DNA from: Mesorhizobium loti
GTDB taxonomy: Bacteria; Pseudomonadota; Alphaproteobacteria; Rhizobiales; Rhizobiaceae
Assembly (NCBI RefSeq): GCF_003148495.1
Contig: NZ_QGGH01000017.1
Coordinates: forward strand, 1 to 64,000
DNA length: 64,000 bases
Direction: 5' to 3'
Positions 1-64,000 of the stretch are shown here, piece after piece (the first letter of the stretch is position 1; the number at the start of each line of letters is the position of its first letter). Below the pieces are notes generated by a model. It ran no database searches. It saw only the letters and a program-made list of their open reading frames with translations, and was not told the origin of the DNA. The position numbers and the translations under genes are program-made.

Positions 1-257
1 TGCGCATTGGTCTCGTTGGGCACGCCATGCGTCGCCCAGCGTGTGTGACCGATGCCGATCGTGCCAGCGAGTGGATCGTCCTTGAGCCGGCGCTCGAGAT
101 TGATCAGCTTGCCTTCGGCGCGGCGGCGGCCAAGCTCACCATGCTCGATAGTGGCGACGCCGGCCGAGTCATACCCGCGATATTCCAGCCGCTTCAGCGC
201 ATCGACGATGAGCGGCGCAACCTGCGAATGGCCGACGATTCCAACAATACCGCACAT
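1..257 (-). CDS. glmS: Glucosamine-fructose-6-phosphate aminotransferase, N-terminal part (truncated by window edge)
   Basis: The reverse strand from the ATG at 257 encodes [10 protein letters not shown], the start of a class II glutamine amidotransferase; Cys2 would be the catalytic nucleophile after Met removal. [10 protein letters not shown] and [11 protein letters not shown] follow, both characteristic of GlmS. About 85 codons are visible; the isomerase half lies outside the window. GlmS makes glucosamine-6-phosphate from fructose-6-phosphate and glutamine in the cytoplasm, the first step toward UDP-GlcNAc. It lies 215 bp downstream of glmU on the same strand, the usual rhizobial order, so co-transcription is likely. 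Confidence 0.95.
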
Positions 258-472
258 GCAGACAGTCCCCGATTCCCCGTGGAAAACCAGCGCTATTTAG
301 GGATGGCCGGCCTGCCGCGAAAGTCACATTGCATTTCGTCCCGTATAACGGAACGATTTGTGCACGCATGCACTATGACAGACCGCTCTTGCAATCGGGT
401 TACCCAAATTGTTCGGCTTTTCACCGCTGCGGTGGTCGACCATTCATCTTTTGCGGTAGCCTTGCTCGTCGT

Positions 473-1849
473 CTAATGGTCGGAGCCGGTAGCCTTCTTC
501 TTCGCAGCCGCGGCCGAAGCAAAGCGCTCGCGCAATTCTTTGCCCTTGCCAGGAATTGTCTTCTGGCGGGCACGGCCGAAGGCCAGCGCGTCTTCTGGCA
601 CGCTCTCGGTGATGACACTGCCCGAGGCGATGTAGCCGCCCTTGCCGATGGTGACAGGCGCCACCAGCGACGAATTCGAGCCGACAAAGGCGCCCTCGCC
701 GATGTCGGTGAAGAACTTTGAATAGCCGTCATAATTGCAGGTGATGGTGCCGGCGCCGATATTAGCGCCCGCGCCGACGCGGGCGTCGCCGATATAGGTC
801 AAATGGTTGACCTTAGCGCCCTCCTCGATAACAGCCTGCTTAACCTCGCAGAAATTGCCGACCTTGGCCTTCCGCTTGAGATCGGCACCCGGCCGCAGCC
901 GCGCGAACGGCCCGACATCGCAATTCGAGGCGATGGTGGCGCCCTCGATATGGCTGAAGGCATGGATCTTGGCTCCCGTGGCGATCTTTACCCCCGGACC
1001 GAACCAAACATTGGGTTCGACGATCGTGTCGGCGCCGATCTCGGTGTCGTGCGAGAAGTACACGGTCTCCGGCGCGATCAGCGTCACGCCCGATAGCATC
1101 ACTTCGTGGCGGCGGCGCGCCTGCCAGATGCCCTCGGCTTGCGCCAGTTCGGCGCGGTTGTTGATGCCGAGCGCGCTCTCGAAACTGGCTTCGGTGGCAA
1201 TGACATCGAGGCCTCGCGCGCCGGCGATCTCGACAATGTCGGTGAGATAATACTCACCCTTGGCATTCTTGTTGCCAACCGCGTCGAGCAGCTTCAGCGC
1301 GTGGGCACCGGCCACCGCCATCATGCCGGCATTGCAGAAGGTTATTTTCCTCTCCTCCTCGGAGCAATCCTTCTCCTCGCGGATGGCGACCAGCTTGCCG
1401 TCCTTCTCGATCAGCCGGCCATAACCGGTCGGACTGGGCGGGCGGAAACCGATCACCACGACGGCAGCGCCTTCCGCCAGTTTCAGCCGCGCCACGGTCA
1501 GCGCATCCGCGTCGATCAGCGGCGTGTCGCCAAACATGACGAGAATATCGTCATAACCCTTTGATATCGCATCGTGCGCGGCCAGAACGGCGTGCGCAGT
1601 GCCAAGGCGCTTTTCCTGCACGAAGGTCTCGGCCTTTGGCGCAAACTTTGCCGCCGCCTTGCGCATCTCGTCCGCGCCATGGCCAATCACCAGCGCCTGG
1701 CTGCCGGCGCCGGCTGCTTCGGCTGCCTTCACCACATGGGCGACCATCGGCAGGCCGGCGATCTGGTGCAGCACCTTCGGCAGCACGCTCTTCATGCGCG
1801 TGCCTTCGCCGGCGGCGAGGATGACGGACAGGCAGGATCTCTGGCTCAT
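473..1849 (-). CDS. glmU: Bifunctional N-acetylglucosamine-1-phosphate uridyltransferase / glucosamine-1-phosphate acetyltransferase
   Basis: This 458-residue protein has the full length of GlmU. The N-terminal uridyltransferase domain carries [11 protein letters not shown] (about residues 11-21), the nucleotide-binding signature, and FGDTPL. The C-terminal half is a left-handed beta-helix acetyltransferase domain with hexapeptide repeats, including [15 protein letters not shown] and [17 protein letters not shown]. The enzyme acetylates glucosamine-1-phosphate and then couples it to UTP, giving UDP-GlcNAc for peptidoglycan and lipid A. It precedes glmS on the same strand. The upstream neighbour on that strand is the CcdA-like gene, 167 bp away. 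Confidence 0.97.
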
Positions 1850-2016
1850 GGATGGACAACCATATGAAAGGGTTGGGAATCAAAACATGCTAGCAGTGGC
1901 GCCATGCTGCACCAATGCGGTTAAATTCCGATGAGATCGGATGAGCAACTTACTTTTAATCAGTAGTTCAACGATCCATTCGAACGCAGAAAATGCGTTC
2001 GGCATCCGAAAAAAAG

Positions 2017-2763
2017 CTACCCCAGCCGCCCCAGCACCGGAAAATTCTCCAGCAGCCAGTAGGACACGGTCTGCACGCCACCGGTGAGGAAAAACACGCC
2101 GGCGACCACCAGCAGCGCACCGATGGCCTTTTCGACGCGGCCGAGATGGACGCGGAATCTGCTGAGAAAGCGCATGAAGGCGCCGGAAAACAGCGCTGCG
2201 ATCAGGAACGGGATGCCCAGCCCAAGCGAATAGGCGGCTAGCAGCAACGCGCCCTCGCCCACCGTCTCGCGGCCGCCGGCCAGCGTCAGGATCGGCCCCA
2301 GCACCGGGCCGATGCAGGGCGTCCAGCCGAAGGCAAAGGCCAGTCCCATGACATAGGCCGCGATCGCACTTGCCGGCTTGCCTTGCGACTGGAAGCGCGC
2401 CTCGCGCGACAGCAGTGGGATGCGCAACACGCCGAGGAAATTCAGGCCCATCAAGATGATCAGCACACCGGCGCCCATCGCCAGCGGCTCCTGCCAGACG
2501 CGCAGCAGCCGGCCGATGGTCGAGGCGCCGGCGCCCAGCGCGACAAAGACGGTCGAGAAGCCGAGCACGAAGGCGATCGAGGAATAAAGCAGCGCACCGC
2601 GCGCGCCTTCCCTCGCCGTAGTTCCCGCATTGCCGCGGAAATCGTCGACCGAGACGCCGGCCATATAGCAGAGATAGGGCGGCACCAGCGGCAGTACGCA
2701 AGGCGACAGGAACGAGATGGCTCCCGCCCCGACCGCGCTGACATAGCCGATGTCCAATGCCAT
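2017..2763 (-). CDS. CcdA-like cytochrome c biogenesis / thiol-disulfide transporter membrane protein
   Basis: The protein is about 248 residues from the ATG at 2763 (MALDIGYVSAV), which has a GGAG-like ribosome site upstream; an in-frame codon at 2820 would add 19 residues. It is almost wholly hydrophobic, with about six membrane segments. The two conserved cysteines of the CcdA/DsbD transmembrane family sit in SPCVLPLVPPYLCY near the N-terminus and GWTPCIGPVLG in the middle. Family members pass reducing equivalents from cytoplasmic thioredoxin across the inner membrane, typically for apocytochrome c maturation. No other ccm gene is adjacent, so the partner thioredoxin is unknown. Confidence 0.88.
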   Translation of the reverse strand: MALDIGYVSAVGAGAISFLSPCVLPLVPPYLCYMAGVSVDDFRGNAGTTAREGARGALLYSSIAFVLGFSTVFVALGAGASTIGRLLRVWQEPLAMGAGVLIILMGLNFLGVLRIPLLSREARFQSQGKPASAIAAYVMGLAFAFGWTPCIGPVLGPILTLAGGRETVGEGALLLAAYSLGLGIPFLIAALFSGAFMRFLSRFRVHLGRVEKAIGALLVVAGVFFLTGGVQTVSYWLLENFPVLGRLG

Positions 2764-2960
2764 TTCCAAGAACTCCAATACCGTTACGCCGATATAGCGA
2801 CGCGCAGCCTTGTCCACCAATCACCATTGTGTTGGCAAGATCATCCCTTGATCATCCCTGGCCGACGCACCTGCCGGGGAAGAAACGGCAGCCCGCAGGC
2901 GTTGATACAGTGAGGCCGCGATTTCCCGCGCGTCTCCAGATATCAGTCAGGGAGATTTCC

Positions 2961-3338
2961 ATGAAAACCATAACCGTAGGGCTGGCAGCGCTTTTGCTCA
3001 GCACCGCCGCATCTTTCGCGGCCGACGCGTGGAAGGAAGCCGAGGTCAATGGCACCAAGATCTACACCGATGCCAACGGCATGACGCTTTATACTTATGA
3101 CAAGGACGAGAAGGGCAAGACCAATTGCTACGACAAATGTGCCACCAATTGGCCGCCGCTGAAGGCCGAAGCCGGCGCCAAGGCGGACGACGAATGGAGC
3201 GTTGTCGACCGCACCGACGGCACCAAGATGTGGGCCTATGACGGCAAGCCGGTCTATACCTTCATCAAGGACAAGAAGGCCGGCGACGTGGCCGGCGACG
3301 GTGTCGGCGAGGTCTGGCATATCGTCAAGGCCAACTAA
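2961..3338 (+). CDS. Small secreted protein with YxYxxD repeats (COG4315-type)
   Basis: The 125-residue protein starts with a clear signal peptide (MKTITVGLAALLLSTAASFA, predicted cleavage before ADAW). It lacks a lipobox cysteine, so it is probably periplasmic. It contains two copies of the aromatic-acidic motif of the secreted repeat family, YTYDKD (about residue 40) and YTFIKD (about residue 100), and the linked motif CYDKCATNWPPL with two cysteines. The family is widespread in proteobacteria and actinobacteria, but its function is unknown. A GGAG site precedes the ATG. The gene is divergent from the CcdA-like gene, with about 200 bp between them. Confidence 0.85.
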   Translation: MKTITVGLAALLLSTAASFAADAWKEAEVNGTKIYTDANGMTLYTYDKDEKGKTNCYDKCATNWPPLKAEAGAKADDEWSVVDRTDGTKMWAYDGKPVYTFIKDKKAGDVAGDGVGEVWHIVKAN

Positions 3339-3701
3339 ATACGCCATTCCCGCATGGTGGCGGAACAAGGGCTGGTCGCCGGGCATCGCTCCATGCAGCC
3401 GGCGGCCAGTATCAATCAGCCTGTTATAATGTCGCCCGTTACGGATCGGGGCAGCATTTCAGCGACTCGGTGGAAAAATGAATCGGGTCGTTTCCGCTGG
3501 TTCAGGCCCACCATCTCCCTTTCCCAAAATTCTGTGATTTTCTCCATACACTCTAAGAGTGTATTGCTGCGGACAGCCTCGCAATTTGGGCGCTTCCCCT
3601 TGACCGGATGCAAAAGCGCGGCCATGTGAGCAACAAATAGAACGAGATTTCGTCGCGCGCAGCGGAATTCTTCTGCCGCACCACAGCTGATATGAGACCT
3701 C
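3339..3701. other. Intergenic stretch upstream of topA, no convincing gene
   Basis: I find no ORF here with a convincing ribosome site or protein character. The region must hold the topA promoter. Its most notable structure is the perfect inverted repeat annotated separately at 3546-3564. Confidence 0.6.
3546..3564. promoter_or_regulatory. Perfect 9-bp inverted repeat upstream of topA (candidate operator)
   Basis: ATACACTCT-A-AGAGTGTAT is a perfect inverted repeat with a one-base centre. It lies about 138 bp before the topA start in otherwise unstructured sequence. Its size and symmetry suit a dimeric DNA-binding protein better than a terminator, since no T-run follows. No regulator is encoded next to it. 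Confidence 0.5.
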
Positions 3702-6353
3702 ATGGACGTCGTCGTCGTCGAATCGCCGGCCAAGGCGAAGACAATCAACAAATACCTCGGCAAGAACTACAAGGTTCTGGCCTCGTTCGGCCATGTCCGC
3801 GATTTGCCGGCCAAAGATGGTTCGGTGCGTCCGGATGAGGATTTCGCCATGTCCTGGGCGGTCGACACCGCCTCTGGCAAGCGCCTCGCCGACATCGCCA
3901 AAGCGGTCAAAGATGCGGACGGCCTGATCCTCGCCACCGACCCGGATCGCGAGGGCGAAGCCATTTCCTGGCATGTGCTGGAAGTGCTGAAGCAGAAGCG
4001 CGCGCTGAAGGACAAGCCGGTTAGCCGCGTCGTCTTCAACGCCATCACCAAATCGTCGGTGCTGGAGGCGATGGCCAATCCGCGCCAGATCGATGCGCCG
4101 CTGGTCGATGCCTATCTCGCCCGCCGGGCGCTGGATTATCTCGTCGGCTTCACGCTGTCGCCGGTGCTGTGGCGCAAGCTGCCGGGCGCCCGCTCGGCCG
4201 GCCGCGTCCAATCGGTTGCGCTACGTCTGGTCTGCGACCGCGAATCCGAGATCGAGCGCTTCATCCGTGAGGAATACTGGCAGATCGCAGCTCTGCTGGG
4301 CACGCCACGCAACGAGAATTTCGAAGCGCGGCTGACCGCCTTCGATCGCAAGAAGCTGCAAAAGCTCGACATTTCCAACAAGGCACAGGCCGACGACATC
4401 AAGTCGATGCTTGAAGGCGCGACCTTCAAGGCAGTGTCGGTCGAAGCCAAGCCGACCAAGCGCAATCCCGGCCCGCCCTTCACCACCTCGACGTTGCAGC
4501 AGGCCGCCTCGTCGGGCCTCGGCTTCTCGGCCAGCCGCACCATGCAGGTGGCGCAGCGGCTCTATGAAGGCATGGAGATCGGCGGCGAGACCACCGGCCT
4601 CATCACCTATATGCGAACCGACGGCGTGCAGATGGCGCCCGAGGCAATCTCGGCCGCCCGCGACGCCATCGCCAAAGAATTCGGCGCAAAATACCTGCCG
4701 GAAAAGCCGCGCCAATATACCGCCAAAGCCAAGAACGCCCAGGAGGCGCACGAAGCGATCCGCCCGACGGATTTCATGCGCACCCCGGCATCGGTCAGGC
4801 AATATCTCGATTCCGACCAGATGCGGCTCTATGAATTGATCTGGAAGCGCGCCATCGCCAGCCAGATGCAGTCCGCCGAGATCGAGCGCACCACCGCCGA
4901 GATCGAGGCGGTCAATGGATCGCGCACCGCTGAGCTTCGCGCCATCGGTTCGGTTGTCCGCTTCGACGGCTTCATCGCCGCCTACACCGATCAGAAGGAC
5001 GACGATGCGGAAGACGAGGAAAATCGCCGCCTGCCCGAAATCCGTGCCGGCGAACAGCTTGCCCGTCAGTCGATCAACGCCACCCAGCACACCACAGAGC
5101 CGCCGCCGCGTTATTCCGAAGCCTCGCTGATCAAGAAGCTGGAAGAGCTCGGCATCGGCCGGCCTTCTACCTATACGGCGATCCTGAAGACGCTCGAAGA
5201 CCGCGACTACGTCACCATCGACAAGCGCCGGCTGGTGCCGCAGGCTAAGGGCCGGCTGCTGTCTGCTTTCCTCGAAAGCTTCTTCAAGCGCTATGTCGAG
5301 TACGACTTCACCGCATCCCTCGAGGAAAAGCTCGACGAGATTTCCGACGGCAAGCTCGCCTGGAAGGACGTGCTGCGCGATTTCTGGAAGGATTTTTCCG
5401 GCGCCGTCGCCGACATCAAGGAACTGCGCGTCACCGATGTGCTCGACGCGCTGAATGAAGAACTGGCGCCGCTGGTGTTTCCGGCGCGCGAAGACGGTTC
5501 GAACCCGCGCATCTGCCCGAAATGCGGCTCCGGCAACCTGTCGCTGAAGCTCGGCAAGTTCGGCGCCTTTGTCGGCTGCTCCAACTATCCCGAATGCTCC
5601 TTCACCCGCCAGCTCGGCGACGCCGCCAACCCGAATGGCGAGAATGGCGGCGGCGAGGACGGCACCAAGGTGATCGGCAAGGATCCCTACACGTCAGAGG
5701 AAATCACGCTGCGCAGCGGCCGCTTTGGCCCCTATCTGCAGCGCGGCGACGGCAAGGAAGCCAAGCGTTCCAGCCTGCCCAAGGGCTGGACGGCAGAGTC
5801 GATCGACCACGAGAAGGCGCTCGCCCTGTTGTCGCTGCCGCGCGATGTCGGCCAGCATCCGGAAACGGCCAAGATGATCTCGGCCGGGCTCGGCCGCTAC
5901 GGCCCGTTCGTGCTGCATGACGGCACCTATGCCAATCTCGAAAGCATCGAGGATGTGTTCTCGATCGGCCTCAACCGCGCCGTGTCGGTGATCGCCGAGA
6001 AGCAGCTGAAGGGCAAGGGCGGCCGCAATGGCGGCACTGCCGCTGCGCTGAAGGAGCTTGGCGACCATCCCGATGGCGGCGGCAAGATCGTCGTGCGCGA
6101 CGGCAAATACGGGCCTTACGTGAATTTCGGCAAGGTCAACGCCACCCTGCCCAAGGGCAGGGATCCGCAGTCGGTGACGATCGAGGATGCGCTGGCGCTG
6201 ATTGCCGAGAAGGAAGCCAAGGGCGGTGGCGGCAAGAAGCCGTTCCGCAAGGCGGCAGCGGCTAAGGCACCTGCTGCCAAGAAAACCACAGCCAAGAAAA
6301 CGGCGGCCCAAAAGCCGGCTTCGAAGAAGCCGGCCGCGAAGAAAAAAGGGTAG
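3702..6353 (+). CDS. topA: DNA topoisomerase I
   Basis: The 883-residue protein matches type IA topoisomerases of alphaproteobacteria. The Toprim domain opens with VVVVESPAKAKTI and carries DPDREGE (about residues 80-86), which binds Mg2+. The active-site tyrosine lies in GLITYMRTDG (about residue 303). A single four-cysteine zinc module (CPKCG through CSNYPEC) lies at about 605-632. Topo_C-type repeats follow (GRFGPYLQRG, GRYGPFVLHDG, GKYGPYVNFG), then a Lys/Ala-rich tail from about residue 840 likely to bind DNA. The enzyme relaxes negative supercoils. Six bases separate it from rnr, so they are probably co-transcribed. Confidence 0.97.
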   Translation: MDVVVVESPAKAKTINKYLGKNYKVLASFGHVRDLPAKDGSVRPDEDFAMSWAVDTASGKRLADIAKAVKDADGLILATDPDREGEAISWHVLEVLKQKRALKDKPVSRVVFNAITKSSVLEAMANPRQIDAPLVDAYLARRALDYLVGFTLSPVLWRKLPGARSAGRVQSVALRLVCDRESEIERFIREEYWQIAALLGTPRNENFEARLTAFDRKKLQKLDISNKAQADDIKSMLEGATFKAVSVEAKPTKRNPGPPFTTSTLQQAASSGLGFSASRTMQVAQRLYEGMEIGGETTGLITYMRTDGVQMAPEAISAARDAIAKEFGAKYLPEKPRQYTAKAKNAQEAHEAIRPTDFMRTPASVRQYLDSDQMRLYELIWKRAIASQMQSAEIERTTAEIEAVNGSRTAELRAIGSVVRFDGFIAAYTDQKDDDAEDEENRRLPEIRAGEQLARQSINATQHTTEPPPRYSEASLIKKLEELGIGRPSTYTAILKTLEDRDYVTIDKRRLVPQAKGRLLSAFLESFFKRYVEYDFTASLEEKLDEISDGKLAWKDVLRDFWKDFSGAVADIKELRVTDVLDALNEELAPLVFPAREDGSNPRICPKCGSGNLSLKLGKFGAFVGCSNYPECSFTRQLGDAANPNGENGGGEDGTKVIGKDPYTSEEITLRSGRFGPYLQRGDGKEAKRSSLPKGWTAESIDHEKALALLSLPRDVGQHPETAKMISAGLGRYGPFVLHDGTYANLESIEDVFSIGLNRAVSVIAEKQLKGKGGRNGGTAAALKELGDHPDGGGKIVVRDGKYGPYVNFGKVNATLPKGRDPQSVTIEDALALIAEKEAKGGGGKKPFRKAAAAKAPAAKKTTAKKTAAQKPASKKPAAKKKG

Positions 6354-6359
6354 GACAGC

Positions 6360-8666
6360 GTGGCGCGCAGGATCACCGGTAGGAGCCACGGCGATCCGCG
6401 CACCGCCGACACGAGGGCCAAGGTCAAGGACGACTATCGGCCATCGCGTGACGAAATCCTGCGCTACATCGCCGAAAATCCCGATCGCGCGGGAAAACGC
6501 GACATTGCCAAGGCGTTCGCGCTGCGCGGCGACGACCGCATCTGGCTGAAGGACATTTTGCGCGACCTGCAGGACGAAGGCGTCCTGACCAAGGAGCGCA
6601 AGCAACTGGCCCGCGTCGGCGCCCTGCCCCATGTCGCCGTGCTCGACATCTTCGGCCGCGACGGCGATGGCATTTTGCTGGCACACCCGGCCGAGGCCGT
6701 GGGCACGGGCGAACCGCCCGTCGTCTCGATCCGCGTGTCGCGTGGCGGCAGCGGCCCGGCGCCCGGCATCGGCGACCGCGTGCTGGCAAAAACCTTTCCG
6801 ACCAACGAAGCGACCGGCCCCGCCTACACCGGGCGGGTGATGAAGATTTTCGAGAAGCGCACCGATGCCGTGCTCGGTGTCTTTCGCATCCTGCAGGACG
6901 GCACCTTCCGCATCGAACCGGTGGAACGGCGTCAGCCCGAACTGATTGTCGACAAGGAATTCCAGAACGGCGCCAAGAACGGCGACCTGGTCGAGGTCGA
7001 GCCCGCAAGGGCCTCCCGCTATGGCTTGCCGAGAGCCAAGGTGCTCAACGTGCTGGGTTCGCTGACCAGCGAAAAGGCGGTCTCGATGATCGCCATACAC
7101 GCGCATGACATTCCGCATATTTTCCCGACCGACGTCATCGCTGAATCCGAAGCCGTCAAGCCGGCGACGCTTGATCACCGCGAGGACTGGCGCGACCTGC
7201 CGCTGGTCACCATCGATCCGGCCAACGCCAAGGACCATGACGACGCCGTCTTCGCTACACCCGATCTCGACGAGAAGAACCCGGGCGGCGTGGTCGCCAC
7301 TGTGGCGATCGCCGACGTCGCCGCCTATGTGCGCTATGGCACGGCGCTCGATCGCGAAGCGCTGAAGCGCGGCAATTCGGTCTATTTCCCCGATCGCGTC
7401 GTGCCGATGCTGCCCGAACGCATCTCCAACGATCTCTGCTCGCTACGCGAGGGCCAGGACCGGCCGGCGCTCGCCGTGCGCATGGTTTTTTCGGCCGAGG
7501 GCCGCAAGCTCAGGCACTCCTTCCATCGTGTCATGATGAAGTCGGCGGCAAAGCTCGCCTACCAACAGGCTCAGGCGGCGATTGACGGCGTGCCTGACGA
7601 AAAGACCGGTCCAATCCTCGACACGGTGCTGAAGCCGCTGTGGGACGCCTATGCGATCCTCAAGCGTGGCCGCGATGGCCGCCAGCCGCTCGAACTCGAT
7701 CTGCCGGAGCGCAAGATCCTGCTCAAGCCGGACGGCACCGTCGATCGCGTCATCGTGCCGGAACGGCTCGATGCCCACAAGCTCATCGAAGAATTCATGA
7801 TCCAGGCCAATGTTGCCGCCGCCGAGACGCTGGAAGCGAAGAAACAGGAACTGGTCTACCGCGTCCACGACGCGCCGTCGCTCGCCAAGCAGGAATCGTT
7901 GCGCGAGTTCCTGCAGACGCTTGGCCTGTCGCTCGCCCGCGGCGCGCAGATGCAGCCAAGCCAGTTCAACGGCATCCTGGAGCGCGTGCGCGGCGCCGAC
8001 AATGAAGGCTTGGTCAACGAAGTGGTGCTGCGCTCGCAGAGCCAGGCCGAATACTCGCCCAAGAACATCGGCCATTTCGGTCTCAACCTCAGGCGCTACG
8101 CCCATTTCACCTCGCCGATCCGCCGCTATGCCGATTTGATCGTTCATCGCGGACTTATTGCCGCACTCGGCCTGGGCCCGGGCGGGCTGACGCAGGACGA
8201 AGCGGCACGGCTCGAAGATGTCGCGGTGCTGATCTCAGGCACGGAACGCCGCGCAATGGCGGCCGAGCGCGACACGGTCGACCGTCTGATCGCCGCCTAT
8301 CTCGCCGAGCGCATCGACGACCGGTTCGATGCCCGCATCTCCGGCGTCACCAAATCAGGACTATTTGTCCAATTGCCGCAGTACGGCGCGGATGGTTTCA
8401 TCCCGGTGTCAACATTGAACGGCGATTACTATATATACGACGAAACGGCCCGCTCCCTGTTCGGAGAACGCTCGGGCAAAGGCTACCAGCTCGCGGACCG
8501 CGTCGAAGTCCGACTCGTCGAGGTGGCACCGATGGCCGGCGCGATGCGCTTCGAGATGTTGACCGACCCGAAGCCTTTGCCGGGCTCCAAACGGTCGTTT
8601 CACAAGGCCAAGGGCCGCGCCCGCGCGTCGCAATCGCGACCGGGTTCGCGCGGCAGGAGACGATGA
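6360..8666 (+). CDS. rnr: Ribonuclease R (RNB-family 3'-5' exoribonuclease)
   Basis: The 768-residue protein starts at a GTG six bases after topA. It has a winged-helix N-terminus and OB-fold cold-shock regions. The RNB catalytic domain has its metal-binding aspartates in DPANAKDHDDAV (about residues 286-297), and HFTSPIRRYADLIVHR is the characteristic downstream motif. An S1 RNA-binding domain follows (about 650-735), then a basic tail rich in Arg, Lys and Ser. The family degrades structured RNA hydrolytically and takes part in rRNA and mRNA turnover. The stop codon overlaps the start of the DUF983 gene, indicating translational coupling. Confidence 0.96.
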   Translation: MARRITGRSHGDPRTADTRAKVKDDYRPSRDEILRYIAENPDRAGKRDIAKAFALRGDDRIWLKDILRDLQDEGVLTKERKQLARVGALPHVAVLDIFGRDGDGILLAHPAEAVGTGEPPVVSIRVSRGGSGPAPGIGDRVLAKTFPTNEATGPAYTGRVMKIFEKRTDAVLGVFRILQDGTFRIEPVERRQPELIVDKEFQNGAKNGDLVEVEPARASRYGLPRAKVLNVLGSLTSEKAVSMIAIHAHDIPHIFPTDVIAESEAVKPATLDHREDWRDLPLVTIDPANAKDHDDAVFATPDLDEKNPGGVVATVAIADVAAYVRYGTALDREALKRGNSVYFPDRVVPMLPERISNDLCSLREGQDRPALAVRMVFSAEGRKLRHSFHRVMMKSAAKLAYQQAQAAIDGVPDEKTGPILDTVLKPLWDAYAILKRGRDGRQPLELDLPERKILLKPDGTVDRVIVPERLDAHKLIEEFMIQANVAAAETLEAKKQELVYRVHDAPSLAKQESLREFLQTLGLSLARGAQMQPSQFNGILERVRGADNEGLVNEVVLRSQSQAEYSPKNIGHFGLNLRRYAHFTSPIRRYADLIVHRGLIAALGLGPGGLTQDEAARLEDVAVLISGTERRAMAAERDTVDRLIAAYLAERIDDRFDARISGVTKSGLFVQLPQYGADGFIPVSTLNGDYYIYDETARSLFGERSGKGYQLADRVEVRLVEVAPMAGAMRFEMLTDPKPLPGSKRSFHKAKGRARASQSRPGSRGRRR

Positions 8667-9112
8667 TGACAACAGCCATTGAAGAACAGGTTTTCGGCGG
8701 AGAACATCACTCGGGCCGGGTCGCCCGCCCGCTGTGGACGGCGATGAAGCGCGGCCTGCTCGGCCGCTGCCCGCATTGCGGCGAAGGCAAGCTGTTTCGC
8801 GCCTTCACCAAGACCGTCGACACATGCAGCGTCTGCGGTGAGGAACTGCATCACCACCGCGCCGACGACCTGCCTGCCTATCTCGTCATCGTCATCGTCG
8901 GTCACATCGTGCTCGGCGCTTTCATGGGCGTCGAGGCGACCTCCACCTTGTCCACATGGCAGCACATCGCCATCTGGGTGCCGCTGACCATCCTTCTGTC
9001 GGTCGCACTGCTGCAACCGGTCAAGGGTGCCGTCATCGGACTGCAATGGGCCTTCTATATGCACGGCTTCGGCGACGAACACGACGTGATCGAGCCGCAT
9101 CCCGGAGCCTGA
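8663..9112 (+). CDS. DUF983 family membrane protein
   Basis: The 149-residue protein overlaps the rnr stop by four bases (ATGATGA). It contains two CxxC pairs (CPHCGEGKLF and CSVCGEEL, spaced about 20 residues apart), the zinc-ribbon-like signature of DUF983, followed by two hydrophobic segments (LVIVIVGHIVLGAFMG and IWVPLTILLSVALL). The family's function is unknown. In alphaproteobacteria it commonly follows rnr, and the overlap here supports an operon. It is probably an inner-membrane protein with a cytoplasmic metal-binding N-terminus. Confidence 0.9.
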   Translation: MMTTAIEEQVFGGEHHSGRVARPLWTAMKRGLLGRCPHCGEGKLFRAFTKTVDTCSVCGEELHHHRADDLPAYLVIVIVGHIVLGAFMGVEATSTLSTWQHIAIWVPLTILLSVALLQPVKGAVIGLQWAFYMHGFGDEHDVIEPHPGA

Positions 9113-9198
9113 GTCGCAGCCAAGAATGCGCCCTGGCGCAACATACCGACCGTGAAAGGCCACTTTCGCTTGCCAGAAGTTTCCGCTAGGTCCTGCGC

Positions 9199-9939
9199 AT
9201 GGACGGTATGACCAAGGCGGAAGTCGACAAGATCGAGCGGAGCATCATCGCTCATAGCGACCGGCCAATTCGGCCGCGCGACGCGGCAACCCTGATCCTG
9301 CTCGACCGCAAGGGCGATGACGTGCTGGTTCTGATGGGCCGCCGCCATGCCGGCCACGCCTTCATGCCGGGCAAGTTCGTCTTTCCCGGCGGCCGCACCG
9401 ATCCGGCCGACAGCCGCATCCCGGTCGCCGCTGCATTGCACCCGGAGCAGGAAGCCAGGCTGATCGCCGGGCCGGGGCGCATAAGCGCCGCACGAGCCCG
9501 CGCCATCGCCTTGTCGGCCATCCGCGAGACCTATGAGGAAGCCGGATTGCTGATCGGCCGCAAAGGCGCTTTCGCCACCGTCAGGCCCGATTGGCAAGGT
9601 TTTGCCGAACACGGCGTGCAGCCCTCTCTGGACATGCTGCGCTTCGTCGCGCGCGCCATCACGCCGCCCAACCGGGTGCGCCGCTTCGACACGCGCTTCT
9701 TTAGCGCCTGGCGCGACGACGTCGCAGTCGAACTGCCCGGTGGCGGCCCGACCAACGAACTCGAAGAGCTGGTCTGGTTGCCGCTTGCCAAGGCCAGGGA
9801 AGCCGACATACCCGACATCACCCGAATGATCCTGGACGAGCTGCAAAAGCGCCTCGCCCATGATCCGCTGTTGCGTCCGGGCGGTCCCGTGCCCTTCTAC
9901 CGGCTTGTCCGCAACCGCTTCACCCGCGAACTTCTGTAG
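9199..9939 (+). CDS. Nudix hydrolase (NUDT19-like)
   Basis: The 246-residue protein begins MDGMTKAEVDK. It carries the split Nudix signature of NUDT19-type enzymes: GKFVFPGGRTDPAD, then an insertion of about 45 residues, then AIRETYEEAGLL. The RExxEEAG core supplies the metal-binding glutamates. Relatives hydrolyse CoA or acyl-CoA and other nucleoside-diphosphate derivatives; the actual substrate cannot be read from the sequence. Sixteen bases separate it from the following MFS gene, so the two are probably co-transcribed. Confidence 0.88.
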   Translation: MDGMTKAEVDKIERSIIAHSDRPIRPRDAATLILLDRKGDDVLVLMGRRHAGHAFMPGKFVFPGGRTDPADSRIPVAAALHPEQEARLIAGPGRISAARARAIALSAIRETYEEAGLLIGRKGAFATVRPDWQGFAEHGVQPSLDMLRFVARAITPPNRVRRFDTRFFSAWRDDVAVELPGGGPTNELEELVWLPLAKAREADIPDITRMILDELQKRLAHDPLLRPGGPVPFYRLVRNRFTRELL

Positions 9940-9955
9940 AGTATTCAGCATCCCC

Positions 9956-11134
9956 ATGACGGTCGATACCCAACCACAGGGCGACGAACGCGTACACTGG
10001 CTGCCGATGGTGGCGGCGATCTCGTCGATCAGCGTCGTCGGCATCGCCATCGGCCTTGGCATGCCGCTGCTCAGCGTCATCCTGGAAACACGCGGCCATT
10101 CGGCCTCGATGATCGGCCTCAACACGGCCGTCGCCGGCCTCGCCTCGATCGCCGGCGCGCCGCTGGCGACGCCACTCGCCATGCGCTTCGGCGTTGCCTG
10201 GACCATGATTGCGATGATCGCGACCGGCGCGCTTGCCTTTGTCGGCTTTCATTTCGCGCCCGATTTCTGGATGTGGTTTCCGCTGCGCATCGTGCTGCAC
10301 ATCGCGCTGACGGTGCTGTTCATCCTGTCTGAATTCTGGATCAGCACCTCGGCGCCGCCGCACCGGCGCGGCCTTGTGCTGGGCATTTACGCAACGGTTC
10401 TGTCGCTTGGCTTTGCCGCCGGGCCGTGGCTGTTCGCCCATCTCGGCAGCTCAGGCTTCAGGCCGTTCGGCGTCATCATCGGTCTGGTGACGCTGGCAGC
10501 CATACCCGTGCTGGCGGCGCGCAACGAGAGCCCGTCGATCGCCTCCGACGGCGAGACCAGCAATTTCCTGCGCTACATCTGGCTGGTGCCGTCGGCGACC
10601 GCGGCCGTGCTGGTGTTCGGTGCGGTGGAAACCGGCGGCTTTGCGCTGTTTCCGATCTATGGCAGCCGCATCGGCTATTCCGAGGCCGACGCAGCCCTTC
10701 TCCTGACCATGATCGGTCTTGGCAACGTGCTGCTGCAGATCCCGATCGGCATGATCAGCGACCGCGTCAGCGACCGCCGCTATCTGCTGATTGCCTGCGC
10801 CACGGTCGGTCTTGTCGGCACCGTCTTCATGCCCTTCTTCGCCCAGAACTGGCATTTGATGGCAGCACTTCTGTTTGTCTGGGGTGGCGTCGTCGCTGCC
10901 ATGTACACGATCGGCCTTGCCCATCTCGGCTCGCAGCTTTCGGGCCACGAACTGGCGTCGGCCAACGCCGCCTTCGTGCTGTGCTACGGCGTCGGCATGG
11001 TGCTCGGCCCGCAAGCGATCGGCATCGGCATGGATGCGTTCGGTCCGTCCGGCTTCGGCTGGTCGCTAGGCCTGTTCTTCGCCGCCTACATTGCTTTGGT
11101 CGCCGTCAGGCTGGTCCGCAAGATCCTCCTGTAG
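9956..11134 (+). CDS. Major facilitator superfamily transporter
   Basis: From the ATG at 9956 (MTVDTQPQGDERVHW) the protein has 392 residues. It has about twelve hydrophobic segments in two six-helix halves joined by a short hydrophilic loop (NESPSIASDGETSN). The loop IPIGMISDRVSDRR matches the MFS loop 2/8 signature. The longer reading frame opens upstream inside the Nudix gene; the chosen start lies just after that gene's stop. The family exports or imports small solutes by proton coupling. It resembles the YcaD-like group, but the substrate is unknown. Confidence 0.88.
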   Translation: MTVDTQPQGDERVHWLPMVAAISSISVVGIAIGLGMPLLSVILETRGHSASMIGLNTAVAGLASIAGAPLATPLAMRFGVAWTMIAMIATGALAFVGFHFAPDFWMWFPLRIVLHIALTVLFILSEFWISTSAPPHRRGLVLGIYATVLSLGFAAGPWLFAHLGSSGFRPFGVIIGLVTLAAIPVLAARNESPSIASDGETSNFLRYIWLVPSATAAVLVFGAVETGGFALFPIYGSRIGYSEADAALLLTMIGLGNVLLQIPIGMISDRVSDRRYLLIACATVGLVGTVFMPFFAQNWHLMAALLFVWGGVVAAMYTIGLAHLGSQLSGHELASANAAFVLCYGVGMVLGPQAIGIGMDAFGPSGFGWSLGLFFAAYIALVAVRLVRKILL

Positions 11135-11244
11135 CGCGACTGCTACCGGCCCTGCATTCGCATTGGCCGATGACAGGCTGCTGACAGAACCGTGTCAGGA
11201 GCACAGGGCTAAAAGGGTGTCCCAAAACACTTGAGGACACTTCC

Positions 11245-11703
11245 ATGATCGACAGCGGCTTTGAAACCACATCGCTACGAATGACACTGCTTCTGCTTGT
11301 GACCTTCCAGGCCCCGGCCGCCGATGTCGACCGCATCATGGACGCGGTGGTCGCGATCGCACCGCTGGCCATGGGCAAATATGACCGTAATGCCTATCAG
11401 TCGGCGCACGGCATCGAACGCTACAGGCCGCTTGACGGTGCGGCCGCCAGCGCCGAAACGGAATTGCGGCGGCGCCCCGGCACGGTTGAGGTTTCCTTCG
11501 AACTGCCGGACGACCAGACGCTGGCCGCCCGCGTCGTCGAGGCGATTTTCCAGGCCCATTCCTACCAGGAACCGGTGATCCGCATTCAGCCGATCCTTGC
11601 CAGCCGTTCCAAAGGGCTGGACGACCGCGCCAATCCGAATCGCTGGTGGAACACGACCGGCGACTGGAAGAAGGTTGCGGCATCGGCGACAGAAACCGCA
11701 TGA
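11245..11703 (+). CDS. YqfO/NIF3 C-terminal-like small protein (COG3323-type)
   Basis: The protein has up to 152 residues. The start at 11245 has a good GAGG site eight bases upstream; a second ATG at 11281 would give MTLLLLVTFQ, which matches the usual family N-terminus. The conserved pattern is a beta strand, then MGKYDRNAYQSAHG, ERYRPLDGA, a VEVSFELP strand and AHSYQEPVIRI. This is the ferredoxin-like, CutA1-related fold found as the insertion domain of NIF3/YqfO proteins and as a stand-alone protein. Its role is unknown. Older annotations call some members RtxA-like toxins, which nothing here supports. Confidence 0.7.
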   Translation: MIDSGFETTSLRMTLLLLVTFQAPAADVDRIMDAVVAIAPLAMGKYDRNAYQSAHGIERYRPLDGAAASAETELRRRPGTVEVSFELPDDQTLAARVVEAIFQAHSYQEPVIRIQPILASRSKGLDDRANPNRWWNTTGDWKKVAASATETA

Positions 11704-11856
11704 TTTCCGCTCACCAGTCGGCTCAGGCGGGTCGCACAGGACCTACCGGGCTTGACTTTCCGGGCGCGTTCTTTATGTGTCGCGCCAAGTTTCCCGCGTC
11801 CGGGTGTTTCCCCGTGCTCCAGCGGCCAAAACCCCACGAACAAACGGACTGATATC

Positions 11857-12024
11857 ATGGCCAAAGCCGCAAACATCAAGATCAAGCTTCTGTCGACCGC
11901 CGACACCGGTTTCTTCTACGTGACCAGCAAGAACAGCCGTACCAAGACGGACAAGCTGTCGTTCCGCAAGTACGACCCGGTCGCCAAGAAGCACGTCGAA
12001 TTCAAGGAAACCAAGATCAAGTAA
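11857..12024 (+). CDS. rpmG: 50S ribosomal protein L33
   Basis: The 55-residue basic protein [20 protein letters not shown] is bacterial L33. It has the conserved [14 protein letters not shown] and RKYDP motifs and ends in KETKIK. It lacks the CxxC pairs of the zinc-binding form, so it is the cysteine-free version typical of proteobacteria. It is a component of the large ribosomal subunit near the E site. It is monocistronic by context: 153 bases of non-coding DNA precede it, and a strong intrinsic terminator follows 25 bases after the stop. Confidence 0.97.
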
Positions 12025-12049
12025 TCTGGGTTTTCCTTCTGCAATGCCG

Positions 12050-12078
12050 AAACGCCGCCCAGTGGGCGGCGTTTTTCG
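12050..12078 (+). terminator. Intrinsic terminator of rpmG
   Basis: AAACGCCGCCC pairs with GGGCGGCGTTT around a three-base AGT loop, an 11-bp GC-rich stem running directly into a T tract. It sits just after the rpmG stop. Confidence 0.93.
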
Positions 12079-12202
12079 TTTATAGCCAATTGATGTCATT
12101 GCATCCGCGCAAAGCCTCCAGCCAAAAGGATTGACCGTCGCCATGGTTGCGGCACCCTCGGTCGTGTGGGCTGGCAGGGTGTCATGAACAGGGCCCCTAC
12201 GG

Positions 12203-12462
12203 ATGTCGAAGAAGTTGAAAGCTGCAATCATTGCAGCCCTTGTTGCTCTGGCTGCTGGCTTCGCTGTCAGCAACGGGCTGATAAGCAGCAGACGGCCGAC
12301 GAGATCAAGGCCAGGACTGACCAAGTTCTGACCGAGGAGGCAGCCCAGCCTGCACCTCAGCCTGCCTCCGATAATCCCCCTGCACCTTCTACGGAACCTG
12401 CGCCGCAAGCTCCGAGCCCGCTTGCCGCAGCACAGCAGCAAGAGTCTCAACAGGGTCAATGA
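12203..12462 (+). pseudogene. Small secreted proline/glutamine-rich protein broken by a one-base frameshift
   Basis: The ATG at 12203 opens a clean signal peptide, MSKKLKAAIIAALVALAAGF, followed by AVSNG. In that frame the sequence then turns basic (LISSRRPTRSRPG) and soon stops. The -1 frame, from about 12279 to the stop at 12462, encodes a coherent low-complexity secreted tail: DKQQTADEIKARTDQV, then a Pro/Ala/Gln-rich stretch ending QQESQQGQ. Restoring one G in the GGG run at 12275-12277 joins them as AVSNG-ADKQQTADE. Most likely a deletion mutation or a sequencing error; programmed frameshifting is less likely because no slippery heptamer is seen. No known family is recognised. Confidence 0.6.
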
Positions 12463-12619
12463 AAAAGCCCCCCGCACGAGCGAGCCTCTCTCGCAATCAC
12501 CACACCTACGGAGTGTATCGTTTTAATACAATCGCCAATTGGTAGACTCGCACGATGGATAGGCAGTTAGTTTCAGCGTCAGGCTAAAAGGGGGAAATGC
12601 CTCGACCTGGGAGAAAACG

Positions 12620-12829
12620 ATGTCCATTCAAAAAGGTGACTATCGAACAAACAGAGCCGACTACGCGATTGCCGCGACGCATGGCGATGTGCTCGCCGAA
12701 GACAGCGTTCGAGACGAGATTCTGGCAAGAAGAAAAAAGTCCCTGTGGCTAAAGGAGCGGCGATCAGCCAAGTCAGCTGAGAACCCAATGGACAGCTCGC
12801 CGCTGCCTAGAAGAAACCCTCGCGGTTAG
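12620..12829 (+). CDS. Small hypothetical protein
   Basis: A 69-residue ORF starts MSIQKGDYRTNRADYAIAA with a GGGAG ribosome site seven bases upstream. The product is hydrophilic and charged (RRKKSLWLKERR), with no signal peptide, membrane segment or recognisable domain. It is flanked by non-coding DNA on both sides. The ribosome site and normal amino-acid mix favour a real gene, but its length and isolation leave doubt. Confidence 0.4.
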   Translation: MSIQKGDYRTNRADYAIAATHGDVLAEDSVRDEILARRKKSLWLKERRSAKSAENPMDSSPLPRRNPRG

Positions 12830-13220
12830 ACGCCACGGCCACCTTCCGCGATCGCACCATACCCGCACACCACCGATTCGCCCATATTTCCGGAGGCAGC
12901 CGCCGGTATTGACCTCTCGTATGGCGGCCCTACTTCGTGACGAAATGGCTTCCGTTCTTTTTAGAAGACGGCGGGACTAAAGTCTTGTGCCCTACACGCA
13001 AAGGTCTGAGGGGTCCTGTTCGGTTCCGGAAATGTCTGCTGGACGTTCCATTATTTTAGTCAATCGAGATATAACCTTCCCTTCTACTTCCCACCCGACA
13101 TCCGCGCCTGATGCGGCCGTTCGTATCCGCAGGTCCTGCAGTTCCGCAGATTCAGCGCCTTGTGTAGACATGCAACTGGTCGATCGCGTCCCGAGTGCCC
13201 TCAGCCCGGGCCGAGTTCCC
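12830..13220. other. Intergenic stretch without a supported gene
   Basis: Roughly 390 bp lie between the small hypothetical gene and the 3' end of the ABC ATPase gene. Both strands have ORFs of up to about 80 codons overlapping here, but none has a ribosome site or protein-like composition. No terminator hairpin or repeat is evident. Base composition is a little less GC-rich than neighbouring genes. Confidence 0.5.
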
Positions 13221-14288
13221 TCAGCCGACGCGATCACCGTTTTTCGGATCGAACAAATGCAGCGACTCCGGATCGGCCGCCAGCCGCACCACGTCGCCGG
13301 GCTTCACGCCGGCGCGGCCCATGGCAAAGACGCAAAGCTGCTGGCTGGCCAATTTGACGTAGAACTGCGTCGAAAGCCCGAGTGGCTCCACCACCCCCAC
13401 CTCGCCCTTCAACGCCCCGTCATCCGCCAGCCGGATATGCTCGGGCCGCAGACCGACGGTGATGGCGTCACCGTCCTTCAGCGGCAGGCCTTCCGGCAGG
13501 CGCAGCGCCTGGCCATCGGCCAGTACGGCCTCCGACGTACCACGCTGACGAACCGTCGCCGGCAGAAAATTCATGCCGGGTGAACCGATGAAGCCAGCGA
13601 CGAACATGTTGGCCGGCCGGTCATAGAGATCGAGCGGCGCGCCGACCTGCTGGATCAGCCCGTCATGCATGACGACAATCCGGTCAGCCATGGTCATCGC
13701 CTCGATCTGGTCGTGCGTGACGTAGACCGATGTCGTCTTCAGTTGCTGGTGCAGTGCCTTGATCTCGGCGCGCATATGGACGCGCAGCTTGGCGTCGAGG
13801 TTCGACAGCGGCTCGTCGAACAGGAAGACCTTGGGGTCGCGCACAATCGCACGGCCCATGGCGACGCGCTGACGCTGGCCGCCGGAAAGTTGCCGCGGCA
13901 AGCGCTGCAGGAACGTGTCGAGCCCGAGCCGCTTGGCGGCGCCGTCCACCCTCGCGTCGATCGTCGCCTTCTCCGCCTTCTTCAAGAGCAGGCTGAAACC
14001 CATGTTCTTCGACACGTCCATATGCGGATAGAGCGCGTAGGACTGGAACACCATGGCGATGTCGCGGTCCTTGGGTGCTACATCATTGACCAGCCGCTCG
14101 CCGATGCGGATCTCGCCGCCGGAAGCCTCCTCCAGCCCGGCGATCATGCGCAAGAGCGTGGACTTGCCGCAGCCTGACGGCCCAACCAGGACGACGAACT
14201 CGCCATCGGCGATTTCAAGGTCGACCGCGTGCAGGACGCGGACGGCGCCATAATCCTTGCGGACTTTTTCGAGCGTAACAGAGGCCAT
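13221..14288 (-). CDS. Carbohydrate-type ABC transporter ATP-binding protein (MalK/UgpC family)
   Basis: The 355-residue protein has Walker A GPSGCGKST (about 37-45), signature LSGGQRQRVAMGRA (about 136) and Walker B VFLFDEPLSNLD. The C-terminal TOBE/MalK-type regulatory domain (from about 240, GSPGMNFLPA, VGLRPEHI) marks the sugar-importer (CUT1) class. It hydrolyses ATP on the cytoplasmic side to drive import. It is the last gene of a leftward operon with two permeases and a binding protein. The substrate cannot be read from it. Confidence 0.93.
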   Translation of the reverse strand: MASVTLEKVRKDYGAVRVLHAVDLEIADGEFVVLVGPSGCGKSTLLRMIAGLEEASGGEIRIGERLVNDVAPKDRDIAMVFQSYALYPHMDVSKNMGFSLLLKKAEKATIDARVDGAAKRLGLDTFLQRLPRQLSGGQRQRVAMGRAIVRDPKVFLFDEPLSNLDAKLRVHMRAEIKALHQQLKTTSVYVTHDQIEAMTMADRIVVMHDGLIQQVGAPLDLYDRPANMFVAGFIGSPGMNFLPATVRQRGTSEAVLADGQALRLPEGLPLKDGDAITVGLRPEHIRLADDGALKGEVGVVEPLGLSTQFYVKLASQQLCVFAMGRAGVKPGDVVRLAADPESLHLFDPKNGDRVG

Positions 14289-14292
14289 CGAT

Positions 14293-15141
14293 CTATCCTT
14301 TGACGGCGCCGGCGGTCAGGCCGGTGACGAGATAGCGTTGCAGGAAGGCGAAGAAGATGCAGACCGGGATCAGCGCCAGGACGGACGCGGCCATCATCTG
14401 TCCCCAGTCGACGGCGAACTTGCCTATGTAGGTGAGCAGCCCAACCGCGAAGGTTTTCTTGTCATCGCTGGAAATCAGCATCAGCGCGAACAACAGCTCG
14501 CTCCAGGCAGCTGTGAAGACGAAACCCAGTGTCGCACCCATGCCGGGCAGCGTCAGCGGCACGATCACCTTGCGCATGGCCTCAGCGCGCGTGCAGCCGT
14601 CGATCATTGCCGCCTCTTCCAGGTCCTTTGGGATACCATCGAAGAAGGACTGCATCAGGAAGGTGGCGAAGGCTGTGTTGAAGGCAGTGTAGATGATGAT
14701 CAGCCCGATCAGGCTGTTGGTGAGGCCAAGCTCGCCCATGACGCGGTAGATCGGCGGAATGACCATCACCAGCGGGAAGGTTTGGGTCAAAAGCAGCATG
14801 ATGGCGAGCGCCGCCTTGCCGCGGAAGGTGAAGCGCGACATGGCATAGCCGGCGAGCGTGGCAATGACCGTCACCAACGCCGCCGTCGCCATCGAAACGA
14901 TGACACTGTTCAGGAAATAGCGTGGGAAATCAGAGACTTCCAGAACGGTATAGAAATTCTGAAAGGTCGTCTGCGACGGCCACAAGGTGATGCCTTCGGA
15001 ATAGAGCAATCGCTCCGGCGTGACCGATATTTTCAGTGTCCAGAAGATCGGGAACAGCGCGAAGATCATGTAGGTCGCGATGGCGCCGTAGAGGCCGATA
15101 CCGCTGAGAAAGCGTGAAGAGGTGGAGCGCCCGGCGATCAT
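14293..15141 (-). CDS. ABC transporter permease (MalG-type)
   Basis: The 282-residue protein starts at the ATG at 15141 (MIAGRSTSSRF); its A is shared with the stop of the preceding permease gene (TGATG). It has six hydrophobic segments and the EAA loop EEAAMIDGCTRAEAMRKVIVP (near residue 190), which contacts the ATPase. It is an inner-membrane channel subunit of a CUT1 carbohydrate importer. Four bases separate it from the ATPase gene. Confidence 0.93.
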   Translation of the reverse strand: MIAGRSTSSRFLSGIGLYGAIATYMIFALFPIFWTLKISVTPERLLYSEGITLWPSQTTFQNFYTVLEVSDFPRYFLNSVIVSMATAALVTVIATLAGYAMSRFTFRGKAALAIMLLLTQTFPLVMVIPPIYRVMGELGLTNSLIGLIIIYTAFNTAFATFLMQSFFDGIPKDLEEAAMIDGCTRAEAMRKVIVPLTLPGMGATLGFVFTAAWSELLFALMLISSDDKKTFAVGLLTYIGKFAVDWGQMMAASVLALIPVCIFFAFLQRYLVTGLTAGAVKG

Positions 15142-16067
15142 CAGACGTGCCTCACGATTGAGCGCCGAATGCCGATCAGCGCCACGGCATAGACGATGAG
15201 CAAGACGAGCAGCAGCACCGCCACCGCCGAGGCGTAGCCCTTGTCCAGGGACTTGAAGGCGCTGACATAGATGTAGACCGGCACGGTGCTTGTCGACCCG
15301 GCGGGACCGCCTGCCGTCATCACAAAGATCAGGTCGGCAAATGTGGCGATCCAGATGGTGCGCAGCATGACGGTGATGGCGATGGTTGGCGCCAGGAACG
15401 GCAGCGTCACCTTGGTGAAGCGCTGCCACGGCGAGGCACCGTCGATGGCAGCGGCTTCATGCAGTTCCGACGGGATCGACTTGAGCGCCGCGAGCAGCGT
15501 GATGGCGAAGAACGGGATGCCGAACCAGATGTTTGCGATGATCGGCCCCCACATCGCGGTGGCCGGGTCGGACAGGATGCTGGTGGTCGACTCAGCCCTG
15601 AGCCCCAATGCGAAGAGCCAGTGCGGCAGCGGTCCGATGATCGGGTTGAACAGCCATGCCCAGGTCAGGCCCGACAGGAACGAAGGCACGGCCCATGGCA
15701 GAAAGACCACAGCCTGGACAAATTTGCGTCCGACGAACGGTTTGTCGAGAAGCAGCGCCAGGCCAAGGCCAAGGAAGAACTGGAAGAAGAGGCTGGCGAC
15801 TGTCCACCACAGCGTGTTGACCAGCGCCTGCCCGAGCACCTGGTCCGACAGCATCGCCTGATACTGTCCGAGCCCGACATATTCCGATTTGAAAGCCGAG
15901 AATTTGCGGAAGGAGTAGCTGATGCCGATGATGAGCGGCACCAGAAGCACCACGACCAGCAGGATGATCGCCGGGCTGAGATACAGCCATGGCTCGATTG
16001 CGGCGTTCGAGAGCCGCTTGCGACGCGGCTTGCCGGCGGATCGTATTTCGGACACGGCGTAGGTCAT
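15141..16067 (-). CDS. ABC transporter permease (MalF-type)
   Basis: The likely start is the ATG at 16067 (MTYAVSEIRSAGKP), giving 308 residues. The frame is open to 16124, but that extension runs into an intergenic repeat and is probably not coding. Six membrane segments are visible, plus the EAA motif HEAAAIDGASPWQRFTKVTLP (near residue 215). The N-terminus is basic (KPRRKRL) before the first helix, as in MalF-type subunits. It partners the MalG-type permease with which it overlaps by one base. Confidence 0.92.
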   Translation of the reverse strand: MTYAVSEIRSAGKPRRKRLSNAAIEPWLYLSPAIILLVVVLLVPLIIGISYSFRKFSAFKSEYVGLGQYQAMLSDQVLGQALVNTLWWTVASLFFQFFLGLGLALLLDKPFVGRKFVQAVVFLPWAVPSFLSGLTWAWLFNPIIGPLPHWLFALGLRAESTTSILSDPATAMWGPIIANIWFGIPFFAITLLAALKSIPSELHEAAAIDGASPWQRFTKVTLPFLAPTIAITVMLRTIWIATFADLIFVMTAGGPAGSTSTVPVYIYVSAFKSLDKGYASAVAVLLLVLLIVYAVALIGIRRSIVRHV

Positions 16068-16110
16068 TGGGTGAGGATCGGCTCCCTGGAGCGGCGTCGG
16101 GGACAGCGTC

Positions 16111-16241
16111 CTTCTCCCCGTCACTATACGGGGAGAAGATGCCGGCAGGCAGATGAGGGGCAGTGCTGAGCTGACAGAACTTGGCGCCGCCCCTCATCCG
16201 GCCCTATCGGGCCACCTTCTCCCCGTGAAACGGGGAGAAGG
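16111..16241. repeat. RIME-type rhizobial intergenic mosaic repeat
   Basis: The element is bounded by two hairpins built from the same arms: CTTCTCCCCGT/ACGGGGAGAAG at 16111-16138, and CCTTCTCCCCGT-GAA-ACGGGGAGAAGG at 16215-16241. Between them, ATGAGGGGC (16153-16161) pairs with GCCCCTCAT (16189-16197), and GGCCC-TATC-GGGCC lies at 16200-16213. This layout of large palindromes matches the rhizobial RIME elements known from the literature. It sits between the binding-protein gene and the first permease gene, where its hairpins could dampen read-through or stabilise the upstream mRNA. Confidence 0.85.
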
Positions 16242-16252
16242 AAAAAAGGCGG

Positions 16253-17530
16253 CTACTTCTTGTTCTTGGCCAGCCAGTCCTGCTGTTCCTTGGTCAGGAA
16301 CGTGGCCCATGCGTCGGCCGCTTCCTTGGCCGTCTTCTGGCCAAGCAGGACTTCCTGAAAATTCTTGATCGCCACCTGGTCGACGAAGTTGCCGAGGTTC
16401 TCCAGATGCGTCGGCGGGGTCACCATTTCATATTTGGAGGTATCGCTGAGCTCCGTGAACCAGCCCTTGAACTGCTCGGTCTTGAAATGGGCATCCTGGT
16501 CGGCGCCCTTGTGGATCGGGACGACGCCGACTTCCTTGGCCCATTCGAGATTGTCCTTCGGCGACAGCAGCGTCGCCATCAGCTTCCAGGCATCGTCCTT
16601 GTGCTGCGAGTTGGCAAACATCGCCCAGCCGGCATAGCCCAGCGTCGGATAGGACTTGCCGCTCGGCCCGACCGGCATCGGCGCCACGGCGAAGTCGTCG
16701 GCGCTCATCTTGTCGGCGATGCCGAGCAGCGCGTCCGGATCCTGGTTGAGCATGGCGCAGGTGCCGGAGTAGAAGCCGGTGACCGTTTCGTTGAAGCCCC
16801 AGCTCACCGCATCTTTCGGCGCCAGGCCGTCCTTGTACATGTCGGCCAGCATCTGCAGGCCCTTGACCGAGCCTTCGTCGTTGATCGTCGAGGTGCCGTC
16901 CTCGTTGAAGTAGCCACCCTTGCCGGCGGCGATGTTCATGAACATGTGCATGCCGTTGAAGGCGCCCGGCCCGCCGCGCAGGCAGTAGCCGTACTTCCCC
17001 GGGAGCGCGGAAATCTTCTTGGAATCGGCAATGAAATCATCAAGCGTCGCCGGCGGGCCATCGAGGCCGGCCTCTTTGAACAGTTTCTTGTTCCAGAACA
17101 GCGCGTTCACATAGTAGCCGTAGGGGATCATGAACTGGGTGTTGTTGACGGTCGAGCCGAACTGCTTGGCGCGGTCGCCGAGCGTCTTGGCGTCGTCCCA
17201 TTTGGCCATATACGGGCCGAGATCCTCCAGCTGGGCATTGTTGGCATAGAGGCCCATCCAGCGTTCCGGCATCTCGACGATATCGGGCGTATCGCCGGCC
17301 TGCACCATGGTGAGGAATTTCTCGAAAGCCTGGCCCCAGGGCAGCGAGATCAGCTCGACCTTGACGCCCGGATTGGCCGTTTCGAACTCGGCAATCTGCT
17401 TCTTCAGGAATTCGGTGCGTGGCGGGCTGGTGATGACTTCGACCATTTTCAGGGTCGAATCGGCCATAGCGCTTCCGGCGAAAATCGCCAGCCCCGCAAC
17501 GGTGGCAAGCATGACGGTCAGTTTTTTCAT
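16253..17530 (-). CDS. Extracellular solute-binding protein of a carbohydrate-type ABC importer
   Basis: The 425-residue protein starts MKKLTVMLATVAGLAIFAGS with a GGGAG ribosome site. The signal peptide is cleaved near SAMA-DST, so the product is periplasmic. The family 1 solute-binding signature appears as a long variable-substrate fold with TANPGVKVELISLPWG and GGYFNEDGTSTINDEG-like segments; its length is usual for sugar-binding proteins. It captures the substrate for the downstream permease pair. The PLP lyase gene lies 29 bases upstream in the same operon, the main clue to the substrate. Confidence 0.92.
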   Translation of the reverse strand: MKKLTVMLATVAGLAIFAGSAMADSTLKMVEVITSPPRTEFLKKQIAEFETANPGVKVELISLPWGQAFEKFLTMVQAGDTPDIVEMPERWMGLYANNAQLEDLGPYMAKWDDAKTLGDRAKQFGSTVNNTQFMIPYGYYVNALFWNKKLFKEAGLDGPPATLDDFIADSKKISALPGKYGYCLRGGPGAFNGMHMFMNIAAGKGGYFNEDGTSTINDEGSVKGLQMLADMYKDGLAPKDAVSWGFNETVTGFYSGTCAMLNQDPDALLGIADKMSADDFAVAPMPVGPSGKSYPTLGYAGWAMFANSQHKDDAWKLMATLLSPKDNLEWAKEVGVVPIHKGADQDAHFKTEQFKGWFTELSDTSKYEMVTPPTHLENLGNFVDQVAIKNFQEVLLGQKTAKEAADAWATFLTKEQQDWLAKNKK

Positions 17531-17559
17531 GTTCAAGACTCCCATTTTGAACCCGCTTG

Positions 17560-18747
17560 TTATTTTCTGGCTTTTTCGAAGGCTTGGGCGACATCAGCCC
17601 ACAGGTCTTCGACACTCTCCAATCCGACATTGAAGCGGATGGTTCGGGGGCTGACGCCGAAGCGCGCCATCGAATTCAGGCCCGGCGTCTGCTCCAGCGA
17701 CGCCTTGGCCGGCACGACCAGGCTTTCATGCCCGCCCCAGCTGACGCCGATGCGGAAATATTTCAGCGCATCGACGAAAACGGGGATGTCGATATCGTCC
17801 GTCACCTCGAAGGAGAACAGACCGGCATAGCCGGCCAGTGTCGCCTTGCCTGGATGGTTCGAATAGACGGGATGGTTGACCCGCTCGACATTGGCATGCG
17901 CCTTCAGCCGTTCGGCGATGGTCAGGCCGCTCTTCATGTGGTGCGGCAGGCGCAGCGCCAGCGTGCGCAGGCCGCGCAACAAAAGCCACGCCTCGAACGG
18001 TGACAGCTTGCCGCCGAGATAGGAATAGGTCTGCTCGTTGATGTGCTTGATATGGGCGGCCGAACCCGCCACGACGCCGGCGACGGTGTCGCTGTGGCCG
18101 CCGAGATATTTCGAGGCCGAATGCAGCACGAGGTCGACGCCATGCGTGATCGGCTTCTGGAACACTGGCGTCGCCCAGGAATTGTCGATCGTGGTGACGA
18201 TGCCCTGCTCCTTGGCCAACCGCGTCAGATGCGCGATGTCCTGCAGCTCGAACATCATCGAGGTCGGGCTTTCCAGGTAGAGCAGCTTGGCGCCGGGAAG
18301 TGCCGCCGCAACCGCGTCCGGGTCGGAGCCGTCGACATAGTCGACCTTGATGTTGAGCCGCGGTAACAGCCGCTCGAACAGCCGGTAGGCATCGCCATAG
18401 CAATTGCGCACCGCCACAATGCGCTCGCCTGCCCCAACGAAGGCAAGCACCGTGGCGCTGATCGCCGCCATGCCGCTGGAAAAGCCGCGCGCTGCCTCGG
18501 CACCTTCGAGCGCGGCGACACGCGCCTCGAACTCCATCACCGTCGGATTGTCACCACGCGAATAGATCGGCTGCCGTCGTTTGCCGGCAAAAGTGTCTGC
18601 CATCTCGGCATAATTGGCGAAGGTGAACAGCGAGGTCTGGTAGATCGGCGGCACCACCGCACCGCCGGGAAACGGTTCGTCATGCGCCAAGAGTGTCGCC
18701 GCCTCGGCAAGATAGTCGTGATCGAAACCGGATGGATGCTCGTTCAT
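17560..18747 (-). CDS. PLP-dependent Cys/Met metabolism enzyme (cystathionine lyase-like)
   Basis: The 395-residue protein belongs to the Cys/Met-metabolism fold I group. Substrate-pocket motifs are YSRGDNPTV (about 62) and GFSSGMAAISATVLAF. The PLP lysine lies in LVLHSASKYLGGHSD (about 208), and IDNSWATPVFQKP precedes it. Members perform beta- or gamma-elimination or replacement on sulfur amino acids. The start overlaps the GntR stop by four bases, and the ABC importer follows, so its substrate is probably delivered by that importer. The exact reaction (cystathionine beta-lyase, gamma-lyase or a specialised lyase) is not determined. Confidence 0.88.
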   Translation of the reverse strand: MNEHPSGFDHDYLAEAATLLAHDEPFPGGAVVPPIYQTSLFTFANYAEMADTFAGKRRQPIYSRGDNPTVMEFEARVAALEGAEAARGFSSGMAAISATVLAFVGAGERIVAVRNCYGDAYRLFERLLPRLNIKVDYVDGSDPDAVAAALPGAKLLYLESPTSMMFELQDIAHLTRLAKEQGIVTTIDNSWATPVFQKPITHGVDLVLHSASKYLGGHSDTVAGVVAGSAAHIKHINEQTYSYLGGKLSPFEAWLLLRGLRTLALRLPHHMKSGLTIAERLKAHANVERVNHPVYSNHPGKATLAGYAGLFSFEVTDDIDIPVFVDALKYFRIGVSWGGHESLVVPAKASLEQTPGLNSMARFGVSPRTIRFNVGLESVEDLWADVAQAFEKARK

Positions 18748-19478
18748 GTCTGGCTCGAAAGTTTGAGTTTGGCGGCACCGCGCTTGAGGTCGTCCTCGAC
18801 GGTGGCGATCAGCTTGAGCGCCTCGTCGCGGGCTCCCTGCGGGTCACGCGCGGCGATGCATTCGTAGATGGTGCGGTGGTAGGGAAAGCTGGCGTGGCCA
18901 AAATCGCGCACGCCGAGCGGATGCTCCCAGAAGCGATGGAACAATTCGTACATGGCGGCGATGATCTGCTCGAACAACGGATTGCCCGAGGCCCGGTAGA
19001 TCGCCTGGTGGAACTCCCAATCCTCTTCCGACGACATGCCGTCGCGCGTGCGGAACGCCTGCTCCATGATGTCGAGCTTGCGCGCGATTTCGGTGATATC
19101 TGCCTGGCTGGCGCGTTCGGCGCAAAGAGCTGCGGCCTCCGCTTCCAGCGCGCGGCGGATCTCCATCGTCTGCATCAGGCTGGTGAAATCATTGCCGCCC
19201 GCCAGCGTCAGCGGCATGTGCAGCATGTCTGGCGAGACGGCAACCTTGAGATAGGTGCCGCTGCCTTGCCGGCGCTCGACGAGGCCAAGCCCTTCCCAGC
19301 GAGTCAGCGCCTCGCGCACCGTGTTGCGACTGACTTTCAGCCGCTCGGCCAGAATACGCTCGGTTGGAAGCCGCTCGCCCGGCTGCAAAGCCTCGGCGCG
19401 GACAAAGCCCACCAACGCCTTCAGCACGGCGTCATCGCGCGCCGTCGTCTGAATGGGTGGCAGGCTGTTCTGGTCCAC
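18744..19478 (-). CDS. GntR-family (FCD) transcriptional regulator
   Basis: The best start is the GTG at 19478 (VDQNSLPPIQTTARDD, 244 residues), because GGAGGTGA lies four bases upstream and the longer frame to 19538 would read through a probable operator. The winged helix-turn-helix is RLPTERILAERLKVSRNTVR with ERRQGSGTYL (about 40-85). The C-terminal FCD domain has the metal/ligand residues in DWEFHQAIYRASGN and YHRTIYECIAARD. It probably represses the downstream lyase-transporter operon and itself until an effector binds. Confidence 0.9.
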   Translation of the reverse strand: MDQNSLPPIQTTARDDAVLKALVGFVRAEALQPGERLPTERILAERLKVSRNTVREALTRWEGLGLVERRQGSGTYLKVAVSPDMLHMPLTLAGGNDFTSLMQTMEIRRALEAEAAALCAERASQADITEIARKLDIMEQAFRTRDGMSSEEDWEFHQAIYRASGNPLFEQIIAAMYELFHRFWEHPLGVRDFGHASFPYHRTIYECIAARDPQGARDEALKLIATVEDDLKRGAAKLKLSSQT

Positions 19479-19505
19479 GTCACCTCCAAGTGGTCCAATG
19501 GTCCA
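19471..19505. promoter_or_regulatory. Triple TGGTCCA operator of the GntR operon
   Basis: TGGTCCA occurs three times in 35 bp: 19471-19477 (overlapping the GTG start), 19491-19497 and 19499-19505. The first and second copies are 20 bp apart, about two helical turns. Each unit is nearly palindromic (TGG-N-CCA), the kind of core used by FCD-type GntR dimers. Position in front of the GntR gene suggests autoregulation. Confidence 0.6.
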
Positions 19506-19617
19506 ACCAATTTCTGCATAGATGGAACCTCCTGTCAATCGGTTGTCAGGAGAACTGTCGAAGGTGGCGACGCAATGCGTTTCGGGCGCTCGTGTGAACC
19601 AGCATCGACCGTGTCTG

Positions 19618-21117
19618 CTAATCAGCGGCAGCGGGCGGTCCGAACCAAGTGGTCAGCGCGTCCATCAGGCCTTGTTGGGTTCCCACCCCAACCCAAGCCA
19701 CATAGCCATCGGGCCGGATCAAGACGGCGTCGGTCGCGGCGACCGTCCCCAAGACCGGGAGCTTCCAGGCACCGGCGTACCCGGCGTCGATCTGCCGGAC
19801 CCGATCGGCCCAGGGGGCGATGTCCAGCCTGCCGGGCTCACCGAGGTTGAGGAGCACCGGCCGCGCGTCGTGCAGCAAGGTGAAGAGCCGCAACGGCCCG
19901 TTGGCGGTGATCAGATCGAGGTCCGGCATTCGCCGCCCAAGCAGTGGGTGCCCCTCGCCGAGGTCGTAATGGACACCCAGGCCGGACATCTCAGCGGCGA
20001 TCCGTTTGCGAGGCTCTTCCATGCCGAGCAACTCGGCAAAGATGTCGTTCAATGCCTTGGTGCGGGCATCCATGCGACGAAGCGCAACCTGTGCCATCGC
20101 GTTGCGCAGTACGCGGGCGGCAATCGGATGACGCTCGGCGTGATAGCTGTCCAGAAGGCTTTCCGGTGATATCTGCTTGACCACCTGGGCCAGTTTCCAT
20201 CCAAGATTCACCGCGTCCTGCACGCCAATATTGAGCCCCTGTCCGCCCATCGGCGGATGCACATGCGCGGCGTCGCCGCCCAGCAGCACGCGTCTGTCGC
20301 GGTAAGAGGCAGCCTGTCGCGTCATGTCCGTGAACCGGGAGAGCCAGGTCGGGTTGTGGACCCCGTAATCGGTGCCGTAGACGGCGACCAGCGCCTCGCT
20401 GAGATCGCGCAGCGTCGGTTCGCCTCCGATGGTCAGTTGCCTCTCGGTCAGCACGACACCGATCCGGCCGCCTTCCTCGATCTTGCCTATCGCATGGATA
20501 CCGTAGGCGTCGCTGCGAAAGCCCCATGCCGGCTCCTGCACCATCTCGACCTCGGCAATCATCCAACTCATCGTAGGATCCTGCCCAGCGAACTCGATGC
20601 CCGCCGCCTTTCGGATCACGCTGCGTCCTCCGTCGCAGCCAACGAGATACCGCGTCCGCAATCGTTGGCCATCGGACAGCTCCACATCGACGCCGCCATC
20701 GTCCTGTGCGAAACCCGTAACGTCCTGTCCGCGATAGATCGGCACCTGCAACCCGCTGATCCAGTCGGCCAATATCCGCTCGATATGGTTTTGCCGCAGC
20801 GCCAGCAGATAATTGTGCCGCGTGGGAAAATCGCTGATGTCCAACCGGATCATGTGGAAGCCCACGGACGGCGATGGCTGTCCCTGCGAGAGGAAACGAT
20901 CGGCGATTCCGCGCTGATCGAGCACCTCGATCGTGCGTGCGTGCAGGCCGCCTGCGCGTGAGCCAATGAGTTCCTGAGTATCGCGCCGCTCGACAATGGC
21001 GACATCGACGCCCGCCAATGCGAGCTCGCCTGCCAGCATCAATCCCGTCGGACCGCCCCCGGCGATCACCACTGCATGATCCCGACGCGATCCGTCTGCC
21101 GGCAACATCACACCCAT
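19618..21117 (-). CDS. FAD-dependent aromatic monooxygenase (class A flavoprotein hydroxylase)
   Basis: The 499-residue protein starts at the ATG at 21117 (MGVMLPADGSRRDH) with GGGAG upstream. FAD-binding motifs are AGGGPTGLMLAGELALAG (about residues 18-35), the DG motif YLVGCDGGRSVIRKAAG, and the GD motif LLGGDAAHVHPPMGGQGLN. A thioredoxin-like C-terminal domain lies beyond about residue 400, as in phenol- and polyketide-hydroxylases. It hydroxylates an aromatic substrate using NAD(P)H and O2. The overall shape also fits rifampicin- or tetracycline-type monooxygenases, so drug inactivation is possible but unproved. It stands alone, about 140 bp from the GntR gene. Confidence 0.88.
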   Translation of the reverse strand: MGVMLPADGSRRDHAVVIAGGGPTGLMLAGELALAGVDVAIVERRDTQELIGSRAGGLHARTIEVLDQRGIADRFLSQGQPSPSVGFHMIRLDISDFPTRHNYLLALRQNHIERILADWISGLQVPIYRGQDVTGFAQDDGGVDVELSDGQRLRTRYLVGCDGGRSVIRKAAGIEFAGQDPTMSWMIAEVEMVQEPAWGFRSDAYGIHAIGKIEEGGRIGVVLTERQLTIGGEPTLRDLSEALVAVYGTDYGVHNPTWLSRFTDMTRQAASYRDRRVLLGGDAAHVHPPMGGQGLNIGVQDAVNLGWKLAQVVKQISPESLLDSYHAERHPIAARVLRNAMAQVALRRMDARTKALNDIFAELLGMEEPRKRIAAEMSGLGVHYDLGEGHPLLGRRMPDLDLITANGPLRLFTLLHDARPVLLNLGEPGRLDIAPWADRVRQIDAGYAGAWKLPVLGTVAATDAVLIRPDGYVAWVGVGTQQGLMDALTTWFGPPAAAD

Positions 21118-21645
21118 TCTCGTCACTCCCGTTTCCGTTGGCCTGGACCGCGGTTTTACGGGAGGAGCCGGGTCTTGCCGCAAGCCCCTTGTGCGCCATA
21201 TCTATGAAATGGAGGGGTACTCTTCCTAATCGTTGGCAGCCACGTGACAGCGCACGGAACGTGCCGTCGCCGTCGCAGTCCTAAAAACGATATCCGGATT
21301 TTCACATGCAAAAAACGCAGAGTCTTCCGTGCTTTGGCACGGAGCTCTGATGCTCATTGGAAAGAAGGGGGCCGGTCGGCGTTTGGCAGCGGTACGAGGA
21401 GGCCACTATGTGCCAGCGCCGGCCGGCCGACCCCACGGACCCAGGAGATGCGGCGGACCTGAGCATCATGGGGTATTCTGGGGATCGAGCCGGCTGTCTA
21501 TCCTCGTGCCGGCTTCGTCTTGGCCTGCACACTTGCGCAAGAGCTTATGAAAATCAACAGTTTCTTAACCAAGGCTCGCGAATCGCTTGGATTAAGGTAA
21601 ACGGGTAACCCTGTCGGGTTGACAGGATAATCGGGTCTGGACCGG
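21118..21645. other. Intergenic stretch between pleD and the monooxygenase gene
   Basis: No convincing coding region is seen in about 530 bp. A hairpin TCCGTGC-TTTG-GCACGGA occurs at 21326-21343 without a T-run. CCTGTC-GGGTT-GACAGG lies close to the 3' end of pleD at about 21610-21626 and could act as a weak terminator on the reverse strand. The stretch also contains the monooxygenase promoter. Confidence 0.5.
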
Positions 21646-23019
21646 TTATGCCGCCTTGGCGACGACGCGGTTGCGGCCACCGCTCTTGGCTTCGTAGAGT
21701 GCGAGATCGGCACGCTTCATCAGCGCCGCCACCGTATCCACACCCTTCAGCACCGACGACACCCCGACGCTGACCGTGACTTCGATCGTCTTGCCGTCCT
21801 GGCCGATGGCAAAAGGCGCCTGGGCAATTTCGGCGCGAATGCGCTCGGCCACCTTCTCGGCAACCGCACCTTCGGTGTCCGGCATCACCACGACGAACTC
21901 CTCGCCGCCAAAGCGGCAGGCAAGGTCGATACCCCTGACATTCTTGCGCAGCCGTCGCGCAAATTCCCGCAACACTTCGTCGCCGCCGTCATGGCCATGC
22001 GCGTCGTTGATGGCCTTGAAGCGGTCAAGGTCGGTGATCATCACCGACAGCGGCCGGCGCCGTGCCACGGCGCGATCGAACAGCGTCTGTAGATGGCTGT
22101 CGAGATAGCGGCGGTTATGCAGCCCGGTCAGGCCGTCGGTCACCGCCATTTCGATGGTCTGGGTGACGCTGGCGCGCAGCTGGTCGTTGTAACGCTTGCG
22201 GCGCACCTGGGTACGCAGCCGCGCCGTCAGTTCCTGCTGGTCGATCGGCCGCATCAGATAGTCGTTGATGCCGAGTTCGAGGCCGCGGATGATGCGCTCC
22301 TCCTCGCCCTCCTCCGCCAGAAGAATGATCGGCACGAAGCGGGTGCGATCCAGCGAGCGCAACTGCGAACAGAGCCTGAGCGGATCAAAATCGGCGAACG
22401 CAGTCGAGATCATCACGCATTCATAGGACGTCTCGGCGGCCTGGAAGAAGCCGGCATGCGGATCGCTGGAGACATCGAGGTCGGCGCGGTCGCGCAGCAT
22501 CTTCTGGATGCGCTCGACGGATGATTTGCGCTCGTCGATCAAAAGCACTTTCGGTGTCGTGTCCTCGGACGCGAAATTGCGGCTCAAAAGCTCTTCGATG
22601 CCGATGTTGCGCGTCGTCGAGGCACGCAGCCGCAACTCATCGGTCAGTGACTTTAGGCGAACCAGGCTCTTGACGCGCGTCATCAGCTGCAGGTCGTTGA
22701 CCGGCTTGGTCAGGAAGTCGTCGGCGCCGGCCTCGAGCCCGCGTACGCGGTCGGAAACCTGGTCGAGCGCGGTGATCATCACCACCGGAATGTGCGATGT
22801 CGCCGGATCGCTTTTCAGCCGCCGGCAGACCTCGAAGCCGTCCATGTCAGGCATCATCACGTCGAGCAGCACGACATCGACCTTGCCATTCTCGCAGGTT
22901 TCGATCGCATCCGGCCCGTTGGTGGCGGTCAGCACCTCGAAATATTCGGCCAGCAGCCGGACTTCCAGCAGCCGCACATTGGCAGGGATGTCGTCGACGA
23001 CGAGGATCCGCGCAGTCAT
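21646..23019 (-). CDS. pleD: PleD-type response regulator diguanylate cyclase
   Basis: The 457-residue protein has the PleD architecture. The first receiver domain has DD9-10, phosphoacceptor D53 in VVLLDVMMPDMDG and K near residue 105 (FLTKP). A second, adaptor receiver spans about 150-275, and the GGDEF cyclase domain about 295-457. The active site is CRFGGEEF (near residue 369), preceded by RGID, the RxxD product-inhibition site at the correct spacing. It converts two GTP to c-di-GMP when phosphorylated. In Caulobacter, PleD controls the swarmer-to-stalked transition. Here it follows divK by 33 bp, the conserved cell-cycle operon. Confidence 0.95.
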   Translation of the reverse strand: MTARILVVDDIPANVRLLEVRLLAEYFEVLTATNGPDAIETCENGKVDVVLLDVMMPDMDGFEVCRRLKSDPATSHIPVVMITALDQVSDRVRGLEAGADDFLTKPVNDLQLMTRVKSLVRLKSLTDELRLRASTTRNIGIEELLSRNFASEDTTPKVLLIDERKSSVERIQKMLRDRADLDVSSDPHAGFFQAAETSYECVMISTAFADFDPLRLCSQLRSLDRTRFVPIILLAEEGEEERIIRGLELGINDYLMRPIDQQELTARLRTQVRRKRYNDQLRASVTQTIEMAVTDGLTGLHNRRYLDSHLQTLFDRAVARRRPLSVMITDLDRFKAINDAHGHDGGDEVLREFARRLRKNVRGIDLACRFGGEEFVVVMPDTEGAVAEKVAERIRAEIAQAPFAIGQDGKTIEVTVSVGVSSVLKGVDTVAALMKRADLALYEAKSGGRNRVVAKAA

Positions 23020-23052
23020 TTCACAAGGCTCCGGCTCGGCTGAAAGGGTACA

Positions 23053-23424
23053 TCACGCATCACCCAAATAGGATTTGATGGTTTCGATAAAACGCGGCAC
23101 CGAGATCGGCTTCGAAATATAGGCCTCGCAGCCACCCTGGCGGATGCGTTCCTCGTCGCCCTTCATCGCGAAGGCGGTCACCGCAATGACTGGGATGACG
23201 TGCAGCTCGTCGTCCTCCTTCAGCCATTTGGTCACCTCCAGCCCCGACACTTCAGGCAGCTGGATATCCATCAGGATGAGATCCGGCTTGTGCAGGCGCG
23301 CCAGATCGAGCGCTTCCAGACCGTTGCGGGTGCGCACGGTCTCGTAACCGCTTGCCTCGATGAGGTCCCGAAAGAGCTTCATGTTGAGCTCATTGTCCTC
23401 GACGATCATGACCTTCTTCGGCAT
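23053..23424 (-). CDS. divK: Single-domain response regulator DivK
   Basis: The 123-residue receiver-only protein starts [20 protein letters not shown]. It has the acidic pocket (E9, D10), the phosphoacceptor D53 in [15 protein letters not shown] switch residues in [13 protein letters not shown] and the conserved K in YISKPIS. There is no output domain, as for DivK. In alphaproteobacteria it relays phosphate within the DivJ-PleC cell-cycle network and controls CtrA through DivL. Sequence and pairing with pleD make the assignment strong. Confidence 0.95.
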
Positions 23425-23670
23425 CGATATCCCGTCCCGGTCGTCCTTCCGCTCGAAGGCGACCGTCATGCGCCCATGTCTAGACGCACCAAACCCTGCT
23501 TCACTTTACGGCAATATGATTGACGAAACGGAAATCCGCGGCTGGAAAACAACGCAAATTCCACCTCGTTCCCCTGCGCGTCCAAAGGGCGCGCCACGCT
23601 CTAATGGCTTGCCGCAAGCAATTCTTGCCATTACTGCGGGAGAGACTCATTCCACACACCGAAGGTAGTG

Positions 23671-23970
23671 ATGGCAAACGCAGCGTCAATGCGTGAAGAA
23701 GCGGAATCGATTGCCGTGAAGGCCCTGGGCTTCGTCGCCTCCGATCCGGAGCTGCTGCCGCGCTTTCTGGCAATCACCGGCATAGAGGCGCATTCTATCC
23801 GCAAAGCCGCCAGCGAGCCGGGTTTTCTGGCCGGTGTCCTGCAGTTCATTCTCGCCCACGAGCCGACGCTGATGCGCTTTGCCGAGGAGACCGGCACGCC
23901 GCCGGCTGCCGTCGGCAAAGCCTTGCGGGCGCTGCCGCTGGGCGACGACAACCATGAGCATTCGATATGA
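23671..23970 (+). CDS. DUF3572 family protein
   Basis: The 99-residue soluble protein starts at an ATG with GAAGG five bases upstream (a GTG three bases earlier is an alternative). It contains ESIAVKALGFVASDPELLPRF and FLAITGI, the hallmark of the short alphaproteobacterial DUF3572 family of unknown function. It is predicted largely helical with no membrane segment. Its stop overlaps the next start by four bases (ATGA), implying co-translation with the HAD-like protein. It lies divergent to divK-pleD, the usual place for this family. Confidence 0.88.
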   Translation: MANAASMREEAESIAVKALGFVASDPELLPRFLAITGIEAHSIRKAASEPGFLAGVLQFILAHEPTLMRFAEETGTPPAAVGKALRALPLGDDNHEHSI

Positions 23971-24620
23971 GCGATGACCCCGAAACCGCGCGCCAGATCG
24001 CGGAACTTGCGGCCGACGACCGGCCGCTGCTGGTGCTCGACGTCGACGACGTCGTGCTCGAATTCATCCGCCCGTTCCCGAATTTCCTCAAGGCGCGCGG
24101 CTTTGGCCTGACGCTGGCCTCCTTCCGGCTGACCGGCAACATTGCCGAGACGGCGAGCGGCCGGCTGATCGAACAGCCTGAAGTCACGGCACTCCTGGGC
24201 GATTTCTTTGACGCGCAAGCCGATTGGCAGAGCATTACCGACGGCGCAGCAGAGGCCCTGGCAGGGCTCGGCGACCGCGCGGAAATCATCTTGCTGACGG
24301 CCATGCCGCACAGACACCGCGCCGTGCGTCGCGCCCATCTCGATGCCCTCGGGCTGAGCTACCCGCTTCTGACCACTGAAATGGCCAAGGGACCGGCAGT
24401 GGCCAAACTTCGCGGCAAAGCCGGCCGGCCGGTGGTCTTCGTCGACGATCAGCCGCACAATCTAGCGTCGGTGCGGGGATCGGTCGCCGACGCCGAACTG
24501 TTCCATCTGATGGCCGACAATTCGCTGCGCGCATTCCTGCCGCCGGTGACGGACGACATCGTCGTCGTCCAGGACTGGCACGAAGCCGCGCCGAAGATCG
24601 CGAGCGCGCTGGGGCTCTAA
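23967..24620 (+). CDS. HAD-like hydrolase-fold protein
   Basis: The 217-residue protein carries a haloacid-dehalogenase-like core. LLVLDVDDVVLEF (about residues 22-34) gives the paired aspartates of motif I, IILLTAMPH supplies the motif II threonine, and VVFVDDQPHNLASV the acidic motif IV. The pattern fits a phosphatase-type HAD enzyme, but the substrate is unknown and the motif I context differs from the common DxDGT/V form. Translational overlap with DUF3572 suggests a shared role. It converges on the secreted protein gene on the other strand, 12 bp away. Confidence 0.72.
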   Translation: MSDDPETARQIAELAADDRPLLVLDVDDVVLEFIRPFPNFLKARGFGLTLASFRLTGNIAETASGRLIEQPEVTALLGDFFDAQADWQSITDGAAEALAGLGDRAEIILLTAMPHRHRAVRRAHLDALGLSYPLLTTEMAKGPAVAKLRGKAGRPVVFVDDQPHNLASVRGSVADAELFHLMADNSLRAFLPPVTDDIVVVQDWHEAAPKIASALGL

Positions 24621-24632
24621 AGCCCTAGCCCC

Positions 24633-26183
24633 TCAAGGGTTCAGTTTCGCTCCCGCCCCGCCATTGTCGCTACCGCCACTGGCGTCTCCACCGTCATCAT
24701 CCCCGCCGTCACTATCATCCACGCTGTCGTCCACGGCCGGATCGGCGGGCTTCAGCATGACACCATTGACGGTGACCGAACCATCGGCCTTGGCGTTGAC
24801 GACCCATTCCAGCCGGCCATCGGGCAGCGTCTTGCCAAAACCTTTCGCCATGAGGGCGACAGGCACATATTGCGCCACCTCCGGCTCCGACTTTGCCGCC
24901 TCCTGCAGGCCTTCGACAAGCTTGTCGAAGCCGGCGACATCGACCGACACGTTTCCTTCGGGCTTTTCGCCGGGGAACGTCATCTCGCCTTCCAGCGCGA
25001 TCTCCGTGTCCTTGTTCTTCACGGTGCTGTGGCCAAGGACGACCTTCGGCGTCTTGGCCATGAAGTCGACTTTGAGCTGTTCGCCGAATTCGGCCGACAG
25101 CGGCGGATCCTGATTGAGATCAAAGGCTTCGATCGCCTTCTTCGCCATGCTGTCGAGGTCGATGTTGGCGCCGCCGAAGTTCAGGTCGATGTCGGTGGGC
25201 AGGAGCGCGACGCTCCAGCTCGGCACGAGCTGCTGCGGCACGGTCAGCCCTGACGCCTTGATGCCATAGGTGATTTTGCCATTCTGGGCGACTCCGTCGG
25301 CGCCGAACGCAGTGCTGAGTTGCGTGGCGCCGAAATTGCCGACCGGACTTTCCACCGCGAAATCCTTAAAGCCGTAGGTTCCCTCGACACGCTCCCAAAG
25401 CGGCAATGCGGCGAGCAGAAGCGATTTGAGTTGCGCCTGGTTGGCCTTCAGCGTCGCCTCGTCTTCATTGGCCACGCCAAATGCCAGCAAATCGAGCAAC
25501 GGCTTTGTCCGTACGCCCTTGCCGCTGGCTTCGACCGACAGTTCCGGCGACCTGACGGTGACCGGGAATTTCAACCCGCTCTCCGGATCGTCGAAGTTGA
25601 TCGCTTCGACAAAGCTCGACACCTTTTGCGAGGTGGTGAAATCGACGCCGCCGGTCGCGGACTTGGTCGCGGCAATGGTCGCAGTGCCAGCCCCGGTGCT
25701 GGCCTCCATGTGCTGCTTGGCATCCTTCGATGCCATGGTCATGCCGGCCATTGAACTGGTGCCGCTGGTGAAGGCCGCCAGATTGGGATCGTAGACGCCG
25801 GAGCCCTTGCCATCCTTGATCGAAAACTGCGTGCTTTGCAGCCCCTCGGGCCCGTTGAACTCGACGGAGGCGCTTTGCGAAAAATCCATCGAGACATCCC
25901 AGGCCCCATCGCTGCGCGGCTTCACCATCAAGGCATAGGGCGCAAAATCGAGCTTCAGCAGCTTCTGGTCCGGGAATGATGCGGCAAGTGCCTTGAAATC
26001 AAACAGGATCTTGTAGGCGCCGCCTTCGAGCGAAACCTTCAGGATGCCTTTGTCGATCGCCTGCTTGCCGACATAGCGGGACAGGTCATCGGACAATTGC
26101 TTCGCACCATGGCTGTCGACGGTCTGACCGAAAGCAGGTGCACTCAACGCAAGAAGGAACACGAATGGCAGGGCACGGTTCAC
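24633..26183 (-). CDS. Large secreted protein of unknown function with acidic Gly/Asp/Ser tail
   Basis: The likely start is the GTG at 26183 (VNRALPFVFLLALS), with GGAG seven bases upstream. This gives 516 residues and a signal peptide ending near APAFGQ. The body is rich in beta-prone amphipathic segments (IDLNFGGANIDLDSMAKKAI, GEMTFPGEKPEGNVSVDVAG). The C-terminus from about residue 485 is a low-complexity acidic stretch of Asp, Gly and Ser, a pattern seen in Ca2+-binding or disordered tails. It is probably periplasmic or outer-membrane-associated; a distant relation to DUF2125 proteins is possible but unconfirmed. Function unknown. Confidence 0.75.
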   Translation of the reverse strand: MNRALPFVFLLALSAPAFGQTVDSHGAKQLSDDLSRYVGKQAIDKGILKVSLEGGAYKILFDFKALAASFPDQKLLKLDFAPYALMVKPRSDGAWDVSMDFSQSASVEFNGPEGLQSTQFSIKDGKGSGVYDPNLAAFTSGTSSMAGMTMASKDAKQHMEASTGAGTATIAATKSATGGVDFTTSQKVSSFVEAINFDDPESGLKFPVTVRSPELSVEASGKGVRTKPLLDLLAFGVANEDEATLKANQAQLKSLLLAALPLWERVEGTYGFKDFAVESPVGNFGATQLSTAFGADGVAQNGKITYGIKASGLTVPQQLVPSWSVALLPTDIDLNFGGANIDLDSMAKKAIEAFDLNQDPPLSAEFGEQLKVDFMAKTPKVVLGHSTVKNKDTEIALEGEMTFPGEKPEGNVSVDVAGFDKLVEGLQEAAKSEPEVAQYVPVALMAKGFGKTLPDGRLEWVVNAKADGSVTVNGVMLKPADPAVDDSVDDSDGGDDDGGDASGGSDNGGAGAKLNP

Positions 26184-26290
26184 GCGAATTCTCCGTTTTG
26201 GCCTTGAAGGAACGCTTCGTTCGTCTGGTATGAAATTACCACTGCAACCGCAAGGTGAGATCAACAAGGCTTCCAGTGCGAAAAGACTCG

Positions 26291-26866
26291 TCAAAGTACC
26301 AGCCGCATCAACGGCCGGCCCGCCTTGCGTTCCACAAGCCTCTCGAAACCAGCCTTCTCGAAAACCCGCGACGAGCCGACGAACAGGCCGATCGAGCGCG
26401 AATCGCGCGACAGGTCTATCGGGCAGGCCTCAACCAGCCGCGCGCCGTTCCGGCGGGCGAAATCGATGCCGCCTTCGACGAGGCGATGCGTGATGCCCCT
26501 GCCTCGCACCTTGCTCCGGATGAAGAAGCAGGAAATCGCCCAGACGGCCGGATCGGCGGCGTCGGCGGGATCGACCGGTGCCGACCCCCTGCCCTGATTG
26601 TTCCATTCGGGCACGTCGGCGCGCGGTCCGATCTGCATCCAGCCGACCGCCTGACCATCCTCGAATGCCAGCAAACCCGGTGGCGGACCGGCTTCGATGC
26701 GCGCCCTGATGTGGTCCTTGTTGCGTTCTCGGCTGCTCTCGCGGCGCACCGCCGGAGCCAACCGGAAATGCGTGCACCAGCAGCCGTAGCAGGCGCCCTG
26801 CTTGCCGAACAGGTCCTCGAATTCAGCCCAAAGCTCAGGCGTAAGCGGCGCTATGGTCGTGCTCAT
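26291..26866 (-). CDS. GNAT-family N-acetyltransferase
   Basis: The 191-residue protein matches the GNAT fold. The acetyl-CoA-binding region is VWAISCFFIRSKVRGRGITH, in which R-x-x-G-x-G (RGRGIT) is the pyrophosphate loop. It is followed by helix RLVEGGIDFARRNGA and the C-terminal strand GLFVGSSRVFEKAGFE. The N-terminus carries a Cys-rich stretch (CYGCWCTHF) typical of one proteobacterial subgroup. It acetylates an unidentified small molecule or protein. The gene is divergent from dinB, with about 77 bp between the start codons. Confidence 0.85.
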   Translation of the reverse strand: MSTTIAPLTPELWAEFEDLFGKQGACYGCWCTHFRLAPAVRRESSRERNKDHIRARIEAGPPPGLLAFEDGQAVGWMQIGPRADVPEWNNQGRGSAPVDPADAADPAVWAISCFFIRSKVRGRGITHRLVEGGIDFARRNGARLVEACPIDLSRDSRSIGLFVGSSRVFEKAGFERLVERKAGRPLMRLVL

Positions 26867-26922
26867 GAGTTCTCCCCAGGCCAGCCTTGTCGCTGGCCTT
26901 GCACTGTCGTACCATTGCCTCT

Positions 26923-26937
26923 GTTCTCTTTATGTTC
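26923..26937 (+). promoter_or_regulatory. LexA (SOS) box of dinB
   Basis: GTTC-TCTTTAT-GTTC is an exact match to the alphaproteobacterial LexA operator GTTC-N7-GTTC. It ends seven bases before the dinB ATG at 26944, where bound LexA would block transcription. It also supports that start over the upstream in-frame ATG at 26887. Confidence 0.88.
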
Positions 26938-26943
26938 GCAGCG

Positions 26944-28260
26944 ATGGCGGCCCCTGTCAACAATCCCGATCACGGTTTTTGCCGCGACTGCCTGACGTTT
27001 CAGCGCAGCCAGACGCGCCGCTGCGAACACTGCGGCAGCCCCCGGCTTGCGCGTCATCCCGAGCTCTACCGGCTGCATCTGGCCCATATCGATTGCGACG
27101 CCTTTTATGCAGCGATCGAAAAGCGCGACAATCCGGCGCTCAAGGACAAGCCGCTGATCATCGGCGGCGGCAAGCGCGGCGTCGTCTCCACCGCTTGCTA
27201 CATCGCGCGCATCCAGGGCGTGCGCTCGGCAATGCCGATGTTCAAGGCGCTCGAAGCCTGCCCCGAGGCGGTCGTCATCAGCCCCAACATGGAAAAATAC
27301 GTGCGCGTCGGCCGCGAGGTGCGCGCCATGATGCAGGCGCTGACGCCGCTGGTCGAACCGCTCTCGATCGACGAGGCATTTCTGGACCTCGCCGGCACCG
27401 AACGGCTGCACGGCCTGCCGCCGGCGGTGGTGCTGGCGCGCTTTGCGCTGGCGGTCGAGAAGGAGATCGGCATCACCGTTTCGGCAGGCCTGTCCTACTG
27501 CAAGTTCCTCGCCAAGATAGCCTCCGATTTCCGCAAGCCACGCGGTTTCTCGGTCATCGGCGAAGCCGAGGCAGTCGGCTTCCTGGCGGCGCAGCCGGTG
27601 ACCATGATCTGGGGCGTCGGCAAAGCGTTCAACGCTACGCTTGAGCGCGACGGCATCCGCACCATCGGCCAGTTGCAACAGATGGATCGTGGCGACCTGA
27701 TGCGCCGCTACGGCACGATGGGCGACCGGCTCTACCACCTTTCGCGCGGCGAGGACGTCCGCCGCGTCGATCCGGACCAGGATGCCAAGAGCGTATCGGC
27801 CGAAACCACCTTCGACACCGATATCGCGTCGCTGGACGAGCTGGTCGCGGTGCTGAGAGGGCTTTCGGAAAAGGTCTCGGCGCGGCTGAAAAAATCGGGC
27901 ATTGCCGGGCGCACCGTGGTGCTGAAGCTGAAGACCCAGGATTTCAAGCTGCGCACGCGCAATCGCCAGCTCGGCGACCCGACCCGGCTCGCCGACCGCA
28001 TCTTTCAGACCGGGGTGGAGCTTCTGCGCAAGGAAACCGACGGCACCAAATATCGGCTGCTCGGCATCGGCGTCAGCGACCTCTCGGACGACGACAAGGC
28101 CGACCCGCCCGATCTGGTCGACGTCCAGTCGCGCAAGCGCGCCATGGCCGAAGGCGCCATCGATGCCCTGCGCGACAAGTTCGGCCGCAAGGCGGTGGAA
28201 ACCGGCTACACCTTCGGCAAGGGCCGCGATGCCCACCCGCCTGAGCCGCTTGAAGACTGA
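26944..28260 (+). CDS. dinB: DNA polymerase IV (Y-family) with N-terminal zinc-finger-like extension
   Basis: The 438-residue protein has the Y-family palm. Catalytic metal residues lie in [12 protein letters not shown] (D50, D52) and [11 protein letters not shown] (about D139/E140). The little-finger domain spans about 270-385 ([11 protein letters not shown] onward), and a Pro/Asp-rich end lies near [10 protein letters not shown]. Before the palm there is a Cys4 module, C13-x2-C16-x10-C27-x2-C30, absent from enterobacterial DinB and probably a zinc ribbon. The enzyme performs error-prone translesion synthesis. A consensus LexA box just upstream indicates SOS induction. Confidence 0.95.
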
Positions 28261-28266
28261 TCTTCG

Positions 28267-28773
28267 CTAAGTACGCTGCAGATCGATCCTGCTCGTCACC
28301 ACGCTCTTGCCGGTTTTCGGATCGGTGTCGATGACCGTCAGCCGGATGCCGTTCTCGCCTCGCTTCTCGACCGTCATCTGGGCCTTGCGGTCACCATTGA
28401 CCTCTTTGGCCCAGCGGATGCCAAGATTGATCGCGTTGCCCGAACGACTGCCGGTCAGCTGTGCCGGCCCGGTACGGGAGCCGACATAAATGCCGCTGTA
28501 TTTCGCACCCGTGACCTTCAGATTGGCACTGATGGCCCGCGACACCACCACGAGACCGCGGCAATTGCCATCCAGCGAGAGCGAGGTTGAGGTCGCGTTC
28601 GACTTGAAGCTGCAAGATACTCCGACGTTCGGCACATCCGTGGTCACCTGGACAGTGCCCTTGCCGGCGAAATTGCCCTTGAACGACTGGAGAAATTTGG
28701 TCTCGTCGGCATGCGCCGCGCCTGCCCCAACCAATAGAACGCCAGCAAGCGCGACTAGCGCGAATGATCTCAT
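28267..28773 (-). CDS. Secreted protein of unknown function
   Basis: The 168-residue protein starts MRSFALVALAGVLLVGAGAA with AAGGAG eight bases upstream. The signal peptide ends AHA-DET, so the product is periplasmic or secreted. The mature part is beta-rich, with two cysteines (VSCSFKSN and LDGNCRGL) that could form a disulfide. I recognise no named family. It converges with dinB, whose stop lies 6 bp away, and is divergent from the DMT permease gene. Confidence 0.75.
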   Translation of the reverse strand: MRSFALVALAGVLLVGAGAAHADETKFLQSFKGNFAGKGTVQVTTDVPNVGVSCSFKSNATSTSLSLDGNCRGLVVVSRAISANLKVTGAKYSGIYVGSRTGPAQLTGSRSGNAINLGIRWAKEVNGDRKAQMTVEKRGENGIRLTVIDTDPKTGKSVVTSRIDLQRT

Positions 28774-28970
28774 CGAAGCTCTCCTTGTTGATTTTGAAAA
28801 GGCAGGACGGCCTGCAACGCACGGCTGACTATCGGGACTCAACGCCCCTTGCCGTGTCAGGTTCCGCTCGCCACATGACTGTTTTTGCGGCGTCCAGTAG
28901 CTGCGACTGGCCCAGAAGAAGGCAACGGCTAGCGATTGCGGCAGAAGCCCTGGCCTGCGACATAGCGCGG

Positions 28971-29852
28971 ATGACACCTACCCCCTCGATTCCCAAGGCC
29001 GCGTTCTGGATGGCGCTGTCGATTGCCTCGTTCCTGGCGATGTCGGTCGCCGGCCGCGCGACGACTGCCGAGCTCAACGTCTTCCAGGTGCTGGAACTGC
29101 GCTCGGTGATTGGCTTTTTGATCCTTCTGCCACTGGTGATGATGAGCGGCGGCTTTGCAGCCATGCGCACGCAGCGCCCCATCGCCCATATCGCCCGCAA
29201 CGTCATCCATTATACCGGCCAGGCGGCCTGGCTCTACGCGCTGACGCTGATCCCGCTGGCCGTGCTGATCTCGATCGAATTCACCACGCCGATCTGGACG
29301 GCTATCTTGGCGGTGATTTTTCTCGGCGAGAGGCTCTCCCGGCCAAGGCTTGCAGCGATCGTGCTGGGGCTGATCGGCGTGGTCATCATCGTGCGCCCCG
29401 GTATGGGCTCGGTCGATCCGGGACATCTCGTCGTGCTCGGTGCCGCAGCCTGCTTCGGCATCTCGGTGGTCACGGTCAAGTCGCTGACGCGGACGGACAG
29501 CGTCGTGAGCATCATTTTCTGGATGCTGATCATCCAGTCGGTGGTCGGCCTCGTGCCGGCACTCTACACTTGGCGCAACCCGCCGCTGGAGCTGTGGCCA
29601 TGGATCGTGCTGATCGCCTTCACCGGCATGTCTTCGCATTTCTGCATGGCCCGCGCGCTTGGCTATGCCGACGCGACCATCGTCTCGCCGATGGATTTCC
29701 TGCGCGTGCCGCTGTCGGCGCTGATCGGCTGGCTGCTCTATAGCGAGCAGATCGACGCCTTCACCGCCGGCGGCGCGCTGCTGATCCTGATGGGCAATCT
29801 GCTCAACCTTCAGCGCAGGCCGATAAAGCCGGCTGAAGTGGCAGCGTCGTAA
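28971..29852 (+). CDS. EamA/DMT-family permease (RhaT/YdcZ-like)
   Basis: The 293-residue protein from the ATG at 28971 (MTPTPSIPKAAFWMAL) has ten hydrophobic segments arranged as two EamA repeats. These include TTPIWTAILAVIFLGERLSR in the first and a matching VPLSALIGWLLYSEQ in the second. The acidic-Arg end of each (GER, SEQ) is typical. The frame is open upstream, but the extension has no membrane character. Members export amino acids, nucleosides or other metabolites; the substrate is unknown. Confidence 0.88.
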   Translation: MTPTPSIPKAAFWMALSIASFLAMSVAGRATTAELNVFQVLELRSVIGFLILLPLVMMSGGFAAMRTQRPIAHIARNVIHYTGQAAWLYALTLIPLAVLISIEFTTPIWTAILAVIFLGERLSRPRLAAIVLGLIGVVIIVRPGMGSVDPGHLVVLGAAACFGISVVTVKSLTRTDSVVSIIFWMLIIQSVVGLVPALYTWRNPPLELWPWIVLIAFTGMSSHFCMARALGYADATIVSPMDFLRVPLSALIGWLLYSEQIDAFTAGGALLILMGNLLNLQRRPIKPAEVAAS

Positions 29853-29864
29853 CCCCGCCGCGGG

Positions 29865-30668
29865 TCAGTTCCCTTCGTCGGGTATGTTGAGAAGATGGCC
29901 GCAGGCCTTGCAATGCACGGCATCCGGCTCATGCCGCTGCAAGCCGCACTGCGGACAGGGAAAGAACACCTTGGCCGGCCGGAAGATCGCCTGCGCCAGC
30001 CTGACGAACAGCGATATGCCGATGATCATGGTGACGATAGCCGTCAGCTTGCCAGCCATGCCCGGCAGCACGATGTCGCCGAAGCCGGTCGTCGTCACCG
30101 TGGCGACGGTGAAATAAAGCGCGTCGATATAGTTTTCCAGGCCGGCGCCGGTGCGGAAGAAGAACGTGTAGACGAAGCCGGTGATGACGAACAGGAAGGT
30201 CAAAAGGTTGATGACCGCGTGGCTGGCCTCTCGCCATGGCCGCAGGCCGCGCATCTCCAGATGCCGCCAGAGCGAACCGCTGCGCGACAGCGACCACAGC
30301 CGCAGAATGCGCAGGAAGGCGAGATTGGCGAACGCCGTCGGCATCAGCAGCGTCAGCAGGATGAAGACATCGACCCACGACGTCGGCTGCTTCATCAGCC
30401 GCAGCATGTCGTTTGAGGCGAGCAGCCGGGCAACCAGGTCCGCAGCGACGAGAGCCGCCGCCGAATAGTCGAGCCAGAGGAATGACGGCTTGTCCTGGAG
30501 AACCGGCGTCGCGATGAAGAAAGCGATGATGGCGAGGTCGATGACGACAGCCACCAACTGGAACCGGAAAGCAGCCGGCGTGCGCCCGTGATAGAGCTTG
30601 CGCAGCCGGTCGCGCAGCCGCGCTATCGCCGAATTCTCCTGCAATCCGTCCTTGCCCGCCGTTTTCAT
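29865..30668 (-). CDS. Potassium-channel-like ion channel with C-terminal zinc ribbon
   Basis: The 267-residue protein has about six hydrophobic segments, the fourth region bearing spaced arginines (FLRILRLWSLSRSGSLWR) like a voltage sensor. A pore loop holds the K+ selectivity-filter motif TTTGFGD (about residues 192-198). After the last helix the cytoplasmic tail contains CPQCGLQRHEPDAVHCKACG, a Cys4 zinc ribbon (about 238-257) not part of the classical channel. It probably gates cation flux across the inner membrane; metal or redox sensing by the ribbon is an inference. Confidence 0.85.
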   Translation of the reverse strand: MKTAGKDGLQENSAIARLRDRLRKLYHGRTPAAFRFQLVAVVIDLAIIAFFIATPVLQDKPSFLWLDYSAAALVAADLVARLLASNDMLRLMKQPTSWVDVFILLTLLMPTAFANLAFLRILRLWSLSRSGSLWRHLEMRGLRPWREASHAVINLLTFLFVITGFVYTFFFRTGAGLENYIDALYFTVATVTTTGFGDIVLPGMAGKLTAIVTMIIGISLFVRLAQAIFRPAKVFFPCPQCGLQRHEPDAVHCKACGHLLNIPDEGN

Positions 30669-30725
30669 GACGATTGCGTAGCGTCCGCAGCCAAGGCCGT
30701 CCAGTGGCTTAAGTTGCCGGAGCTC

Positions 30726-31124
30726 TCAGCTTTGCACCACTGTGCCGTCGGGTCCGACAAGGCCCCAGGCGGTGGCCGTATCATAGAAGAACTGCTCCTT
30801 GGCAATGCGGTCACCGCGCCACTGCTGAAGCGCCACCTCTTCCAGGCGCCGGACAGTGCCGTCCTTGTCGATCCTGTCGAATGTCCAGCGGATGGCGACG
30901 TTGTCGCCGTCGACCAGAAAGATCTGGACCGGATGCGTATGCATCTTCTGGATTCGTTCCAGAACCGATTGTTCGCGTGCCATCAGCGCTTCCCTGCCGC
31001 TACGCGGAACGCCGAGGTTCTCCTGCATGGTCGCATCGTCATGGTAGAAGTCGGCGATCGCCGTAACGTGGCTGCCTTCGACCACTTCCTTGAGGAAGGC
31101 TTCAACGCGTTCGCGGCTGGGCAT
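30726..31124 (-). CDS. NTF2/SnoaL-like small protein
   Basis: The 132-residue protein has the cone-shaped NTF2/SnoaL pattern. An N-terminal helix (MPSRERVEAFLKEVV) leads to the FYHDDATMQENLG segment and strands NVAIRWTFDRID, RRLEEVALQQWRGDRI and KEQFFYD. Members include polyketide cyclases, steroid isomerases and many of unknown role; no catalytic residues can be assigned. It stands alone, with the K+ channel gene 58 bp downstream on the same strand. Confidence 0.78.
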   Translation of the reverse strand: MPSRERVEAFLKEVVEGSHVTAIADFYHDDATMQENLGVPRSGREALMAREQSVLERIQKMHTHPVQIFLVDGDNVAIRWTFDRIDKDGTVRRLEEVALQQWRGDRIAKEQFFYDTATAWGLVGPDGTVVQS

Positions 31125-31337
31125 GATGGCGAATTCCTGTTTTTTGACCGCGGCCGCATCGCCGAGGCTCGGATTGGGGCTGATTTCGAAATGGCGAGTT
31201 CATTTCGAGCGTGCTCGCTGCATGTGGTTCAAGCGACAACAACTTCAACCGCAGCTAACATCCTGGCCCTATCGGACAGGATGCCAGGCCTAGCGCGAAC
31301 TCAATCCGCGATGTGCTGGCCGACAGCCGCGAAGATC
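31125..31337. other. Promoter region of the NTF2-like gene, no gene seen
   Basis: No coding sequence is supported here. TCGAAATG-N7-CATTTCGA is an 8-bp inverted repeat at 31186-31208, about 62 bp before the NTF2-like start, directly followed by CGAGC-GT-GCTCG at 31206-31217. These look like protein-binding sites rather than terminators. Confidence 0.5.
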
Positions 31338-31490
31338 GTCTAAGGTGTGTTGAGATTCAGGTCAGGCCGAGTCGAAAACGGTGGGTTTCGAGAACCGGAG
31401 CGGAGCGGACATCTGGGTCCGTGAGCACCGGAAGCGCAGAAAACCATCGTTTGCAGGCCGGCATCACCTGATTATCAACGCAACTTAGAC
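31338..31490. repeat. Long imperfect inverted repeat ending at the dnaE stop codon
   Basis: The sequence from 31338 (GTCTAAGGTG...) and the complement read back from 31490 (GTCTAAGTTG...) agree at about 37 of their first 50 bases. The middle carries a small GGAC-N-GTCC hairpin. The element therefore folds as one hairpin of about 150 nt with GTCTAAG termini. Its right end overlaps the final Val codon and stop of dnaE. It looks like a rhizobial intergenic repeat; its copy number elsewhere cannot be seen from this window. Confidence 0.7.
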
Positions 31491-34400
31491 CAGTTCCACT
31501 TCAACCACGCCCGGCACCGCGCGCATCGCCGAGGCAATCTGTGGCGAAATCCGGTAGCGGTTGGGCAGCTCGATCTCGATTTCCCCCTCGCCTTCTTCCT
31601 TGATCAGGACGAAGCTGACCTGGCCCTCGCCCCTGACGGCCAACTGGCCGGCCAGCGTGTTGATCGGCGCGGCGTTGCGCACGAAAATGCGCAGTGCCTT
31701 CTGGATGCGACTTGCCTCGTCCTCCAACGATTGTACCGAGTTGATGCGCAAATTGACGCCTTCCGGCCTGTCCTCGGCCGCAACGGTGATAACGACGGAG
31801 CGGCCGGCCTCGAGCAGGTCGCGATACTGCGCCAGCCCTTCCGAAAACAGCACGGCTTCGTACTGGCCGGATGTATCGGAAAAGGCGATAACGCCCATCT
31901 TGTTGCCGGTGCGCGTCTTGCGCTCCTGCTTGGATGTTACCGTGCCGGCCAGACGGCCGGCGGCGGCACCGCGCTTGACGGCCGCCGAAAACTCGGCCCA
32001 CGTCTGTACCCGCATCTTCTGCAGCGCCGCCTTGTACTCGTCGAGCGGGTGCGCCGAGAGATAGAAGCCGACCACCTGGAATTCACGGTGCAGCCGGTCG
32101 GCAGCGAGCCAAGGGTCCGTCGCCGGCAGATTGAGTGCCTGCGACTGGGCGCCGAGCGAGGCGCCGAAGATATCGTGCTGGCCGGAAACAGCGTTCTGTT
32201 GCGCCAGCGATGCCAGCCCCATCATGCGTTCCACTCCCGCCATCATCGATGCGCGGTCGTGGCCGAAGCAGTCGAGCGCGCCGGCCATGATCAGGCTTTC
32301 GAAGACGCGCTTGCCGACGATCTTGGGATCGACCCGCTCGCAGAAATCCGCGAGGTTCTTGAACGGCTTTTCACCACGCTGGGCAACGATGTGCTCCACT
32401 GCAGCATCGCCGACGCCCTTGAGCGCGGCCAGCGAATAGTAAATGCGGTTCTCACCGACCTCGAAGGGACGAAAGCTCGATATCACCGACGGCGCCAGAA
32501 CCTCTATGCCGAGACGCAACGCATCCTGGCGGAAATCGGCGAGCTTGTCGGTATTGCCCATGTCGAGCGTCATCGACGCCGCCAGGAATTCGACCGGATA
32601 GTGCGCCTTGAGATAGGCGGTCTGGTACGAAACCACCGCGTAGGCGGCGGCGTGCGATTTGTTGAAACCATAGTCGGCGAACTTGGCCAGCAGGTCGAAA
32701 ATGAAGTCGGCTTGCGGCTTGCCGACGCCACGCTCGACCGCGCCGGAGACGAAGCGCTCGCGCTGCTTGTCCATCTCGGCGCGGATCTTCTTGCCCATGG
32801 CGCGGCGCAGCAGATCGGCTTCGCCGAGCGAATAGCCGGACAGCTCCTGCGCGATCTGCATCACTTGTTCCTGGTAGACGATGACGCCCTGCGTCTCCTT
32901 CACCAGATGGTCGATCTTGGGATGGATCGAGGCCATCTCCTCCTCGCCATGCTTGCGGGCATTGTAGGTCGGGATGTTCTCCATCGGCCCCGGCCGATAC
33001 AGCGCCACCAGGGCGATGATGTCCTCGATGCAGTCGGGCCGCATGCCGATCAGCGCCTTGCGCATGCCGGCACTTTCCACCTGGAACACGCCGACCACCT
33101 CGCCGCGCGACAGCATCGCATAGGTGTCGGGATCGTCGAGCGGGATCGTCGCCAGGTCGATCTCGATGCCGCGCCGGCGGATCAGCTTCACCGCCGTCTC
33201 CAGAACGGTCAGCGTCTTCAGGCCGAGGAAGTCGAACTTCACCAGCCCGGCCTGCTCGACATATTTCATGTTGAACTGGGTGACCGGCATGTCCGAGCGC
33301 GGATCGCGGTACATCGGCACCAGTTCCGACAGCGGCCGGTCGCCGATGACGATGCCGGCGGCGTGTGTCGAGGCATGGCGGTAGAGGCCTTCCAGCTTCT
33401 GCGCCATGTCGAGCAGCGTCTGGACGATCGGCTCCCTCTCGGCCTCTTCGGCAAAGCGCGGCTCGTTGGCGATGGCGTCGGCAAGTTTGACCGGATTGGC
33501 CGGATTCTGCGGCACCATCTTGGAGAGCTTGTCGACCTGGCCGTAGGGCATCTGCAGCACGCGGCCGACGTCGCGCAGCACGGCGCGGGCCTGCAGCGTC
33601 CCGAAGGTGATGATCTGGCCGACCTGGTCGCGACCGTATTTCTGCTGGACGTAGCGGATGACCTCCTCGCGGCGATCCTGGCAGAAGTCGATGTCGAAGT
33701 CGGGCATCGACACGCGGTCGGGATTGAGGAAGCGCTCGAACAGAAGCGAGAAGCGCAACGGATCGATGTCGGTGATGGTCGTCGAATAGGCGACCAGCGA
33801 GCCTGCGCCCGAACCGCGTCCCGGCCCGACCGGAATGCCCTGTGCCTTCGCCCATTTGATGAAGTCGGCAACGATCAGGAAGTAGCCGGGAAACTTCATC
33901 TTGGTGATGATGCCGAGCTCGAAATTCAACCGCTCGCGATACTGCTCGACCGTGTAGCCGGCTGTCGGGCCATGCGCGGCCAGCCGCGCGTCGAGCCCCT
34001 CATGCGCCTGGCGGGCCAGTTCGTCGGCTTCCGCCTGCACGGCTGCGTCATTGTCGGCGACATCGCCGCCGGTGAAGCGCGGCAGGATCGGGTTGCGGTT
34101 CTTCGGGTAGTAGGAGCAGCGCAGCGCGATCTCGACGGTGTTGTCGATCGCTTCCGGCAGGTCGGCGAACAGCCTGGCCATATCGGCCTGGCTGCGCAGG
34201 AAATTGTCCGGTGACAGCCGACGACGATTGTCGGCGGCGACGACCGAACCCTCAGCAATGGCGATCAGCGCGTCATGCGCGTCATAGTCGTCGCGGGCCG
34301 AGAAGAACGCCTCGTTGGTGGCGACCAGAGGCAGTTCATGGGCATAAGCCAAATCGACCGAGGATTTCTCGATCACGCGATCATAGCCGGATACCCGGTC

Positions 34401-35012
34401 CAGCTCGACATAGAGCCGGTCGCCGAACATCGCCTTGAGGGTCAAAAGCCGTGCCTCAGCTAGATCGCGGCGGTCTTCCTTGAGCGCAATGCCGATCGGG
34501 CCGCGCGGTCCACCGCTGAGGCAGATCAGCCCGTCACAATAGCCTTGCATCATTTCGGTGGTAAGGTGCACGGCCTCGCCGGGCGGCGTTTCGAGGTAGA
34601 CGCGGCTGACCAGCCTGACCAGATTGGAATAGCCGGCTTCGGTCGCGGCAAGCAGGACGACCGGCCGCATATCGGGACCTTGCCGCCTGCGATCACGCTG
34701 GCCATCGATGTTTTCGCCGGAAAAGGCGAGCGCAGTCTGGCAGCCGATGATTGGCTGGATGCCGTCCTTGACCGCCTTCTGCGCGAACTCAAGCGCGCCG
34801 AACAGATTGTTGGTATCGGTGACGGCAATGGCCGGGGCTTCGTCCTTGACCGCATGAGCCACCACCTTGCCGATCTGCAAGGCGCCTTCCAGCAGCGAAT
34901 AGGCCGAATGCACGCGCAGATGGACGAAGGGCCGCGCCGGCGCCTCCGGCCGCGCGGCTGCTATCGCGGCTTCGCGCTTCAGGGGGTCGCGGGGAAGTTT
35001 TTCGTCGGCCAC
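31485..35012 (-). CDS. dnaE: DNA polymerase III alpha subunit
   Basis: The 1175-residue protein starts at GTG 35012 with an AGGA site. It has the full domain set: N-terminal PHP domain (VHLRVHSAYSLLEGALQ, AIAVTDTNNLFGALEF), a palm with PDFDIDFCQDRREEVI (about residues 435-450) carrying catalytic aspartates, fingers, HhH motifs near GFNKSHAAAYAVVSYQ, and a C-terminal OB fold. It is the replicative polymerase subunit. Length and motifs match the essential DnaE1, not the shorter mutagenic DnaE2/ImuC. The stop codon lies inside the long inverted repeat. Confidence 0.97.
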   Translation of the reverse strand: MADEKLPRDPLKREAAIAAARPEAPARPFVHLRVHSAYSLLEGALQIGKVVAHAVKDEAPAIAVTDTNNLFGALEFAQKAVKDGIQPIIGCQTALAFSGENIDGQRDRRRQGPDMRPVVLLAATEAGYSNLVRLVSRVYLETPPGEAVHLTTEMMQGYCDGLICLSGGPRGPIGIALKEDRRDLAEARLLTLKAMFGDRLYVELDRVSGYDRVIEKSSVDLAYAHELPLVATNEAFFSARDDYDAHDALIAIAEGSVVAADNRRRLSPDNFLRSQADMARLFADLPEAIDNTVEIALRCSYYPKNRNPILPRFTGGDVADNDAAVQAEADELARQAHEGLDARLAAHGPTAGYTVEQYRERLNFELGIITKMKFPGYFLIVADFIKWAKAQGIPVGPGRGSGAGSLVAYSTTITDIDPLRFSLLFERFLNPDRVSMPDFDIDFCQDRREEVIRYVQQKYGRDQVGQIITFGTLQARAVLRDVGRVLQMPYGQVDKLSKMVPQNPANPVKLADAIANEPRFAEEAEREPIVQTLLDMAQKLEGLYRHASTHAAGIVIGDRPLSELVPMYRDPRSDMPVTQFNMKYVEQAGLVKFDFLGLKTLTVLETAVKLIRRRGIEIDLATIPLDDPDTYAMLSRGEVVGVFQVESAGMRKALIGMRPDCIEDIIALVALYRPGPMENIPTYNARKHGEEEMASIHPKIDHLVKETQGVIVYQEQVMQIAQELSGYSLGEADLLRRAMGKKIRAEMDKQRERFVSGAVERGVGKPQADFIFDLLAKFADYGFNKSHAAAYAVVSYQTAYLKAHYPVEFLAASMTLDMGNTDKLADFRQDALRLGIEVLAPSVISSFRPFEVGENRIYYSLAALKGVGDAAVEHIVAQRGEKPFKNLADFCERVDPKIVGKRVFESLIMAGALDCFGHDRASMMAGVERMMGLASLAQQNAVSGQHDIFGASLGAQSQALNLPATDPWLAADRLHREFQVVGFYLSAHPLDEYKAALQKMRVQTWAEFSAAVKRGAAAGRLAGTVTSKQERKTRTGNKMGVIAFSDTSGQYEAVLFSEGLAQYRDLLEAGRSVVITVAAEDRPEGVNLRINSVQSLEDEASRIQKALRIFVRNAAPINTLAGQLAVRGEGQVSFVLIKEEGEGEIEIELPNRYRISPQIASAMRAVPGVVEVELV

Positions 35013-35242
35013 CGGGTCCTTGCTTTCAATCTGATCCGCGAATCTTGACTTGCCGCCCTAATCTAGGCTCCCGCGCTTTGACCTGCCAGCGTTCTCGGTC
35101 CCGCCGCCTTGCCCATACCCGGAAACCTCGTGGCCGCCGGCCGCCAGGCCGATCCGGGACCGGTGTGAAGCGCTTCATGGTCGACGGAGCGCGCCAATCG
35201 CACACTGCCATTGTGAAATCGTCTTTCAACAGGGAAATTCTC

Positions 35243-35275
35243 ATGGCTAGCCGTTTTGTCGGGATGATGTGCTGA
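35243..35275 (+). CDS. Tiny upstream peptide ORF (MASRFVGMMC) before the Cys-rich protein gene
   Basis: An ATG at 35243, with AGGGA eight bases upstream, opens a 10-codon frame MASRFVGMMC ending at TGA 35273-35275. Two bases later the ATG of the next gene appears, and a GTG in that frame lies inside the small ORF, so translation could be coupled. The peptide ends in cysteine, as the downstream protein is Cys-rich. It may be a leader peptide or simply chance; conservation would tell. Confidence 0.4.
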   Translation: MASRFVGMMC

Positions 35276-35277
35276 AC

Positions 35278-35730
35278 ATGTGGCGCGCTCTGGCAGATAT
35301 GAAACCGGTTCCAATCAGCCCCAAGCTCGTCGACGGGGGCGAAAAGTCCTGCCCGAGCGCTCGCGCCGAAGCGGGAGCGCTGCTGATCGGCGTGGTCGGG
35401 CCGGACGGCATCGTGCGGCCGATCCCGAAGCGGTTCGAAATCGACGCCGAATTCGTCGAACAGGCAAGCGAGGCCGGCGCCCCGGAAGCGCGCTTCCGCT
35501 TTGCCAGCCGTTGCGTCGAGGGCAAATGCAAGCAATGGACCGGCAATTCCTGCGGCGTCATCGAAAAGGTGCTAACCGGCATGGCCGAGCAGATGATTGC
35601 GCCGGCTGAAAACCTGCCGAGCTGCGCCATTCGCGGCTCCTGCCGCTGGCACAGTCAGCACGGCGCCGACGCCTGCCGCGCCTGCGTCTACGTCATTACA
35701 GACCAGAGCATGGTGACCGCGCCCGCTTGA
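35278..35730 (+). CDS. Cysteine-rich soluble protein of unknown function
   Basis: The 150-residue protein starts MWRALADMKPVPISPKL; a GTG at 35269 would add three residues. It has eight cysteines: C25, the set C79-x4-C84-x7-C92, and C116-x5-C122-x10-C133-x2-C136. Their even clustering suggests Fe-S or zinc binding. No signal peptide or membrane segment is present, so it is cytoplasmic. I recognise no named family. Its start follows a 10-residue upstream ORF by two bases, and it converges on pccA across a hairpin terminator. Confidence 0.75.
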   Translation: MWRALADMKPVPISPKLVDGGEKSCPSARAEAGALLIGVVGPDGIVRPIPKRFEIDAEFVEQASEAGAPEARFRFASRCVEGKCKQWTGNSCGVIEKVLTGMAEQMIAPAENLPSCAIRGSCRWHSQHGADACRACVYVITDQSMVTAPA

Positions 35731-35737
35731 CCCCGAG

Positions 35738-35768
35738 ATCGAGGAGCGGCTGCCTGCCCGTCCTCGAT
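35738..35768. terminator. Hairpin between the Cys-rich gene and pccA (bidirectional terminator candidate)
   Basis: ATCGAGGA (35738-35745) pairs with TCCTCGAT (35761-35768) around a 15-base loop, in the 52-bp gap between two converging genes. An A-rich tract follows at 35778, which would be a T tract for pccA on the reverse strand only if read further upstream, so efficiency is uncertain. Confidence 0.5.
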
Positions 35769-35782
35769 TGCGGCGCAAAAAA

Positions 35783-37795
<2,013 letters not shown>

Positions 37796-37994
37796 GCGGA
37801 ATGTCATCCCTCGGGTCGGCCGTTCCTTTTATGGCCTGTGCTGGCGTGGTCAAGCCGGCCGGGTCAATCGCGGTCTTTCAATCGATTTGGATTAGAATTC
37901 TCCATGCTGGCCCAAGCCTGGAACCAGCTAGCTGTTGATCGCCAAGGCAAAACCTGAAAGCTTGCGCAAAAATCGCCTCTGGAGGAATTGCCTG

Positions 37995-39122
<1,128 letters not shown>

Positions 39123-39189
39123 GGAAAGCCACAAGCCGCCGACCGACCGGCCAGCGACCTCTGTGGTTCACAACTGGGAGGAGAAAAGA

Positions 39190-39759
39190 ATGGCGGAGAA
39201 ACTGCATCCGAAAATCGACAACGGCCTGCCCAAGGAGAGCGCGAGCTTTGCCGGCGGCACGCTGGTCTGCGCCTGCACGAGCAAGCCGGTCAAGGTGAAG
39301 GTCAAGGGGCAGATCGCCCACAACCACGCCTGCGGCTGCACCAAATGCTGGAAGCCGGAAGGCGCGGTGTTCTCGGTGGTTGCCGTGGCGGGCACCGGCG
39401 ACGTCACCGTCACAGAGAACGGCGACAAGCTCAAGGTGGTGGACCCCTCGGCGTTGATCCAGCGCCATGCCTGCACCGGCTGCGGCGTCCACATGCACGG
39501 ACCGGTCGAGCGCGACCACCCGTTCAAGGGCCTGTCCTTCATCCATCCCGAGCGCTTCGAGGAGGACGGCTGGTCGCCGCCGGGCTTCACCGCTTTCGTC
39601 TCGTCGATCATCGAGTCCGGCGTCGATCCAAAGCGGATGGACGGCATCCGTGCGCAGTTGAAGACAATCGGACTGGAGCCCTATGACTGCCTCAACCCCG
39701 GCCTGATGGACTATATCGCGACCTGGACGGCGAAGAAGTCCGGCGCACTGCCGGCCTGA
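39190..39759 (+). CDS. gfa: Glutathione-dependent formaldehyde-activating enzyme
   Basis: The 189-residue protein starts [16 protein letters not shown] with GGGAGGAG upstream. It has the GFA zinc-cysteine set in [12 protein letters not shown] and [17 protein letters not shown], and again in [17 protein letters not shown]. The enzyme accelerates the condensation of formaldehyde with glutathione, supplying the substrate of the dehydrogenase encoded just upstream. The two genes thus form a formaldehyde-detoxification unit. Confidence 0.94.
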
Positions 39760-39780
39760 CAGTCGTGAGATTTCAGGTAT

Positions 39781-39804
39781 GGGGCCGGACAAGTTTCCGG
39801 CCCC
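39781..39804 (+). terminator. GC-rich hairpin after gfa
   Basis: GGGGCCGGA (39781-39789) pairs perfectly with TCCGGCCCC (39796-39804) around a six-base loop, 22 bases after the gfa stop. No uninterrupted T-run follows, so it may be a weak terminator or an mRNA-end stabiliser. Confidence 0.55.
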
Positions 39805-39823
39805 TGCTCGTTCTGGAGAGACA

Positions 39824-40291
39824 ATGCCCTCACCCGCCATTCTCGTCGACGCAGACGCCTGCCCGGTCAAAGCCGAGGTCGAAAAAGTCGCCGAGCGCCA
39901 TGGCGTCGTCGTCACTTACGTCTCCAATGGCGGCTTGCGCCCCTCCCGCGACCCGATGATCCGCAACGTCGTGGTGTCCAAGGGCGCCGACGCCGCCGAC
40001 GACTGGATTGTCGAAAACGCAAAATCCAACGACATCGTGATCACCGCGGACATTCCGCTTGCCGCCCGCGCGGTGGCACTCGGCGCGCACGTGCTTGGAC
40101 CGACCGGGCGCCCCTTCACGCCGGAAACGATCGGCATGGCGGTGGCGATGCGCGATCTCAAGCAGCATTTGCGCGAGACCGGCGAAAGCAAGGGCTACAA
40201 TGCCAGCTTCGCCCCGCAGGACCGTTCGCGGTTTCTCGGCGAACTCGACCGCATCTTGCGGCGGGCGCTCAAATCCGCCACACCGCAATAG
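39824..40291 (+). CDS. YaiI/YqxD-family (DUF188) protein
   Basis: The 155-residue protein from the ATG at 39824 (MPSPAILVDADACPVK) shows the DUF188 signature: ILVDADACPVKAEVEKVA, TYVSNGGL, and ADDWIVENAKSNDIVITADIPLA. The aspartates of DADACP and of DIVITADIP suggest a PIN/NYN-like nuclease fold, as proposed for the family, but no activity is established. GGAG precedes the start. It may be co-transcribed with the DUF1345 gene 31 bp downstream. Confidence 0.9.
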   Translation: MPSPAILVDADACPVKAEVEKVAERHGVVVTYVSNGGLRPSRDPMIRNVVVSKGADAADDWIVENAKSNDIVITADIPLAARAVALGAHVLGPTGRPFTPETIGMAVAMRDLKQHLRETGESKGYNASFAPQDRSRFLGELDRILRRALKSATPQ

Positions 40292-40322
40292 AAACCGAGC
40301 GCCATCCAAGGTTGGAACCGCC

Positions 40323-41000
40323 ATGGCTGCCGAAACCCCGATGAAGCCTCCCATGCAGCGCCACATGCTGTTCGCAGTATCGGCCTGCTTCGGCGTTTTG
40401 GCGCTCCTCACGGCGTTGCTGCTGCACGCCCCGCTCGCCTATTCGATCGGCGCCAACGCATTCTTTGCCGCCTACGTCATTCTTGTCGTTGCCCAGATGC
40501 CGAAATTCACCGGCAGGTATCTGAGCAAGAATGCGCGCGCCACCGACCAACCGGTGCTGGTCATCTTCGCCGTGACGCTCGTCGTTGTCGGTTTTGCCAC
40601 CTTCTCGCTGTTCCAACTGATCAACCAGAAAGACAGCGCCCACCCTGTCGAACTCACCTTCGCGCTGCTGTCGATCCCACTCGGCTGGTTCACAATCCAT
40701 GCCATGGCCGCGCTCCATTATGCCCATGTCTACTGGATGGACGGCGATGCGGTCGATGCCGAGACCAAGAAGAAGATCCCGGTCGGCGGACTGCTGTTCC
40801 CAGGCGACAAACGGCCGGAAGGCTGGGATTTCCTCTACTTCTCGACGGTGATCGGCATGACGGCGCAGACCGCCGACACCAACATCTCGACGACGCATAT
40901 GCGTTGTGTCGTGCTGGTCCATTCGATCCTGTCGTTTTTCTTCAACACGGTCATCGTCGCAGCCGCCGTCAATCTCGCCGTCAGCTTGGGCGCTCCGTAA
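40323..41000 (+). CDS. DUF1345 family membrane protein
   Basis: The 225-residue protein has four to five hydrophobic segments (starting AVSACFGVLALLTALLL). The conserved DUF1345 C-terminal block reads FLYFSTVIGMTAQTADTNIS and LVHSILSFFFNTVIVAAAVNL. Its function is unknown. Its position between a YaiI-type protein and the cytochrome b / molybdoenzyme pair is suggestive but unexplained. The ribosome site is weak. Confidence 0.87.
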   Translation: MAAETPMKPPMQRHMLFAVSACFGVLALLTALLLHAPLAYSIGANAFFAAYVILVVAQMPKFTGRYLSKNARATDQPVLVIFAVTLVVVGFATFSLFQLINQKDSAHPVELTFALLSIPLGWFTIHAMAALHYAHVYWMDGDAVDAETKKKIPVGGLLFPGDKRPEGWDFLYFSTVIGMTAQTADTNISTTHMRCVVLVHSILSFFFNTVIVAAAVNLAVSLGAP

Positions 41001-41097
41001 TAAATCCGTGATCGGATGAAACATTGGTTTGGATCGCGACGTATCAGGAGGACAATGAACGCGCAGGCCACGCCGCGAGGTCGGGAGACGAGACAAG

Positions 41098-41976
41098 ATG
41101 GAATCCGTTGCCAGAAGCCAATCCGCCGGCCCAGGCGCTTCTGCGTCGAACGACACAACGCTGATCTACCGGCAGTCGCGCTGGACCCGGCTGACGCATT
41201 GGCTCTGGGCCATCTCGCTGTTCTTCATGCTGCTGTCCGGCCTGCAGATCTTCAATGCCCGTCCGCAGCTCTATATCGGCAAGCAGTCGGGCTTCGACTA
41301 CAACAACACCATCTTGGCCATCGGCGCCGAGAACACCAACGCCGGGCTACGCGGCTACACCGAAATCTTTGGACATCGCTTCGACACCACTGGGGTGCTA
41401 GGCTGGTCGGGGCCGGCAGGCCAGGAGACGTCCCGCGCCTTTCCGTCCTGGGCGACGATCCCGTCCTACTATGATCTCGGCACCGCCCGCGTCATCCATT
41501 TCTTCTTTGCCTGGATACTGACCACGACCTTGATCGTCTGGCTGGTCGCCAGCACTGTGAACGGCCATCTGCGGCGCGATCTCGCGCCACGCCTCGATGA
41601 TCTCAAGCGGCTGCCGCAAGACATCATCGACCACGCAAAGCTCAAATTCCACCACACGCGGGAATACAACACGCTGCAGAAGATGGCCTATGGCGGTGTG
41701 CTATTCGTGCTCTTGCCGCTGATGATCATCACCGGCCTGGCGATGTCGCCAAGCATGAATTCGGTGCTGCCGTTCCTCAACGATCTGCTCGGTGGCCGGC
41801 AGACGGCACGCACCATTCATTTCACCGTCATGGTGCTTCTGGTCGCCTTCTTCGTCGTCCATATCCTGATGATCCTGGCCGCCGGCCCGATCAACGAACT
41901 GCGCTCGATCATCACCGGCTGGTATCGCACCGATCCTCCCGCACAGGACGACAAACCCGTCGAGAGGAGTGCCTGA
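41098..41976 (+). CDS. Cytochrome b561-type membrane anchor
   Basis: The 292-residue protein from the ATG at 41098 (MESVARSQSAGPGAS) has about four membrane helices. Histidines are placed as in cytochrome b561 / Ni-Fe hydrogenase-type b subunits: RLTHWLWAISLFFMLLSGL, VIHFFFAWILTTTLIVW, FHHTREYNTLQKMAY, RTIHFTVMVLLVAFFVVHIL. It probably carries heme b and links the quinone pool to the molybdoenzyme encoded one base later. A strong AGGAGGACAATG sits upstream at 41046-41057 in another frame (about 41055), with its own weaker GGAG before the chosen start. Confidence 0.86.
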   Translation: MESVARSQSAGPGASASNDTTLIYRQSRWTRLTHWLWAISLFFMLLSGLQIFNARPQLYIGKQSGFDYNNTILAIGAENTNAGLRGYTEIFGHRFDTTGVLGWSGPAGQETSRAFPSWATIPSYYDLGTARVIHFFFAWILTTTLIVWLVASTVNGHLRRDLAPRLDDLKRLPQDIIDHAKLKFHHTREYNTLQKMAYGGVLFVLLPLMIITGLAMSPSMNSVLPFLNDLLGGRQTARTIHFTVMVLLVAFFVVHILMILAAGPINELRSIITGWYRTDPPAQDDKPVERSA

Positions 41977-41977
41977 C

Positions 41978-42769
41978 ATGGCGAAGTTTGAGATCAGCCG
42001 CCGCAAATTCCTCACCGGTGCCAGCCTCGGCGCCTCCGGCATCATGCTGTCGGGCTGCGACGCTTTCGACAGCCAGCTGAGCATCGGCAGCGGCCTGCGC
42101 AGTTTCCTGGAAAACGCCAATGGCCTGACATACCGGGCGCAACGCTTGCTTGCCGGACGCGATACGCTGGCGCCCGAATTCACCGAGGCCGACATCCGCC
42201 AGCCGCAACGGCCGAACGGGGTCACGGCACCGGACGACGATATCTACAAAGGTCTGCTCGCCAACAACTTCGCCGACTGGCGGCTGGAGGTTACAGGCCT
42301 GGTCGAAAAACCGCTGTCGCTGAGCCGCGAGCAGCTTCAGAACATGCCGAGCCGCACCCAGATCACCCGCCATGACTGCGTCGAAGGTTGGAGCTGCATC
42401 GCCAAATGGACCGGCACGCCGCTGTCGCTGGTGCTGGACCAGGCGGTGGTCAAACCGCAGGCGCGCTATGTCATGTTCCATTGCCTCGACACGATCGACC
42501 GCAGCCTCTCCGGCGACATCAAATATTACGGCACCATCGACCTGATCGATGCCCGTCACCCGCAGACGATCCTCGCCTATGGCCTGAACGGCAAGCCGTT
42601 GCCGGTCGAGAACGGCGCGCCGCTGCGTGTCCGCGTCGAGCGCCAGCTCGGCTATAAGATGCCGAAATATCTCTACAAGATCGAACTCGTCGACGGCTTT
42701 GCCACTGTCGGCGGCGGCAGGGGCGGCTATTGGGAAGACAATGGCTACGACTGGTACGGTGGCATCTGA
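41978..42769 (+). CDS. Tat-exported molybdopterin-dependent oxidoreductase (sulfite-oxidase-like) lipoprotein
   Basis: The 263-residue protein starts MAKFEISRRKFLTGASLGAS. The twin arginine (R8-R9, SRRKFL) and a following lipobox (LSGC, C27) predict Tat export and lipidation. The sulfite-oxidase-type molybdopterin domain includes TRHDCVEGWSC (C134 and C140) with a candidate molybdenum-ligand cysteine, and RYVMFHCLDTIDRSLSGD. It is shorter than SoxC and lacks a dimerisation domain, so it is closer to the MsrP/YedY group. The substrate is unknown. It pairs with the cytochrome b encoded immediately upstream. Confidence 0.86.
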   Translation: MAKFEISRRKFLTGASLGASGIMLSGCDAFDSQLSIGSGLRSFLENANGLTYRAQRLLAGRDTLAPEFTEADIRQPQRPNGVTAPDDDIYKGLLANNFADWRLEVTGLVEKPLSLSREQLQNMPSRTQITRHDCVEGWSCIAKWTGTPLSLVLDQAVVKPQARYVMFHCLDTIDRSLSGDIKYYGTIDLIDARHPQTILAYGLNGKPLPVENGAPLRVRVERQLGYKMPKYLYKIELVDGFATVGGGRGGYWEDNGYDWYGGI

Positions 42770-42783
42770 ACCGCAGCCGCAAA

Positions 42784-42946
42784 CGCTGCGCCTCTAAAGA
42801 TGGCCAGGCCTACAGCGAAACAGCTCGCCTTTTCCGGCAATCTGCTCGCCAATGCCGCCAAGCCGCTGCGCCTCTAAAGATGGCCAGGCCTACAGCGAAA
42901 CAGCTCGCCTTTTCCGGCAATCTGCTCGCCAATGCCGCCAAGCCGC
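42784..42946. repeat. Exact 80-bp tandem duplication
   Basis: Bases 42784-42866 are repeated exactly at 42864-42946, with a period of 80 bp (83 identical bases per copy, three shared). The unit contains the last codons and stop of the racemase-family gene on the reverse strand. The copy at higher coordinates holds the functional end, and the other lies beyond the stop. Perfect identity points to a recent event. Confidence 0.95.
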
Positions 42947-43677
42947 AGCATATGCCAGGCAAGTGCATGGTTGCTCGAGGTGACCGGTTTCCCCAATTCC
43001 TTCTCGACCTCCTCGATGATCCGGGCAACGCGCATGCTGGTGCAGGAAACGAACACGGCCTCACAGTCGCTCGACGCACCGATCTCCAAGATGGCCTGCT
43101 TGACCGATGCCGGCGTGATGCGTGCAACGACATTGTCGTCCGCCTCGTTGAAGGAGCCCATGACCGGGATATCCATTCCTCGCGCCATCAGCGATGCACG
43201 CAGCGAGTGATTGATTTTCGCCAGGTAAGGGGTGAGCAGCGCGATCCGCGAGACGCCTAGGGCCTTCAGCGCGGCCCGTGCCGCCGTCACCGGGTTGGTC
43301 ACTTGCACGCCTGGCAGCACCTCGTGAACGCGCGCGGCGACCTTGTCCTCGCCGATGACAAGCGCTCCCGAGGTGCAGGCAAAGCCGATCACATCGAACT
43401 TGACGTCGGGCAGCAGCCCGACCGTTGCCGGGATCACGGCCGACATCTTCATCAGGTTCTCCGGCGTGATCTCGACATCGCTGTAGAGCCGCGCCTCATA
43501 CAGCGCGATGTCGCGTGCGGGCAGCGCATAGCGGAATTCATCCTCGATGGTCTGGTCGGTCCGCAGCACGAGCAGGCCGAGATTGGCGCGGGTGCCAATA
43601 CCGTCGTCGGTCTTGAAGGGAATGTGTTCCTTGTCGAGGACAAGCGTTTCGTCGGCGCGGGTAACCGGGGCGTCCAT
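42874..43677 (-). CDS. Asp/Glu racemase-superfamily enzyme (maleate isomerase / arylmalonate decarboxylase-like)
   Basis: The 267-residue protein has two cysteines at family-typical positions, C101 in IGFACTSGALV and C212 in FVSCTSMRVAR. The fold signature of the maleate isomerase / EutA / arylmalonate decarboxylase group also includes TNPVTAARAALKALG and RIALLTPYL. Such enzymes use a cysteine pair for racemisation or isomerisation of acids. The substrate is unknown. It is divergent from a DadA-like oxidase, with identical operators in the shared region, so the two probably act in one amino- or keto-acid pathway. Its 3' end is duplicated in tandem. Confidence 0.85.
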   Translation of the reverse strand: MDAPVTRADETLVLDKEHIPFKTDDGIGTRANLGLLVLRTDQTIEDEFRYALPARDIALYEARLYSDVEITPENLMKMSAVIPATVGLLPDVKFDVIGFACTSGALVIGEDKVAARVHEVLPGVQVTNPVTAARAALKALGVSRIALLTPYLAKINHSLRASLMARGMDIPVMGSFNEADDNVVARITPASVKQAILEIGASSDCEAVFVSCTSMRVARIIEEVEKELGKPVTSSNHALAWHMLRLGGIGEQIAGKGELFRCRPGHL

Positions 43678-43705
43678 GGTGTAGTCCCCTTCCTGATGTC
43701 AATCA

Positions 43706-43721
43706 GAATTGTCGACAATAG
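43706..43721. promoter_or_regulatory. Operator copy 1 (ATTGTCGACAAT palindrome), racemase side
   Basis: GAATTGTCGACAATAG contains the 12-bp perfect palindrome ATTGTCGACAAT (43708-43719), about 30 bp before the racemase-family start. The same 16 bases recur at 43859-43874. The TTGT-N-ACAA core is typical of FCD-type GntR regulators, one of which is encoded downstream of the oxidase. Confidence 0.75.
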
Positions 43722-43832
43722 AAAACGGCAACATTGCCGAAGGTGTCAAGGGCTCCGTGCGGATTTTGGAAACCGGAAACGCCTAAATTCTACGCTTAGG
43801 TGGATCACTTGTCAGTCGCCGCCCTTGCGCCG

Positions 43833-43860
43833 TTGACAAGGATCGGCGTCTTCCTATTGA
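43833..43860 (+). promoter_or_regulatory. Sigma-70-type promoter of the oxidase-regulator operon
   Basis: TTGACA (43833-43838) and TATTGA (43855-43860) are separated by 16 bp. The second operator begins at the end of the -10 element, in a classical repressing position. Confidence 0.55.
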
Positions 43861-43874
43861 ATTGTCGACAATAG
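43859..43874. promoter_or_regulatory. Operator copy 2 (ATTGTCGACAAT palindrome), oxidase side
   Basis: An exact 16-base repeat of the site at 43706-43721, with the palindrome at 43861-43872. It lies directly after the predicted -10 element and 24 bp before the oxidase start. Confidence 0.75.
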
Positions 43875-43897
43875 GAACGACAGCCATTGGAACGGCA

Positions 43898-45178
43898 ATG
43901 CGCGTATTGATCTTGGGCGGGGGCGTGGTCGGGATCACCACGGCCTATCAGCTGCAAAAGGATGGCCATCAGGTCACCGTTCTCGAGCGGGCACCGCAGG
44001 TGGCCGAGGGCGCAAGCTGGGCAAATGCCGGCATGATCGCGCCCGGTCACTCTTTCGTCTGGTCATCGCCAGCCGCCCCAAAAATCCTGCTGAAGTCGCT
44101 GTTCCAGAAAGACCAGGCGCTTCGTTTCAAACTCTCCGCCGACCCGCATCTCTACTCGTGGTCGCTGCGCTTCCTGAGGGAGTGCACGGCCGCAAGGGCG
44201 CGTCGCAACACGCTGCTCAAACATCGGCTTGCAGTCCATTCCCAATCGGTCCTGCAGGCGGTCGTCAGGGAGGAAGCGATCCAATACGACAGGACCTCGG
44301 CCGGCATTCTTTACTTCCACCGCAGCCGTCAGGCGCTCGACAAGGGCGTTGCCAACATGTGCCTGCTGGAGGCCGACGGCCAGGAGATCCGCATTGTCGA
44401 CGCGCAGGAAATCGTTGACCGCGAGCCGGCGCTGACTTCGTCGCGCGGCGGCATTGCTGGCGGCATATTGTGTCCGACCGACGAAACCGGCGACGCCGCC
44501 AAGTTCACGCGCGCACTGGCGGCCATCGTCGAAACGAGGGGCGGCAAGATCCTGACAGACACCAGGATCGTCGGGATCGAACGCAGGAACGACGCGATCA
44601 CCCGGGTCGTCACCGACAAGGGAGAGGTGTTGGCCGACACCTACGTTCTGTGCCTGGGCGCGGAAAGCCCGATCCTTGCCCGCAAGATCGGCCTCGGTCT
44701 GCCGATCTACCCGATCAAGGGATATTCGCTGACCATTCCCATCGTCGACCAGGCCCTGGCTCCAAAACTTCCCGTGATCGATGAGCACAACCTCGTTGCC
44801 ATCACGCCGATGGGCGATCGCATCCGCGTCACCGCCACCGCAGAGTTTGCAGGCTATGATCTTAGCCACAAACCCTCCGATTTCGCGTTCATGAAGCGTG
44901 TCACGCAGAATCTTTTTCCACGCGGTATCGCCTATGATCGTGCCGAGATGCGGGCCTGTCTGAGGCCAATGACGCCCGACAATCTGCCGATCCTCGGCCG
45001 GCGCAACATCAAAAACCTCTGGCTGAACACCGGCCACGGCCATATCGGCTGGACCATGGCGCATGGATCGGCCCGCATCGTCGCCGATCTGATCGCCGGC
45101 CGGGCCGCGCCAATCGCCCTCGATGGTATCCTTCCCACACAGGCGCGGTTCGCCGAACCAAGCGCCGCAAAGGCTTGA
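43898..45178 (+). CDS. D-amino-acid dehydrogenase-like FAD oxidoreductase (DadA family)
   Basis: The 426-residue protein starts MRVLILGGGVVGITTAYQLQ with the FAD-binding GxGxxG motif in its first 15 residues. A second segment, LGLPIYPIKGYSLTIPI, and the C-terminal LNTGHGHIGWTMAHGSARIVADL are characteristic of DadA-type deaminating dehydrogenases. It oxidises D- or other amino acids at the membrane, passing electrons to quinone. The earlier in-frame codon at 43862 would lie in the operator, so 43898 is preferred. The GntR gene follows with overlap or a gap of a few bases. Confidence 0.88.
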   Translation: MRVLILGGGVVGITTAYQLQKDGHQVTVLERAPQVAEGASWANAGMIAPGHSFVWSSPAAPKILLKSLFQKDQALRFKLSADPHLYSWSLRFLRECTAARARRNTLLKHRLAVHSQSVLQAVVREEAIQYDRTSAGILYFHRSRQALDKGVANMCLLEADGQEIRIVDAQEIVDREPALTSSRGGIAGGILCPTDETGDAAKFTRALAAIVETRGGKILTDTRIVGIERRNDAITRVVTDKGEVLADTYVLCLGAESPILARKIGLGLPIYPIKGYSLTIPIVDQALAPKLPVIDEHNLVAITPMGDRIRVTATAEFAGYDLSHKPSDFAFMKRVTQNLFPRGIAYDRAEMRACLRPMTPDNLPILGRRNIKNLWLNTGHGHIGWTMAHGSARIVADLIAGRAAPIALDGILPTQARFAEPSAAKA

Positions 45179-45186
45179 CCGACGCC

Positions 45187-45915
45187 ATGCTCCGACCCAC
45201 CAGGCAAAGCAACCAGGACAACAATGCGGCGTCGGCATCCAAGCCAATCAAGACCGGCCCGCGTGTCTATGAAGAGATCCGTCGGATGGCGATGGACTAT
45301 CGCTTCAAGCCGAACGAACGCATCAACGAAGTGGCGCTTGCCGCGAGGCTGAACGTCAGCCGCAGCCCGATCCGGGAGGCCCTCCAGCGGCTGGTCACGG
45401 AGGAACTCATCACCTTCCAGACCAATCGCGGCTTCTTCTGCCGCGGCTTCGATGTCGACGAAATCGTCAATCTTTCCGATGTGCGGGCCGTGCTCGAGGA
45501 CCGCTCCCTCAGGCTGGCAATCCAGCGCGCGACCAATGAGGAACTCGCCGCGCTCGTCGACTGGTGGACGCTGACCATGGCGCGAGCCGACTCATTTTCC
45601 AGCGCCGAACTGACCGCCAGGGACGAGGAATTTCACATCCGCATCGCCAGGCTGTCAGGCAATCCCGAACTGGCGCGCATGCTCGAAGGCATCAACACGC
45701 GCATCCATTTCGTTCGCAAGATCGAAGTGGAGAAGCACCGGCGACTGTCGACGACTTACACCGAACACAGCGAGATCGCCCGGGCCATGGTCGCCCGCGA
45801 TGCCGACAGCGCCGCCAGGCTCATGCATGACCACATCGCCATCAGTGTCGCCGATGCCATGTCGACCGTTCGGGAAGGCCTCGCCCGGATATACATCGAT
45901 GTAGGCCAGATCTGA
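45187..45915 (+). CDS. GntR-family (FCD) transcriptional regulator
   Basis: From the ATG at 45187 the protein has 242 residues; a TTG at 45175 overlapping the previous stop (TTGA) is a possible alternative start. The winged helix has NEVALAARLNVSRSPIREAL and FQTNRGFFCRGF (about 40-85). The FCD domain contains DEEFHIRIARLSGNPE and YTEHSEIARAMVARDAD, with ligand-type histidines. Position directly after the DadA-like gene and the ATTGTCGACAAT pair in the divergent promoter make it the likely regulator of both units. Confidence 0.88.
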   Translation: MLRPTRQSNQDNNAASASKPIKTGPRVYEEIRRMAMDYRFKPNERINEVALAARLNVSRSPIREALQRLVTEELITFQTNRGFFCRGFDVDEIVNLSDVRAVLEDRSLRLAIQRATNEELAALVDWWTLTMARADSFSSAELTARDEEFHIRIARLSGNPELARMLEGINTRIHFVRKIEVEKHRRLSTTYTEHSEIARAMVARDADSAARLMHDHIAISVADAMSTVREGLARIYIDVGQI

Positions 45916-45933
45916 TCAGGCAACCTTTGCCGG

Positions 45934-46935
45934 TCAGGCGACCTTGTCGAGCAGCGGCCTCAGCGCCGGGTGGATTTCCGGCGAGGCGTGCTTGATCAGC
46001 GTCAGCAGCGCGCGTTCGTTCTCGTACAGAGGCCGGTCCGCGCCGATATGCTCGATCAGCCAGCCGGCTTCGCCGGCATCGATCGTCTCGGCGCGGCGGG
46101 CCAGGGCCTCGGCCGCCCTGTTCTTGGCTTCCCACTCGGCCTCGATGTCGCCTGGAGACCGATAGGCTTCCATGATGCCGGCAAGACCGCCGGAGATCAT
46201 GCGGCTGAAGAAACCGCCGATTTCCGGATCGGCGTGTTCGAGGAAGACATCACGGCGCAGCGCCACATCGCGCGTCGGCGCTTCATAGCCGGCCGAGCAC
46301 ATGACGAAATTGGCGATCGCCTTGACGAACAGGTCGTTCCAGGACGGATCGTTGTGTCCTTGAGCGGTCCGCTCATTGATCCTGAACAGCACTTCGGCCT
46401 CGGCGCGGGTGATGGCGATGTTGCCGTCGCCGCCATGGGCATGGAGGATCCGGCGCAGCAGCTCGACCTCGGCCTTGGCGATCAAACCGGGAACCAGTGC
46501 GCCGCCGAGCATCAGCGGCCCCTTGCCGTCGATAACGGCATGCGCCACCTGCTCCAGCGCATAGACGCAAAGCTGACCCGGCGACGATCTCGCCTCTTCC
46601 AGCACATGGACCAGCAATTCGAGTTCGGTCCGGCTGTCGACCATGCCGTCACGCGAGATCGTACGGATCAGCCAGTCGGCATTGTCCTGCGAGATATAGC
46701 CCGACGGCTTTTCCTGGTGGACGATGTAGTCGGTGACCGCCTCGATGAAGAAGGGCGGCCATTCCTGGCATTTGTCCTTGGCCGTGGCGTCGAGCGCGAA
46801 CAGCGCCTCGGCCTCGCCGCGCGTCACCACGCCATCGCCGAACACCTCATGGCGCAGCATCGCCACATCCTCCGCGGCGATGCTGCTTTTCGAGGTCAGC
46901 CCGGCCACCGGCGCACTCATGATCAATTCGCCCAT
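45934..46935 (-). CDS. Hypothetical protein with two internal copies of an unknown domain
   Basis: The 333-residue soluble protein is built from two related halves. The first has VAMLRHEVFGDGVVTRGEAE, ALFALD and WPPFFIEAVTDYIV, then ADWLIRTI. The second has VELLRRILHAHGGDGNIAIT, RAEAEVLFRIN and WNDLFVKAIANFV, then AGWLIEHIGADRPL. The GD-x-VVTRGEAEALF and GDGNIAITRAEAEVLF pattern resembles a calcium- or TerB-like helical motif, but no family can be named. No signal peptide or membrane segment is present. The second ATG, at 46920, is a possible start. Confidence 0.7.
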   Translation of the reverse strand: MGELIMSAPVAGLTSKSSIAAEDVAMLRHEVFGDGVVTRGEAEALFALDATAKDKCQEWPPFFIEAVTDYIVHQEKPSGYISQDNADWLIRTISRDGMVDSRTELELLVHVLEEARSSPGQLCVYALEQVAHAVIDGKGPLMLGGALVPGLIAKAEVELLRRILHAHGGDGNIAITRAEAEVLFRINERTAQGHNDPSWNDLFVKAIANFVMCSAGYEAPTRDVALRRDVFLEHADPEIGGFFSRMISGGLAGIMEAYRSPGDIEAEWEAKNRAAEALARRAETIDAGEAGWLIEHIGADRPLYENERALLTLIKHASPEIHPALRPLLDKVA

Positions 46936-47050
46936 TTGTCGTCCCCGTCCGCCGCCGGCAATACCAGCCCCAAAGCGTCATGCCTGCCACCATATCAGCA
47001 GTGTCTTGAAAAACCGGCAAACGGCGTGGTTAGCGAAGACTTGTCGGCCA

Positions 47051-47155
47051 ATGCATGTCGCCCAAAAGTGTGCCGCGGGTTTGGGCGAACGACATGCATC
47101 AAAACAGAGAGCTAAAGTGCGTCGCCTGACTCCGTTTCAGCGCGACGCGCTTTAG
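47051..47155. repeat. Mosaic intergenic repeat with two hairpins
   Basis: The first hairpin pairs ATGCATGTCG (47051-47060) with CGACATGCAT (47090-47099), and CCCAAA with TTTGGG inside it. The second pairs TAAAGTGCGTCGC (47113-47125) with GCGACGCGCTTTA (47142-47154), with one mismatch. It lies upstream of the glycine riboswitch and resembles repeated intergenic elements of Mesorhizobium and relatives. Copy number cannot be judged from this window. Confidence 0.7.
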
Positions 47156-47236
47156 ATGTCGCTGACAGGTGACAAGCCGTCGCGCACAAGCTATGGATGG
47201 CGCGTCGAGGACTCAGGGTCCGAGTCCTACCTGTTT

Positions 47237-47413
47237 GCGGGAGAGAGCAGCGAAAGCTGCCGCCGAAGGGGAAATCGCCCGAAATCTCTCAGGCAAAAGA
47301 ACCGTAGACGGGAAAGACACTCTGGAAAGTCGGGGCTTGCCCCCGCGCCGAAGGTGTAAGCGCCGCTGACAGAGTTCCGGCAGCGCGAGTCTCTCAGGCT
47401 TCAGACAGAGGGG
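47237..47413 (+). ncRNA. Tandem glycine riboswitch upstream of gcvTHP
   Basis: Two glycine-aptamer cores are visible. The first has GCGGGAGAG, CGCCGAAGGGG and CTCTCAGGC (47237 to about 47325). The second has ACTCTGGAAAG, CGCCGAAGGTGTAAG, GTCTCTCAGGC and CAGACAGAGGGGC (about 47319-47413). This double-aptamer layout binds glycine cooperatively and turns on glycine-cleavage genes when glycine is abundant. The gcvT start follows 50 bases later. Confidence 0.93.
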
Positions 47414-47463
47414 CACGGACTGGTCGCCATTCGCGACCGATTGCGTGCGACTCTGGAGACGAC

Positions 47464-48561
47464 ATGACGGGCGACACAAAACACCTCCCCCTAGAAGATA
47501 TCCACATGGCCGCCGGTGCGCGCTTTGGCGCCTTTGCCGGCTGGTCGATGCCGCTGACCTATCCGGCCGGCGTCATGAAGGAACATCTTCACACCCGCGA
47601 ACGGGCAGGCCTGTTCGACATCTCGCATATGAAACTGTTCGAGGTCAGCGGACCGGAGGCGGTTGCGCTGCTCAACCGTGCTTGCCCGCTGGACGCCGGC
47701 GCGCTCGAGATTTCGCAGTCCAAATTGTCCTTCTTCCTGAATGAGGCAGGCGGCATTCTGGACGATCTGATCGTCACCAGGCTTGGCGATATCAGATTCA
47801 TGGTGGTCGCCAATGCCGGCAACGCCGTGGCCGACGAAAAGCATTTGCGTGCGCTTGCCGCGGATTTCGACGCCAAGGTCGAGCCGCTCGACCGCGTCTT
47901 TCTCGCGATCCAGGGTCCGGAGGCCTGGGCTGCTCTTTCCCGCGCCGGCATCGAGACCGGCTCGCTGCTGTTCATGCACGGTGTGGAACCGCGGAAGAAC
48001 TGGTTCATGAGCCGCTCGGGCTATACCGGCGAGGACGGTTTCGAGATCGGGCTGCCGGAGGCCGATGCGCGCGATCTCGTTGCGAAATTGCTCGACGATG
48101 AACGCGTGCTGTGGATCGGGCTGGCTGCCCGCGACAGCCTGCGGCTGGAGGCAGGGCTCTGCCTGCATGGCCAGGACATCACGCCGGAGACCGACCCGGC
48201 CAGCGCCGCCTTGATGTGGGCCATCCCGAAGGACATCCGCGCTTCCGGCGCTTTCATCGGCGCCGATGCGCTCCGCGCCGCCGTGGAACGAGGACCCGCG
48301 CAAAAGCGAGTTGGGCTTAAACCGGAAGGCCGCCAGCCGGTGCGCGGCGGTGCCGCGCTCTTTGATGCCGACGGCAAGCCCGCTGGCCATGTCACATCGG
48401 GCGGCTTCGGCCCCTCGGCCGGCCATCCGGTCGCCATGGGCTATGTCGCGGCACCGCTGGCCAAGCCCGGAACGCGGGTCTTTGCCGATGTTCGCGGCAC
48501 GAAAATCCCAGTCGACATCAGCTCCCTGCCCTTCACTCCGCATCGCTACCGCAAAGGATGA
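47464..48561 (+). CDS. gcvT: Glycine cleavage system aminomethyltransferase (T protein)
   Basis: The 365-residue protein starts [20 protein letters not shown] with GGAG upstream. It contains [28 protein letters not shown] and [16 protein letters not shown], the folate-binding T-protein core, and [20 protein letters not shown]. It transfers the methylene of the lipoamide-bound intermediate to tetrahydrofolate and releases ammonia. The tandem riboswitch in front and gcvH-gcvP behind make one glycine-induced operon. Confidence 0.96.
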
Positions 48562-48566
48562 TTTCC

Positions 48567-48935
48567 ATGGCAACGACCTATTTCACATCAGATCACGAAT
48601 GGCTCCGCGTCGAGGGCGGCATCGCCACTGTCGGCATCACCGACTATGCGCAGGAACAGCTCGGCGATCTCGTCTTCGTCGAATTGCCGGAGACCGGAAA
48701 GAAATTGACCAAGGGCGATACCGCCGTCGTGGTCGAATCCGTCAAGGCGGCTTCCGACGTCTACGCGCCGGTCGATGGTGAGATCACCGAAGCCAACGGC
48801 ACGCTGTCGTCGGACCCGTCACTGGTCAATTCGGCGGCAACCGGCGCCGGCTGGCTGTGGAAGATGAAGCTTGCCGACGAAAGCCAACTCGCGGGCCTCA
48901 TGGATGAGGCCGCCTACAAAGCCCATATCGGCTGA
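48567..48935 (+). CDS. gcvH: Glycine cleavage system H protein
   Basis: The 122-residue protein starts [18 protein letters not shown] with AAAGGA nine bases upstream. The lipoylated lysine is K60 in [19 protein letters not shown]. It shuttles the aminomethyl group between P, T and L proteins. It begins five bases after the gcvT stop and ends 17 bases before gcvP. Confidence 0.97.
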
Positions 48936-48952
48936 TATCAGGACGTATTGAC

Positions 48953-51763
<2,811 letters not shown>

Positions 51764-52948
51764 TTAAGCGGAGCGCAAGGCCGGCTTGACCGGGTCGGCC
51801 TTGTCTAGTGCCGTCCGACCGATGACGCAATTTCGACCGGCGCGCTTGGCGGCGTAGAGCGCCGCGTCGGCCTCGGCAAGCACGTCATCGAGGGTGCGGC
51901 CGCTTGCCTCGCCAAAGCCGATGCCGCCGCTGACCGTACTGCGCAACTTGCCGAGTTGGGTGGCGACGATCTCGGTGCCGAAGGCCACACAGATCTTGCT
52001 GGCGAGATCATGGGCCTTCTCTTCCGTCATTCGCGACATGACGACGGCGAATTCCTCGCCGCCCAGGCGAAAGGCGTCGACGCCGGTCCTGGCATATTTC
52101 TTGATCACCGCGGCGAAGCGGCACAAGACCTGGTCTCCGACCGGATGACCATAGACATCGTTCGTCCGCTTGAAGTGGTCGAGGTCGAACATGACGACGG
52201 ACATGAACGGACCGAAACTCCGCTCACCGTAGAGCGACGTCAACGCCCGGCGGTTCATCAACCCCGTCAGCGGGTCGGTCATGGTCTCGGCCTTCAGCTC
52301 GATCTGCGCCTGCAGATGGTGGAGGGAGAGCGTCAATGCGCCGAGCCCGGTCATGCAGGCCACCGCCACGACGGAATTCAGTCGTTCGGCCCAGTTGTCG
52401 GGCGCGGTCGCGAGCGTCCATTGCCCCTTGGTCAGCAGAACCATGCCGCAGAGCGCAAACGACACCGCGCAGGTGCCGCTCAGAAACGAAACCACCAGCA
52501 GGATGCGGCGATCATGGCTGCCGTTGATCCAGAACATGGCGCCGATCGCCGACAGCAGCGCCGTCACCGTGGTGTAGGTGATGATGAAGCCGACGCCATC
52601 AAGGCCCAGAAGGGTCACGGCGGCACAGATAGCCATGGCGGCAAGCGCCGGTGCAACGGCACGTCTGTAGCCGTGCACGCCCAGATATTGCATGGCCGAC
52701 ACGCAGAGGATCAGGAACCCTAGAGTGAGCAACGCAAGCACGATCTGACAGAGCAGCGGATCGGGATCCTTGGTGTATCGCCAGAACAGGATCACATGCG
52801 CGACGAGCACCAGAATGCCGCACGCCACCGTCAGCACGAAGCCTGCCTTGGGCGCGGTGAACCAGATCGCAAACATGGTGACGCTGAGGCAGATGCCCGA
52901 CAGCGCGGCTGCGAGCAGGAGCGAACTGAAGTCCAGCATATCGGGCAA
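51764..52948 (-). CDS. Membrane-bound GGDEF diguanylate cyclase
   Basis: The 394-residue protein has seven or so N-terminal hydrophobic segments (1 to about 200), like a membrane sensor of unknown ligand. A GGDEF domain follows (about 220-380): DPLTGLMNRRAL, FDLDHFKRTNDVYGHPVGD and active site RLGGEEFAVV. The RxxD inhibition site is degenerate (RTGV), so feedback control by c-di-GMP may be lost. It synthesises c-di-GMP. The gene converges with gcvP with no gap and is probably monocistronic. Confidence 0.9.
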   Translation of the reverse strand: MPDMLDFSSLLLAAALSGICLSVTMFAIWFTAPKAGFVLTVACGILVLVAHVILFWRYTKDPDPLLCQIVLALLTLGFLILCVSAMQYLGVHGYRRAVAPALAAMAICAAVTLLGLDGVGFIITYTTVTALLSAIGAMFWINGSHDRRILLVVSFLSGTCAVSFALCGMVLLTKGQWTLATAPDNWAERLNSVVAVACMTGLGALTLSLHHLQAQIELKAETMTDPLTGLMNRRALTSLYGERSFGPFMSVVMFDLDHFKRTNDVYGHPVGDQVLCRFAAVIKKYARTGVDAFRLGGEEFAVVMSRMTEEKAHDLASKICVAFGTEIVATQLGKLRSTVSGGIGFGEASGRTLDDVLAEADAALYAAKRAGRNCVIGRTALDKADPVKPALRSA

Positions 52949-53104
52949 GGGCCTCTCGAGCGTCGGCGGTTACGCCGCATTCTAGGTCAGCGGCAGCCCT
53001 CAGGCATGGTTTTCAGCCGATCTTTCGACGCAACCTGCCGATAGGGTTTACAAAGCGTCGATGTCTTATGTCCCGAAACCGACCCCTGTGGCGCGACGAC
53101 CGGA

Positions 53105-53575
53105 TCAACCCTTGTTCAAGAGAGCGAGGTTGGCGTTGACGACAGTGGGATCGGCCATGCCGGCCTTCGCTTCGAGCAGCAGCGCCTTGGCCTTCTTGCG
53201 ATTGCCGCGCAGCAGTTGCGAATAGCCCATGTTGTTGACGATCTGCGGCTTGCGGCCGGCGACTTTCAAAAGCTGGCCGTAGGCACGGTCGGCGAAGTCG
53301 AAGCGGCCGAGCTCATCATAGGACGCAGCGAGCCCCATCCAGGCCTCGGCATTGTCGGCCTTCAACTCGACGGCCTTGCGAAAGTGCTTTTCGGCGAGGC
53401 CGTAATTGGCGTCGCGAAACTGCGCCTTGCCTTGCGCCAGATCGGAGGTGTCGATGCCTTTTGCCGCCGGTTGGATAGCGGTGGTCTTGGTCGTGTCGAC
53501 GCCACCCGTCGTACAGCCAGACATCATCAAGACGGCCGCCAGCGCGGCCATTGCCGTGAACTTACTGTGACGCAT
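53105..53575 (-). CDS. tadD: TPR-containing TadD-like lipoprotein
   Basis: The 156-residue protein starts MRHSKFTAMAALAAVLMMSG with lipobox MSGC, so it is a lipoprotein. Tetratricopeptide-like repeats follow: AQFRDANYGLAEKHFRKAVE, NAEAWMGLAASYDELGRFDF and PQIVNNMGYSQLLRGNRKKA. It corresponds to TadD, which helps assemble the outer-membrane secretin in Tad pilus systems. It lies at the downstream end of the tad operon, separated by a hypothetical secreted protein. Confidence 0.8.
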   Translation of the reverse strand: MRHSKFTAMAALAAVLMMSGCTTGGVDTTKTTAIQPAAKGIDTSDLAQGKAQFRDANYGLAEKHFRKAVELKADNAEAWMGLAASYDELGRFDFADRAYGQLLKVAGRKPQIVNNMGYSQLLRGNRKKAKALLLEAKAGMADPTVVNANLALLNKG

Positions 53576-53761
53576 GCCCCTGCCTCATCGCCCGATTTGC
53601 CGGGTCGTTCTTCAGGAAACACATTACATGAGCGGCGATTAAACTTCGGTGCCGAAACGCCGCTAAAATTTGGTTTCGGGCACACCAGCCATTAACCACC
53701 AGGCACAAGACGAAGACTTATTCCCGAGCGAACCCCTGCAGCAAGGGCGTGAGCGGCCTTT

Positions 53762-54589
53762 TCACGGTCCCATGACCTTGAGCGCTTCCGGAACCGGGTA
53801 GCGGCTGCCGTCATAGCGCAGCCGGTAGGTCCGGTTCATCGGCTTGCCGGGATGGGGTTGGCACTCGCCATCCTTATCGGGAGACGGGTTGTCCGTATCC
53901 GTCCGCTCGGCCACCGAGATATCGTGATAGCCGCGATGGCTCACCGGGCTCATCGCCAGGCTGACCTGGCTCGAATGGAAGGATCCCGCACAATTGGCAT
54001 CGCCTTCGCCGCCATTGCCGGCCACGACGAGGCCGTCGAGAACCAGCCGCAAGGTATCGCCGGCGAGGGCATAGAGCCGCAGGTCGGTTTCGCTGAAGGG
54101 GTTGGCCTGCGAATGGTTTGCGATTTCGATGCGCAGGCCGAAGGCGGAGACCTCGGGCGCCAGCCTATAGCGGCCGGTATCGAGGTCGATCTTGCGGATG
54201 GCTAGGGCATCATCGGTGATCAGCCCTGGCTGGAGCAGGCGCTGGCGCACCTGCAGGCTGTTCCTGTCGACGACCAGAAGCTCGATATCTCCGACATGTC
54301 CGTCGTCGCTGGATTGGGCGCTGTCGGTCAGCGGCACTGCGACCAGCAGCAGGTCGTCATGGGCGGGCCATATCCTGCAGACCAGGACAAATGGCGAATC
54401 GGCATCCGCCAGGGCGATGCTGATATGGGGTTCAAGCGTGAACGAGGCGCCGTCGGCGCTCTTTCGAGCCTTGGGATAGGCCTGCTGCACCAAGGCGGCA
54501 GCATCGCCGCAATCGCCCGCCGCGGCCCAGGCGGGCGACAAACTGACCGCTGCGAGGCCAAGGAAGAGGGTGCGCAACAGCATTCGCAT
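53762..54589 (-). CDS. Secreted protein of unknown function within the tad locus
   Basis: The 275-residue protein starts MRMLLRTLFLGLAAVSLSPA with a signal peptide ending AWA-AAG. It is rich in beta segments, with several cysteines (GDCGDAAAL, LVCRIWPAH, GDANCAGS, DGECQPH) suited to disulfides, so it is periplasmic or surface-located. No domain is recognised. It lies between tadC and tadD on the same strand; intergenic spacing (about 80-190 bp) allows co-expression, but a Tad role is only inferred. Confidence 0.7.
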   Translation of the reverse strand: MRMLLRTLFLGLAAVSLSPAWAAAGDCGDAAALVQQAYPKARKSADGASFTLEPHISIALADADSPFVLVCRIWPAHDDLLLVAVPLTDSAQSSDDGHVGDIELLVVDRNSLQVRQRLLQPGLITDDALAIRKIDLDTGRYRLAPEVSAFGLRIEIANHSQANPFSETDLRLYALAGDTLRLVLDGLVVAGNGGEGDANCAGSFHSSQVSLAMSPVSHRGYHDISVAERTDTDNPSPDKDGECQPHPGKPMNRTYRLRYDGSRYPVPEALKVMGP

Positions 54590-54670
54590 GGGCTTCTCAC
54601 GTCGCAGGGGCAGAGTGCAGGCAGAACAATGGGTTGTCAGCCCCTCGATGGGGCTTTCGTGGGGCGCTCG

Positions 54671-55633
54671 CTAGTGCGCCGTCATTTTGACGATGACTGG
54701 AATCGCCGCAATCATCAACACCACCGGCAGGATGCACACCACCACCGGCACCGACATCTTGGCCGGCAGGGCGTGCGCCTTTTCCTCGGCCAGCGACATG
54801 CGCTTGTGGCGCATATCGTCGGAAAAGACGCGCAGCGCTCCTGACAGGCTGGTGCCGAGTTCCTTGGACTGTTGCAGCAGCGTGGCGAAGGAACGCACCT
54901 CGTCCAGGCTGAGGCGGTCGGCGAGCGCCTTCAGCGCATCGTCAAGGCTGCGCCCTGCCCTCAGCTCCAGCGACACCAGCTGCAGGTTCTGGCTGAGCGC
55001 GGGGTAAGTCTTGGCGAGTTCCTTCGAGACGCGCTCGATGCCGGCCTCCATGCTCATGCCGGCATCCGAGCAGACGATCATCAGGTCCATGAAATCGGGA
55101 AAGCCGTTGCGGTACTCACGCCTGCGTTCCCGCACTTTCTGGCTCAGCACGAGGCCGGGCAGGAAATAGCCGGCCGCTCCCGACAGGATGACGAATGTCC
55201 AGCGGCTGGCCATCGTCGCGTCCGGGCTGGCCATCCACCGGTTGAGCACAAACACGCCGATTGCCGTGCCGATCATCGCGGTGAACCGGATCAGGAAGAA
55301 CATGCCGACAGCGCGCGGCTCCATATATCCTGCCTGGATGAGCTTCATGCGCAGCCGGGCGACATTTTCCGGATCGCTCCTGGCGTAGAATTCCTGCGCC
55401 CGCTTCACCGCCTTCTCGCGCACGACGCCGGTATTCTTCTTCTGTACCGGCTCGGGCTTTGCGGCCACGGGACCGTTGTCGACCCTGAGCCGGCGCATGA
55501 CCTCATTGCGATCGCCCTTCGCCGCCATCATAGGCCATGCAACAGCGGCAGCGCCCGCGGCCAGCAGCAGGATGGCCACCGGCATCAACGAGGTCGGGGC
55601 GAGCGAGGCGAGGAATTCGATGAAGCCCTGCAT
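54671..55633 (-). CDS. tadC: Tad/Cpa type II secretion F-domain protein TadC
   Basis: The 320-residue protein has an N-terminal membrane segment (LMPVAILLLAAGAAAVAWP), then the T2SSF domain (about 180-310) with GFPDFMDLMIVCSDAGMSME and LRVFSDDMRHKRMSLAEEKA, and a closing pair of helices. It is the inner-membrane platform partner of TadB in Flp/Tad pilus assembly. One base separates it from tadB, a coupled arrangement. Confidence 0.92.
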   Translation of the reverse strand: MQGFIEFLASLAPTSLMPVAILLLAAGAAAVAWPMMAAKGDRNEVMRRLRVDNGPVAAKPEPVQKKNTGVVREKAVKRAQEFYARSDPENVARLRMKLIQAGYMEPRAVGMFFLIRFTAMIGTAIGVFVLNRWMASPDATMASRWTFVILSGAAGYFLPGLVLSQKVRERRREYRNGFPDFMDLMIVCSDAGMSMEAGIERVSKELAKTYPALSQNLQLVSLELRAGRSLDDALKALADRLSLDEVRSFATLLQQSKELGTSLSGALRVFSDDMRHKRMSLAEEKAHALPAKMSVPVVVCILPVVLMIAAIPVIVKMTAH

Positions 55634-55634
55634 G

Positions 55635-56600
55635 TCAGAACTTGAAATTCGACATCTTGAACATCATAAAATTGCCCAGCATCAGCCAGGTGATCGACCC
55701 ACCAAGCAGGTACCAGGTCTTCGGCTCACCCCAGACGTCGCGGTAAAAGCTCGGCATCAGCGCCATGATGGCGGCAAACAGCAAGGCCGGCACCGCCGTC
55801 AGGATGTAGGCCGACATTCGGCCTTCTGTCGCAATGGCGCGCACCTTGCGGCGCAGCTTGCCACGCTCGCGGATTGTCGTCGCCAGGCCGTCGAGGATCT
55901 CGCGCAGATTGCCGCCCGAACTGGTCTGGATCGAGACGGCGGTGACGAACAGCGGCAGATCCTCCTGTCCGACCCGGTCGAACAGCGAGTTCAGCGCCGA
56001 AACCAGATCGGAGCCATAGGTCACTTCGTCGGCGATGACGCCGAACTCGGTGCCGATCGGGTCCGGCATCTCGCGCGCGACCATGGCGATCGCCACCGGC
56101 ACTGGGTGGCCGGCCTTCAGGCCACGCGTGATCAGTTCCAGTGCCTCCGGCAGCTGCATGCCGAACCGCTTCAGCCGGCGCTTGCGCTTGAAACGCAACG
56201 TCAGCACCGGCAGCACCGGCACAAGCACCACAAACAGGACAAATCCCATCAGCGGTGGCAAGCCGTACCAGATGGCGACCAGACCAGCGGCGAATGCGAC
56301 ACCGCAGGTGATCATCAGGAATTTCGACAGCGGCATGATCATGCCCGACTGGGTTCGCAGAGCGCGGAACCGGTCCGGCGAAAACAGCGGCGTGCCAGCG
56401 TCAAGGCCCCGCTCCTTGCGCAATTGGACGAGCACCTGCTCCTGGCTGATCTTGTGTTCCTGCAGCTTCATGCGCCGGTTGATGGCGGTGCGCTTGTCGC
56501 TGCGGCCGGCATAAAGCAGGTAGCAGGCCTCGGCGATCAGGATGCCGGTAAGGGCAGCCGCGGCATAGACGATGTAGATCGCGCTGAGCCCGTCGAACAC
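55635..56600 (-). CDS. tadB: Tad/Cpa type II secretion F-domain protein TadB
   Basis: The 321-residue protein starts at GTG 56600 (VFDGLSAIYIVYAAAALTG) with AGGAG eight bases upstream. The frame is open further upstream, but that would overlap cpaF. It has an N-terminal membrane segment and the T2SSF domain with QLPEALELITRGLKAGHPV and TSSGGNLREILDGLATTIRE, then terminal helices. It forms the inner-membrane platform with TadC for pilus extension by the CpaF ATPase. Confidence 0.9.
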   Translation of the reverse strand: MFDGLSAIYIVYAAAALTGILIAEACYLLYAGRSDKRTAINRRMKLQEHKISQEQVLVQLRKERGLDAGTPLFSPDRFRALRTQSGMIMPLSKFLMITCGVAFAAGLVAIWYGLPPLMGFVLFVVLVPVLPVLTLRFKRKRRLKRFGMQLPEALELITRGLKAGHPVPVAIAMVAREMPDPIGTEFGVIADEVTYGSDLVSALNSLFDRVGQEDLPLFVTAVSIQTSSGGNLREILDGLATTIRERGKLRRKVRAIATEGRMSAYILTAVPALLFAAIMALMPSFYRDVWGEPKTWYLLGGSITWLMLGNFMMFKMSNFKF

Positions 56601-56604
56601 TTCG

Positions 56605-58026
56605 CTACTCCTGCGGCCGACCGGGTTCGAAATATCGTCCGGGGAACTCGATGCCCATGGCGCGCAGATCCTCGAGGAACCGCGGCCGGATGCCGGTCGC
56701 CTCGTAGTAGCCGAGGATCTTGCCGTCGGCCTCCATGCCGGTACGCACGAAGCGGAAGATCTCCTGCATCTGGATGACATCGCCTTCCATGCCGGTCACC
56801 TCGGCAACGCTGGTCACCTTGCGCTTGCCGTCGGACAGGCGCGTCAGCTGGACGATCAGGTCGAGCGCGCTGGCGATCTGGCTGCGGATCGACTGCACCG
56901 TCATCGGCATGCCGGTCATGCCAAGCATCTGCTCAAGCCGCGAGATGGCGTCGCGCGGCGTGTTGGCATGGATGGTCGCCATCGACCCTTCGTGACCGGT
57001 ATTCATCGCCTGCAGCATGTCGAATGCTTCCTCGCCGCGGCACTCGCCGAGGATGACGCGGTCGGGGCGCATACGCAGCGCGTTCTTGACCAGGTCGCGC
57101 TGCTTCAGCTCGCCATGGCCTTCGATGTTGGCCGGACGTGTTTCCATGCGCGCGACATGCGGCTGCTGCAATTGCAGCTCGGCCGCGTCCTCGATGGTGA
57201 TCAGCCGCTCATCTTCCGGGATGAAGGCCGACAGCGCATTGAGCATGGTCGTCTTGCCGGTACCGGTACCGCCCGAAATGATCGTCGTCTTGCGGGCATG
57301 CACCGCCGCCGCCAGCACTTCGGCCATGTTCTGGGTGATGGCACCGAATTCAACCAGTTTGTGCAGGCCGAGCTTGTTCTTGGAGAACTTGCGGATCGAC
57401 ACCAGTGGTCCATCGACCGCAACCGGACGGATGGCCGCGTTGAAACGCGAGCCGTCCAGCATGCGAGCATCGACCATCGGCTGCGATTCGTCGACGCGAC
57501 GGCCGACCGCGGCAACGATCTTGTTAACGATGCGCAAGAGATGCGCCTCGTCCTTGAACGGAATATGGACCGGCTGCAGCTTGCCCTTCTTTTCGACAAA
57601 GCAATTCAGGTGGCCGTTGATCAGGATGTCGTTTATGTCGGGGTCCTTGAGCAGCGGCTCGAGCGGGCCGAGACCGACCATCTCGTCGACGATGTCGTCG
57701 ACCAGCGCATCAAGTTCGACGGTGTTGATCGCCATCCGCTCCTGCTTGGTCTTTTCCGACACGAAATCATGCACTTGCCGGCGCATCTCATCCTTGGGCA
57801 AACGCTCCAGCGCGACGAGATTGATCTCCTCGAGCAGCAGCCGGTGGATGCGCACGCGCGCATCGAGCACCTTGTTGGCATTCTTTGCCGGTGCTGCTTC
57901 CGGCTTTACCGGCAAAGCCTTTCGGCTCGTCGGAATGACGACGGCATGATGGGCGACCGGCATTGGCTCGGCAGTCCGCTGCGGACGCGCATCGCGGTTC
58001 TGCAAGGTGGAGAAGCGGCTGGTCAT
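56605..58026 (-). CDS. cpaF: Tad/Cpa pilus assembly ATPase CpaF (TadA)
   Basis: The 473-residue protein has a variable N-terminus, then the T2SSE/VirB11-type ATPase. Walker A GGTGTGKTTMLN lies near residues 250-261. The Asp box region is LITIEDAAELQL, and Walker B / His box are VILGECRGEEAFDML and GHEGSMATIHANTP. It powers Flp pilin polymerisation. It overlaps cpaE by four bases and precedes tadB by four bases. Confidence 0.95.
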   Translation of the reverse strand: MTSRFSTLQNRDARPQRTAEPMPVAHHAVVIPTSRKALPVKPEAAPAKNANKVLDARVRIHRLLLEEINLVALERLPKDEMRRQVHDFVSEKTKQERMAINTVELDALVDDIVDEMVGLGPLEPLLKDPDINDILINGHLNCFVEKKGKLQPVHIPFKDEAHLLRIVNKIVAAVGRRVDESQPMVDARMLDGSRFNAAIRPVAVDGPLVSIRKFSKNKLGLHKLVEFGAITQNMAEVLAAAVHARKTTIISGGTGTGKTTMLNALSAFIPEDERLITIEDAAELQLQQPHVARMETRPANIEGHGELKQRDLVKNALRMRPDRVILGECRGEEAFDMLQAMNTGHEGSMATIHANTPRDAISRLEQMLGMTGMPMTVQSIRSQIASALDLIVQLTRLSDGKRKVTSVAEVTGMEGDVIQMQEIFRFVRTGMEADGKILGYYEATGIRPRFLEDLRAMGIEFPGRYFEPGRPQE

Positions 58027-59237
58027 CCGGCTTTCCTCTTCAGCAATCCACGGCCCATGCCAAACAGCGAGCGTGATTTCGCTCGGGTTGGGACCGCTTC
58101 CTCCGGCAGGATGATCTTCTTCAGATCATTAATGACATTGGCGTTCGGATCGATCTCGTGCAGCGGCACACCGCGATCGACCGCCTCACGCACCAGCCTG
58201 TAGTTGTTGGCGATGCCGCCGACGAAATGCTCGCCGAGAATTTCCTGGACGTCCGCCTGCTTGATGCCGTTGTCGAACATCTTCTGTTCGAAGCGGTTGA
58301 CGATGACGTTCGGCTTCACCTCCTTGCCGGCGGTCTCGTAGACCGCCTGGATCAGCCGCTGCGTATGGCGCAGGCACGGCACCGTCATCTCCGCGACGAT
58401 GTAGAGCTTGTTGGAACCGAGCAGCACCGTCTCCGTCCATGGAAACCAGGTGCGCGGCATGTCGATGACGACATTGTCGAAATAGGCCGAAACGAGATCC
58501 AGCATGCGCACCACGACATCGGTCTTGAACGAGCGCATTTCCGACGGATGCGTCGGTGCCGCCAGCACGCAAAGTCCGCTGGCGTGCTTGGACAGCATCA
58601 CATCGAGCAGTTGGCGATCGAGGCGCTCGGGCTGGTTCTCGATCTCGGTGATGTCGAAGCGCGGTTCGAGGTCGAGATATTCGGCACAGGCGCCCTGCTG
58701 GAAATTAAGGTCGACGACGCAGGTCGAGGCGCCGCGCGTCACCGAATGATGCAGCTGGAAAGCGGTTTGCAGTGCCAGCGTCGTGGTGCCGACGCCGCCC
58801 GCGGCCGGCATGAAGGTGTAGATCTGCGACTCGGTGTTTTCCTCGCGCCCGGGTCCTTGCAGCGCTCGCACCACGGAGCGTACGAGATCGGCGGTGGTGA
58901 TCGGCTTGACCAGGAAATCCGCGACCTTGAGCTGCACGAGAATGCGCACCGCGGCCGCGTTGAACTCCTGCGTGACGACGACAACCGGCACCTTGTCCTC
59001 GAGCCGGCGCATGACGCGCTGCAGCGACTCGACCTCCTCCAGTCTTGCCGCATCCATGTCGACGATGATGGCGCCGAAGTCGGCTTCCTGGATCTCGCCG
59101 CGCAGCTCCGTAACACTCTTCTCCACTGTCGAGAGCTGGATGATCTCGGAGGCGGCGAATGCGGTCCGCGTGTCCTGCACAAAGGTCCTATCGGTCGATA
59201 CGAGCAGGATCTTCCTGGTCTTGATGCCGTTTGCCAT
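58023..59237 (-). CDS. cpaE: Tad/Cpa localisation ATPase CpaE (TadZ, ParA/MinD-like)
   Basis: The 404-residue protein has an N-terminal receiver-like domain (KILLVSTDRTFVQDTR, VDMDAARLEEV, FLVKPITTADLV). The ParA/MinD-type ATPase domain has PAAGGVGTTTLALQTA (about 144-159), a deviant Walker A. It directs the polar position of the Tad machinery in Caulobacter. It overlaps cpaF and follows the small lipoprotein gene. Confidence 0.9.
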   Translation of the reverse strand: MANGIKTRKILLVSTDRTFVQDTRTAFAASEIIQLSTVEKSVTELRGEIQEADFGAIIVDMDAARLEEVESLQRVMRRLEDKVPVVVVTQEFNAAAVRILVQLKVADFLVKPITTADLVRSVVRALQGPGREENTESQIYTFMPAAGGVGTTTLALQTAFQLHHSVTRGASTCVVDLNFQQGACAEYLDLEPRFDITEIENQPERLDRQLLDVMLSKHASGLCVLAAPTHPSEMRSFKTDVVVRMLDLVSAYFDNVVIDMPRTWFPWTETVLLGSNKLYIVAEMTVPCLRHTQRLIQAVYETAGKEVKPNVIVNRFEQKMFDNGIKQADVQEILGEHFVGGIANNYRLVREAVDRGVPLHEIDPNANVINDLKKIILPEEAVPTRAKSRSLFGMGRGLLKRKAG

Positions 59238-59281
59238 TCTGTCAGCCTGTCAGGTCGCCATTGGACCAGTTGCCCGTTGGA

Positions 59282-59551
59282 TCAATTAGTCGTGCTGGAC
59301 TGCGACGCCTTCGTTTCGGCCGCCTGATCGGGGGTGACGGCCGCAGCGGCGCCTCGCTGGGCCGGCACCAGAAGTCTGGTGTTCTGGACTCCGTACTTCC
59401 AGGGATCGACCATCTGCATGACGGTGTTGGCAGCCTGCGCTTCGCCGGCGCCGATCGTCGGCCCTTCGCTGCGCACATAGTCGTCGCTGGTGCAGCCGGC
59501 GGCAAAACCTGCCAGCAGCAAGGCGATGCTCGATCTCAAGACCAGGCGCAT
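59282..59551 (-). CDS. Small lipoprotein at the CpaD position of the tad locus
   Basis: The 89-residue protein starts MRLVLRSSIALLLAGFAAGC with lipobox AAGC. The remaining sequence is short and low in structure (TVMQMVDPWKYGVQNTRLL, Ala/Gln-rich). It sits between cpaC and cpaE, where CpaD (about 220 residues, a pilus-biogenesis lipoprotein) normally lies. It is much shorter and has no CpaD domain that I can recognise, so it may be a replacement or a remnant. It is probably co-transcribed with its neighbours. Confidence 0.78.
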   Translation of the reverse strand: MRLVLRSSIALLLAGFAAGCTSDDYVRSEGPTIGAGEAQAANTVMQMVDPWKYGVQNTRLLVPAQRGAAAAVTPDQAAETKASQSSTTN

Positions 59552-59555
59552 GACT

Positions 59556-61001
59556 TCAGTCCTTCGGCAGGTCGAGGAAATGCCCGACCGTGGTGACGGC
59601 AGCCGGCTGCGCGACGCTGCCGTCGGCCATTGCCAGCGCGCGGTTGGCGTCGGACGTCTTCACTTCCTCGGTGTTGTTGAGAAAATAGTCGGCGTTGCTG
59701 GCCGGCTGCGTGCCGTCGGTCGGCTCGACGAGCTTCTTCGACGGATCGACCGGCTTGACCAGATAGGGGGTGACGATGATGACTAGGTCGGTCTCACGCC
59801 GCTGATAGGATTTCGAGGAGAACAGCGCTCCAAGCACCGGCATCTTGCCGAGACCGGGAATGCGCGACGTGGTGATGTCGTTTTGCGACTGCAGCAATCC
59901 GGCGATCATGAAGCTCTGGCCGTTCTTCAGGTCGACCGACGTCCTGGCACGGCGCACGATGAAGCCGGGAACCGAGATGGTGCCGATATTGTAGGAGGCC
60001 GAAGCGTCGATCGAGGAGACTTCCGGCGCGATGTCCAGGCTGACCAGCCCGTCCTTCAGGACGGTAGGCGTGAAATCCAGGCTGACGCCGTATTTCTTGT
60101 AGCTGACCGAGATCTTGCCGTTGTCCTCGGAGACCGGGATCGGGAACTCGCCGCCGGCGAGGAAGCTCGCCGTCTGGCCGGACCGGGCGATCAGGTTCGG
60201 CTCGGCCAGCCGCCGCGCCAAGCCGCGCTCTTCCAGCGCCTTGATGGCGATATCGATCGACACACCGCTCGACAAAAGCCGGCCGATGATCTCGCCGGTG
60301 CCGGCGGTCGGTACTGAACCCGGATCGATCGTCACGTCGCGTCCGCCGATGCCGTAGGCGAAATTGGCGGCGTACTTGGCACCCAGCTCCTGGCCAGCCT
60401 GGCGGTTGATTTCGACGAAGCGGACGTTGAGCTGGACCTGCTGCGACGACGAGATGTTGACCGAGTTGATCACCTCTTCGGTGCCGGAAAAGCGCGTCGC
60501 GATCTTGTTTGCCTTTTCGGCGGCGACGGCGTCATCGGCCTCGCCCGACAGCACGACACGGCCATTGGCCGAGCCGACCTTGATCCTGGCATCCGGCACG
60601 CTGGCGCGAATGGTGCTGGCCAGTTGGTCAGTGTCGAGCGTCACCTCGATGTCGATGGTGCCGACAAGCTGCTTCTTCTCGTCGAACAGCGCGATGCCGG
60701 TGGTGCCGAGATTGTTGCCGAGCACATAGAAGGACTTGTCGGTCAGCGGATTGACGTTGGCGATCTCCGGATCGCCGATGACGATCTGGTAGAAGGCGGC
60801 ACTTGTCATGATCGTCTTTGGCTTGCCCTTGGCAACCTTGATCGACGCATTCTTGGTCGACGACACATAGACGATGTCGTTGTCGGCCTTGGCGCAGGTG
60901 CCGAAGGCCAGCATCGTGGCGGCAGCCAGCGAAGCCGCGACAGCCACGGTGCGCAAAACGCGCAACCGTCCCATGACCCTGTATGTGATCAGCCCGAACA
61001 T
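59556..61001 (-). CDS. cpaC: Tad/Cpa outer-membrane secretin CpaC (RcpA)
   Basis: From the ATG at 61001 (MFGLITYRVMGRLRVLRT) the protein has 481 residues with a signal peptide ending near CAKADN. A periplasmic BON-like domain is visible at GRVVLSGEADDAVAAEKANK. The secretin core ends in GGEFPIPVSEDNGKISVSYK and VPGFIVRRARTSVDLKNGQS. It forms the outer-membrane channel for the Flp pilus. A GTG at 61016 is an alternative start, but the ATG is better spaced from the GAGGGACGGGAC site. Confidence 0.93.
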   Translation of the reverse strand: MFGLITYRVMGRLRVLRTVAVAASLAAATMLAFGTCAKADNDIVYVSSTKNASIKVAKGKPKTIMTSAAFYQIVIGDPEIANVNPLTDKSFYVLGNNLGTTGIALFDEKKQLVGTIDIEVTLDTDQLASTIRASVPDARIKVGSANGRVVLSGEADDAVAAEKANKIATRFSGTEEVINSVNISSSQQVQLNVRFVEINRQAGQELGAKYAANFAYGIGGRDVTIDPGSVPTAGTGEIIGRLLSSGVSIDIAIKALEERGLARRLAEPNLIARSGQTASFLAGGEFPIPVSEDNGKISVSYKKYGVSLDFTPTVLKDGLVSLDIAPEVSSIDASASYNIGTISVPGFIVRRARTSVDLKNGQSFMIAGLLQSQNDITTSRIPGLGKMPVLGALFSSKSYQRRETDLVIIVTPYLVKPVDPSKKLVEPTDGTQPASNADYFLNNTEEVKTSDANRALAMADGSVAQPAAVTTVGHFLDLPKD

Positions 61002-61033
61002 TGTCCCGTCCCTCACCCAGTCCCCACTGGCTT

Positions 61034-61960
61034 CTATTTCTGGTCCGGCGAAGGAACCTGGTATTCCTCGGCCTTTGTGCCGCGCGTTACGATGACCGTC
61101 TTGAATTTCGGCTTCTCCGGCTCCTTGGTGACGGCGTCGAACAATGAGCCGGCCGCGGCCTGCACATTCGAGGCGACGGATCCACCGAAGGAAGAGATGG
61201 TGGTGACGCCGTTCTTGTCGTCTCCGCCTTCGCTGGAGGACCGAAGCGACAAGGACAAGGTGCCGACGGTGCGGGCCAGTGCCACTTTCTGCGCGCCGTC
61301 GGTCGTCACCTCGATGGTCACGGAATTGGAAATCTGCGGCGTCGTCTGGCGCTCGTCGGCGCCCTGCCCGACGCTCAGCACCTTGGCATCGGCAACGACG
61401 ATCTCGGAAGTGATGGTGGAACCGGCAGCGCCCTGAGCGTTCTTGGCCACTTCCTGGATTTCGCCGGCATCGCGTGTCAGCACGACATCGACCCGGTCGC
61501 CCGGCGTGACGAAACCGCCAACCCCGGCGATCTCATCGGTACGGATGGTTACCGCCCGCATTCCGGGCGTCATCATGTTGGAGAGCGTCGCGCGGCCATT
61601 TGGCCCGGACAACTTGGTCAGCAGCACCGGTTCGTTGACTTCGATCGGCGACAGCACCACGCGGCTACCGTCGGCGAGCAACGCATTGATAGTGGTGAAG
61701 GCGCCCTGCGGCACGGACTCTTCCGACCACGGAATTTCGCTAAGCTGCGCCCGGTCGAGTTCCATGCCGTAACGCAGCGGCGCATTCGCCACCACGATGG
61801 TCTTGAACTCTACCCTGGGCACGACAGGTGCCGGGATCGACGCCGTCTTCTCTTCGGAATCGGCCTTGGCCTGGCTCTTGACCCAGAAATCCGCGGCAAA
61901 GATCGAGATCGCGCCAAAAACGGCGGCGATGCCGATCATCGATATGGCCTTGCCCCTCAC
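61034..61960 (-). CDS. cpaB: Tad/Cpa periplasmic protein CpaB (RcpC)
   Basis: The 308-residue protein begins with a single membrane anchor (MRGKAISMIGIAAVFGAISI) and is otherwise periplasmic. The SAF-like domain is TIVVANAPLRYGMELDRAQL, with GMRAVTIRTDEIAGVGGFVT and PGDRVDVVLTRDA. This is the CpaB/RcpC family, which supports the secretin. It is the first gene of the visible leftward tad operon and is divergent from parE across a 229-bp gap. Confidence 0.92.
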   Translation of the reverse strand: MRGKAISMIGIAAVFGAISIFAADFWVKSQAKADSEEKTASIPAPVVPRVEFKTIVVANAPLRYGMELDRAQLSEIPWSEESVPQGAFTTINALLADGSRVVLSPIEVNEPVLLTKLSGPNGRATLSNMMTPGMRAVTIRTDEIAGVGGFVTPGDRVDVVLTRDAGEIQEVAKNAQGAAGSTITSEIVVADAKVLSVGQGADERQTTPQISNSVTIEVTTDGAQKVALARTVGTLSLSLRSSSEGGDDKNGVTTISSFGGSVASNVQAAAGSLFDAVTKEPEKPKFKTVIVTRGTKAEEYQVPSPDQK

Positions 61961-62189
61961 GCCGAAACCCCTGATGCCCGCAGTTTCTTGTTTTGTTGGG
62001 CTTAACCCTAGGCGGCATTGTTAAAGAATCAGGAATTTCGCACGGTGGTATCCGACCTATTTCCGCCGACTTGGTTATCGAATGGTTTTGGGTTAAGAAG
62101 GACCATATCCCCGAACGGAACAGGAACCTCGGTCGCTTGGCGCTGAAAAGCGTGGCAGTATCGCGAGGTGATTCGCAGCATCGGACCCT

Positions 62190-64000
62190 ATGGCAGGCAT
62201 GGACGACAACAACGATCTCTTCGGCAATATGGACAAGCAGCCGCAGCCGGTTCGCACGCCGGCGCGGCCGGCGGATCCGCTGGTTCAGGCCACCAAGCGT
62301 CCTGCCGCGACCAAGGATGGCAGCGAAGGCTATAGCGCCGCCGACATCGAGGTGCTGGAAGGGCTGGAGCCGGTGCGCCGCCGGCCAGGCATGTATATCG
62401 GCGGCACCGACGACAAGGCGATGCACCATCTGTTCGCCGAGGTCATCGACAATTCGATGGACGAAGCGGTGGCTGGCCATGCCACCTTCATCGATGTCGA
62501 ACTCTCGGCCGACGGCTATCTCGCCGTCACCGACAATGGCCGCGGTATCCCGGTCGATCCGCATCCGAAGTTCAAGAAGCCGGCGCTCGAAGTGATCATG
62601 ACGACGCTGCATTCGGGCGGCAAGTTCGACTCCAAGGTTTACGAGACATCGGGCGGCCTGCATGGCGTCGGTGTGTCCGTGGTCAACGCGCTGTCGGACC
62701 ATCTCGAGGTCGAGGTCGCACGTGGCCGCCAGCTCTATCGCCAGCGCTTTTCACGCGGCGTTCCCGTGACCGGCCTGGAACAATTGGGCGAGGTCCACAA
62801 TCGGCGCGGAACAAAAATCCGCTTCCACCCCGACGAGCAGATTTTCGGCAAGGGCGCGGCATTCGAACCGGCGCGGCTCTACCGCATGACGCGTTCGAAA
62901 GCCTATCTGTTCGGCGGCGTCGAAATCCGCTGGACCTGCGATCCGTCACTGATCAAGGAAAAGGATCCGACACCGGCCAAGGCTGAATTCCATTTTCCCG
63001 GCGGCCTGAAGGATTATCTCAAGGCATCGCTCGGCGACGACTTCCAGGTGACGCGCGAGATTTTCGCCGGCAAGAGCGAGAAACAAGGCGGCCATGGCTC
63101 GCTCGAATGGGCGGTGACCTGGTTCGGCGGCGACGGCTTCATCAATTCCTACTGCAACACCATCCCGACCGGCGAAGGCGGCACCCACGAGGCCGGCTTC
63201 CGCAATGTACTGACGCGGGGCCTGCGCGCCTATGCCGATCTCGTCGGCAACAAGCGCGCCTCGATCGTCACCTCGGAAGACGTCATGATCTCGGCGGCGG
63301 GCATGCTGTCGGTGTTCATCCGCGAGCCGGAATTCGTCGGCCAGACCAAGGACAGGCTGGCGACGATCGAGGCAATTCGAATTGTCGAGACCGCGATCCG
63401 TGATCCGTTCGACCATTGGCTGGCCGACAATCCGCAGGAAGCCTCGAAGCTACTCGAATGGGTGATCGCACGTGCCGACGAGCGGGTGCGCCGGCGGCAG
63501 GAAAAAGAGGTGTCGCGCAAGAGCGCGGTGCGCAAATTGCGGCTGCCGGGCAAGCTCGCCGACTGCACGCAAAATGCCGCGGCCGGCGCCGAACTGTTCA
63601 TCGTCGAAGGTGACTCGGCCGGCGGATCGGCCAAGCAGGCACGCGACCGCGCCAGCCAGGCCGTCCTGCCGCTGCGTGGAAAAATCCTCAACGTCGCCAG
63701 TGCCGGCAACGACAAGCTCGCCGGCAACCAGCAGATATCCGACCTGATCCAGGCGCTCGGCTGCGGCACGCGATCGAAATATCGCGACGAAGATTTGCGC
63801 TACGACCGGGTGATCATCATGACCGACGCCGATGTCGATGGCGCCCACATCGCTTCGCTGCTGATCACCTTCTTCTACCAGGAGATGCCGGCGCTGGTGC
63901 GCGGCGGCCATCTCTATCTTGCGGTGCCGCCGCTTTACTCGATCAGGCAAGGCGGCAAGGTCGCCTATGCCCGCGACGACGCGCACAAGGACGAACTCCT
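62190..64000 (+). CDS. parE: DNA topoisomerase IV subunit B, truncated by window end
   Basis: About 603 codons are visible from ATG 62190 (MAGMDDNNDLFGNMDKQP; an ATG at 62199 is an alternative). The GHKL ATPase region has EVIDNSMDEAVAGHATFI, SGGLHGVGVSVVNALSDHLE and GRGIPVD. The Toprim region has FIVEGDSAGGSAKQARDRAS (near residue 470) and IIMTDADVDGAHIASLL. Motifs match ParE rather than GyrB, with the sequence GLHGVGVSVVNALS followed by DHLEVEV. It decatenates replicated chromosomes with ParC, encoded elsewhere. The C-terminus lies beyond the window. Confidence 0.93.
   Translation, partial: MAGMDDNNDLFGNMDKQPQPVRTPARPADPLVQATKRPAATKDGSEGYSAADIEVLEGLEPVRRRPGMYIGGTDDKAMHHLFAEVIDNSMDEAVAGHATFIDVELSADGYLAVTDNGRGIPVDPHPKFKKPALEVIMTTLHSGGKFDSKVYETSGGLHGVGVSVVNALSDHLEVEVARGRQLYRQRFSRGVPVTGLEQLGEVHNRRGTKIRFHPDEQIFGKGAAFEPARLYRMTRSKAYLFGGVEIRWTCDPSLIKEKDPTPAKAEFHFPGGLKDYLKASLGDDFQVTREIFAGKSEKQGGHGSLEWAVTWFGGDGFINSYCNTIPTGEGGTHEAGFRNVLTRGLRAYADLVGNKRASIVTSEDVMISAAGMLSVFIREPEFVGQTKDRLATIEAIRIVETAIRDPFDHWLADNPQEASKLLEWVIARADERVRRRQEKEVSRKSAVRKLRLPGKLADCTQNAAAGAELFIVEGDSAGGSAKQARDRASQAVLPLRGKILNVASAGNDKLAGNQQISDLIQALGCGTRSKYRDEDLRYDRVIIMTDADVDGAHIASLLITFFYQEMPALVRGGHLYLAVPPLYSIRQGGKVAYARDDAHKDEL

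Follow-up and report, generated by a model that had tools for sequence, protein, structure and literature searches.

Divergent promoter and question addressed

In Mesorhizobium loti, the 16 bases GAATTGTCGACAATAG occur twice in the promoter region shared by a racemase-like gene and a dadA-like gene, and an FCD-type GntR regulator is encoded behind the latter. Which protein would bind these twin sites, how it would act on the two promoters and what substrate the genes serve are the questions raised by this locus. They were addressed in the window, i.e., the whole stretch of 64,000 nucleotides analyzed, in its source genome and in related genomes. The two sites, O1 and O2, are very probably operators of the GntR-FCD regulator behind dadA, through which divergent genes for amino acid degradation would be repressed independently of each other. 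This reading was built on what can be read in the DNA, namely the sites, their conservation, their co-variation with the regulator in some relatives, their spacing and the gene content; from these we infer binding, repression, inducer and substrate. Coordinates are collected in Table 1.

Table 1. Predicted control elements and genes of the divergent locus (window positions).
Feature	Position	Strand	Remarks
Two-cysteine racemase/isomerase, EutA / maleate isomerase / AMDase branch of the Asp/Glu racemase superfamily	42874..43677	minus	C101, C212
Predicted operator O1, 16-mer GAATTGTCGACAATAG	43706-43721	.	palindromic core 43708-43719; between -35 box and racemase start codon
-35 box TTGACA, racemase promoter	43749-43744	minus	24 bp upstream of O1 core; CTTGACA invariant in 11/11 Mesorhizobium; predicted from sequence
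-35 box TTGACA, dadA-gntR promoter	43833-43838	+	22 bp upstream of O2 core; invariant in 11/11 Mesorhizobium
-10-like TATTGA	43855-43860	+	16 bp past -35 box, abuts O2 core; from sequence only
Predicted operator O2, 16-mer GAATTGTCGACAATAG	43859-43874	.	core 43861-43872; between -35 box and dadA start codon
DadA-type FAD D-amino acid dehydrogenase	43898..45178	+	start is ATG; NF001933 427.3 bits, cut-off 383
FCD-domain GntR regulator, 242 codons	45187..45915	+	8 bp past dadA stop codon

Identity of the encoded proteins

The regulator of 242 residues placed behind the oxidase by the preliminary description is a real gene, read from the ATG at 45187; a TTG located 12 bp upstream would give 246 codons. 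Both of its domains exceeded the curated cut-offs (PF00392, 56.9 against 27; PF07729, 86.3 against 24.3). The metal/ligand site of FCD domains follows the pattern Asp-x3-His ... His ... His, which the protein fits through D146, H150, H194, and H216 (242-residue numbering), all of them invariant in the five regulators aligned (5/5). A PhnR-type identity was rejected, the best NCBIfam match (TIGR03338) reaching 112.9 bits against a cut-off of 271.5.

DadA passed the NF001933 subfamily test, its activity being predicted; an alternative TTG start at 43862 would fall inside O2. For the racemase, EutA of ectoine utilization (TIGR02990) was the best curated NCBIfam match and stayed below its cut-off (177.5 bits vs. 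318), with no ectoine genes recognized among the neighbors examined; the name arylmalonate decarboxylase was likewise discarded (NF052327, 60.1 bits vs. 225; both cysteines kept). Cys101 and Cys212 were invariant in 14/14 aligned homologs, and according to the available part of PMC4996985 a glycine (G74) replaces the second active-site cysteine in arylmalonate decarboxylases. This indicated that the enzyme has the two-cysteine layout of a racemase/isomerase.

Rarity of the palindrome and its conservation in Mesorhizobium

The core of both 16-mers is a 12-bp palindrome, ATTGTCGACAAT, with the layout TTGT-CG-ACAA, which fits the operator rule for FadR/FCD regulators (TKGT and ACMA boxes with 2-3 nt between GT and AC) as given in the accessible portion of PMC4494728. 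The two copies have the same asymmetrical flanks and the same reading direction, and they sit 153 bp apart in 220 bp of intergenic DNA, one before each divergent gene, exactly where they had first been reported. Exact matches to ATTGTCGACAAT in the window were limited to O1 and O2, and matches with up to two mismatches amounted to 6 vs. a mean of 1.67 in shuffled sequence, where one shuffle in 100 gave as many as 6. The 7.45 Mb genome contained four exact copies and 27 with one mismatch, as compared to 0.4 to 1.0 exact copies expected from Markov models made from the window; under such models the chance of a second copy within 300 bp of the first was below 1e-4. The genome-wide search proposed earlier, with random density of the palindrome as the adverse outcome, thus favored the operator reading. 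Apart from O1 and O2, one exact copy precedes another FCD-GntR gene and one lies within a coding frame (L002); both lack the GA..AG flanks, so that the complete 16-mer is unique to the divergent promoter in this genome.

A search for related loci returned 65, including 10 from other Mesorhizobium (L031-L039 and L058); named loci among the 65 with 94-98% identity placed the source genome in this genus. Both palindromes were present and exact in 10/10 of them. When the 11 Mesorhizobium sequences were aligned (window included), all 24 operator columns were invariant vs. 68 of the 202 others. Both operators, together with the reverse complement of the dadA -35 box, made up the longest invariant runs, and besides the operators the invariant runs of at least 7 columns corresponded only to the two -35 boxes. 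Within the genus, 12 of 146 genomes, the source genome among them, encode the regulator at E 1e-60 or better, which indicated a patchy distribution of the system.

Sites and regulator in Rhizobium, Shinella, and Neorhizobium

The arrangement differed in seven Rhizobium/Shinella-type loci (L040-L046), where the racemase gene stands at the end of a LIV-type transporter operon divergent from dadA, and dadA is followed by ridA and then gntR in 7/7. Gene content of the operon was read from the frames in L040, L044, and L046; in L041-L043 and L045 the part examined comprised the promoter, the beginning of the binding-protein gene and the final portion of the last ATPase gene. The twin sites stayed between dadA and the binding-protein gene, which takes the racemase's place there. 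Both were exact in five of the seven loci (L041-L045), in L040 one was exact and the other had a single mismatch, and in L046, whose adjacent regulator was 61% identical, both were altered alike and symmetrically to CTGTCGACAG. Plasmid records from Neorhizobium NCHU2750, Shinella sumterensis UPHL-collab-3 and Rhizobium sp. 11515TR (L162-L164; two may duplicate species already counted) presented both sites exact, 153 or 163 bp apart, and the two annotated ones among these records name a D-amino acid dehydrogenase, an endoribonuclease or RidA, a branched-chain amino acid transporter and an Asp/Glu racemase. The RidA-family protein encoded between dadA and gntR in L163 scored 87.1 with PF01042 (cut-off 27.3) and 62.7 with TIGR00004 (cut-off 106.25). 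The binding protein of the relatives matched PF13458 with 167 bits, NCBIfam models for it remaining below their cut-offs. The R. rhizogenes regulator, searched in 394 genomes of the family, was found at E 1e-60 in four.

The Mesorhizobium locus is without transporter and ridA. No near copy of the binding protein was found elsewhere in the source genome (six matches reached E 1e-20 or better and were 24 to 32% identical), and the Mesorhizobium form therefore looks reduced. Taken together, the palindromes were invariant in Mesorhizobium, followed the regulator through a rearrangement and differed where the regulator has diverged in several relatives, a behavior that bears out their proposed role as putative operators.

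Other copies in the genome and size of the regulon

Outside the divergent promoter, 29 genome sites had at most one mismatch to ATTGTCGACAAT: 26 fell in ORFs by a mechanical test, one was in an FCD-GntR promoter and two were possibly intergenic (L008 and L154). The promoter site (L001) had been called coding by the mechanical test through a non-ATG start and was reclassified by its ATG. Since the other sites lie almost all in ORFs, the regulon appears to be the divergon alone; a wider regulon was rejected on the same count, and the self-contained regulon of the preliminary description holds in the source genome. In frame, ATTGTCGACAAT encodes Ile-Val-Asp-Asn whichever strand is read, a possible reason for coding copies like that in L002.

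O1 and O2 might still be bound, wholly or in part, by another FCD-GntR protein, chiefly the one at C2:393051, giving a wider or cross-wired regulon; we consider this improbable. A cut-off of E 0.001 gave 31 matches to the window regulator in the genome, itself included, and an exact ATTGTCGACAAT (L001 1501-1512; G000 C2:393749-393760) lies 38 bp before the ATG of this second FCD-GntR gene (C2:393051-393656), so that the core alone does not name its regulator and some cross-talk may occur. The flanks differ, however, being GATTGTCGACAATC at C2 vs. a left flank that is mostly T and a right flank of T or A at sites of the O1/O2 type; moreover, the twin sites and the adjacent gntR stayed together in all 21 close loci examined, and both sites were changed in L046, whose adjacent regulator is the most diverged of the close loci. 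These observations speak for the regulator behind dadA. The L001 site is flanked on either side by enolase-superfamily-like and dioxygenase-like frames, as judged by eye.

The regulon seems slightly less confined in the relatives, where exact sites outside the locus amounted to three of four in R. rhizogenes (G146), one each in G147 and G150, and none in G148, G149, and G151. One of the R. rhizogenes copies (L117 1501-1512) looked promoter-like by eye and is a possible further target.

Promoter geometry and probable mode of action

The TTGACA-TATTGA promoter originally described before dadA was present, with a 16-bp spacer, and a minus-strand TTGACA on the racemase side, absent from that description, was found here. 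TATTGA was kept in 10/11 Mesorhizobium loci, L039 being the one that differs. In 18/18 loci a TTGAC(A/G/T) hexamer was located 19-24 bp upstream of each operator, which indicated that the -10/start region is covered by the operator. Measured from the centre of the site, the start codon was 28-33 bp away on the dadA side and 30-40 bp away on the opposite side (18/18 loci; in seven loci the first ATGAA past the operator served as the right-hand start codon). The inter-site distance (150-208 bp), in turn, tracked the intergenic length (210-277 bp; 18 loci, Spearman 0.76, p 0.00025, uncorrected for kinship). With constant gene distances and an inter-site distance that follows intergenic length, each operator probably blocks its own promoter. 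The same 18 loci thus displayed the two marks of a separate-double-site divergon, an inter-site distance rising with intergenic length and the proximity of each site to its own gene.

Alternatively, dimers bound to O1 and O2 could join and loop the intergenic DNA, turning both promoters into one unit. Two identical sites 153 bp apart, together with spacings of 152-154 in 10/11 Mesorhizobium loci, are what such a loop would call for; across the 18 loci, however, spacings ranged from 150 to 208 with no helical phasing detected (R 0.40, p 0.29, only 8 distinct values), and spacing that scales with intergenic length at constant gene distances is assigned to separate, presumably independent sites in the available part of PMC4494728. 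Looping has therefore only a slight chance of being right, and independent blocking of the two promoters is preferred.

The position of O1 and O2 downstream of their -35 boxes suggests repression rather than activation. Such a position is typical of repressors. Activation by the regulator, or a role of the palindromes in RNA stability within the 5' leader rather than in protein binding, would be compatible with operators placed at or just past the likely start points and partly in the leaders. We give these possibilities a similarly slight chance: besides the position of the sites, an FCD-GntR protein with the same motif, PrpR, represses (PMC9765439, as far as its available part goes), a loopless 12-bp perfect palindrome would make a poor hairpin, and the change in L046 keeps the dyad symmetry that a dimer site needs. 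Duplication or chance, leaving a second copy with no role, would account for identical 16-mers with the same asymmetrical flanks and direction, and is nevertheless dismissed as extremely improbable, given that both cores are invariant across Mesorhizobium while the spacer has diverged and that both copies are kept in other genera with different flanks.

Candidate operators in distant relatives

Three of 12 distant loci scanned presented clear twin sites (L161, L165, and L166). In Azospirillum ramasamyi, with a regulator 51% identical, the divergent promoter contained TGTGTATACACT and TCTGTATACAGA, a twin of TGTATACA type, whereas Caballeronia and Cupriavidus, whose regulators were 40% identical, had AGTGTCGACACT-type pairs between dadA and ridA, with one imperfect member in each. 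No like pair appeared in L047, L048, L050, L053, L054, L055, L114, L169, and L170 in the same scan; these nine loci either lacked sites or had scattered ones in which 4 or 5 of the 6 positions were symmetrical. When 13 loci, including L049, L051, L052, L056, L059, and L080, were scanned more strictly, L047 and L048 were the only ones with a site. Half-sites resembling GTGTATCCA were seen in both promoters of the TRAP-linked loci L048 and L050, before ridA/gntR and before the racemase gene, and represent perhaps another operator type.

The operator series runs from ATTGTCGACAAT in Rhizobiaceae and ACTGTCGACAGT in L046 to AGTGTCGACACT in Caballeronia/Cupriavidus and TGTGTATACACT/TCTGTATACAGA in Azospirillum, and the differences in recognition helix and wing across it are few (SRSP/SRTP, LQRL/LNRL, and NRG/SRG). 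Aligned regulators of the ATTGTCGACAAT group had the helix VSRSPIREALQRL in common, along with a wing containing NRG; the regulator of the L046 genome (L107) displayed the helix VSRSPVRESLQRL and an SRG wing, and those of Caballeronia, Cupriavidus, and Azospirillum displayed VSRTP(L/V)REALNRL. The correspondence between helix or wing and operator type is to be taken as an apparent association over few independent changes and not as proof of contacts. Related regulators with differing paired operators make up a small comparison set that is directly testable by gel shift.

A gene for ferredoxin oxidoreductase adjoined the module in three of the five annotated plasmid loci with racemase, DadA, RidA, and GntR (L161, L165, and L166, not L162 and L163); L167-L170 were without the full set. 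In the Azospirillum locus, AGTGTACACACT was observed between gntR and a gene of the indolepyruvate ferredoxin oxidoreductase family (L161 1940-1951), and its position suggests that this gene may belong to the same regulon there. As a tentative extension, which we find possible and yet more doubtful than credible, the regulator lineage may have changed its operator several times with the paired layout kept, and the module may constitute an undescribed D/L amino acid route, perhaps aromatic, that runs via the cofactor-free racemase, DadA, RidA, and indolepyruvate:ferredoxin oxidoreductase. If true, the operator series would be a natural set for reading the DNA code of FCD-GntR proteins.

Comparison with known systems

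PrpR of P. aeruginosa is an FCD-GntR repressor of the 2-methylcitrate operon with the predicted motif ATTGTCGACAAT; gel shifts demonstrated its binding to DNA upstream of prpR, and the operon is overexpressed in the deletion mutant (PMC9765439, available part). The likeness comprises the GntR-FCD class, the identical predicted 12-mer and a regulator included in its own regulon. The differences, within what that part of the source covers, are one site upstream of prpR vs. two in a divergent promoter here, and prp genes there vs. racemase and dadA here. Among the neighbors examined prp genes were absent, the sites adjoining the racemase gene, dadA, and gntR.

The twin pattern was also scanned for in 397 genomes of the order, with gaps of 135-165 only, so that spacings of 200-208 could not be found. 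It matched in 5/397 genomes (control pattern, 1/397): two of the five correspond to the racemase/dadA locus in Mesorhizobium, two to L137 and L138, and one to L136. In L137 and L138 (1501-1670), two genomes from another family of the order, twin ATTGTCGACAAT sites 157-158 bp apart precede an unrelated FCD-GntR gene (Pfam for L137), and L138 has divergent TRAP-like genes (by eye). In L136 (1501-1677), twin TTGTCGACAA lies between a 436-aa frame and a gene that looks CoA-transferase-like by eye, with no regulator seen within the 3.2 kb locus. The PrpR motif and the twin TTGTCGACAA in L137/L138 indicated that the palindrome recurs as an operator type of FCD-GntR proteins and is no signature of the racemase/dadA system.

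As regards architecture, Suvorova et al. (2015) describe, in the accessible part of PMC4494728, a second class of double-site divergons whose sites presumably act independently, one for each operon. The separate-double-site divergons of the FadR subfamily have the same TKGT/ACMA palindrome with 2 nt between GT and AC, and the same two sites near their own operons at a distance that grows with intergenic length. No architectural difference was found with respect to that part of the source, which does not mention the present regulator or genes.

Our locus also resembles alanine catabolism of the dad type. In that pathway a racemase makes the D-amino acid, DadA oxidizes it, and a RidA-type protein clears the imine. 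The racemase is a PLP alanine racemase there and a cofactor-free enzyme of Asp/Glu type here; regulation is by GntR-FCD here, and the relatives have a LIV or TRAP transporter and in some cases a ferredoxin oxidoreductase. No published account of the racemase/dadA/gntR locus turned up in a search limited to open-licence papers. The arrangement is of a known kind, and the locus provides a probable assignment of operator, targets and type of pathway for an uncharacterized rhizobial FCD-GntR regulator; in broader terms it makes a neat example and comes as no surprise.

Proposed mechanism and substrate

Each operator is predicted to overlap the -10/start region of one of two divergent promoters of the sigma-70 type. 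A dimer bound at O1 would shut off the racemase promoter and one bound at O2 the dadA-gntR promoter, each independently of the other and with no looping. As gntR directly follows dadA, the regulator would also use O2 to repress its own gene. Both sites would be released by a small ligand derived from an amino acid and bound in the FCD domain. The two-cysteine racemase would then interconvert the enantiomers and DadA would oxidize the D form to the imine/2-oxo acid. In the relatives, the LIV-type transporter would import the substrate and the RidA-family protein would hydrolyze the imine; in some of them indolepyruvate:ferredoxin oxidoreductase would take the 2-oxo acid onward, hinting at an aromatic substrate.

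The preliminary description left the substrate as an acid or amino acid acted on by a racemase/isomerase and an FAD oxidase. An amino acid is the more likely of these and a dicarboxylic acid the less likely one, since DadA, the RidA-family protein and the LIV-type binding protein speak for an alpha-amino acid. Indolepyruvate:ferredoxin oxidoreductase prefers aromatic 2-oxo acids, and its presence in relatives weakly favors a substrate with an aromatic 2-oxo acid. By comparison with solved structures the binding protein is LIV-like, a likeness that does not name the ligand. Genes of TRAP type, identified by eye, replace the LIV system in L048, L050, L054, and L055, and the substrate may therefore differ between lineages.

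Additional features of the window and genome

Downstream of gntR, a frame of 333 codons with an apparent internal repeat occupies 45934-46935 on the minus strand and had no Pfam or NCBIfam match at E 0.001. Three more EutA/racemase-like paralogs are present in the genome (C12:80184, C10:108988, and C12:88025), 32-39% identical. An exact 80-bp tandem duplication was found at 42784-42943, in two identical copies; it was not seen in the L031 sequence, and either strain specificity or an assembly error may account for it. Because the gene-proximal copy contains the racemase stop codon, the protein is unchanged; the other copy repeats the last 25 codons downstream.
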